Source of the DNA: an uncultured Bacteroidales bacterium
GTDB lineage: Bacteria > Bacteroidota > Bacteroidia > Bacteroidales > Muribaculaceae
DNA: 36,628 nt
Assembly: GCA_902792435.1 (NCBI GenBank)
Contig: CADAZN010000034.1
Location: 1 to 36,628, forward strand
Reading direction: 5' to 3'
Position 1 is the first letter of the stretch. Each line of letters starts with the position of its first letter. Positions 1-36,628 of this stretch are shown piece after piece. A program made the translations under genes and the position numbers. The notes below the pieces were generated by a model that had not been told where the DNA came from, did not search any database, and saw only the letters and a program-made list of their open reading frames with translations.

Positions 1-1914
1 ACTTGAACCGTCGCGACGGATAGTTGCCTGGAGCATGTAACGCTCATCATAGTTGTAAGAGAAACGAGCGAAGAGCGAAGCAAGGCGGTGCTCCACATAA
101 GGGCCAGCCCAACCGCTCACGAGCGAGGATACGCCAATGATCTTGCCGTCGGCATCGAGCGTGGTTTGAATGCTACCGCCAGTGGTGTAATCTACATATG
201 GTTTGTTGATGTTGATCAAATTCCAGTGCGAGGCGCCCACATAGCTGCCTTTGTACTTCATGGCACTTTGACCAAGCACGATACCGATTGTGTGCTTGCC
301 AAACACCTTATCGTAGGTCAAGGTGTTCTCAACTTGCCAGTTGGTGCCGTTGCACTTCTCCGATGAAGCCTGGGTGTGGTCGCTGTTGTTGTTACCCGAC
401 AAGTAGAACTTGCTGGTGGTTGCAGCATCATTGCCCCAGAACGACTGCTCGGCGCTCCAAGTGAAGTTGTACTTCAAGTTGTCCCACAGTTGCACATTGA
501 GAGAGAACTTAGGCATGAACTTGTGCGACCAGCCCTTAGATGGAGGTCCCTGCATCAATGCGATGGGGTTGTTCTGCTCGTTATATGAACCAAGGAAGCC
601 AGGAATAGTGTAAGGATTACCGTTCTCGTCACGATAGAGGTCGTAGGCCGAATACTGGTCAATCATCTGCTGAGCAATATCGCCAGTGAGAACCACGGGC
701 AGTGTGGGAGCTAGATAAAGCGCCGAACCCAGTGGAGAACCCCAAGTGGAGTTGGCATCTACTCCCGTGCTATGCGTGCGCATATAAGAAAGGTTGGCGC
801 CCACATCAATCTTGTTAAGGAAATTACGCTCCTTAGTGGCATCAAGAATATTGAACGTGTTGTTTGAACGAATGGTAAGGCGGTCGTAGTTAGAACGTCC
901 GAAGTTACCACCCACAATACCATCCTGAGTGAAGTAACCCAGTGAGAGGTAGTAGTTCACCCTTTCGGTAGCACCACTCACGCTCAAGTCGTGCTGCATG
1001 ATGGGTGCATTGTCGTTAAAGAGCAGTTTCTGCCAGTCGGTGCCAAAACCGGTGATTGGATTGCCGTTGGCATCAATCAGGTTGGCAGGATCGGCATAGA
1101 GTGGAGCCATACCACCATTCACATACTTCTCGTTCTGGAGGATAGCATAGTCGGTAGCGCCAGTCACTTCGCGGTGCTTCCATGCGCTCTGCCAGCCATA
1201 AGAGAAGTTGTAGTTAATTTGGGGCTTGCCCATTTTTCCTTTCTTAGTGGTAACAAGGATTACACCATTGGCTGCACGTGCACCATAGATGGCACCCGAG
1301 GCGGCATCTTTCAGCACCTCAATACTCTCTATATCATAGGGGTTGACCGATTCCAGACCATATTGGTCGGCGGGCATGCCATCGATGATGTAGAGGGGAT
1401 TGGAGTCGTTGATAGTACCTACACCACGCACACGAATCATTGACTGTGAGCCAGGTTGACCCGATGATGAGGTAACGTTCACACCTGCTGCCAAGCCCTT
1501 CAGGGCATCGTCGGCGCGCAGACGCGTCTTGCCAGCCAAGTCGGCCTCGGTGACCTTCGCAATCGAAGCGGTCACAACGCTCTTCTTTTGAGTTCCGTAA
1601 CCAATCACTACCACTTCGTCAAGCGACTGCTTGTCTTCCTGAAGGGTGACGGTCATGTTGTTGCTGGCTGTCAACTCCTGAGTTGCATAGCCAATATACG
1701 AAATCACGATAGGCGTACCCGACTTCACGTTCAACGTGAACTGACCATCAATATTGGTGACGGTACCATTGTTAGGGTTGCCTTTCTCGACGATGGAAGC
1801 TCCAATAATGGGCTCTCCTTGCTCGTCGACCACAGTTCCCAAGATTCCTTGGGCACTCGCTGCCATCGACACCATCAGCGCCAATAGCAACAATAGAAAC
1901 CTGCTTTTCTTCAT
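1..1914 (-). CDS. SusC/RagA-family TonB-linked outer membrane protein, partial (C-terminus off the left edge)
   Basis: This is the outer-membrane transporter half of a SusC/SusD-type nutrient uptake pair; it imports glycans or peptides using TonB energy. The visible 638 residues show a signal peptide (residues 1-22, ending MAASAQ), a carboxypeptidase-regulatory-like domain (about 23-95, GTVVDEQGEPIIGAS and DGQFTLNV), the linker LDEVVVIGYGTQKK (98-111), and the plug domain with IRVRG, PLYIIDGMP and EVLKDAASGAIYGARAANGV (about 160-218). Barrel strands follow, and the window ends inside the conserved YMLQATIRRDGSS segment. The frame is open to base 1; full family members are about 1000 residues, so roughly a third is missing. 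The SusD partner would lie beyond the left edge. The start ATG (1914-1912) sits directly before the signal peptide. The family call is very firm; the substrate cannot be told. Confidence 0.97.
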   Translation of the reverse strand, partial: MKKSRFLLLLLALMVSMAASAQGILGTVVDEQGEPIIGASIVEKGNPNNGTVTNIDGQFTLNVKSGTPIVISYIGYATQELTASNNMTVTLQEDKQSLDEVVVIGYGTQKKSVVTASIAKVTEADLAGKTRLRADDALKGLAAGVNVTSSSGQPGSQSMIRVRGVGTINDSNPLYIIDGMPADQYGLESVNPYDIESIEVLKDAASGAIYGARAANGVILVTTKKGKMGKPQINYNFSYGWQSAWKHREVTGATDYAILQNEKYVNGGMAPLYADPANLIDANGNPITGFGTDWQKLLFNDNAPIMQHDLSVSGATERVNYYLSLGYFTQDGIVGGNFGRSNYDRLTIRSNNTFNILDATKERNFLNKIDVGANLSYMRTHSTGVDANSTWGSPLGSALYLAPTLPVVLTGDIAQQMIDQYSAYDLYRDENGNPYTIPGFLGSYNEQNNPIALMQGPPSKGWSHKFMPKFSLNVQLWDNLKYNFTWSAEQSFWGNDAATTSKFYLSGNNNSDHTQASSEKCNGTNWQVENTLTYDKVFGKHTIGIVLGQSAMKYKGSYVGASHWNLININKPYVDYTTGGSIQTTLDADGKIIGVSSLVSGWAGPYVEHRLASLFARFSYNYDERYMLQATIRRDGSS

Positions 1915-1932
1915 ACCATTTTCTTCATACCA
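1905..1932 (-). repeat. 14-bp tandem duplication covering the susC-like start codon; creates a 5-codon upstream ORF
   Basis: The 14-bp unit ttttcttcatacca occurs twice head to tail (1905-1918 and 1919-1932). On the minus strand the duplication supplies an extra ATG at 1928-1926 that encodes only M-K-K-M-V and stops at a TGA (1913-1911) overlapping the real ATG (1914-1912) as ATGA. Seen directly; any effect on translation is inference. Confidence 0.8.
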
Positions 1933-1985
1933 TTTTTTTGATTATTGTTAATGATTTAGTTGAATTGTTTCGGATTTTCCAATGG

Positions 1986-1993
1986 CAAATATA
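1986..1993 (-). promoter_or_regulatory. -7 box of the SusC-like gene
   Basis: The minus strand reads TATATTTG, a perfect match to the Bacteroidetes TAnnTTTG box, about 70 nt upstream of the susC-like ATG. No clear TTTG -33 box was seen at the usual distance. The transcript would carry a leader of about 65 nt that includes the duplicated start region. Confidence 0.55.
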
Positions 1994-2273
1994 ATTAAAG
2001 TACGCGCGCATAATAATTCATAAATAGTAAAAGTGGAAGAATACAAGCTCAGATAATCCGCACACCTTTATATATCAACAAGGTACACCAATTTCCAAAC
2101 CACAAAAAAGTGGTTGAAATGTAGACGATTGTATGAACAAAAACACAATAAAAACCACCGTTTTCGGTAGCGTTTCACATAACTATCGGGGCCATCGGCA
2201 ACCGCAACCTCGAATGCAGCAAACACTTCAATATACAGTATTATTTTACTTTTTACAATAAAATTTTTAAGCA

Positions 2274-2309
2274 TATGCCATGATTTGGCATAGGTTTGTT
2301 TTATCTTTG
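2274..2309 (+). promoter_or_regulatory. Palindrome/promoter element 1 (upstream of WYL gene)
   Basis: The perfect inverted repeat TATGCCA-tgatt-TGGCATA (2274-2292) contains the 15-bp core TGCCATGATTTGGCA (2276-2290). Eleven bases after the core is the -7 box TATCTTTG (2302-2309), followed 17 nt later by the WYL ATG. The same core, the same 11-bp spacing and a -7 box recur at 6730, 7338 and 7662. The palindrome centre falls near -33, so it could be an operator (perhaps autoregulatory for the WYL protein) or a specialised upstream promoter element. Function is inference. Confidence 0.75.
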
Positions 2310-2325
2310 CAAAAAACATTGAATT

Positions 2326-3252
2326 ATGAGTTATAGCATTCAACAAAACTTGGTCGGGAAATATGTGTGGCTCATCGAGACCATATACCGGGCCAGGAGG
2401 ATTACATTTAAGGAAATCAACGAGCGGTGGCGCGACAACGTGGAAATGAGTGGCGGAGAGGACATACCCTTGCGCACATTTAACAACTGGCGTTATGCCA
2501 TTCAGGACATGTTCGGATTGTTTATTGAGAACGAGCGATGTGGGAGCTATCGCTACTACATAGAGAATGAGGAGGACATCAGCAACAACGGCCTGCGATC
2601 ATGGATCTACAGCACCTACTGCGTGGGCAACGCACTGGCAGGCTGTCAGGGCATCAAAGACCGCATTCTGCTCGAGTATGTGCCATCGGGCCAGCAGCAC
2701 CTTCAGCCCATCATCGATGCAATGAAGGAAAACCGAGTGCTCAACATCACTTATAAGAGCTTCTGGAGCGAAAAAGAGAGGACTTACAATGTGCAACCAC
2801 TATGCATCAAGCTGTTTCGCCAGCGTTGGTATCTAGTAGTAAGATACGATAAACCCGGCTATTCGCCATGGGTCTGCGCCCTTGACCGCATCTTGTTGTT
2901 GGAGAAGACGGAGGAAACCTTCACGATGCCAAAGGACTGGGATGCTGAAGAGTATTTTGACGGCTTCATTGGTGTTTTGTGCCATAACGATTGCAATAAA
3001 GAAACAGTGAAGATTAAAGTCTCTACTAGTCAAGCTAATTACCTACGCAGCCTTAAGTTGCATGAGTCGCAGGAAGAGGTTGAGCGAAATGAGGATTACA
3101 GTATCTTTACTTACTACCTGCGCCCAACTTACGACTTTATGCAAGAACTGCTTTGGAACGGCGAAGAAGTGGAAGTATTAGAGCCACAATGGCTCCGCGA
3201 TGAGATGAGAGGGAGAATTGAACGGATGCTTGACTTATATAAGGAGGATTAG
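2326..3252 (+). CDS. WYL-domain transcriptional regulator (YafY/CapW-like)
   Basis: This cytosolic DNA-binding regulator has 308 residues. A helix-turn-helix region lies at about residues 20-65 (RITFKEINERW and LRTFNNWRYAIQDMFG). The WYL domain is at about 130-200, with core RVLNITYKSF and the signature strand RWYLVVRY (167-174). A C-terminal WCX-like domain follows at about 225-305 (TYYLRPTYDFMQELLWNGEEV). WYL domains sense ligands, often nucleic-acid fragments, and many control defence or DNA-repair genes (known for the family). It is followed 3 bp later by a DnaQ-like exonuclease, so the two form an operon. The ATG is 17 nt after the -7 box of element 1, giving a very short leader. Its targets are unknown; the four matching palindromes in this window are candidates. 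Confidence 0.92.
   Translation: MSYSIQQNLVGKYVWLIETIYRARRITFKEINERWRDNVEMSGGEDIPLRTFNNWRYAIQDMFGLFIENERCGSYRYYIENEEDISNNGLRSWIYSTYCVGNALAGCQGIKDRILLEYVPSGQQHLQPIIDAMKENRVLNITYKSFWSEKERTYNVQPLCIKLFRQRWYLVVRYDKPGYSPWVCALDRILLLEKTEETFTMPKDWDAEEYFDGFIGVLCHNDCNKETVKIKVSTSQANYLRSLKLHESQEEVERNEDYSIFTYYLRPTYDFMQELLWNGEEVEVLEPQWLRDEMRGRIERMLDLYKED
3241..3247 (+). promoter_or_regulatory. Shine-Dalgarno sequence for the exonuclease
   Basis: AAGGAGG lies 8 nt before the ATG at 3256 and inside the last codons of the WYL gene. Strong Shine-Dalgarno sequences are uncommon in Bacteroidetes, and this one fixes the start of the exonuclease and supports co-translation from the WYL mRNA. Confidence 0.6.
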
Positions 3253-3255
3253 ATA

Positions 3256-3750
3256 ATGCTGGACTTTGCTGCAATAGACTTTGAAACGGCCAACAGCGAG
3301 CGCAGTTCAGTATGTTCGGTGGGGGTAGTAATAGTACGCGGCGGTGAGATTGTTGACTCCTTCTACTCGCTAATCCAGCCCGAACCAAACTATTATAACT
3401 ATTGGTGTTCACAGGTTCACGGACTATGTTGTGACGATACCGACGATGCGCCCATCTTCCCTGAAGTATGGAAACAGATTGAGCCGATGATTGATGGTCT
3501 GCCTCTTGTGGCTCACAACAGCCCATTCGACGAAGGATGCCTGCGTGCCGTCTTTAGATCATACCAGATGGACTACCCCGAGTACATCTTCCTCGACACA
3601 CTGCGTGCCTCGCGTCGTAAACTCCCCCATCTCGACAACCACCAACTCCAAACAGTGGCTGTAGCTCTTGGCTTTGACCTCGTGAACCACCACCATGCTC
3701 TTGCCGATGCTGAAGCTTGCGCCTGGATAGCGAGAGAAATAATTGATTAA
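3256..3750 (+). CDS. 3'-5' exonuclease, DnaQ-like (DEDDh)
   Basis: The protein has 164 residues and is a stand-alone DEDDh exonuclease domain that would remove nucleotides from DNA or RNA 3' ends using two metal ions. All catalytic residues are visible: D8 and E10 in AAIDFETAN, D92 in HNSPFDEGC, and H146 and D151 in HHALADAEA. Its length matches the family of small DnaQ-epsilon-like exonucleases. It sits 3 bp after the WYL regulator stop and shares its promoter. A WYL plus exonuclease pair suggests a DNA-damage or nucleic-acid-processing role, but the in vivo substrate is not known. Confidence 0.93.
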   Translation: MLDFAAIDFETANSERSSVCSVGVVIVRGGEIVDSFYSLIQPEPNYYNYWCSQVHGLCCDDTDDAPIFPEVWKQIEPMIDGLPLVAHNSPFDEGCLRAVFRSYQMDYPEYIFLDTLRASRRKLPHLDNHQLQTVAVALGFDLVNHHHALADAEACAWIAREIID

Positions 3751-3814
3751 ATTTTGTGGTATTGTGTTTTGGGGTGATTCTGGGGAGTTTTTTTATTTTT
3801 TCAATAAAAAGAAT

Positions 3815-3822
3815 TATATTTG
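3815..3822 (+). promoter_or_regulatory. -7 box for the zinc-finger/membrane-protein operon
   Basis: TATATTTG lies 35 nt before the ATG at 3858. It follows an AT-only palindrome (tttttatt-ttttc-aataaaaa, near 3791-3810) and T-runs that may terminate the exonuclease transcript. The palindrome core found in elements 1-4 is absent here, so this is an ordinary promoter. Confidence 0.5.
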
Positions 3823-3857
3823 CAAAGAAATACAACTAATACAAAAAACTATTTAAC

Positions 3858-4109
3858 ATGGAAGATTTTTATTGCAAGTATTGTGGTCAACGATTTGCTT
3901 CAATACGGTCGATGACTGGAATGTGGTGCCATCGGCACCCTGATGGACCAAACAAGGGAAAACATGCGCCTTATGAGGGCAGAGTAAAACAACGCTACAC
4001 TTGCCGTTTTTGTGGCCAACAGTTCACTTCAATAATGTCTATGACTGGAATGTGGTGTCACCGTCACCCTAATGGTCAAAACAAAGGTAAGCACGAACCA
4101 GCATTATAA
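3858..4109 (+). CDS. Small protein of two tandem CxxC...CHxH zinc-finger-like units
   Basis: The 83 residues form two near-identical units offset by 43 residues. Each has CxxC (C6/C9 and C49/C52), then C-H-x-H (C24-H25-R-H27 and C67-H68-R-H70), the shared core SMTGMWCHRHP (18-28 and 61-71) and a trailing NKGKH. The pattern strongly suggests a bound zinc ion per unit and possible nucleic-acid binding, but no known family function is assigned. The DNA is duplicated too: the same 17-bp stretch begins at 3912 and 4041. It is followed 10 bp later by the membrane/coiled-coil gene, so the two are probably co-transcribed. Real coding is supported by the repeat and the upstream promoter. Confidence 0.75.
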   Translation: MEDFYCKYCGQRFASIRSMTGMWCHRHPDGPNKGKHAPYEGRVKQRYTCRFCGQQFTSIMSMTGMWCHRHPNGQNKGKHEPAL

Positions 4110-4119
4110 ATTACACATT

Positions 4120-5502
4120 ATGAAAAAAGACTATTTCTCTTGGATAAAAAAAGACCCTTTTTGGATTATATTATTTTTCATTGTTTTAATTATAACTATC
4201 GTTATCTTTAAAGTTAATGGTAATACATGGGCGACACAAGTCTTTGCAGCATGTTTAGGAGCGATTATCACTGTAATTGTAACTAGGCTACTACTGAGCA
4301 AACAATCAGAAATAGATGAGAAATTAAGAAAAGCTGAATGGGCTGCAGCTGAACAACGAAGAAAACTCGATGAAGATGCTCAAAAAACACTCCGAAAGGC
4401 TGAAGCTGATGCAGAGAGAAAACTGGAGGAATATAAAACTGAATCCGCAAAAGAATTGCGAGAATTAGAGGAAAAATCCAAACGCAATTTTGAGATATAT
4501 AATGCCAAATTAAAGGTCTATTCATCTTTCGTCTCAAAGATGTATAACATCTTACGCGATAATGAGGTTACCAGAGACGAACTTTTGGATTTAAGGACCC
4601 AGATACTTGGACAAGTAAGTTTTTATGCCAATGGAGACATTCTTGCAGGCATTAATGACGAATTAAGTTTAAAAAAAGTCGGTGACTTTCGTGAAAATAT
4701 TGAAAACATACAAAGGTGCTTTGCTAATATAGCATCCTTGTTACAAAAGGATCTACGCGGAAATGAATGGAATGCCGACAGTGGCGGTGCTATTAAGTTA
4801 TGGAACACTTTTGATGGACTCCTTGACAAATTCAATGAAACAACTCAGCAACCAATTGTTAACACATTCTCTGATGACATTGCTTCAAAGTGCTTTAACA
4901 GTACATTTTGGCACTTCAATATGTTAGGTGCAGAAGAGCAGCTTCGTGCTTTAAGCATGGGTGTTTTTGAGTTGAATTTAATTGAATATGACGAGGATTG
5001 GCGTACAGGATTAATAAAGCAGGTTCAAGAAAATGATCTCATTTTCCTTTTCCGGGCTGGTGGACCAGGATATATGGGTGTCTATCGTGCTAAAGGTTGG
5101 AAAATATTCCAGTTCAACAAAGAAGATGGCAGTACAATAGAAACACTAAATATATTTGGTGCAACAAAACAAGTAATAAATAACCCAAGCGATGACGAAA
5201 TCAACAAGAGTGACATTTATGAATCCAAGGAAGACGGTGCTACACTTTGTTCAAGTCTTATTGTTGAGCCATTGGCATTTGCACGCACTGGTGTTGGCAA
5301 TCTCGGTGGAGTGTATCGTCGCACTATTTCTCGTTATGACAGAGGTTACGGACTCATGCATTTAGGATGTTTTATGGCAATTATGGATAATGAAGACATC
5401 TATAACACATACCTCGAAGATGGTAAAAAGCACACGATGGGGTGCAATAAAGAATTGTTCAAAAGAATTCTTGCTGTAGGTAATATTGAAAAAGCAACAT
5501 AA
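4120..5502 (+). CDS. Membrane-anchored coiled-coil protein of unknown function
   Basis: The protein has 460 residues. Two transmembrane helices (about 14-30 and 38-59) form an N-terminal hairpin. A long charged heptad-rich coiled coil follows (about 62-128, rich in A, E, K and R), then a helical region (about 130-260), and a mixed C-terminal domain containing IFLFRAGGPGYMGVY and GWKIFQF (about 305-340). I do not recognise the C-terminal domain. The open frame extends 16 codons upstream into the zinc-finger gene, but ATG 4120 immediately precedes the first TM helix (MKKDYFSWIKKDPFW) and is preferred. The architecture of membrane hairpin plus coiled coil plus soluble domain fits a sensor or scaffold at the inner membrane, as seen in some phage-defence proteins, but that is inference. 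It is AT-rich compared with the flanking surface genes. Confidence 0.8.
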   Translation: MKKDYFSWIKKDPFWIILFFIVLIITIVIFKVNGNTWATQVFAACLGAIITVIVTRLLLSKQSEIDEKLRKAEWAAAEQRRKLDEDAQKTLRKAEADAERKLEEYKTESAKELRELEEKSKRNFEIYNAKLKVYSSFVSKMYNILRDNEVTRDELLDLRTQILGQVSFYANGDILAGINDELSLKKVGDFRENIENIQRCFANIASLLQKDLRGNEWNADSGGAIKLWNTFDGLLDKFNETTQQPIVNTFSDDIASKCFNSTFWHFNMLGAEEQLRALSMGVFELNLIEYDEDWRTGLIKQVQENDLIFLFRAGGPGYMGVYRAKGWKIFQFNKEDGSTIETLNIFGATKQVINNPSDDEINKSDIYESKEDGATLCSSLIVEPLAFARTGVGNLGGVYRRTISRYDRGYGLMHLGCFMAIMDNEDIYNTYLEDGKKHTMGCNKELFKRILAVGNIEKAT

Positions 5503-5535
5503 AGTTAATCAAATAATTCAACAGATCTTAGCATC

Positions 5536-5718
5536 ATGGGAACAAACAAAAAAATAGATACACTTATTCATTTCGTAAACTGGGTGAATAATTCCCAAAA
5601 AGATATTTTAAAAATCGGCAGAAGGCTCGAAAACGTTTTTGACGATGACTTAGAATCTGGCAATTTCGAAATATCAGAATTAATAAACAACATCAGTGAG
5701 TTCTCTAAAAATATATGA
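5536..5718 (+). CDS. Small hypothetical protein (60 aa)
   Basis: This short helical, acidic protein has no recognised family. It begins 33 bp after the membrane protein, and its stop codon overlaps the next ATG as ATGA (5715-5718), a typical coupled-operon arrangement. The coupling to a nuclease stump suggests it was once the upstream partner of a full nuclease gene, perhaps an accessory or immunity protein; that is inference. Confidence 0.5.
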   Translation: MGTNKKIDTLIHFVNWVNNSQKDILKIGRRLENVFDDDLESGNFEISELINNISEFSKNI

Positions 5719-5882
5719 TAGATTTACTTATGAAAAATATAGAGTCTATATTGAAACAAATCTCAGCTATTGTTGAAAGAGAAAAAATTCAACAAGAAGA
5801 GAAACGCAAACGAGGTGAAAACTTCAACATATTTAGTGTGCTAGGACTCTCAACAAGTGAAGTCAGGCTTCATTCCGCCTAA
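5715..5882 (+). pseudogene. N-terminal stump of a PD-(D/E)XK (PDDEXK_4-like) nuclease
   Basis: The 55-residue frame contains GENFNIFSVLGLSTSEVRLH followed by SA and a stop. This matches the N-terminal signature of PDDEXK_4-type nucleases (GENFNIF...LGL...EVR.HS), after which full members continue with a FLA-LL-P helix and several hundred residues carrying the catalytic site. Here the reading frame stops exactly after HSA, with none of the nuclease core present. The ATG overlaps the 60-aa gene stop (ATGA). A hairpin begins right at the stop codon. The family call rests on remembered consensus, not a search; most likely a deletion remnant, less likely a functional micro-protein. Confidence 0.6.
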
Positions 5883-5924
5883 AACCCGCTGAAATTATTT
5901 TAAGCTGAATTTCAGGCAGTTTTA
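5880..5924 (+). terminator. Hairpin after the nuclease stump
   Basis: The arms CTGAAATT (5889-5896) and AATTTCAG (5908-5915) pair perfectly. Outer arms TAAAAC (5880-5885) and GTTTTA (5919-5924) also pair across a 3x3 internal loop. A short T-rich stretch follows. It begins at the stop codon of the truncated nuclease frame and precedes the next promoter, so it is probably the operon terminator. Confidence 0.5.
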
Positions 5925-5956
5925 TTTGAAGACTTCAAAAACGTGACTTAAATTTG
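5925..5956 (+). promoter_or_regulatory. Canonical Bacteroidetes promoter of the UDG-like gene
   Basis: TTTG (5925-5928) is followed by 20 bp and then TAAATTTG (5949-5956), matching the classical -33/-7 arrangement. The gene starts 37 nt downstream. This canonical spacing contrasts with the palindrome elements, where TTTG sits only 14 bp from the -7 box. Confidence 0.6.
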
Positions 5957-5992
5957 TAAACGAAATAAGACAATAATCAAGAAAAAAATATT

Positions 5993-6691
5993 ATGACTGC
6001 AGAGAAACTACAATTATCACAAGAGAAAATTATTGAGAAAATTTATTCATTCGCAAAAGAGAACAAACTCTCAAACGACAATGTAGAACCAATCCCTGAT
6101 GGGGTTTATAGCGCAGAGCTATATTTATCTGCCCCATCACAAATTATGTGGATTCTCAAAGAACCCTATGATGACTTTAATGAAAAAGGAGAACCATATG
6201 GAGGTGGTTGGAATTTATTCAGTGCTTTTGATAATGATAATGCATGGAGTTCTCCAACCTGGCAACCAATAATTTATTCCATGTATGGGTTATTCTACAA
6301 CCAAAAATGGGATAAAATGGACGAAATTTGCAATAATAAAAAAATGGCAGATGTATTAAAACAGATTGCTTATATTAACATTAGTAAAATGCCTGCGTCA
6401 ACTACTACCAATGATAATTCGCTTTATGAAAAGTATGAACTTTGGAAGGAAATATTAATGGAGCAAATAGCTATATATGCACCAAAGATAATCATTTTTG
6501 GCAGGACCTTTGAATATTTTAAGACTGACTTGGTTGGATATGACGCAGTACCACTATCGTCAGTTGAAGGCGTTATAAATATTTATGAGAAAAATGGTGT
6601 GTATTATCTGGACGCATATCACCCAAATCAAAAAAAGTTTTCAAGAGGAATCTATGTAAACACCATAATTGAATCTTGTTTACTTAAATAA
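5993..6691 (+). CDS. Uracil-DNA-glycosylase-fold-like protein
   Basis: The protein has 232 residues. Its layout resembles the UDG superfamily: a first motif IMWILKEPYDDF (51-62), a middle strand AYINISKMPAS (126-136), a central strand APKIIIFGRTFEYF (163-176) and a C-terminal motif YLDAYHPNQ (205-213), comparable to the HPS-type loop of UDGs. If correct it would bind or cleave damaged or modified bases. The catalytic motifs diverge from well-studied UDG families, so enzymatic activity is uncertain. It has its own canonical promoter and ends just before palindrome element 2, whose hairpin plus T-run probably terminates it. Very AT-rich. The fold assignment is inference from motif spacing. Confidence 0.55.
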   Translation: MTAEKLQLSQEKIIEKIYSFAKENKLSNDNVEPIPDGVYSAELYLSAPSQIMWILKEPYDDFNEKGEPYGGGWNLFSAFDNDNAWSSPTWQPIIYSMYGLFYNQKWDKMDEICNNKKMADVLKQIAYINISKMPASTTTNDNSLYEKYELWKEILMEQIAIYAPKIIIFGRTFEYFKTDLVGYDAVPLSSVEGVINIYEKNGVYYLDAYHPNQKKFSRGIYVNTIIESCLLK

Positions 6692-6722
6692 TCAATTATT
6701 TAGTTTACAAAAACTTTTATAT

Positions 6723-6763
6723 GGAGCTGTGCCTCAATTTGGCATAGCTCCTTTTTAATTTTG
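6723..6763 (+). promoter_or_regulatory. Palindrome/promoter element 2 (terminator plus promoter of the HAD gene)
   Basis: Arms GGAGCTGTGCC (6723-6733) and GGCATAGCTCC (6741-6751) pair with a single G-T wobble, and T5 follows, so the hairpin is also a plausible terminator for the upstream gene. The 15-bp core TGCCTCAATTTGGCA (6730-6744) is followed by 11 bp and then the -7 box TAATTTTG (6756-6763). The HAD ATG is 16 nt further. Same geometry as elements 1, 3 and 4. Confidence 0.75.
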
Positions 6764-6778
6764 CTCAAAACTATCTCT

Positions 6779-7291
6779 ATGACAAAATATATCTTTCTCG
6801 ATTTTGATGGGGTATTGAATACGGAGTTTTATCAAAATCTGCTTATATCGCAAGGAAAACCTTGGGGAGATGAAAATGGAGCTTTCTTTGACCCAGAGGC
6901 TGTGATGCAGCTTAAGCGTATTGTTGACGCCACTTGTGCAGACATTGTCATTGAATCCTCATGGAAATATCTTGGATTAAAGGCTTTAAGGGATATGTGG
7001 GCAGCACGCCGATTGCCTGGACGTTTAATCGATATCACTCCGTTTACAGCCAGTGACAGCTGGCTATTGACTGCCGAACCGAATGACATTGACATCGAAA
7101 TGGGACATTGCAAAGGAATAGAAATCGCATCATGGCTTTTGGACCACGCAACAGCAGAAGCCCGATACGTTATCATTGATGACGAGTATGTGATACTAGA
7201 CTCTCAGTTGCCTCAATTTATTTTAACCAATCCTTATGATGGAATAACTAAAGAAATTGCCGATAGAGCTATCGGAATGCTAAATGAGTAA
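6779..7291 (+). CDS. HAD-superfamily phosphatase-like protein
   Basis: The protein has 170 residues. The HAD nucleophile motif DFDGVLN (8-14, D8 and D10) opens it, motif II is probably in ESSWKYLG (59-66), and the distal acidic motif VIIDDE (131-136) closes the active site. The arrangement matches the small HAD domains of the Swiss-army-knife RNA-repair type (HAD_SAK-like) rather than large phosphatases; that subfamily assignment is from memory. It would hydrolyse a phosphate ester, possibly on nucleic-acid ends. A TTG-initiated extension to 6761 is rejected because that codon lies inside the -7 box; the ATG at 6779 gives a leader of about 10 nt. Single-gene unit between palindrome elements 2 and 3. 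Confidence 0.82.
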   Translation: MTKYIFLDFDGVLNTEFYQNLLISQGKPWGDENGAFFDPEAVMQLKRIVDATCADIVIESSWKYLGLKALRDMWAARRLPGRLIDITPFTASDSWLLTAEPNDIDIEMGHCKGIEIASWLLDHATAEARYVIIDDEYVILDSQLPQFILTNPYDGITKEIADRAIGMLNE

Positions 7292-7332
7292 ATTTTTGGA
7301 AACTTTTTTTCAAAAAAATGCCTCATCGTCAA

Positions 7333-7371
7333 ACCTCTGCCACCATTTGGCAGAGGTCGTTGTTTTCTTTG
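7333..7371 (+). promoter_or_regulatory. Palindrome/promoter element 3
   Basis: Arms ACCTCTGCCA (7333-7342) and TGGCAGAGGT (7348-7357) pair perfectly around a 5-nt loop. The core TGCCACCATTTGGCA (7338-7352) is followed by 11 bp and then TTTCTTTG (7364-7371), a -7 box with one departure from TAnnTTTG. The small ORF at 7396 starts 25 nt later. Confidence 0.7.
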
Positions 7372-7395
7372 CACTGTGATTAACGATTAAAAACA

Positions 7396-7572
7396 ATGAC
7401 AATGGAAGAAGACTTAATTTTGTTTGTGGTTCCCGAACGTGGAATACCAATAGAGTTCCCCTTAAGTTATTTACTGAATGAGAACTTCGCATTTCATGAA
7501 AACAAAGAAGAAAATGTAAAAGATTTGAACGAACTCATTCAAGCAATAGCTGAATATCGGGACAACCTCTAA
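7396..7572 (+). CDS. Small acidic hypothetical protein (58 aa)
   Basis: ATG 7396 lies 25 nt after the -7 box of element 3 and opens a 58-residue acidic frame (begins MTMEEDLILFVVPERG, contains FPLSYLLNENFAFHE, ends at TAA 7570-7572). It resembles no family I know. Its support is its position exactly where the other three elements place their genes, and its protein-like composition. The stop codon abuts a 56-bp remnant of another gene's 3' end. Confidence 0.55.
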   Translation: MTMEEDLILFVVPERGIPIEFPLSYLLNENFAFHENKEENVKDLNELIQAIAEYRDNL

Positions 7573-7628
7573 ATTACAAGAAGGCGTGCATGAGCGTAGG
7601 GGATTTCACCTACGAAGCTCTCGACTGA
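7573..7628 (+). pseudogene. 3'-end remnant of a small gene; near-copy of 8383-8438
   Basis: These 56 bp match 8383-8438 at 52 positions. In the frame of the downstream copy both encode the same C-terminal tail (YKKACMSVGDFTYEALD then stop). All four differences are third-codon-position and silent (Val, Ala, Leu, Asp codons). There is no 5' part here: the fragment begins directly after the stop of the 58-aa gene, in another frame. It is most likely the surviving end of a deleted relative of the downstream gene. Confidence 0.75.
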
Positions 7629-7651
7629 TTTTTTAAAAAAAACATCACTTT

Positions 7652-7695
7652 GACGCACCTATGCCTCCATTTGGCACAGGTGCGTCTTATCTTTG
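7652..7695 (+). promoter_or_regulatory. Palindrome/promoter element 4
   Basis: Fourteen-base arms GACGCACCTATGCC (7652-7665) and GGCACAGGTGCGTC (7673-7686) pair with one mismatch, the longest stem of the four. The core TGCCTCCATTTGGCA (7662-7676) is followed by 11 bp and then TATCTTTG (7688-7695), and the gene ATG follows 22 nt later. Confidence 0.75.
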
Positions 7696-7716
7696 TGAAT
7701 AATAAAAGACTGGATT

Positions 7717-8181
7717 ATGGCAAAAAGAAAAAACAAGCTGGCAGCCCTCGAAAGCGTTGAGGCTTGGGCTAAAGAGGCCAAGAAAGATATTGGTTATCTG
7801 ACAAAGGCCTTCGAAGGCGCATATCATCAAGAGCTGCAAAGGTTGCAAGAATGCGATAATCTTTCTGACATTATAGATTGTATCCAAGATCTAGATGCAG
7901 CTCTGGAAAGTTTGGCTGGCCATATAAGCCATGCACAGGATCAAGTTAACTGCATAAAACACGTTATTAATGAAACAAGAACAACTTGGGCTAAAGAGGC
8001 CAAGAAAGATATTGGTCATCTGACAAAGACCTTCGAATGTACTTTTCAAAGAGAATTGCATAACTGGCAAGAATACGATGATATTTCTGGTATTGCTGAT
8101 AGTCTTGTTGACTTAGGCTCAACAATCGACAGCTTAACTTTCTATGTAAACGACGCAAGAGACAATCAAAAAGAAGAATAG
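7717..8181 (+). CDS. Hypothetical protein of two 74-aa repeats
   Basis: The 154 residues are lysine-, glutamate- and aspartate-rich, predicted helical, and built of two repeats. Each starts WAKEAKKDIG(Y/H)LTK(A/T)FE and continues through an EL...L/W-QE-D-(I)...(D)L...(L)...(A)-D pattern. The DNA at 7763-7815 is nearly identical to 7985-8037 (offset 222 bp, 74 codons), while the rest of the repeats has diverged. No family is recognised. It follows palindrome element 4 and ends 8 bp before another -7 box. Confidence 0.7.
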   Translation: MAKRKNKLAALESVEAWAKEAKKDIGYLTKAFEGAYHQELQRLQECDNLSDIIDCIQDLDAALESLAGHISHAQDQVNCIKHVINETRTTWAKEAKKDIGHLTKTFECTFQRELHNWQEYDDISGIADSLVDLGSTIDSLTFYVNDARDNQKEE

Positions 8182-8188
8182 AAATAAC

Positions 8189-8196
8189 TATCTTTG
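8189..8196 (+). promoter_or_regulatory. -7 box ahead of the frameshifted small gene
   Basis: TATCTTTG lies just after the stop of the repeat protein and 14 nt before the ATG at 8210. No palindrome core lies upstream, so this unit lacks the elements 1-4 layout. Confidence 0.45.
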
Positions 8197-8209
8197 TAAC
8201 ACTATTTTT

Positions 8210-8438
8210 ATGTTTTACTATTATTTATTTCAGAATTACACCCAAGCGCACAAGGCGCGTCAATGGGCAAGTAATCACGCCCGAAATGGTGATTACCGTC
8301 ACTACTCGTCAGCACTGCACCAACCCGTTCTACAACGGAGCAGTCGAAGTTAAGGAACAGTACATGCGCATGTATAACTTCGATTACAAGAAGGCGTGCA
8401 TGAGCGTCGGGGATTTCACCTACGAAGCCCTTGATTGA
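8210..8438 (+). pseudogene. Small gene with probable 1-nt frameshift
   Basis: From ATG 8210 one frame reads MFYYYLF, then runs into protein-unlike sequence. The neighbouring frame, from about 8232 to the TGA at 8436-8438, is open and protein-like (RITPKRTRRVNGQ, then PEMVITVTTRQHCTN, FYNGAVEVKEQYMRMY and a tail ending FTYEALD). Removing one base near 8231 would join them into a protein of about 75 residues. That the second frame is real is supported by the silent-only differences between its 3' end and the remnant at 7573-7628. Alternatives are a sequencing error, a non-ATG start or programmed frameshifting. Family unknown. Confidence 0.6.
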
Positions 8439-8481
8439 CATCTTCAAATACTCACTTTCATCACTAAAAGTGTAGGGAAAT

Positions 8482-8513
8482 AACAAAGCTGGGCTAAGTG
8501 GCCCAGCTTTGTT
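8482..8513. terminator. Bidirectional terminator between convergent units
   Basis: Perfect 13-bp arms AACAAAGCTGGGC (8482-8494) and GCCCAGCTTTGTT (8501-8513) enclose a 6-nt loop. It lies between the rightward island and the leftward GH3 gene and probably serves both. Confidence 0.8.
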
Positions 8514-8537
8514 GATGTGATATCTTTTACCTAGTTT

Positions 8538-10880
8538 TTATTCCTTGCAGTTGATGCGCAAAGCCTGATCGGCAATCTGGATGAGGAATTCACCTGGCTC
8601 CAGATGGCGCTGGTCATCGATGCCCACAAAGGCTAGGTCGGTGGCTGGCAACTGGAACTTCACGGTCTTGGTTTCTCCGGGTTGGAGCTCAATCTTGGTG
8701 AACGCCCTGAGTCGGCGGCTCTCGGGAACTATGCTTGCCACCATGTCGCGGCTGAACATCAGCACGGCCTCTTTTCCCGCCCTTGGTCCATCGTTTTTCA
8801 CGTCAACCGAGATGTTGAGCACATCGGCAGGACCAAAATTAGTCTTATCGACCTGAAGGTTGCTATAGCTGAAAGTGGTGTAGCTAAGACCAAATCCAAA
8901 TGGCCACTGCACATCGACTTGTGCGTTGTAGTCATACACACCCTCCATTGTGCCCGACTCCTCACTCACACGGTAATCATAGGTTGTGAGCGACGATGAG
9001 TAACGTGGATAAGTGTAAGGCATTCGTGCCGAGAAGTTATCATCACCAGCCAGCAATCGTGCAAGGGCATTACTACCTTCATTGCCTGGCAGCAGGATGT
9101 TAACAACAGCTTGTGCCAATGGCTCGATATCGTTAACCAATCGTGGGCGTCCCTCATTGAGGATGAGCACAATGGGTTTACCAGTGGTGGCAAGAGCCTT
9201 CACTAAATCACGCTGATTCTGTGACAATGACAGGTCGTCGAGGTTGCCGGGAGTCTCGGTATAGGAATTTTCTCCCACGCAAGCCACTATCACGTCGGCA
9301 CCAGCTGCTGCAGCAACGGCACGGCTGATTTGCGGCTCGTTCTCTTCCCAATACTTGCCATCATTGTTATAGGTGACACCTGGCTCGTAGATTACGTTAG
9401 AAGCACCAAAGCGCTGCTGCATGGCCTCAAGAATAGTATTATGTTGTGAAGCATACTTGTCGGCATTGTTGCCTTGCCAGGTGTAGCTCCATCCGCCATT
9501 GAGGCATCTCATGGAGTTGGCATTAGGCCCAGTGACAAGAATCTTCTTGCCTTGCGCCAGTGGCAATGTGGCATTGTTGTTTTTGAGCAGCACCATGGTC
9601 TCCACGGCAGCATCTTGCGCCGCCTTGCTGTGCTCGGCCGAGCCAAACTTTGGATAGTCCTTGATGTTGGTGTTGGGCATGTCAAAGAGTCCCATCCTGT
9701 ACTTCATGCGTAGCACACGTCGCACGGCGTCGTCGATGCGACTCATGCTCACAGTGCCCTCCTTAACGAGCTCAATCAGTAAATCGCAAAATGCTAAGTC
9801 GTAGGGTTCCATCGCCATATCGATGCCAGCGTTAATAGCCATCGCGATAGCCTCCTTTTTATCACGAGCCACCATTTCACGCTTCCACAGGTTGTCGATG
9901 TCGGCCCAGTCGGTAACTATCATACCATCCCAGCCGGTCTCTTCTTTGAGCCATTTAGTAAGATACTTGGCATTGATGTGCATCGGCACACCATTTACCG
10001 AACCTGAGTTTACCATCACCGAAGTAGCACCTGCCTGAACGCACGCAAGGAAAGGAGCAAAATGCTTCTCGCGCAATTCCCATTCAGGTACATAGGCTGG
10101 CGTGCGGTCGCGGCCAGTGCGAGGCGTGCCATAAGCCATAAAGTGCTTGATTGAAGTGCCAATGTGGAATTTGTCGATGTGGTTAGGGTCATCACCCTGA
10201 AAACCGAGCACCATGGCGCGTCCCATCACGGCATTGACAAGGCAATCCTCGCCAAAGTTCTCCCACACGCGTGGCCAACGAGGGTCGCGCGAGAGGTCAA
10301 CGGTTGGCGAGTAGGTCCATGGGCAGTTTCCAGCTCTTGTCTCATAGGCTGTGATTGTGGCAGCCTTCTTAGCCAATTCGGAATTAAACGATGCTCCCAC
10401 ATTAGTGTTTTGCGGGAATAAGGTACCACTAAGTGTATAGGTCAAGCCATGGTTCTGGTCAAGGCCATAGACACATGGAATGCCACAAGCTTTAAGGGAA
10501 TACTCGTTGATAGTCCTGATAGTCTGTTGCCACCATTCTGGAGTCTGTGCCACCGGACCTGGAGCGTTGAGGATTGAACCAACTTGATACTTAGTCAAAG
10601 CTCGCTCCAGCTTGTCTTTGTCAAGCACAAAATTGTCGCCTTCCCAGTGACCCAGCACATCGATAACGAGCTCGGTCATTTGCCCCACCTTCTGCTCAAG
10701 AGTGAGGCGCGAGAGCGTTTGCTCCACACGCTGCTCAATCCTAGCGTCGGGGACATACGACAATTTAATCTGCGCTGTTGCGCCCATCGAGATGCAAAAA
10801 CACACCACAATCGACATCATCCACAGCACTTTAGAGCACTTGCAAAACGTTATGTTACGCGATTTAGATAAACCTTTCAT
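8538..10880 (-). CDS. Secreted GH3 beta-glucosidase-type glycoside hydrolase
   Basis: The 780-residue enzyme would release sugars from beta-linked oligosaccharides in the periplasm or at the surface. An N-terminal hydrophobic segment (about 18-37, ending ATAQ) is a signal peptide. The GH3 N-terminal barrel (about 55-385) shows SPTVDLSRDPRWPR, EDCLV, KHFMAYG (245-251) and the nucleophile D324 in GMIVTDWADI. The GH3 C-terminal sandwich (about 410-640) contains VETMVLLKNN and the acid/base region VACVGENSYTETPG. A fibronectin-III-like domain (about 680-765) closes the protein after WPFGFGLSYT. A longer open frame begins 16 codons earlier, but ATG 10880 better fits the signal peptide. Exact substrate (glucoside or xyloside) is not readable; the architecture is BglX-like. 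Confidence 0.95.
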   Translation of the reverse strand: MKGLSKSRNITFCKCSKVLWMMSIVVCFCISMGATAQIKLSYVPDARIEQRVEQTLSRLTLEQKVGQMTELVIDVLGHWEGDNFVLDKDKLERALTKYQVGSILNAPGPVAQTPEWWQQTIRTINEYSLKACGIPCVYGLDQNHGLTYTLSGTLFPQNTNVGASFNSELAKKAATITAYETRAGNCPWTYSPTVDLSRDPRWPRVWENFGEDCLVNAVMGRAMVLGFQGDDPNHIDKFHIGTSIKHFMAYGTPRTGRDRTPAYVPEWELREKHFAPFLACVQAGATSVMVNSGSVNGVPMHINAKYLTKWLKEETGWDGMIVTDWADIDNLWKREMVARDKKEAIAMAINAGIDMAMEPYDLAFCDLLIELVKEGTVSMSRIDDAVRRVLRMKYRMGLFDMPNTNIKDYPKFGSAEHSKAAQDAAVETMVLLKNNNATLPLAQGKKILVTGPNANSMRCLNGGWSYTWQGNNADKYASQHNTILEAMQQRFGASNVIYEPGVTYNNDGKYWEENEPQISRAVAAAAGADVIVACVGENSYTETPGNLDDLSLSQNQRDLVKALATTGKPIVLILNEGRPRLVNDIEPLAQAVVNILLPGNEGSNALARLLAGDDNFSARMPYTYPRYSSSLTTYDYRVSEESGTMEGVYDYNAQVDVQWPFGFGLSYTTFSYSNLQVDKTNFGPADVLNISVDVKNDGPRAGKEAVLMFSRDMVASIVPESRRLRAFTKIELQPGETKTVKFQLPATDLAFVGIDDQRHLEPGEFLIQIADQALRINCKE

Positions 10881-10916
10881 AGTATTATTCTTAATTGATA
10901 AAAACCTAACAGTTTG

Positions 10917-10946
10917 CAAAGATAGCACTTTTTCCCAAATTCCAAA
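10917..10946 (-). promoter_or_regulatory. Promoter of the GH3 gene
   Basis: On the minus strand TATCTTTG (10924-10917) lies 36 nt before the ATG, with a TTTG (10946-10943) 18 bp upstream of it, close to the Bacteroidetes -33/-7 arrangement. Confidence 0.55.
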
Positions 10947-10990
10947 ATGATATCATCACATCATAGAAGCCATCGGCCTGGAAAATAGAA

Positions 10991-11020
10991 GCGGGATTAG
11001 TGTTGAGGCACTAATCCCGC
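10991..11020 (-). terminator. Terminator downstream of the secreted multidomain gene
   Basis: Perfect 12-bp arms GCGGGATTAGTG (10991-11002) and CACTAATCCCGC (11009-11020) surround a 6-nt loop, 25 bp past the stop at 11046. The following tract on the minus strand is T-rich but not a pure T-run. Confidence 0.75.
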
Positions 11021-11045
11021 CTATTATAACATAAGAATTGGTTTA

Positions 11046-12878
11046 TTACTTAACGTATTTCTTGCCATTTTGGATGTAGATGCCATGAGCGGGAACGCTG
11101 TTGAGCTGGCGGCCCTGGAGGTCGAAGATGCGGCTGTCGGCTTTATCGGTGAGGATTGTGCTGATGCCGGTGACTTCTTTCGAAACAGTCATTACAAGGG
11201 GCTCAACAAGGCCTCTGCCACCAGGTATCGTTGGTTGCATAACGGTGATTGTGTACTTGCCGTCGCCTACAACCTTGAAGTTTGCTCCGTCAACAAGACC
11301 AATTGGTTGGTTGAGCAGACCTTCGTTGATCTCGAAATAGCCAACGTTGTTCTCGTCAACGCCACCGAACCACTTCCAGCCGTTTGAGGAAGTCTCGTCG
11401 GGGGTGATGAGCTTGAACTCTGCGCCGTCCTCGAGGTCGATTTCAACAGTGAACGCGTCATTTTCAAATAACATAGGCACGCGGCCCTCGGCGTTCTGCC
11501 AGTTCCAGCCGTTGAAGCTACCCACGAGGTAGAGCTCATCGATTGTGGGCACTACGCCACCCTCGGGCAGAGTGGTGAACAATACGCTTTGTGTCCAGGG
11601 GCTTGTCGCGCCATCGATAACGCCACACACTTGAACCTCATATTGGGTTTCGGGGTCAAGATTCCTGATAGTGTAAGGGTTGGACACTTCTTCTAGCGTA
11701 GTCCACTCATACTGCACGGCATCACTAGCACCGGGAACGGTCACTTCCACATCGTCGATGTCAAGCCAGAACTGGTCGGTGCAGTTGTAGTGACGTATGG
11801 CGAGATAGCCATAGCCTTCGTAGGCACTCAGGTCGGCAACAACTTGCTGATAATCGACAGTGGTGGTGTAGATATCGGAGATGGCAACAAAGTCGTCTAC
11901 AGAAGTCCACTCGTCGCCTTGATACAGATATACTTGGAATTTTTCATTGGCATACTGAGTCATGTTTTCCTGAGCAACTGCCCAGAACGAGAATTGTCCG
12001 CCAAGCTTCACCTTGGGAGTGATAATCCAGTTGTCGGGGGTGAGAGCTCCACTGGTGTCATAGCTTGCAGAATACATCACGCCTGCACCACTGTGTGCTT
12101 TTACCTTGTCGTTAATCCACGTCCAGCCTTTGCCGTCGCCATCGGCATCAACAAGAGTGAACTCTCCTGCTTGGTCGGGGTCCTCGAAGTCCCAGAAGCG
12201 GTTGTTGTCGGACACGTCGACATACTTGCGGTAGCGCAGGTTGAAGGCTTGGGCATCGCTGGTCCATGACACATCGGCGGTGGTTACATCGGGAACTGCT
12301 GCCAGATTGGTGGGGGTGGGAACCTTCATGTCCTTATACAGCTTCATACTATAGCAAAACAGCAAGAAGGTCATCTGGTCGGGAGAAATGGTCTCGACAT
12401 AGATGTTGGTAAGAGTGAAAGTCTTAGCATAAGGGTCATACTGGAACAACAATGGACCGAAAGAGTAAGCATCGCTCGTGCCGCAGGCATAGATGCTATA
12501 TTCGCCATATTCGCCACAGTATTGTCCACTGTTGAAAGTTGCGATATAGTTGGCCAGTCTTCCTTTAATCCAGGCATTGGGGCAGCTTAAAACCAAACCC
12601 TTGAAGTAGATGTCATCGCCATCGAAGGCAACCGCAATGGCGTTGTCGTTAACATAAGGGATGTTGTTCTCGCCATAATAGTAGATGGCGTCAATAGCCC
12701 AGTCGTCCTCAATCACGGCAGTTTCGGGTGGAGTTACCAGCACATTGTCTTTCGTGACATTAGCGGTGTTTCTCTTCATTCCTGTGTAAGGCACCATGGT
12801 ACCCTGGGGAATCAATTGTGCAAATGATGTAATGGCAATAACCATTGCCATCGCTAAAGTGGTGTAAAATCTTTTCAT
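11046..12878 (-). CDS. Secreted multidomain protein (choice-of-anchor J, FN3, T9SS-like tail)
   Basis: The protein has 610 residues. It has a signal peptide (about 1-20, ending TSFAQ), an FN3-like stretch (PTNLAAVPDVTTADVSWTS, near 190), and a choice-of-anchor-J/cleaved-adhesin-like domain (about 225-385, WDFED then DGDGKGWTW, DNWIITPKVKL and FWLDIDDVEV). A second FN3 strand pair (YTIRNLDPETQYEVQV) is followed by a starch-binding/SusE-like segment (ELYLVGSFNGWNW). The C-terminal RIFDLQGRQLNSVPAHGIYI motif is the Bacteroidetes sorting-type tail, which implies export to the cell surface. It probably binds or processes polysaccharide or protein outside the cell; no catalytic motif is seen. A GTG two codons upstream is possible, but ATG 12878 fits the signal peptide. 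It neighbours the GH3 gene but has its own terminator. Confidence 0.82.
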   Translation of the reverse strand: MKRFYTTLAMAMVIAITSFAQLIPQGTMVPYTGMKRNTANVTKDNVLVTPPETAVIEDDWAIDAIYYYGENNIPYVNDNAIAVAFDGDDIYFKGLVLSCPNAWIKGRLANYIATFNSGQYCGEYGEYSIYACGTSDAYSFGPLLFQYDPYAKTFTLTNIYVETISPDQMTFLLFCYSMKLYKDMKVPTPTNLAAVPDVTTADVSWTSDAQAFNLRYRKYVDVSDNNRFWDFEDPDQAGEFTLVDADGDGKGWTWINDKVKAHSGAGVMYSASYDTSGALTPDNWIITPKVKLGGQFSFWAVAQENMTQYANEKFQVYLYQGDEWTSVDDFVAISDIYTTTVDYQQVVADLSAYEGYGYLAIRHYNCTDQFWLDIDDVEVTVPGASDAVQYEWTTLEEVSNPYTIRNLDPETQYEVQVCGVIDGATSPWTQSVLFTTLPEGGVVPTIDELYLVGSFNGWNWQNAEGRVPMLFENDAFTVEIDLEDGAEFKLITPDETSSNGWKWFGGVDENNVGYFEINEGLLNQPIGLVDGANFKVVGDGKYTITVMQPTIPGGRGLVEPLVMTVSKEVTGISTILTDKADSRIFDLQGRQLNSVPAHGIYIQNGKKYVK

Positions 12879-13290
12879 GATCACTTTTATTTTAAATATA
12901 GTTAATGGCTATTATTACTTCTGCAAAGTAAATACATTTTTCATAAATATCCAATAATTAGACATATAAATTCAAATTGCCAGCCATTGGTTCATGTACA
13001 ATTCAAACAACATTCACAACTGAATTACAACTTAAACAACATTGTTTCTCTCACAATGCTGCAAGTCTCACCAAGACAATTAAGGACGAAAGATTCATTG
13101 TTTTCTTTTTATTAAGGACAACTGTCGCTGGCCACTTCTCAGTGCCAGCTCACGCAATAATTGCCCAAAATGTAACTCTCCATAAAGAAAAAAGCATGAT
13201 ATGGAAACAGCTTGATATAAACAAGTATGCCGCACTATGGCTGCGACATTCCCTTTTTAATGCATATTCAAATGCTCATTTGCGAACTAA
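12879..13290. other. 412-bp intergenic region with a weak promoter
   Basis: A weak -7 box on the minus strand (TTACTTTG, 12931-12924) lies about 46 nt upstream of the secreted-protein ATG. The rest is AT-rich, with no convincing hairpin terminator for the PLD operon that ends at 13291. The rightward open frame at 12977-13294 starts with TTG, lacks protein character and is not called. Confidence 0.5.
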
Positions 13291-15684
13291 CTAGGTTTTA
13301 CTATTAGATATTTTATTGACAAACATTTCCACGTGTACCATGCGAAACTCATAATTATATCTTTCTGAAAGAGGTTCAAGCTCTGTTTCTAGATATTCCA
13401 TTGATGGAGTTCCCAATAATGTAAACAGTTTTCTTGTGTCATTTATTATTTTTTCACCTACTGTCTGTTTATAATATCGATCGGCAGTTTTAAAGAAGAG
13501 AGTGCCATAAAGCACAGCATATTTAACGGCTCGTTGTGTTATTTTGGAAAACTGGCTCATTGCTGGCACTTTAGAGTTCTCACAGAATTTGACAAATTTC
13601 TCAAATACTTTATAACCCTCATTAAGAATACTGTCATCAAGACTATCATATAGCTGTTTCTGCCGTGAGCTTATAATTATATTATCCATGCCTTCAAGAT
13701 GATAGTTCCATCTATTGAGAACACATATCTCCAAAGCTGCGAAAATTGAAATTGAGAAGCAATTTAGGTCATCAGCTGTCAGTAAGTTGTTTTTATATTG
13801 TTCTTGCTGCGTTATGCGTTTGTTTGCAAACGTTATATATTTATTAAGAACAGAGTCTGATGCTTTCGCTATTTTTTTTATATCATTGTTTGAAACAGTC
13901 TTTATTTGACGCTGTTGTGACTCACGAACATAACCGGTTTCAGCTTTGCCTTCTTCTTCCTCGTCCATCTGCTCTTCAAGCGAACTGTCAACCTCTCTAA
14001 TTTTACGTTTGAAACTTTCTTCAATGCATTCAATCAATCTTGTAGATTTGTCCTTGAAAAAAGAATTTTTTTTGTTTATAGAATCGTTGTCATATTCGGG
14101 GTTGTAATGAAAGTTAGGAAGAGAGTCTTCATTATCTTTTGAGCTACTTGATGAGGGTTGTACTATTTTTTGTTGGATATTGTCTTGATCAACCATTCCC
14201 AACATCAAGTCGCTAAGTATTTCGGCAACCTCCAATCCGTTATAACCGTCAGACTCGATTTGGGATATCAAACTGTTGATGTTTCGTGATTCTTTTGACG
14301 GGTTTGTAGTTTCTAAGTCTTGAGGTCTGTTTATAAACACCTTGTTAGATACTTGCTGAAAGTCACCATTTACGAGATAGCATATAGATGCCTCATCCTT
14401 GATTCTATGATTGACAATTAACCAATTAGAATTAATCTCGTTTATATCAAAGTATTCAGGTGCCTTACCGTCATCAATGGCGACATAAAGTTCTTTATTA
14501 TCTTCGACGTTCTTGCAATTCAACTTTAGGCAACCATCAAAATATTGGGATGTAATGAGTTTGTACGTATGATTTACTTTTGTAGGTTCTTGGTTTTTTT
14601 TGCTCACCTCCTTTTGAGGAACATTAATTCTATCTTTGGCATTTTTAATGCCCAAAGTGGCCAAGAAATCTTTTTCGCTAGATATATACAGTACACTCAT
14701 TTCTTCATTAATCCCGCGACTAGTATCTGCTCCAACTCCAGCGATTGTCGCATTTGCACTACCAATTAAGCAATATTGTTTGTCATTTGTTCTAAAATGG
14801 AATATCTTCGCATGGGCTAACCTTTGGTAATCCTTGAAGCATTTTTTTCCACGTGCAGTATTGTCAAAATCATAGAAATTTATTCTGTTATGCTTTTCCA
14901 TTTTACTTGGTGGCAGTTGGCAGCTATTTTGAAGTAGCACATCAATGGTGGCATCAGGACATAGAAGAGCCAATGATGTTAGCGTTGTGCCTTGTTCATC
15001 AAAGTATGGACTCACTACTGTTATAGCTTGCACGTCCCCCATAGGTACGATTTGCGAGAGCTGTTTTAGAATTCCTGACGACTCGTCATTATAGAGTAAA
15101 GCAGCATCTAGGTTATCATTAACCTTATGCACATGGTGAGGTGGCACTTGACTGTCGGCATTCAATATTGAGCAGTTTGCTGGTATCTCATGCAAGATTC
15201 TTTGCTTGTCAAAATCCGTACCTTTTTGTGCTATCGACTTTATGTATTGCCAGCATTCCTCTATGAATGGGCGTTGACTATCATTGTTCTGGTCTATCAT
15301 GAACCCTGTGAAAATCTCATGATTTTTCCCATGTCCTGCTAATGTAAGATTGCCAGACCCCAGTAACATCATAATGGCTTTTTCACCAATAAAGAAACTT
15401 ATTTTCGGATGAAAAGCCCCCTTTGCTTCAATATTTGTAATGGTATATTTCTTTCCAGCTTTCCCAATGAATGTCGGACTTACCCACTCCATGGCTTCCG
15501 ACATTTGGTTTATGTCTGCAAATACATTTATACTACAAATCTTTTTGCGATGAAGTAAGTTTAGTAGGAAGTTGTCGAAATGCACAAGATCCATTGAGAA
15601 CGTGGTCAGTATAGCCGAATGAAACATGCCATCCCTAGTCACAACTGGAATGTCAAAAAATATGCCGCGTTCATTCTTATCCAT
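13291..15684 (-). CDS. Phospholipase-D-superfamily protein, probable nuclease, of a two-gene module
   Basis: The protein has 797 residues. Two PLD catalytic half-sites are visible: H92-P-K94 with GSGN (109-112), and H291-A-K293 with GSAN (308-311). In both, the Asp of the classical HxKx4D motif is replaced (Ile and Arg), as happens in PLD-type nucleases. The PLD part spans about residues 20-340. The rest contains beta-rich segments, a charged linker with an EEQMDEEEE acidic run, and an all-helical C-terminal region with no recognised family. The open frame extends three codons upstream to a TTG, but ATG 15684 overlaps the upstream gene's TAA by 8 bp, indicating translational coupling. PLD enzymes in such pairs are often DNA-cleaving effectors (family knowledge). 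A role in phage defence is inference. AT-rich compared with neighbours, suggesting transfer. Confidence 0.8.
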   Translation of the reverse strand: MDKNERGIFFDIPVVTRDGMFHSAILTTFSMDLVHFDNFLLNLLHRKKICSINVFADINQMSEAMEWVSPTFIGKAGKKYTITNIEAKGAFHPKISFFIGEKAIMMLLGSGNLTLAGHGKNHEIFTGFMIDQNNDSQRPFIEECWQYIKSIAQKGTDFDKQRILHEIPANCSILNADSQVPPHHVHKVNDNLDAALLYNDESSGILKQLSQIVPMGDVQAITVVSPYFDEQGTTLTSLALLCPDATIDVLLQNSCQLPPSKMEKHNRINFYDFDNTARGKKCFKDYQRLAHAKIFHFRTNDKQYCLIGSANATIAGVGADTSRGINEEMSVLYISSEKDFLATLGIKNAKDRINVPQKEVSKKNQEPTKVNHTYKLITSQYFDGCLKLNCKNVEDNKELYVAIDDGKAPEYFDINEINSNWLIVNHRIKDEASICYLVNGDFQQVSNKVFINRPQDLETTNPSKESRNINSLISQIESDGYNGLEVAEILSDLMLGMVDQDNIQQKIVQPSSSSSKDNEDSLPNFHYNPEYDNDSINKKNSFFKDKSTRLIECIEESFKRKIREVDSSLEEQMDEEEEGKAETGYVRESQQRQIKTVSNNDIKKIAKASDSVLNKYITFANKRITQQEQYKNNLLTADDLNCFSISIFAALEICVLNRWNYHLEGMDNIIISSRQKQLYDSLDDSILNEGYKVFEKFVKFCENSKVPAMSQFSKITQRAVKYAVLYGTLFFKTADRYYKQTVGEKIINDTRKLFTLLGTPSMEYLETELEPLSERYNYEFRMVHVEMFVNKISNSKT

Positions 15685-17188
15685 AGTTCTCAATAAAATT
15701 TTTTGCCAAATCAGTCAATTGATTGTCACGACCAATGTATTTCAAGTCTTGTAGGAAGTTAAAAAGCGAGTTTATTCTTGGTGTTGTTTCGCTTGGATAA
15801 CGCATTTCAATCAAATAGACCCTGCCGTCCTCATTAATGAATTTACGTAGGTCGGCATTGTTGTTTCCTGTTTTTCTTATAGCCACAAAAGTATGCTGAT
15901 TCATGATGTCAGACAATAGTACATTGAGATAGTTCTCAAGATTGTAGTCAAGATAACATCCGACATAGTCTTTTTCTATAGATTTTCCGAATATTCCACG
16001 TTGTTTAAAAAGGTAATTATTATCTTCAAAACGATCAATATCGTCTTTATTCTTCTCATATTCTCTGTAAAGTCGAAGTAGCAGCTTTATTGCAAGTACA
16101 CTGCCTTCTAGATAATCCCGCTTTTTGATGAGAATTTTCAGTTTGTCGAAAGCGTCGGAAATGTCTAATTCTACAGAATCTTTAAGAGCTAAAATGTTGT
16201 CGCTGCTGTCCCAGTCTGTAAACTTTAAAAATATAGACTGCTTTATGTTATGCAATAATGTGGAAACAGGCGGATTATTAAGGTTGTCAATCTCGCTTAA
16301 AATAAGACTGAATATTGTTTCTATGCAATAATGCATCACTTCACACAAGTAGTAGAAATACCAGCCGAAAGAAGCATTTATGTTTTTATTGACATTGTTA
16401 AATCTATGTTTTACAAAATCGTTAAGAGGTACACCACTTTCAATGTCTTTTAACAGAAGAAATGTCGTCTCACGTCTTAAAGATGATTCGTTATAGTCGG
16501 GATTTACTAAGAAATCTTTTAGAGTATTCCACTCTGAGGAGCCTACAATTATTTGATCAAGCATTAGTGGCTTGAACTCTTGAATTTGTTTCTCTTGCAA
16601 CACACCACTAAGAAGACATTGCACAAAGTCATTCCTGGTTTTTTCATCGACGCTGTCGCGCACGTCAGAAGCCAACGCTTTACCTCTATCTCTTAAATAA
16701 AACCTCCTATCTTGTTCAAATTTAACAAGCCTATAAAAGATTAGTGAGCCAAGATAATATTGGCCGAATGCTCCAGTCTTTAAACTCCAATAACGCTTTT
16801 CTGAACCAATATCCGCTCCATCTGGAAGGAAATAAGAGCCATCTTTCAAGCGGGCGACATTATTGTTATCGACAAAATCGGTTCCAACAACCGCTCTCAC
16901 TCCTTTTCCGTTCATAAGAATCGCCATTGCTAACTCAAATCGTCGTATGAAGTTATATTGATGAACTTTCTGCGGTGTCAGTTTGTCTAAGCGGTCATAC
17001 TCGTCAAGTAGCCAGCAATACAGACTATAATAACGGATGTGCCCGGTAAGGTTGGTGAGACCAGGCAGCAACACACTGTATGTGGCCACAGAGCTGTTCT
17101 GTATCCCTAGAGGGTCACGTCCGGACTTGAAACCCTCATTCGATGCCCAGTATACATCCGTTATATTATCAATTTTATATTGAGCCAT
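15677..17188 (-). CDS. Unrecognised 503-aa partner of the PLD protein
   Basis: This is the first gene of the two-gene operon. There is no signal peptide or obvious TM helix, so it is cytosolic. The N-terminal segment DPLGIQNSSVATYSVLLPGL followed by TNLTGHIRYYSLYCWLL (about 26-62) recalls the opening motif of DUF6361-type proteins (LFPGTS...RARYF...PW), which also neighbour PLD or helicase genes in defence islands; that similarity is by eye and weak. The middle and C-terminal parts are mainly helical. No catalytic motif was found. It might recognise a target or control the PLD effector. It has its own promoter with a leader of about 158 nt, and its stop overlaps the PLD start. AT-rich. Confidence 0.7.
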   Translation of the reverse strand: MAQYKIDNITDVYWASNEGFKSGRDPLGIQNSSVATYSVLLPGLTNLTGHIRYYSLYCWLLDEYDRLDKLTPQKVHQYNFIRRFELAMAILMNGKGVRAVVGTDFVDNNNVARLKDGSYFLPDGADIGSEKRYWSLKTGAFGQYYLGSLIFYRLVKFEQDRRFYLRDRGKALASDVRDSVDEKTRNDFVQCLLSGVLQEKQIQEFKPLMLDQIIVGSSEWNTLKDFLVNPDYNESSLRRETTFLLLKDIESGVPLNDFVKHRFNNVNKNINASFGWYFYYLCEVMHYCIETIFSLILSEIDNLNNPPVSTLLHNIKQSIFLKFTDWDSSDNILALKDSVELDISDAFDKLKILIKKRDYLEGSVLAIKLLLRLYREYEKNKDDIDRFEDNNYLFKQRGIFGKSIEKDYVGCYLDYNLENYLNVLLSDIMNQHTFVAIRKTGNNNADLRKFINEDGRVYLIEMRYPSETTPRINSLFNFLQDLKYIGRDNQLTDLAKNFIENYG

Positions 17189-17345
17189 TGTTAAACTTCT
17201 TAATAAATTAACAGTGTATATAATAATTAAGTAGCGTGGTAATTATATCTTTTGCGCTTCTGACGCACCGTATTGTTATTATATAACCAACTCAATTTCT
17301 GTATTTTCAAAATTTAACTTTACTATGTTATTAACTAGACTGTGG

Positions 17346-17353
17346 CAAAGTTA
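17346..17353 (-). promoter_or_regulatory. -7 box of the PLD two-gene operon
   Basis: The minus strand reads TAACTTTG, a perfect TAnnTTTG box, 158 nt before the ATG at 17188. The 311-bp interval 17189-17499 holds only this box, an AT-rich leader with no obvious structured element, and the terminator at 17441-17468. Confidence 0.45.
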
Positions 17354-17440
17354 CAAAAAAGTTGTGTGATATTGTGGCACTGGTTTGGGCTTTTTATTAT
17401 TGAAATCCTTTTTTATTAGATACTAGCGTATTCAATACAG

Positions 17441-17468
17441 CAAGAGCTGGCGTGTGGGCCAGCTCTTG
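17441..17468 (-). terminator. Hairpin terminator of the giant-protein/LRR/methyltransferase operon
   Basis: Perfect 11-bp arms CAAGAGCTGGC (17441-17451) and GCCAGCTCTTG (17458-17468) enclose a 6-nt loop, about 30 bp past the methyltransferase stop. The T-run is weak. Confidence 0.65.
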
Positions 17469-17499
17469 TTGTGTTGTCATGTCCTAAATTGGGTTCACG

Positions 17500-18180
17500 T
17501 TATCGTTTAATGAGTTCGTAGACGATGTATGAGCTGTATTGCTTTAGGGGGGAGTTGGCGAGAGCGAAGTCGAGGGCTCTCATTGATTTGCGCAGGCCAG
17601 CGGGGAGCTTGTGAACTGGCATCATCATGATGCCACGTGTGCGGCCCATGTCAAACAATTCTGAGCTCATTTGCAGCACTTCTTCTTTTGACAAGTGGGT
17701 TCCACCATGCCATGACTCCTGCTTGTGATGCAAGAGCTGACGGCGCTGGCGTGATGGAATGTCGAAGATGAATTTCCCTCCAGATTTCAAGATGCGATGA
17801 GCCTCGGCGATGATATCCTTGATCAGAGCTGGCTCGAGATGCATCATCAGGTGAAAAGAATAGATTGTGTGGAAGGTTTCGTTGTCAAAACCAGTTTGGT
17901 CAGCCGACGCTTGGCAGAAATCGACATCAGGGTGTCGCTCCATTGCATGTTTCATCATCTCGCGGCTGGCATCAAGGGCATGGGTGGCATAGCAAGTCAA
18001 TCGGCCAGTGCCACATGCCATCTCGAGACATTTAGCATCGACGGGAAGTTTAATCAACTGGTCAAGGATGCGTCGCTCCTGATAGTCGATAAACTGCCCG
18101 TAGCTGTTGTCAAACCGGCTCTCGTCATACTGATCGGCTATGGTGTCGTAGTAATCAACAACTTTATTGTCTTCTTTCAT
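17500..18180 (-). CDS. Class I SAM-dependent methyltransferase
   Basis: The 226-residue cytosolic enzyme would transfer a methyl group from SAM. Motif I is at 51-60 (CLEMACGTGR), the acidic end of strand 2 is at D70 (THALDAS), a motif-II-like segment is ASADQTGFDNETFHTIYSFH (91-110), and post-motif HRILKSGGKFIFDIP follows (128-142). This is the Methyltransf_11/25 pattern used for small molecules; the substrate is unknown. It begins 56 bp after the LRR protein stop and no promoter lies between, so it is likely the last gene of that operon. Its link to surface proteins is unclear. Confidence 0.9.
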   Translation of the reverse strand: MKEDNKVVDYYDTIADQYDESRFDNSYGQFIDYQERRILDQLIKLPVDAKCLEMACGTGRLTCYATHALDASREMMKHAMERHPDVDFCQASADQTGFDNETFHTIYSFHLMMHLEPALIKDIIAEAHRILKSGGKFIFDIPSRQRRQLLHHKQESWHGGTHLSKEEVLQMSSELFDMGRTRGIMMMPVHKLPAGLRKSMRALDFALANSPLKQYSSYIVYELIKR

Positions 18181-18236
18181 TGATGAGGGATTGTGAACGT
18201 GATTGTGAGTGCCCTATACTGAGGACTGAAAACTGA

Positions 18237-19829
18237 TTACTGGAAACTGATAACCACCTTGCGATTGCCGTTGATGTAGATGCCTGGCACGGTGGGCTTA
18301 ACGACACCCAGGTAGCGCCCGTCAATAGTGTACCAGCCTTTATCTTTTGGGGTGAAGTCATTAATAATCTCGGTGATTGCTGTGGGAATGGGATCGTCAG
18401 GTAGCTCAAGAGGATAAACGAGGAACTGCTCGCTCACGCCGCCAGCGGTGTAAGGGGAATTTTCTACCTTAAGGTTACTTTCATCGCTTGCAACGATGCG
18501 GCGATTTATTGCATCAAAAGCATAATAGCCACAATCTTTCAACTGTGGCACTTCCACGCCCTCATAGAGGTCATAGCACACGCCGAAACCACCTTTGAGC
18601 TCCATTGTGTTGATGCCGTTGTCTTCATCGGGCTCTGGTAGGTAGAAACATTCGTCATCTTCGCAATATATAGTCCAATCCACCCTGATGAGCTCCTGTG
18701 GCTTGGGCTGGACGAGGGCATAGACTCGGCCATTGGGACTAAGTTGCGCCCTGCCCATGAACGATGCTGGGATGTAGACATTTTTCTCATAGAGGTATTG
18801 AGCGCCCGGCTCTAAAGTCGCCTCGTCGCTCACCTCTATCACTGGATTCTTCTTGTCGACAAGAGTGCCGGTTATTGTTCCGCCAGCAATCAAGCATCCT
18901 AAAAACTGGACGGGATCTTCTACATTGGTAAGCACCACCCAGTTGCTCTGGTCATACTTGTTGTCCTTCTCTTTCATCAGGCCTGTGGTGCGCATGTAGT
19001 CAATCTCGCCAGGGTAAGCACGGTCGGGGGTGAGCCAGAGGTTGTCGTCCTTGGCATAGAGACCGCCATCGACATCGACATAGACAGCGGCAAGAGCATC
19101 GCTCACGGTGTATTCACGCCCCTCGACGCCATAGTTCACTATCCACCACAGCGGGTAGCAATTATCGTCTTGCACAAGTGGAATCCACGCCACAAACTTC
19201 TCGGAGTCGACATAATCTTGCAGCATACCATCGGGAACATGGATGACGGTGTTCTGATTGGTGTTGAACTCCATGCCGCCAGCTTGTTGAGGAGCATCAT
19301 GATAAATGCCATCCCACCAGTTGAAATCGCCAAGTTGATCAACTTTGGTCATCAGGAAATACACATCGGTGACACCCGTGCATCCTGAGAAGGCGTGCGC
19401 CTGAATCTCAGTCACCGTCGAAGGTATCACCATAGTCGTGAGACTTGTACAAAAAGCGAAAGCCTCCTCCTCAATGGTCTCCAACCCCTCGGGTAGGATT
19501 GCCACTTCAATATTAGAACAACGGCAGAACGCGTTCTGCCCTATGCTGGTGATGCCTTCATCAATTGTGAGATAAACGATGTCTTGGTTGTCCTGGAATG
19601 CCTGGGCGGCGATGCCGTAAACTTGATACCCACCAACCTCACCACGGATGTGGAGCGACTGAATGGGCGTCACCTCATCCCAGCCTGTAGCCACATAGCC
19701 ATAGTCATGCGTTATGGAGTTTTCATACCACTCGTAGACCACGCCGTCAACGACAACAGGGTCGTTGGCGGCATGACCTAGAGTAGCGGTCAGCACAGTT
19801 AAGAGTGCTATTAATAAGAGTTTCTTCAT
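18237..19829 (-). CDS. Secreted BspA-like leucine-rich repeat protein
   Basis: The protein has 530 residues, with a signal peptide (1-20, ending GHA). LRR_5/BspA-type repeats lie at about 72-155 (AAQAFQDNQDIVYLTIDEGI, NAFCRCSNIEVAILPEGLE, EAFAFCTSLTTMVIPSTVTE, HAFSGCTGV). A long beta-rich region without recognised domain follows, then a C-terminal tail GWYTIDGRYLG...KPTVPGIYINGNRKVV, which resembles Bacteroidetes sorting tails. BspA-like proteins are surface adhesins in oral and gut Bacteroidales (family knowledge). Its ATG overlaps the stop of the giant protein as ATGA (19826-19829), so the two are translationally coupled. Confidence 0.88.
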   Translation of the reverse strand: MKKLLLIALLTVLTATLGHAANDPVVVDGVVYEWYENSITHDYGYVATGWDEVTPIQSLHIRGEVGGYQVYGIAAQAFQDNQDIVYLTIDEGITSIGQNAFCRCSNIEVAILPEGLETIEEEAFAFCTSLTTMVIPSTVTEIQAHAFSGCTGVTDVYFLMTKVDQLGDFNWWDGIYHDAPQQAGGMEFNTNQNTVIHVPDGMLQDYVDSEKFVAWIPLVQDDNCYPLWWIVNYGVEGREYTVSDALAAVYVDVDGGLYAKDDNLWLTPDRAYPGEIDYMRTTGLMKEKDNKYDQSNWVVLTNVEDPVQFLGCLIAGGTITGTLVDKKNPVIEVSDEATLEPGAQYLYEKNVYIPASFMGRAQLSPNGRVYALVQPKPQELIRVDWTIYCEDDECFYLPEPDEDNGINTMELKGGFGVCYDLYEGVEVPQLKDCGYYAFDAINRRIVASDESNLKVENSPYTAGGVSEQFLVYPLELPDDPIPTAITEIINDFTPKDKGWYTIDGRYLGVVKPTVPGIYINGNRKVVISFQ

Positions 19830-22800
19830 TTCTTTATAATTTGCTTAACGGCACGAGCTCCAGTGGCAGTGCGAGCCTCGACGAAGTAAACGCCATCTAT
19901 TAAGTGACTAACGCTGAAGGTAGCATCGTTATTGTCGGGAGTGAATTTATCAATCAACTTGCCGTTAATCGAGTAGATGTTCACCTCCTTGAGGATGTCG
20001 CCAGCGCGCACGTTAATCACATCGGTCACCACAGCAGGAGTGATGACAATTGACGATGAAGCTATCACATTCTCGATTGCCGAGGTGTTGTTCAGGTCAA
20101 GAATCTGTGGCTCGTCAAGATCGCCATAAATCCAGTCGCTGAGCCATTGTAGCTGCTCGCTGAACCACCGTTCCTCGCCATTGTAGATGGTGGCGAAGCG
20201 CACGGTCTTGCCTGCCTCGTCGGCATTGCCTGCCACGGTGAGCAGGTAGTAGCCGTCTTCGGTGGCTGTTGTAACGCCACGGCACTCTCCATCGACAAAT
20301 GCCGCCAGGCACAGGTCATTGACCTCGACGTCATCCTTGACGATGCGTGCCACGATGTTCATGTTGTCACTGAACTCGTGATGGTCAACTGGAGTGAATG
20401 GCAGGTTGCGTGGCGCATTCATCATCACAGCTGGTGCCTGATAGGTAGTGGCATCGATGGTGGGATAAACGAAAACCAAAGGTTCGCTGTTGCATGACTT
20501 GTAGTAATAACCCATGCCGGGAATGATGGCTGTGAGGTCGCCCTCCCACTTGTAGCCATCGTAGAACGCCACTTGAGTCTTGCTCTTGACAATGTCGCCA
20601 CGGGTAGGCTGCAGGTCGGCAAAGGCCTCATTCAGGCTCAAATTGTAAATCGACAACGGTCCAATCCAGTTCCATCCAGGGTAGATGGCTTGAGTGGTAG
20701 TGCGGGTGTCGATCATGGTGCCGCTGATGCTGTGGTTGATATCGTTCTTGACCTTGAGCTTGTAGAGGTTACCTATGGCGAGCGTGTCGAGACCAGTAGA
20801 GGTCCACTTGGTGCCGCTGTTCATGGCAAATCCTTCCTTGCCCTTGATGGTGTTGAACACCTTGGCATGTCCAAATAGGCTCTCGAGGTCGGCCTTGCCA
20901 GGCTCGGGCTGAACGTAGAGCGAAATCCAGTTCCAGCCGCTGGCGAGGTTGCATTGCTGCTCAATCAAGTCACTAGGCTGCCAAACCACAGGGTTGTCGT
21001 AATCACCAACCAAGCCGTTGGGCAGGTAGGTGGGGCTCAGCGTCTCGCCATTGAGCTTGGTCTTCACATTGCCGAGCACCACGCCCTTCTCGGCATCATA
21101 GATGCGGAAGGTGATGGGCTTGGTAGCGGTGATATCCTCAAGTCCATAGATGGTCATGCTCACGAAGTAAGCATCACGGCTGGTGACGAGCTTGGGCGAT
21201 GCCACACCGCAGCAAGTGTTATCGACAAATGCCGCTATCTTGGTGTTAGTGTTGGTGCATATTTTGTCGTCGAGATAGATTTGGCCTATCATGTTCATGG
21301 AGCTCTCATATTCATCGGGATTGACAGTCCAGTTAGGCTCATTGCCACGCACTGTCACATTAAACAGCAGCGGTGCGCAGATGTCACCATCGTTAACAGC
21401 ATAGGCATATACCAGATGTGTGCCCACAGGAGCATCGGCCCCAATGGTGAACTGCACTGGTATTGTCTCATCAATAGCAAGCACACCACTGGTTTCAGAT
21501 GGTTGAATCCATGTGGGCAAGCCAGTGATGCTGAACTTGCCATTCTCACGGCCCTTGTTGTGAAGTGTTGCCTGAGCTGTGAATTCACTCAAGCGATCTT
21601 TATCAACCACGATACTCTCCTGGTTCCACTCAAGGGTGTTGTAATCGACCACAGCACTCCAAGTGATGGGCTCGGAAAGGTTGTCGTACATGTCGCGCAC
21701 GTTCTTGACAACGAAGGTGAGCAGGTTGCCCTGCATGCGCGACGGCAAGGTGAGCAAGTTGATGTATATCTCGTTGTTAGATGCCGTGTAATCAAAGTCA
21801 AGGTTCTGCTTGAGCGGCGACGTGCGCAATGCAGGAGCGGTAATGGCTTGAGTAACGCCATCGCCCAGTGCGTGAGTGATACCCATCTGCGAGGCATTAG
21901 GAGCGCTGTTTTCGAGGCTGAACTCAGTGACGATGTTGCCGTTGGCATCAAGTGCGCTGTGCTCCATGGGGTAGTAGGCTATGAGTCCAGTAACCTGTGC
22001 AGTATCAACCTGATTGTAGCGATTGGCAATTACCGAGGTTCCGTCGCATGCCACGTTCCACACCCTAATCTCGTCGATGTCGCCAGTGAAGTGGTAGCTC
22101 TCCTCGATAAATTGGTCGTTATCGGGATTGCGCTTCAAAATACCTCCCACATAGAGGTAATCGCCCGCTGGTGCTGGCAACTGCTGCTCGGCAATGGTCT
22201 TCACGGCGCTGCCATCCACATAGACCACAGCGCTCACACCACGATGCACATTGAGCGCCAAGTGATGCCAGTTGCCGTCGTTGTAGTTCACATTGGTGAG
22301 CACAATGGGCAGACCATTGCTAATGAGCGACGAGAGAGTGTCGTTATACACATGCAGGAGCATGGAGTTGTCGTAATCGAAGCCTATCGACACGCGGTCG
22401 GTAACTGAGAGCAGCGTCGCCCTTGCATTCTTGTCCTTCTCGCCACGGAACCAAGTCTCAACAACATAGCTGTCGCTCGGACGAGGAGAAACTGAGCCAA
22501 TAGGAATCTTAATAACGCTTTCACCATCGAGATGGGCAGCGAGATTGGTGTTCTCCACGTTCCAGGTCTCGGCTGGCAAATGGATGTTGCGAGCGCGTGC
22601 ATAGTCGGTAACCACGGTGCCATGGCCCTCATTCATCTTCCAGTAACCCACCAGGCCTGGCAAGTAAGGAGCCTTGGCCTCATCCTTCTGCCCGAGCTGA
22701 GTGCGCACAGGGTTATTCTTGTTCCACAGCACGAGCTCATGCATCATGCCAGTGAAGTTGCGTCCCAGCGTCAATTGTCCGATGCCATTGTAGTCGGGAA

Positions 22801-25800
22801 CGATAGCCTCGTCAAAGAGCATCGTCTCGTCGGCTTCATTGGCCATAATCATAGTGAAGGTGTTTTGATTACTCATTGCACCCTTCACATAGTTAAGAGC
22901 CAAGAATACCCATTTGTCCATGGGAACTGCAGCTTGCGATGTGATAACCTTGCCGTTGATGTTGGCCTCAACCTTGCCTTGGTCGTTAATCGAGAGGCTC
23001 AGGCTGTTGCCCTCGGTGCCGTGCTCAAGTATTGTGCCGCTACTCAGGCGCTTGAGCCACAGCGAGGAGGCGAAGCTAGTGTTGGCAATGGGCAGATAGG
23101 CATCGGTCTCAACAGGCGTGCCGTTGAACTGCAACGACACATCGTGACTCACTTGTGCATCGTTGAGCGAACCGGTGATGAAGAAGTTGGTCTCCTTGGT
23201 GAGATAACTCTCGCGAATATCCTCATTGAACTTGATGTGGATGTCGTCGGTGGGTGTGAGGATGCCCGCGTTGGGATAGGCCTGTCCGAGCAACTTGGGA
23301 CCACGGGTGTCGCGTGTCACAGTTTTCTCAGGAGTTGGTTTGGTATACTCTTTGCCGCCATAGACGCTCATACTTTCGGCAACAACCACATAGTTGCCGT
23401 CGATGTTGGGCAGCACGAGTGTGTAGTTGATGTTTGGTTCTTCGTCACTGAGCATAGATTGCACATCGCTCAGCTGTCCGTCGGGCAAGTACTCCACATT
23501 GGTAATCCACTCATGGGCAGTGATCCACTGGTTGTCGCCAGCAAATCGATACTTGAGGCGCACACCCTTGAATCCTGTGAAGAAGCGGTTAATGTCGCTT
23601 ATAGTGACTTTCACTTGCTCGCCACTTTGCACATCGTGCTGGTTGAGCACATTCTTGTCGAGCGTGAGTTTTATCTCAGGAGCAGCAGGGGTAAAGTGAA
23701 CATTTATTTCCTGTTCGTCATACACAGTGCGTCCCATAATCGATGATGCCGGGTCGAGCATGTATTCGCAGGTGCTGAGCAATTGAATTTTCACGTTTTC
23801 ATAGTCAAGTATCGACTGATCGGTCTGCTTCACCGAGAGAGTTTTAATCAGCGGCGTTCCATATTCGAGCCAAACCTCGTGGCCATCTACCATAGCATCT
23901 CCATCTATAGTCACTTGCAAACCATTGGGGTTGGAGGCAGGATCGACATAAACCAGTACCGATGAGAGCTGGTCGTGTGTCTCACTGTCATTGGTCATCT
24001 TGATTTCAACTGATGCCGACTGACCAGCAGGGATGTCAACGTAGTTGCGTACAGGAATCTGGATGTGAGGATTGTCGAGCTTCATCGTCGCGTAGTCGAG
24101 GATTGTGCCTGGGTTGTAGTACTTGGTGACCCTTTCTCCCTCATAGGGGCAACGGGTCTGGCCGCCTCGGGTGCGGAATATGGGGCTCCATGCTCGTGGC
24201 GAATTAAATATATCGACCGTGTGGGCATTACCACGCTGAGTATCATTTAGAGTGTAGGAGAACAATTCGGTGGTAGTTGTCTCGTTCACCTCCTGCTTGG
24301 TGTGGTGGTAGCCAATGTCAACATTGGTAATGAATATGCTACCCCACTTGCCGAGCAGATATCCATTCTTGCCCTTGTAGGCAAGAGTGGTTTTAAAGTT
24401 CTCGGTAGAATTCTCTACATCTTTGGTCACTGTGCTGGTGGAATTGGTGACGGTTACTCCACGCTCAAATGACTCATTGCCCACCTTCATCTTGGGGTCG
24501 TTGAAGGCTTTAATTTTGTCTTCTTCATTATCGGCAAGAGTTTTTTTCCACTGTTCAACAATCTCATTGCACCAGCGCACACTGTCACAGCCCTCATAGC
24601 CATTGGGGAACCGAGCGTAATAGCTAGGTCCTTCCATGCCTTCGGCCGCCTCGCTACCCCAAGCTTTGGCATCGTCGTTGGATGTGCCATATTTGGGGTC
24701 GTTTTCGGTAAGGAGGGTGTAATAGGTGGGCACAACTGGTTCTTCCTCAATCTCGTCAAGCGAGTTGATGTGCTTGAGCATTGAGTTGCGGGTGCGATTG
24801 ATATTCTTGAAAAGGGTGTTCTCGATGTAGCTTTGTGTGTACTGGAAATGGGTGTTGAATTTCTCGTCCATCGAAACGGTCTCCTCCATCCCAATGGCCC
24901 ATGAGCCATCGTCCTGCCGCATGGGCCCAATCTTGTCGGCGGCGCCAATGATGTAGTTGGTGGAATAGCCTATGAACACGTCTCCGTCGCGCCCCACGAG
25001 AATAGGCGAGGCACTAGTCGAGGTGGAATGATTGTGTGAAAGAGTGACCGAAGTGTGATGATCCCAAGTTTTCTCGATATTGTAAGAGATGCCAAAGGTA
25101 TTCTCGTGTATGAGCGTGTTGTAGAATATCTCTGCAAAGACAAGAGTGCCCGATACAGCGCCAAACTCGAGGGTAGTGTTGTAGTTCCAGGCGAATTCTG
25201 TGCCTTGATGTATACCATAGGTGTGATAGCTGTAATTGCAAGTGACGGTGTCGGTGCCCCATGTTGCGGTTGATGCATCGCCTGGCGGATCACGGAGCAC
25301 CATTTGCACGTGGCTTGGGCCTGCAGTGATGAAATTGTTGCCTGTTGGCACCACTCCCGTAATGATTGCCTCCAGCCCTTTGTTGCTCCACAATTTAGTT
25401 TGATTATTGATTACCATCGAGGCATTCATGGTGCGTGTGAATGGAGCATTAAGGCTGGGTATGCCCACAACCCACTTGTAGCGGGCTTCGCCGTTTTCAT
25501 CGAGTTTCACTTGCTCTCGCTCGAGCTTTACGAGCTGTCCTCGGACCACGTTGTGTCCATCAACTTCTTGGTCAATGGCCGCTATGCGTGCCGCCTCACC
25601 TATCTCGTTGTCGAAGGTTACCACCGAGTCGCAGAGCAAGTCTTCGTAGCGTCGTCCAGTGGCGCTAGCATCATAGTTGAGATAAGGCTCATAGGCCCTC
25701 ACCTTAAATTCATAGGTTCTTCCCTTCTCAAAGACGGGGTAACCGTAATAATAGGTTGCTGAATGGCTCTCATCATCGTAGGAGTAGGCAGGTAGTTTTA

Positions 25801-28800
25801 TGTCTTGATGCGCTTCGTGGACAAGAATGGTGTCAGTTCCGAAAGCACCTATTGGAGCTCCCATCTGTGTGATGTCCATTACAGGATTGCTGCGATAGGT
25901 GAGCATGAGTTTCTTGTTGCACCTAAACAGAGGCAGTGGTGTCCTGTCCTCGGTGTATAAAGTATCGGGTATCACACTGTCACGAGGATTGGTCATGTTA
26001 ATTGCTGGAACGTTCATAAACAACTCGTTGCTCTCAAGCGCTGAATTGTTGGGGAATTTCACGCTCTCCACCCTATAGCGGATGGGTGGCACAATGGCAC
26101 TGAACTCACCAGTTTCGCTATCAGTAGTTATATAAATATATTTTGCTTCGTCGATAGAACCACCGGCACGGTAGGCTGTGCTGCCTATTGCCGTTGAGGC
26201 GCTCTCGACCGTAACATTCTCGGCATTGGGAATCCACTCGCTCGTGGTACCCTCGATGTGCTGCACGGCATTGAGCATGCGCTGCGGGTGGTCGAGCGGC
26301 GAGAGTTTTATCACCGCTTTGCCAATGGTGTTTTTGCTCACGCCGTAGCCTAACGGCTTGGTGCCCTCGGTTTCGCCACCAGTCACGCGTCCAGCCATGA
26401 TGGCAGTGGTGTTGTCGTAGAAGTCGATGTGAGTGTCCTCGAGGAACTCATAGGTCGATTCGGCCATGGCAGGATATCGGCCTGCGTTCTCAAAGGTGTG
26501 GCCAACGCGTCGCGCCTCGATGTAGTGGCTACCAATGGGGACCGATATTTCATAGTGTCCATTGGCGTCGCTCACAATGAGCTTGTCGTTCTTGTTACAA
26601 GGAGCGCCGTCAACATAGAAGCTCACACTGTCGACAGGGATTGTGGTGCCCGAGTAGAGAATGGTACCCGAGACCTTGAAGCTCGACACGTCGGTAAAGT
26701 CAACATTGTTGATGTTTAACGATGTGCCACCAATGAATGCCGAGCGACTGGTGGGGCTGAAGCTGTGAACGCCCTTGGTTGGATAGACGCTGTAACGTGT
26801 GCCACTGCCAGTGAATGGAATGCCACGTATTTCATACTCGCCCTTATCGTTGGTGACACCATAGGACGAGAGTTGGTCGCTACTGGGAACTATCTCCGAT
26901 GGGCGCGATGTGTTGCCCAGGATGGCGTGATTGCCGTTGGGCACTCCGTTGGTCGACGAGTTATCGAAGGCATACTCCTCGAGTCCCTCGTCGAAGGTCC
27001 AGTAGAGCTTGAGTCCTTCCTCGCGGCCACTTAGGATGCGGTCGTAGTTGGTAGCAATCTCGGCGTCGGTAATGGCTCGGTTCCAGAAGCGTATTTCGTC
27101 GACATAGCCCTTATAGAACAACTCGGGGTAGCCATCCATATCCTTGTAATAACTACCTGAGGCAAAGACCACGTTGACCACGCTGCCCTCATCGGGTGGG
27201 AATGTAAATGGCTGAATAGGTATTACCTCAACCTGCTTGTGCTCAATGTCGCCATTGACAATGCACTCGATAGAGCCATTGCCATTGTTGCGGATGGTGA
27301 GGTGCGAGAACTGTCCTTCGGGCATTGATGGGATGTCACGGAACTCAGTGACAACTTCTGAGCCTTGCGTTGCACTGTTGATGGTCACGCCATAGCCACC
27401 GTCCTTGGTGCGCAATCTCACGCTATAGCCATCGGTGTGCTTGAAAGGATGTGCATCATGCCCCATGATTGAGAACAGATAAGAGCCGCTGATGTTTTGC
27501 TCTACTGGATTAATCCACATCTGCACTGTGAACGGCTTAGTGAGACTAAGCATATTCTGGGCGGTGAGGGTGTCGGTCTGCCACACCAGTCCACCGTCGT
27601 CATCAATGATTTGACGGCTGTAGTAGGGAGAGCGTGCCTGTTCATCGCTCTCACGCGAGAGGGTGACGCGCACGTTGTCGACGGCGGTTCCGGTGTCGAA
27701 CTGCACCCTGCCGCTCACCGTTCCCGTAGATTGGGCATAGCCCACATCGGTCATGGCGTTGTTTATGATAAACGACTCGTCGCCGCAGTCGGCAGCATAG
27801 GCCACCACTCGGTAGTCGTAGTATCGGCCAGGCTCGGCGGTGTTGTCGGTGTAGGTGTAGGATGAGCCTGTTCCTTCCTGCTCATGGATTGTGACCCACT
27901 CGCCACCTCCCACGAAGCGCCGCTGAACGTTGAACAGTGTGGCTATGGTGCCCACTTGCTTGGCTCTCCATTTCACCACCACGGCGTTGCCGCCTGTTCC
28001 CTTGGAGGCATCGACTCTAGTGACTGTGGTGCCTTCATGCACGTGAGCGCTCACAGTGTCGCTATAGAGGTGAACCTTGTTGTCGTTAAGGTCGAGTTGC
28101 AGAAAATAGCCGTAGACGGAACAATTTGACTCGGGTTTCTCGTCGCTGAACGATGCTTTGCCGGCATTGCGTGGCACGGTAACGTCGAGATAGTTGTGAG
28201 TTATGGTGCCATTAGGCTCAATGCGGTGCACCTTGAATGTGACGTCGTTCTCGCTCTTGGGCACGTTGCCAAAGGTCCAGTCCATCTTGATCTTGTCGGT
28301 CACGCTGGCATCCTGCACAAGATGCAGCGGAATGACAGGGACTGTGCTGGTGCGCAGCTGTGCAGGATGCACGGCGGTTAGAGGCTCGGGATTGGACGGT
28401 ATGTTGATATCGGGCCACGAGTTCTGATGGTGATAAATCTCATATCGGTAATATTTTCCCACCTGAAGCCCTCGGCTGGTATTGTCGGTGAACTCGTAGC
28501 CGCTAGTGGACCCCACGAGCTCGCGGTTGCCGAGGTAGTTGCCATGCTCATCGAGCTCGGTGCGATAAACTTTCCACTCGCCCGTGTTGTTGAGAATGCC
28601 GGTGTCCCACTGCAGGAGCATCTGTGCATCCACTTGGTTGAACGACGCGGTGAAAGATCTCACGCTGTTAGGGCAGAACTGGTTCTTAGTGACATTCTCG
28701 TTGAGGTTTTGCGACACATTCTGACCATTAAACCTAAATGTTGTTTTTGTGTTGCGTGTGACATCGACGGTGAAGTCCTTGTCGAGTGGAGCCACGAGCT

Positions 28801-29608
28801 CTACCTCACCGTTGCCTCGGTTCTCGACTTCGAGGGTGGTGCGTGAGAACATTTTGTCATCACTGTTGACCACCACCTCATAGGAGCCTTTGTAACTGAA
28901 GTTCTCAACGTTGTTGCCAATGTCCTGCGGCAGCCAGCTGTTGTCGGCACTCACTTTCACCTTGCCTGGCTCACTCCAGGTGACTGTTGCGTCGTGGGCT
29001 TGTGAGGGCTCGATGCTCACGCTCTTGAGGTAGCGGGCGTGAATGACAAAAGAGTAGTCGACAAACACGTTGTCTTGGTAGTAATAGGTATTATTCTCAA
29101 TCTGGATGGCGACAATATCTTTAAGGCCGCGCTCGTTAGGGGCGAAGCGAAAGGTGAACCACTCGCCTTCTCTCACGAGGTCGCCAATGACACCAAAAGA
29201 GAAGTCGGTCTGGGTCCAGCTCGCCGCACCGCTTTTCCACTCGAGAATCTTATACAAGCCACCGCCATGCACCATTACATAGATTTCATGGTCGGAGCCA
29301 TTGTAGTTGTAATCTTTGCTTTGGGGATGGTGATAGCGATATTTGACTTTGAAAGTGGGGTGCTCGGTTGTAGCTTTGCCGTCGTGCTCCATTTCAAAGC
29401 CACGGAACGCTTGCATCGAAGCATCCTCATCGTCACCAGTACACCAGCTGTAGCTCTTGCTGTCGCTCACACTAGCGACAAAGACGTTGCACCAGTATTG
29501 TCCTCCACCGGGATCGGAGAAATAGCCCGAAATAGCGTGTGCTGCCAGTGGCGGCAATAGCATGATTGCTATTAATGCTAGCTGTATTAGAAGTTTGTGA
29601 TTTCTCAT
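19826..29608 (-). CDS. Giant secreted multidomain protein (FN3, LamG, T9SS type A tail), copy 1
   Basis: The protein has 3260 residues, with a signal peptide (1-25, ending AAHA). FN3-like modules lie at about 320-640. A LamG/jellyroll domain is at about 690-870 (FTVQMWINP to YWTFDEG). Carboxypeptidase-regulatory-like beta sandwiches lie at about 955-1075. A long conserved middle part of unknown fold follows. Two more LamG-type domains are at about 2180-2330 (KWVFLALNYVKG, YWKMNEG) and 2380-2550 (NWHHLALNVHRG, YYPMEHS). After these come two GWNWI-containing modules (about 2894 and 2983) and two related AAFVD-x-x-C(C/R)GV modules (about 2790 and 3105). The end (VNIYSINGKLI then GVYFVEA and VKQIIKK) is a T9SS type A sorting domain, so the protein is exported to the surface. 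A role in adhesion or glycan binding is inference. It lies in tandem with a broken paralogue upstream. Confidence 0.9.
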   Translation of the reverse strand: MRNHKLLIQLALIAIMLLPPLAAHAISGYFSDPGGGQYWCNVFVASVSDSKSYSWCTGDDEDASMQAFRGFEMEHDGKATTEHPTFKVKYRYHHPQSKDYNYNGSDHEIYVMVHGGGLYKILEWKSGAASWTQTDFSFGVIGDLVREGEWFTFRFAPNERGLKDIVAIQIENNTYYYQDNVFVDYSFVIHARYLKSVSIEPSQAHDATVTWSEPGKVKVSADNSWLPQDIGNNVENFSYKGSYEVVVNSDDKMFSRTTLEVENRGNGEVELVAPLDKDFTVDVTRNTKTTFRFNGQNVSQNLNENVTKNQFCPNSVRSFTASFNQVDAQMLLQWDTGILNNTGEWKVYRTELDEHGNYLGNRELVGSTSGYEFTDNTSRGLQVGKYYRYEIYHHQNSWPDINIPSNPEPLTAVHPAQLRTSTVPVIPLHLVQDASVTDKIKMDWTFGNVPKSENDVTFKVHRIEPNGTITHNYLDVTVPRNAGKASFSDEKPESNCSVYGYFLQLDLNDNKVHLYSDTVSAHVHEGTTVTRVDASKGTGGNAVVVKWRAKQVGTIATLFNVQRRFVGGGEWVTIHEQEGTGSSYTYTDNTAEPGRYYDYRVVAYAADCGDESFIINNAMTDVGYAQSTGTVSGRVQFDTGTAVDNVRVTLSRESDEQARSPYYSRQIIDDDGGLVWQTDTLTAQNMLSLTKPFTVQMWINPVEQNISGSYLFSIMGHDAHPFKHTDGYSVRLRTKDGGYGVTINSATQGSEVVTEFRDIPSMPEGQFSHLTIRNNGNGSIECIVNGDIEHKQVEVIPIQPFTFPPDEGSVVNVVFASGSYYKDMDGYPELFYKGYVDEIRFWNRAITDAEIATNYDRILSGREEGLKLYWTFDEGLEEYAFDNSSTNGVPNGNHAILGNTSRPSEIVPSSDQLSSYGVTNDKGEYEIRGIPFTGSGTRYSVYPTKGVHSFSPTSRSAFIGGTSLNINNVDFTDVSSFKVSGTILYSGTTIPVDSVSFYVDGAPCNKNDKLIVSDANGHYEISVPIGSHYIEARRVGHTFENAGRYPAMAESTYEFLEDTHIDFYDNTTAIMAGRVTGGETEGTKPLGYGVSKNTIGKAVIKLSPLDHPQRMLNAVQHIEGTTSEWIPNAENVTVESASTAIGSTAYRAGGSIDEAKYIYITTDSETGEFSAIVPPIRYRVESVKFPNNSALESNELFMNVPAINMTNPRDSVIPDTLYTEDRTPLPLFRCNKKLMLTYRSNPVMDITQMGAPIGAFGTDTILVHEAHQDIKLPAYSYDDESHSATYYYGYPVFEKGRTYEFKVRAYEPYLNYDASATGRRYEDLLCDSVVTFDNEIGEAARIAAIDQEVDGHNVVRGQLVKLEREQVKLDENGEARYKWVVGIPSLNAPFTRTMNASMVINNQTKLWSNKGLEAIITGVVPTGNNFITAGPSHVQMVLRDPPGDASTATWGTDTVTCNYSYHTYGIHQGTEFAWNYNTTLEFGAVSGTLVFAEIFYNTLIHENTFGISYNIEKTWDHHTSVTLSHNHSTSTSASPILVGRDGDVFIGYSTNYIIGAADKIGPMRQDDGSWAIGMEETVSMDEKFNTHFQYTQSYIENTLFKNINRTRNSMLKHINSLDEIEEEPVVPTYYTLLTENDPKYGTSNDDAKAWGSEAAEGMEGPSYYARFPNGYEGCDSVRWCNEIVEQWKKTLADNEEDKIKAFNDPKMKVGNESFERGVTVTNSTSTVTKDVENSTENFKTTLAYKGKNGYLLGKWGSIFITNVDIGYHHTKQEVNETTTTELFSYTLNDTQRGNAHTVDIFNSPRAWSPIFRTRGGQTRCPYEGERVTKYYNPGTILDYATMKLDNPHIQIPVRNYVDIPAGQSASVEIKMTNDSETHDQLSSVLVYVDPASNPNGLQVTIDGDAMVDGHEVWLEYGTPLIKTLSVKQTDQSILDYENVKIQLLSTCEYMLDPASSIMGRTVYDEQEINVHFTPAAPEIKLTLDKNVLNQHDVQSGEQVKVTISDINRFFTGFKGVRLKYRFAGDNQWITAHEWITNVEYLPDGQLSDVQSMLSDEEPNINYTLVLPNIDGNYVVVAESMSVYGGKEYTKPTPEKTVTRDTRGPKLLGQAYPNAGILTPTDDIHIKFNEDIRESYLTKETNFFITGSLNDAQVSHDVSLQFNGTPVETDAYLPIANTSFASSLWLKRLSSGTILEHGTEGNSLSLSINDQGKVEANINGKVITSQAAVPMDKWVFLALNYVKGAMSNQNTFTMIMANEADETMLFDEAIVPDYNGIGQLTLGRNFTGMMHELVLWNKNNPVRTQLGQKDEAKAPYLPGLVGYWKMNEGHGTVVTDYARARNIHLPAETWNVENTNLAAHLDGESVIKIPIGSVSPRPSDSYVVETWFRGEKDKNARATLLSVTDRVSIGFDYDNSMLLHVYNDTLSSLISNGLPIVLTNVNYNDGNWHHLALNVHRGVSAVVYVDGSAVKTIAEQQLPAPAGDYLYVGGILKRNPDNDQFIEESYHFTGDIDEIRVWNVACDGTSVIANRYNQVDTAQVTGLIAYYPMEHSALDANGNIVTEFSLENSAPNASQMGITHALGDGVTQAITAPALRTSPLKQNLDFDYTASNNEIYINLLTLPSRMQGNLLTFVVKNVRDMYDNLSEPITWSAVVDYNTLEWNQESIVVDKDRLSEFTAQATLHNKGRENGKFSITGLPTWIQPSETSGVLAIDETIPVQFTIGADAPVGTHLVYAYAVNDGDICAPLLFNVTVRGNEPNWTVNPDEYESSMNMIGQIYLDDKICTNTNTKIAAFVDNTCCGVASPKLVTSRDAYFVSMTIYGLEDITATKPITFRIYDAEKGVVLGNVKTKLNGETLSPTYLPNGLVGDYDNPVVWQPSDLIEQQCNLASGWNWISLYVQPEPGKADLESLFGHAKVFNTIKGKEGFAMNSGTKWTSTGLDTLAIGNLYKLKVKNDINHSISGTMIDTRTTTQAIYPGWNWIGPLSIYNLSLNEAFADLQPTRGDIVKSKTQVAFYDGYKWEGDLTAIIPGMGYYYKSCNSEPLVFVYPTIDATTYQAPAVMMNAPRNLPFTPVDHHEFSDNMNIVARIVKDDVEVNDLCLAAFVDGECRGVTTATEDGYYLLTVAGNADEAGKTVRFATIYNGEERWFSEQLQWLSDWIYGDLDEPQILDLNNTSAIENVIASSSIVITPAVVTDVINVRAGDILKEVNIYSINGKLIDKFTPDNNDATFSVSHLIDGVYFVEARTATGARAVKQIIKK

Positions 29609-29650
29609 GATTTATATCTTTTTAGCAATTACCTTTTTGAATAAGTCCAA

Positions 29651-29658
29651 CAAAGTTA
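29651..29658 (-). promoter_or_regulatory. -7 box of the giant-protein operon
   Basis: The minus strand reads TAACTTTG, a perfect TAnnTTTG match about 43 nt before the ATG at 29608. No good -33 box was seen. It lies between the terminator of the upstream paralogue and the gene, so copy 1 can be transcribed independently. Confidence 0.55.
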
Positions 29659-29792
29659 CAACTATTATTATTAATATTCACATTTTCACTACAAAAATGC
29701 ATTCAAATGGTTATCATTTGTTCTTATTTTTACCATTTGAGGTTATAAATAGACAATTAATCAATGCACAACGCATAATGCAGAATGCAAAA

Positions 29793-29821
29793 AAGCCTGA
29801 TGCCGCGATGGCATCAGGCTT
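29793..29821 (-). terminator. Rho-independent terminator of the upstream paralogue
   Basis: Perfect 12-bp arms AAGCCTGATGCC (29793-29804) and GGCATCAGGCTT (29810-29821) surround a 5-nt loop and are followed on the minus strand by a run of Ts. It sits 68 bp past the stop at 29889. Confidence 0.85.
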
Positions 29822-29888
29822 AGAAGATAGATATCAAGCGTGGGCAGTTTGCGGACGAGACAGGTCTCGTCCCTACATCGATTTAGAG

Positions 29889-32800
29889 TTATCTCTTGAT
29901 AATCTGCTTGATGGCACGTGCTCCGCTATAAGTGCGAGCCTCAACGAAGTAAACTCCGTCGATCAGGTGGCTAACGTTGAGCATAGCGTGATTGTCATCG
30001 GGAGTGAAATGGTCGATGAGCTTGCCGTTAATCGAGAAGATGTTCACTTCCTTGAGGATGTCGCCAGCGCGCACGTTGATGACATCGCCAGTGAACGTGA
30101 TGGTGATGGATGACGCAGCTGTCACATTCTCGATTGCCGAGGTGTTGTTCAGGTCAAGAATCTGTGGCTCGTCGAGGTCGCCATAGATCCAATCGCTGAG
30201 CCATTGCAGCTGCTCGCTGAACCACCGCAGCTCTCCGTTGAGGAAGGTGGCGAAGCGTACCGTCTTGCCAGCCTCGTCGGCATTGCCTGCCACGGTGAGC
30301 AGGTAGTAACCATCTTCGGTGGCTGTTGTTACTCCACGGCACTCACCATCGACGAATGCGGCAAGGCACAGGTCATTGACCTCAACGCCGTCCTTCACAA
30401 CTCGTGCCACGATGTTCATGTTGTCACTGAACTCGTGATGGTCAACTGGAGTGAATGGCAGGTTGCGTGGTGCTCGCATCACCGGTGGTGCCTGATAGCT
30501 GGTGGCATCGATGGTTGGATAGCGGAAGGTTACAGGCTCGCTGTTGTTGGACTTGTAATAATAGCCCATGCCAGGAATAATGGCTGTGAGGTCTCCCTCC
30601 CACTTGTAACCGTCGTAGAAGGCCACTTGAGTCTTGCTCTTGACGATGTCGCCACGAGTTGGCATCAAGTCGGCGAAGGCCTCGGCAAGGCTGAGGTTGT
30701 AGATTGACAGCGGTCCAATCCAGTTCCATCCTGGGTAGATGGTCTGGGTGGTGTTGCGCGTGTCGATCATCGTGCCACTGATGGTGTGGTTGATATCGTT
30801 CTTGACCTTGAGCTTGTAGAGGTTGCCTATGGCCAGCGTGTCGAGGCCAGTAGAGGTCCACTTGGTGCCACTGTTCATGGCAAATCCTTCTTTACCCTTG
30901 ATGGTGTTGAACGTCTTAGAGTGACCGAAGATGCTCTCGAGGTCGGCTTTGCCAGGCTCGGGCTGAACGTAGAGCGAAATCCAGTTCCAGCCGCTGAAGA
31001 GGTTGCACTGCTGCTCAACGATGTCGCTTGGCTGCCAAACGACAGGGATGTCGTAGTCACCATAGAGTCCGTTGGGCTGGTAGACGGGACTGAGTGTCTC
31101 GCCATTGAGCATGGTCTTCACATTGCCGAGCACCACACCCTTCTCGGCATCGTAGATGCGGAATGTGATGGGCTTAAGGCTTGCAACGTCCTCAATTCCG
31201 TAGATGGTCATGTTCACGAAGTAAGCGTCACGACTGGTAACCAGCTTGGGCGATGCCACACCGCAGCAAGTGTTATCGACAAAGGCGGCAATCTTAGTGT
31301 TGGTGTTAGTGCAAATCTTGTCGTCGAGATAGATTTGACCAATCATGTTCATCGAACTCTCGGCTCCATAGGGATCGAAAGTCCAGTTTGGCTCGTTGCC
31401 TGTGACGGTGACATTGATTAGCAGTGGCGCGCAGATGCCGTCGTCGTTGGTGGCGTAGGCATAGACCATGTGAGTTCCAACAGGCGCGTCGGCTCCCACA
31501 GTGAACTCAATAGTCGCCCACTCGCCAGTGCTAAGCACGCCCGAGGTTACCGAAGGAGTGATCCATGTGGGAAGCCCCGAAATGTCGAAACGCCCGCTCT
31601 CGCTGCCCTTGTTGTGCAAGTCGGCAAACATAGACGCCTCGCTCAAGCGATCCTTCTCAACCATGAGCGCCTCTTGATCCCACTCGAGAGTGCTGTAGTC
31701 GACCACCGCACTCCAAGTGATTGCCTCGGAGAGGTTGTCCTGCATGTCGCGCACATTCTTGACGAGTCAAGGTTCTGCTTGAGCGGCGACTTGCGCAGAG
31801 CGGGAGCGGTGGACGATTGCACCACTCCAGGACCTATTGCCTCGCCCATACCAAGCTGCTCCATACCTGGAGCATTGTTGATGAGGCTGAACTCGGTGAT
31901 GATGTTGCCGTTGGCATCAAGCACACTGTGCTCCATGGGATAGTAAGCGATAAGTCCAGTAACCTGGGCGGTATCGACCTGATTGTAGCGGTTGGCTATT
32001 ACCGAGGTGCCATCGCATGCCACGTTCCACACACGCAGCTCGTCGATGTCGCCAGTGAACTTGTAGCTCTCCTGAATCATGCTTGACTGCGGGTCAAACT
32101 TGAGGATTCCGCCCACATAGAGGTAGTCGCCTGCGGCAGCTTGTAATTGCTGCTCGGCAAGAGTTTTGACCGGCTTACCGTCGAGATAAACCACGGCACT
32201 CACGCCACGATGCACATTGAGGGCGATGTGGTGCCAGTTGCCGTCGTTGTAGTCGGTGTTGGTGAGCACAATGGGCAGGCCATTGCTGTCGAGCGATGAC
32301 AGGCTATCGTTGTAGAGGTGGAGAATCATGGAGTTGTCGTAGTCGAAGCCTATCGACACACGGTCGGTAACCGAGAGCAGCGTGGCTCGTGCGTTCTTGT
32401 CTTTCTCGCCACGGAACCAGGTCTCGACAACATAGCTGTCGGTAGAGCGTGGCGACACACCTCCAATAGGCACCTTGATGATGTGCTCGCCATCGAGGTG
32501 AGCGGCAAGGTTGGTGTTCTCCACGTTCCACGACTCGGCGGTGAGATGCATGTTGCGCCCACGTGCATAGTCGGTAACAATGGTGCCGTGACCCTCGTTC
32601 ATCTTCCAGTAGCCCACGAGACCTGGCAGATAAGGTGCTACGACCTCATCTTTCTGTGCCAAGAGCGTGCGCACTGGGCAGTTCTTGTTCCAGAGCACAA
32701 GCTCGTGCATCATGCCCGTGAAATCGCGTCCAAGAATGAGGCGGCCGTTGCTATTGTAGTCGGACACAATTGCTTCGTCGAAGAGCATGGTCTCGTTGCC

Positions 32801-35800
32801 ATCTTCGGCCATGAGCATGGTGAGAGTGTTTTGCCCTGCCATGCCTTTCACATAGTTAAGAGCGAGGAACACCCACTTGTCCATTGGCACTGTCTCCATC
32901 GACGTGATTGTGATTTCGTTGATAGTGGCATCGACCTGTCCGTTCTCGTTGATGGCGACCTTGAGCATGTTGCCCTCGGTACCGTGCTCGATGATGGTGC
33001 CGCTGCCCTTGCGCTTGAGCCACAATGATGAAGCGAAGCTGGTGTTGGCGATTGGCAGGTAGGCATCGGTCTCGACTGGTGTGCCATTGAACTGCAGCGA
33101 CACGTCGTGCGAAACCTGGGAGTCGTTGAGCGAACCAGTGATGAAGAAGTTGTCGTCCTTGGTGAGATAACTCTCGCGGATGTCTTCGTTAAACTTGATT
33201 CGGATGTCGTCGGTGGGCGTGAGGATGCCTGTGTTGGGATAAGCCTGACCGAGCAGCTTAGGACCACGGGTGTCGCGAATCACTTCAATCTCATTGGTCA
33301 TCGCAGTGTATTCCTTGCCTCCCAAGATGCACATGCTCTCGGCAGCCACCATGTAATGGCCATCGATGTTGGGCAGCTTGAGATCGTAGGTGATGTTGGG
33401 CTTATCGTTTGGCAAGAGCGACTGGACGTCGGTCTCGTGGCCTTCGCTATAGTAGCTCTCATCGGTGAGCCATTCGTGGGCTGTAATCCACTGAGAATCG
33501 CCGGCAAAGCGGTATTTGAGTCGCACTCCCTTGAGGCCGTTGAAGAGACGGTTGATGTCGCTGATGGTAGCAACTATCCCCTCTTGATTTTGCACAGCCC
33601 GCTGGTTGAGGATTGTCTTGTTGAGATTGAGAGTGACTGGCGGCGCTGCAGGCACAAAGTGTGCCGAGAACGAAACAGTCTCATAAATCCACTTCTCGGG
33701 CTTGCACGTGCTGGCAAGGAAGAGTGAGATGTTGTTGTAGTCGAGAATGGAGTTGTCGGCCTGCTTGATAGTGAGCGTCTTGGTGATGGGTACTCCATAC
33801 TCCATCCACATTTCCACTCCGTTGACAAGCGGCTCTCCGTCCATATAAATCTGCAGACCATTGGGGTTGGAGGCAGCATCAACATAGACCACTGCCGAGG
33901 TGAGTGCCTCATGGGTTTCGCTCTCGTTGGTGAATACCACCTGCACCTGAGCTTCCTGTCCGGCAGGAATGTCGACGAAGTTGGTCACGGGCATCGAGAT
34001 GCGCGGGTTGTCGCTCTTCATCGTCGCATAGTCGAGCAGAGTGCCAGGGTTGTAGTACTTGGTGCGAGTCTCTCCCTCGTAGGGGCAGCGAGTCTGTCCG
34101 CCACGAGTGCGGAAGATGGTGGACCATCCCTTGGGGGATTCAAAGATGTCGACGGTGTGGGCATTATTCCGCTGCGTGTCGTTGAGCGTGTAAGCAAACC
34201 GTTTGTTTATGGTGGTTTCGTCTACATCAATTTTTTTCTGGTGATACCCTATCTCTGTGTTAGAGATGATGATGGCACCACTCTTGTTGAGCAAGTAACC
34301 GTTTTTGCCCTTATAAGCTAATCCTGTAGAGAAACTCTCAACCGAGTTGTCAACAGTATTTGTCGTGGTGCCGGTGCTATTAGTAACCGTCACACCAGTC
34401 TCAAACGACTCGTTGCCTTTTTTATATTTCGGGTCGTTGAAGGCTTTGATTTTATCCTCTTCATTAACGGCAAGAGTTTTCTTCCACGACTCGATGATCT
34501 GGTTACACCAGTGCACACTGTCGCAACCTTCAAAACCATTTGGGAAACGGGCATAGTAGCTTGGTCCTTCCATGCCATCAACGGCTTGGTCGCCCCACAC
34601 TTCCTTGTCGCTATTGCTCGAGCCGTAGCGCGGGTCGTCCTCGGTGAGGAAAGTGTAGTAGGTTGCCACTTGTGGATTCTCCTCAATCTCGTCCATCGAG
34701 TTGATGTGCTTGAGCATGGTGTTGCGGGTGCGCTTGATGTTGCCAAAGAGTGTGTTCTCGATGTAGAATTGCGAGTACTCAAAATGGGTGTTGAACTGTT
34801 CGTCCATCGACATGGTCTCTTGCATGTCGATTCCCCAAGAGCCATTGTCGAGCTTGAAGAGTCCCACCTTGTCGGCGGCACCTATTATATAATTGGTAGA
34901 GTAACCTATAAACACATCTCCATCACGACCCACATACTCCTTGGCAGAGCTGGAAGATGTTGACGTGCCATTGGTGTAGGTGACTGATGTGTGGTTGTCC
35001 CAAGTTTTATGAACATCATATTTCCATGTCACTTGATTCTCTCCAATCACTGTGTTATAGCTCATAATACCGAAGAACCCTGTTCCGGAGACATAGTCCA
35101 ACTCCACCGATGAGCGAATATCAACACCGAGCTCCGTTTCGTTGTGAATACCGCGTACAGTGTAGGTGTAGTCGCTGGTGACCGAATCTACCGCCCAAGT
35201 TGCATAGGATGCATCACCAGGCGGGTCGCGTAGAACCATTTGAACATGGCTTGGACCTGCAGTAATGAAATTATTGCCCGTAGGCACCACGCCCGTAATA
35301 ATACCAGTTAATCCTTCGCTACTCCACAGTTTTGTCTTGCCTTGAATGACCATCGAGGCGTTCATGTTGCGAGTGAAAGGTGCCGTGAGGGCGGGAATTC
35401 CGGCTCGCCACTTGTAGTGTGCCACGCCTAAGGAGTCGAGCTGCACTTGCTCGGGGGTGAGTTTCACCATGTCGCCACGTTTTATTTCGTGGCCATCTAT
35501 AACGTTGTCCTCGGCAACAACGAGTGTAGCCTCGCCCAACTCGTTCCCAAAGGTCACTACCGAGTCGCGTAGCGCATCCTTGTGCAACTTTCCTATCGCA
35601 ATCTTGTCATAGTTCACGTAAGGCTCATAGGCCTTCACCTTGAAGTCGTATTCTCGGCCAAGCTGGAAGATGGGGTAGCCATAGTTGTAGGTCACCTCAC
35701 CTGTCGATTCGTTGTAATTGTAGATGGGAAGCTTGAGCTCTTGACCCATTTCGGTGACGGCTATGGTGTCGGTACCAAATGCGCCAACTGGCAACCCCAT

Positions 35801-36628
35801 TTGAGTGATTTCCAAAATTGGGTTGCTTCGATAGGTGAGCATCATCTTCTTGTTACACCTGAACAGTGGCAACGGCTCGTTGTTTAGCGTGTAAATGGTG
35901 TCGGGAGTGATTGAATCTTTAGGATTGGTAAGGTTCACCGCTGGAATGCTACTGAACATCTCATCATTTTCAATGGTAGGATTGTTGGGGAACATTACAC
36001 TTTTCACCATGTAACGAATTGGAGGTATCTTGGCGCTGAATTCACCAGTATTCTCGTCGGTGGTGATAATGATATTTTTCACATCATCAACGTGAGTGAA
36101 GAACTTTCTACTACAGCATTCTCGGGATTAGGCACCCACTCAATGGTGGTGCCCTGCACTTGCTGCACGGCATTGAGCATGCGTTGCGGGTGGTCGAGCG
36201 GCGTCAAGGTTATTATTGCTTTGCCAATGGTGTTTTCGCTCACTCCATATCCCAACGGTTTCTCGCCCTCAGTGTTGCCACCGGTAACACGGCCTGCAAA
36301 CACTGCGAGCGTGTTATCATAGAAATCGATATGGGTGTCATCAAGGAACTCATAGGTGTCATCCTCTTCTGCAGGATAGCGACCGGCGCCCTCAAAGGTG
36401 TGGCCGTCGCGGCGAGCTTCGATATAGTGGTTGCCGATAGGCACCGAAATCTCATATTCACCATTAGCATCGCTGTAGATGAGTTTGTCGTTCTTGTTGC
36501 AAGGCAAGCCGTCAACATAGAATGACACGCTATCGACAGGAATCGTGGTGCCAGAATAGCGAATTGTGCCTCGCACTTTGAAACTTGACACATCGGTAAA
36601 GTCATAACCATTGAGCGACAGCGAATTT
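29889..36628 (-). pseudogene. Tandem paralogue (copy 2) of the giant T9SS protein, broken by two frameshifts; 5' end off the right edge
   Basis: Three consecutive minus-strand frames (36627-36079, 36082-31643, 31754-29889) align in order with residues from about 970 to the end of copy 1. The first break, near 36089-36096, lacks 34 bp relative to copy 1 (TAIGSTAYRAGGSI region). The second, at 31764-31765, lacks 85 bp (between SPLKQNLD and VKNVRDM). Both losses equal 1 modulo 3 and shift the frame. Elsewhere the sequence is well conserved, including both later LamG domains, the GWNWI modules and an intact T9SS type A tail ending KQIIKR. Translation would stop soon after the first break, so it is probably an inactive copy unless the breaks are errors or are reversed by recombination with copy 1. 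The N-terminal ~970 residues would lie beyond the window. Confidence 0.85.

Follow-up and report, generated by a model that had tools for sequence, protein, structure and literature searches.

Palindromes that take the place of the -33 box: candidate WYL-linked operator-promoters at recA and small accessory genes in a Bacteroidales genus

Among the closest described systems is DriD of Caulobacter crescentus, a WYL-domain activator of DNA-damage genes that recognises a dyad with a 7-bp gap (ATACGAC-N7-GTCGTAT) lying over the -35 region at a constant distance from the -10 box (PMC12340889). PafBC of mycobacteria is likewise a WYL activator of DNA-damage genes and replaces the sigma contact with the -35 box at a positioned motif, but it is a heterodimer and its motif lies at -26 (PMC11804915). 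For both, the signal described for the WYL domain is single-stranded DNA. The BrxR family, by contrast, consists of WYL regulators of accessory islands that are described as repressors, with inverted repeats near the promoter (PMC9122601). In the same phylum as the genus considered here, the non-canonical LexA proteins of Bacteroidetes, which are S24-type repressors, act on palindromic operators (N5 dyads of GGA/TCC or CTAA/TTAG) at recA and other DNA-damage genes; the 2021 survey that describes them reports both groups of SOS regulators absent in Bacteroidales (PMC8565304). A study from 2010 likewise described an SOS-like response as not yet known in B. fragilis (PMC3025348).

The locus compared with these systems lies in a window of 36,628 nucleotides from an uncultured Bacteroidales bacterium (contig CADAZN010000034.1), in which four rightward transcription units are each headed by a composite palindrome and promoter element. 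The elements and the genes behind them are as follows.

2274..2309, + strand: element 1, dyad TATGCC-N7-GGCATA; core TGCCATGATTTGGCA (2276-2290); -7 box TATCTTTG (2302-2309); precedes the WYL gene
2326..3252, + strand: WYL + WCX domain regulator, 308 aa (Pfam WYL 41.5 bits, WCX 50.7 bits); candidate binder of all four elements
3256..3750, + strand: DnaQ-like 3'-5' exonuclease (Pfam RNase_T 76.3 bits); starts 3 nt past the WYL stop codon
6723..6763, + strand: element 2, dyad 6723-6751 with an 11-bp stem; core TGCCTCAATTTGGCA (6730-6744); -7 box TAATTTTG (6756-6763)
6779..7291, + strand: HAD-superfamily protein, 170 aa, first gene of unit 2 (Pfam HAD_SAK_2 81.1 bits)
7333..7371, + strand: element 3, dyad ACCTCTGCC-N7-GGCAGAGGT; core TGCCACCATTTGGCA (7338-7352); -7 box TTTCTTTG (7364-7371)
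7396..7572, + strand: 58-aa protein of unit 3, with no match in a Pfam scan; also conserved in L119, where the same element precedes it
7652..7695, + strand: element 4, arms 7652-7660 and 7678-7686; core TGCCTCCATTTGGCA (7662-7676); -7 box TATCTTTG (7688-7695)
7717..8181, + strand: repeat-containing protein of unit 4, 154 aa, weak matches only; its homologues in L119 and L129 likewise follow elements

A first-pass annotation of the sequence had described 15-bp cores at 2276, 6730, 7338 and 7662, each followed by exactly 11 bp and a -7 box, and both statements hold at every site: all four TGCC-N7-GGCA dyads are present, and each ends exactly 11 bp before a TWNNTTTG box. Within the window, TGCC-N6-TGGCA has six strand matches, all at these four sites, against 0.46 expected from shuffles; in the whole genome, TGCC-N3-ATTTGGCA occurs five times, four of them in the window. 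The ATG codons follow the -7 boxes of elements 1-4 by 16, 15, 24 and 21 nt, close to the 16-25 nt annotated, with 16 bp separating element 1 from the start codon of the WYL gene. The distance from the dyad centre to the first base of the downstream -7 box is 19 bp; the dyad occupies the position of the -33 box, and these promoters carry no other -33 contact. The dyad of element 4 is the longest of the four. The proposed conserved core stands only in part, since outside the window TGCC-N7-GGCA remains constant but the central ATTT does not. Nor do the arms vary freely as stems, as had been suggested; those of the islands largely fit an extended consensus dyad, read by eye as about CACCTC-TGCC-N7-GGC[AGC]-GAGGTG.

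These features parallel DriD in several respects: a regulator with WYL and WCX domains, a dyad with a 7-bp gap that overlaps the -35 or -33 position, a constant distance to the -10 or -7 box, and, in the DriD promoters described, a poor -35 box and damage genes as targets (PMC12340889). They differ from DriD in the half-site (TGCC/GGCA here), in the Bacteroidales -7 box code, in targets that comprise recA and defence genes, in the arrangement of cassette arrays in islands, and in the presence of paralogous WYL genes. The nearest solved sequences to the window protein are WYL proteins, DriD (8tp8) among them, with the similarity to DriD limited to the WYL/WCX half; similarity to PafBC is marginal (E 0.019 at best), and an AlphaFold single-sequence model of the protein has a mean pLDDT of 38. 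Binding, activation and a single-stranded DNA signal would be carried over to this locus by analogy. The DnaQ-like exonuclease gene is probably cotranscribed with the WYL gene.

A scan of 101 genomes from the genus found 188 matches to the fixed-spacing composite, in 78 genomes, compared with four matches in three genomes for a reversed control, an abundance far above chance. When the spacer was left free between 1 and 30, 71 of the 150 matches listed fell at spacing 11; among these same matches the next commonest spacings were 7 (11/150) and 29 (10/150), with one to six matches at each of the others. The rigid geometry annotated in the window recurs elsewhere. Four other half-site pairs had no match in a set of 23 stretches. 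A pattern with a 14-bp core (N6 for N7), at most an off-register control, gave six matches against about 7.5 expected by our own estimate. Two scans of a viral collection, for which no chance expectation was available, returned three and one matches; these counts give no sign of a viral promoter, and a reading of the motif as a phage element was dropped.

The elements are also linked to WYL genes. Of 154 elements, 40 (spread over 19 contigs) have a listed WYL gene no more than 10 kb away, where about 1.4% would be expected, and among the matches listed, proximity to a WYL gene was found for 11 of 71 at spacing 11 versus 4 of 79 at other spacings. An element before the orthologous WYL gene recurs in three further genomes (G025, G065 and G075). 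In 12 genus islands, with one mismatch allowed, an element precedes the WYL gene itself; of 12 genus islands chosen for their WYL gene, four had no element (L443, L447, L452 and L453), those of L447 and L452 being short. Elsewhere in the order, 7 of 18 genomes, representing six families, have a WYL gene next to the element or in its vicinity; the two directly adjoin in six genomes from five families other than that of the genus. The remaining 11 of these 18 genomes have no WYL gene near the match, and some matches are probably due to chance. The WYL linkage of the element spans several families. Together with a spacing far more rigid than chance, this linkage supports the annotated view of a regulon operator with a protein bound near -33, and of the WYL protein as the candidate binder.

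The genes behind the elements include recA (downstream of 12 of the 154 elements), a Cas3-like gene, ATPases and a protein of about 100 aa. In relatives, several cassettes encode a stand-alone FtsZ GTPase domain, a KaiC/DnaB-like ATPase and relatives of FtsK and of Pol III alpha, the latter 758 aa long. A second N7 dyad of nearly the same geometry lies between a WYL gene and recA, and the WYL protein encoded there has WYL and WCX Pfam matches above cut-off. Elements also occur at core genes such as recA with no WYL gene beside them, and the regulator of these is therefore less certain. Among 25 bcp-recA promoters of genomes from other families, no common dyad was apparent by eye (no statistics were applied), and no WYL gene was found in about 4 kb before recA in 40 neighbourhoods drawn from 144 genomes of the order with a recA match. 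An element at recA throughout the order was rejected on these grounds, which leaves the tie to recA as a characteristic of this genus.

We consider it probable that these elements are WYL-activated operator-promoters in which the -33 box has been traded for an operator, forming in this genome a local, self-controlled regulon with a likely damage or phage signal. A WYL dimer would sit on the TGCC-N7-GGCA dyad and keep the sigma-carrying RNA polymerase on the promoter without the TTTG contact, as in DriD and PafBC; the spacing would be rigid because the dyad-bound dimer holds the polymerase there. The four promoters of the window would then make up the local regulon of the neighbouring WYL gene, that gene included, in small units under separate switches, and in related genomes other WYL proteins probably use this geometry to drive recA, further cassettes and genes of defence type. 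We infer WYL binding, activation (not repression) and the signal; for the last of these, DNA damage or phage attack is most likely, with the WYL domain as sensor. The promoters are probably damage- or phage-responsive, with one-gene cassettes grouped around an often self-controlled WYL gene.

At a broader level, we tentatively raise the possibility of a Bacteroidales SOS-like response carried by WYL activators, in which accessory WYL genes hold arrays of exchangeable one-gene cassettes. If so, the arrays would constitute an inducible arsenal, reshuffled by recombination, that brings division and replication to a halt when the cell suffers damage or phage attack, and several cassettes in relatives would encode copies of components that the cell itself uses for division and replication. 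The DriD/PafBC principle would extend to a phylum whose promoter code differs, its operator sequence drifting while the geometry stays. A WYL-linked operator of fixed geometry at recA and defence-type genes is a concrete, testable candidate for the Bacteroidales damage response, and would provide a DNA signature by which more genes for damage response, defence or checkpoints could be sought.

Two alternatives keep a regulator at the dyad. The WYL protein could be a repressor of the BrxR/CapW type that is released from the promoter upon induction, which we think unlikely though worth weighing. Regulators of this kind in defence islands bind inverted repeats and repress (PMC9122601), such repeats near the WYL-gene promoter are present here as element 1, and the WYL gene often stands behind its own element, as is common among repressors. 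Yet the R-BOX1 repeats described for BrxR have a 5-bp gap and lie downstream of the predicted promoter (PMC9122601), compared with a gap of 7 here and a dyad that invariably supplants the -33 box at a single distance; a repressor would not require such rigidity, and these promoters offer no other -33 contact. Less probable still is that the dyad is read by another regulator, for example an S24/LexA-like repressor of phage type or a sigma factor of an unusual kind, with WYL genes only sharing the islands. Targets such as recA and defence-type genes would suit an SOS repressor, and the core-gene elements do not adjoin WYL genes; against this stand the WYL genes directly beside the element in other families, together with the dyads of the known Bacteroidetes SOS regulators (GGA-N5-TCC or CTAA-N5-TTAG; reported absent in Bacteroidales, PMC8565304), which none of the four elements matches, all being TGCC-N7-GGCA.

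The palindrome itself had also been read as a hairpin under selection, a terminator or insulator, or a cassette-joining site. RNA hairpin z-scores for elements 1-4 are -2.0, -5.8, -4.2 and -6.4, and arms beyond the shared dyad pair at 4.16 of 9 positions versus 3.58 in shuffled arms (p 0.0046, n = 31); an 82-element arm set mixes two classes and was left out of this covariation evidence. Such modest excess pairing lends weak support to selection for hairpin formation. Judged by the criterion of a G+C-rich stem running directly into a T run, three of the four window elements score as terminator-like, with element 2 the most so; by a simple rule of our own, 19 of 28 island elements look terminator-like, compared with only 17 of the 54 others. 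The terminator or insulator proposal has partial support, but termination would not account for the fixed promoter geometry. That the palindrome serves chiefly as a hairpin for termination or insulation ahead of an ordinary promoter, despite the stable hairpins, is highly improbable given its fixed distance to the -7 box and constant core letters where pairing alone would suffice. It is scarcely credible that the element is primarily a recombination site with the promoter riding along: recA and other chromosomal genes can likewise have a lone element in front of them, the promoter register is constant throughout the listed spacing-11 matches, and a Pfam scan of ten window proteins found no recombinase or integrase domain. 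The cassette-joining proposal nonetheless has partial support. In G075 six elements lie within a span of 8.2 kb, and near-identical elements precede different genes in different genomes, copies of element 3 heading other genes in L129 and L428; this fits recombination at the elements, so that the cassettes appear to reassort.

Four elements of the same build occur in the window, each joining a 15-bp core with the dyad TGCC-N7-GGCA to a -7 box:

2276, rightward: element 1, heading the WYL gene (2326..3252, +; 308-aa WYL + WCX regulator)
6730, rightward: element 2, heading the HAD gene
7338, rightward: element 3, heading the gene for a 58-aa protein
7662, rightward: element 4, heading the repeat-protein gene

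As the first-pass annotation described, all four cores are present, each followed after 11 bp by its -7 box. Bacteroidales promoters follow the consensus TTTG-N19-21-TAnnTTTG, in which TTTG is the -33 box, and by this consensus the dyad covers the usual TTTG position. The element excludes a -33 box, because for spacers of 19–21 bp the TTTG position falls on core bases, including CC. A contrast is provided within the same stretch by the gene at 5993, which is preceded by an ordinary TTTG-N20-TAAATTTG promoter (read by eye). No match to its 232-aa product (5993-6691) came from Pfam, NCBIfam or PADLOC; by eye the protein recalls uracil-DNA glycosylases.

Of the five copies of TGCC-N3-ATTTGGCA in the window's own genome, four are in the window. 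Across the 101 genus genomes, TGCC-N7-GGCA-N11-TNNNTTTG gave 188 matches in 78 genomes and the reversed pattern 4 matches in 3, so the motif stands above chance; many of the genomes compared are incomplete. The claimed rigidity extends beyond the window: with the spacer left free between 1 and 30 bp, exactly 11 bp was found in 71 of the 150 genus matches listed. Likewise, the box lies at 11 for 39 of 49 distinct cores in 21 island stretches, many of them selected for holding such an element, with every other spacing occurring at most five times. In the order as a whole the element is rare, with 25 matches spread over 18 of the 294 other genomes vs 4 for the control. A smaller second peak lies at a spacing of 7 bp between dyad and -7 box (11 of the 150 matches listed, some in orthologous-looking pairs) and perhaps reflects another regulator.

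Surroundings were collected for 82 distinct elements, and the first open frame downstream was classified.

First open frame downstream of 82 distinct elements
82-106-aa protein family: 23/82
AAA_21 ATPase: 5/82
AAA+ ATPase: 5/82
RecA: 4/82
KaiC/DnaB-like ATPase (below the Pfam cut-off): 3/82
HAD: 3/82
WYL: 3/82
Cas3-like helicase with HD domain: 2/82
Remainder: smaller groups or single cases, including
Mrr nuclease, 224 nt downstream (operon link less sure)
N6 methylase, 262 nt downstream (operon link less sure)
GmrSD-type protein, 32 nt downstream

The 82-106-aa family (loci L010, L040, L134 and 20 others) is the commonest gene behind non-island elements; the one member tested had no Pfam or NCBIfam match, and a likeness in size to small SOS division inhibitors is only a guess. 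By position, recA genes lie 43-678 bp downstream of 12 of 154 elements (the 150 listed among the 188 fixed-spacing genus matches, plus the window's four), with an AhpC/TSA-family gene, here called bcp, intervening in one of the 12. Many genus genomes carry two recA genes (identity to the query ~85% and ~77%), and elements occur upstream of members of both groups.

Several lines of evidence connect the elements with WYL genes. A listed WYL gene lies within 10 kb of 40 of the 154 elements, on 19 contigs; given how many WYL genes were listed, ~1.4% would be expected. In the separate set of 150 free-spacer matches listed, such a neighbor accompanies 11 of the 71 at spacing 11 vs 4 of the 79 with another spacing; one of these four is a true element read in reverse. 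Elements that share an island are not independent, so more weight falls on the cross-family comparison, for which the surroundings of the match were read in all 18 other order genomes that have one. There, a WYL gene adjoins the element in genomes G181, G285, G141, G220, G273 and G160 (where it is a distant relative, E 1e-33); in G390 the distance is 7.4 kb, and no WYL gene was seen near the match in the windows read for the other 11. Within the genus, the WYL gene is itself headed by an element in 12 islands, allowing one mismatch. The element is present in 8 of 12 islands fetched for their WYL gene and was not found in the other four (L443, L447, L452, L453); 8 further islands were selected for holding elements. 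The real half-sites were matched 37 times exactly and 25 times with one mismatch in 23 island stretches, where four other pairs of half-sites gave no match. The WYL protein is a candidate regulator of the elements, with a putative role at those heading core genes.

A second dyad was found downstream of WYL genes. In 19 genomes recA lies 587-787 bp after the WYL gene, and in the ten such loci read a bcp-like start was seen by eye between them. In most of these ten, the intervening promoter has ATGGGYA-N7-TRCCCAT or a degenerate version of it (degenerate in the window's own genome), centered 20 bp from the -7 box in nearly the same geometry as the TGCC dyad. GGGNA-N7-TNCCC-N11-TANNTTTG gave 11 matches in 9 of 101 genus genomes vs 1 control match; 8 of the 11 fall in the interval from such a WYL gene to recA; genome G088 holds three, one of them 616 bp before recA. 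With the recognition helix placed by eye, this region reads mostly RRSFYNYR in WYL proteins upstream of recA with the second dyad, RRTFFHYR and other forms in counterparts from genomes where TGCC dyads stand at core genes, and RTFNNW, RTFKRW and others in island WYL proteins. The operator letters seem to have drifted with the geometry kept.

The fixed spacing and the lack of a -33 box favor activation, putatively by the WYL protein. According to PMC12340889, the Caulobacter activator DriD sandwiches sigma domain 4 and occupies ATACGAC-N7-GTCGTAT over the -35 element, its distance from -10 being constant; PMC11804915 describes mycobacterial PafBC as inserting between promoter and sigma domain 4, and identifies structure 8tp8 as DriD. 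Among solved structures, those nearest in sequence to the window protein are WYL proteins, 8tp8 among them; the match covers residues 128-295 only. In the open-access literature, we found no paper joining Bacteroidales, WYL domain, DNA damage and transcriptional regulator, nor one joining Bacteroides, promoter, TTTG and WYL; more broadly, nothing on the system appeared by title among the matches listed.

The arms flanking the core had also been read as self-complementary. An excess of pairing holds in 31 non-redundant island elements (4.16 vs 3.58 shuffled; p 0.0046), mainly at arm positions 1, 7 and 9. Most of the complementarity is that of an extended dyad. Across all 82 elements, a set mixing two element classes, pairing was 3.61 of 9 vs 2.70 shuffled, the largest of 2000 shuffles giving 3.15.

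Near-identical elements head different gene families across genomes: the element 3 type precedes the 58-aa gene in the window and locus L119; in L129 it stands before the repeat-protein gene, and in L428 before a short AAA+-like frame. This suggests that cassettes reassort by recombination at the elements, with no enzyme implied. Other island cassettes encode an FtsZ GTPase domain (200 aa), Pol III alpha relatives (two of 758 and 762 aa, and a finger-domain fragment) and an FtsK relative that is truncated where its stretch ends. The window holds two copies of the end of a DUF6140 gene (DYKKACMSVGDFTYEALD):

7574-7629: remnant right after the 58-aa gene
8286-8438: 50-aa frame after unit 4

Because complete DUF6140 genes stand behind elements in loci L128, L131 and L454, these two ends look like scars of lost cassettes. 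Locus L428 (G075:C23), with six elements in 8.2 kb, three of them with the core TGCCACCATTTGGCA, is an expanded version of the window's array.
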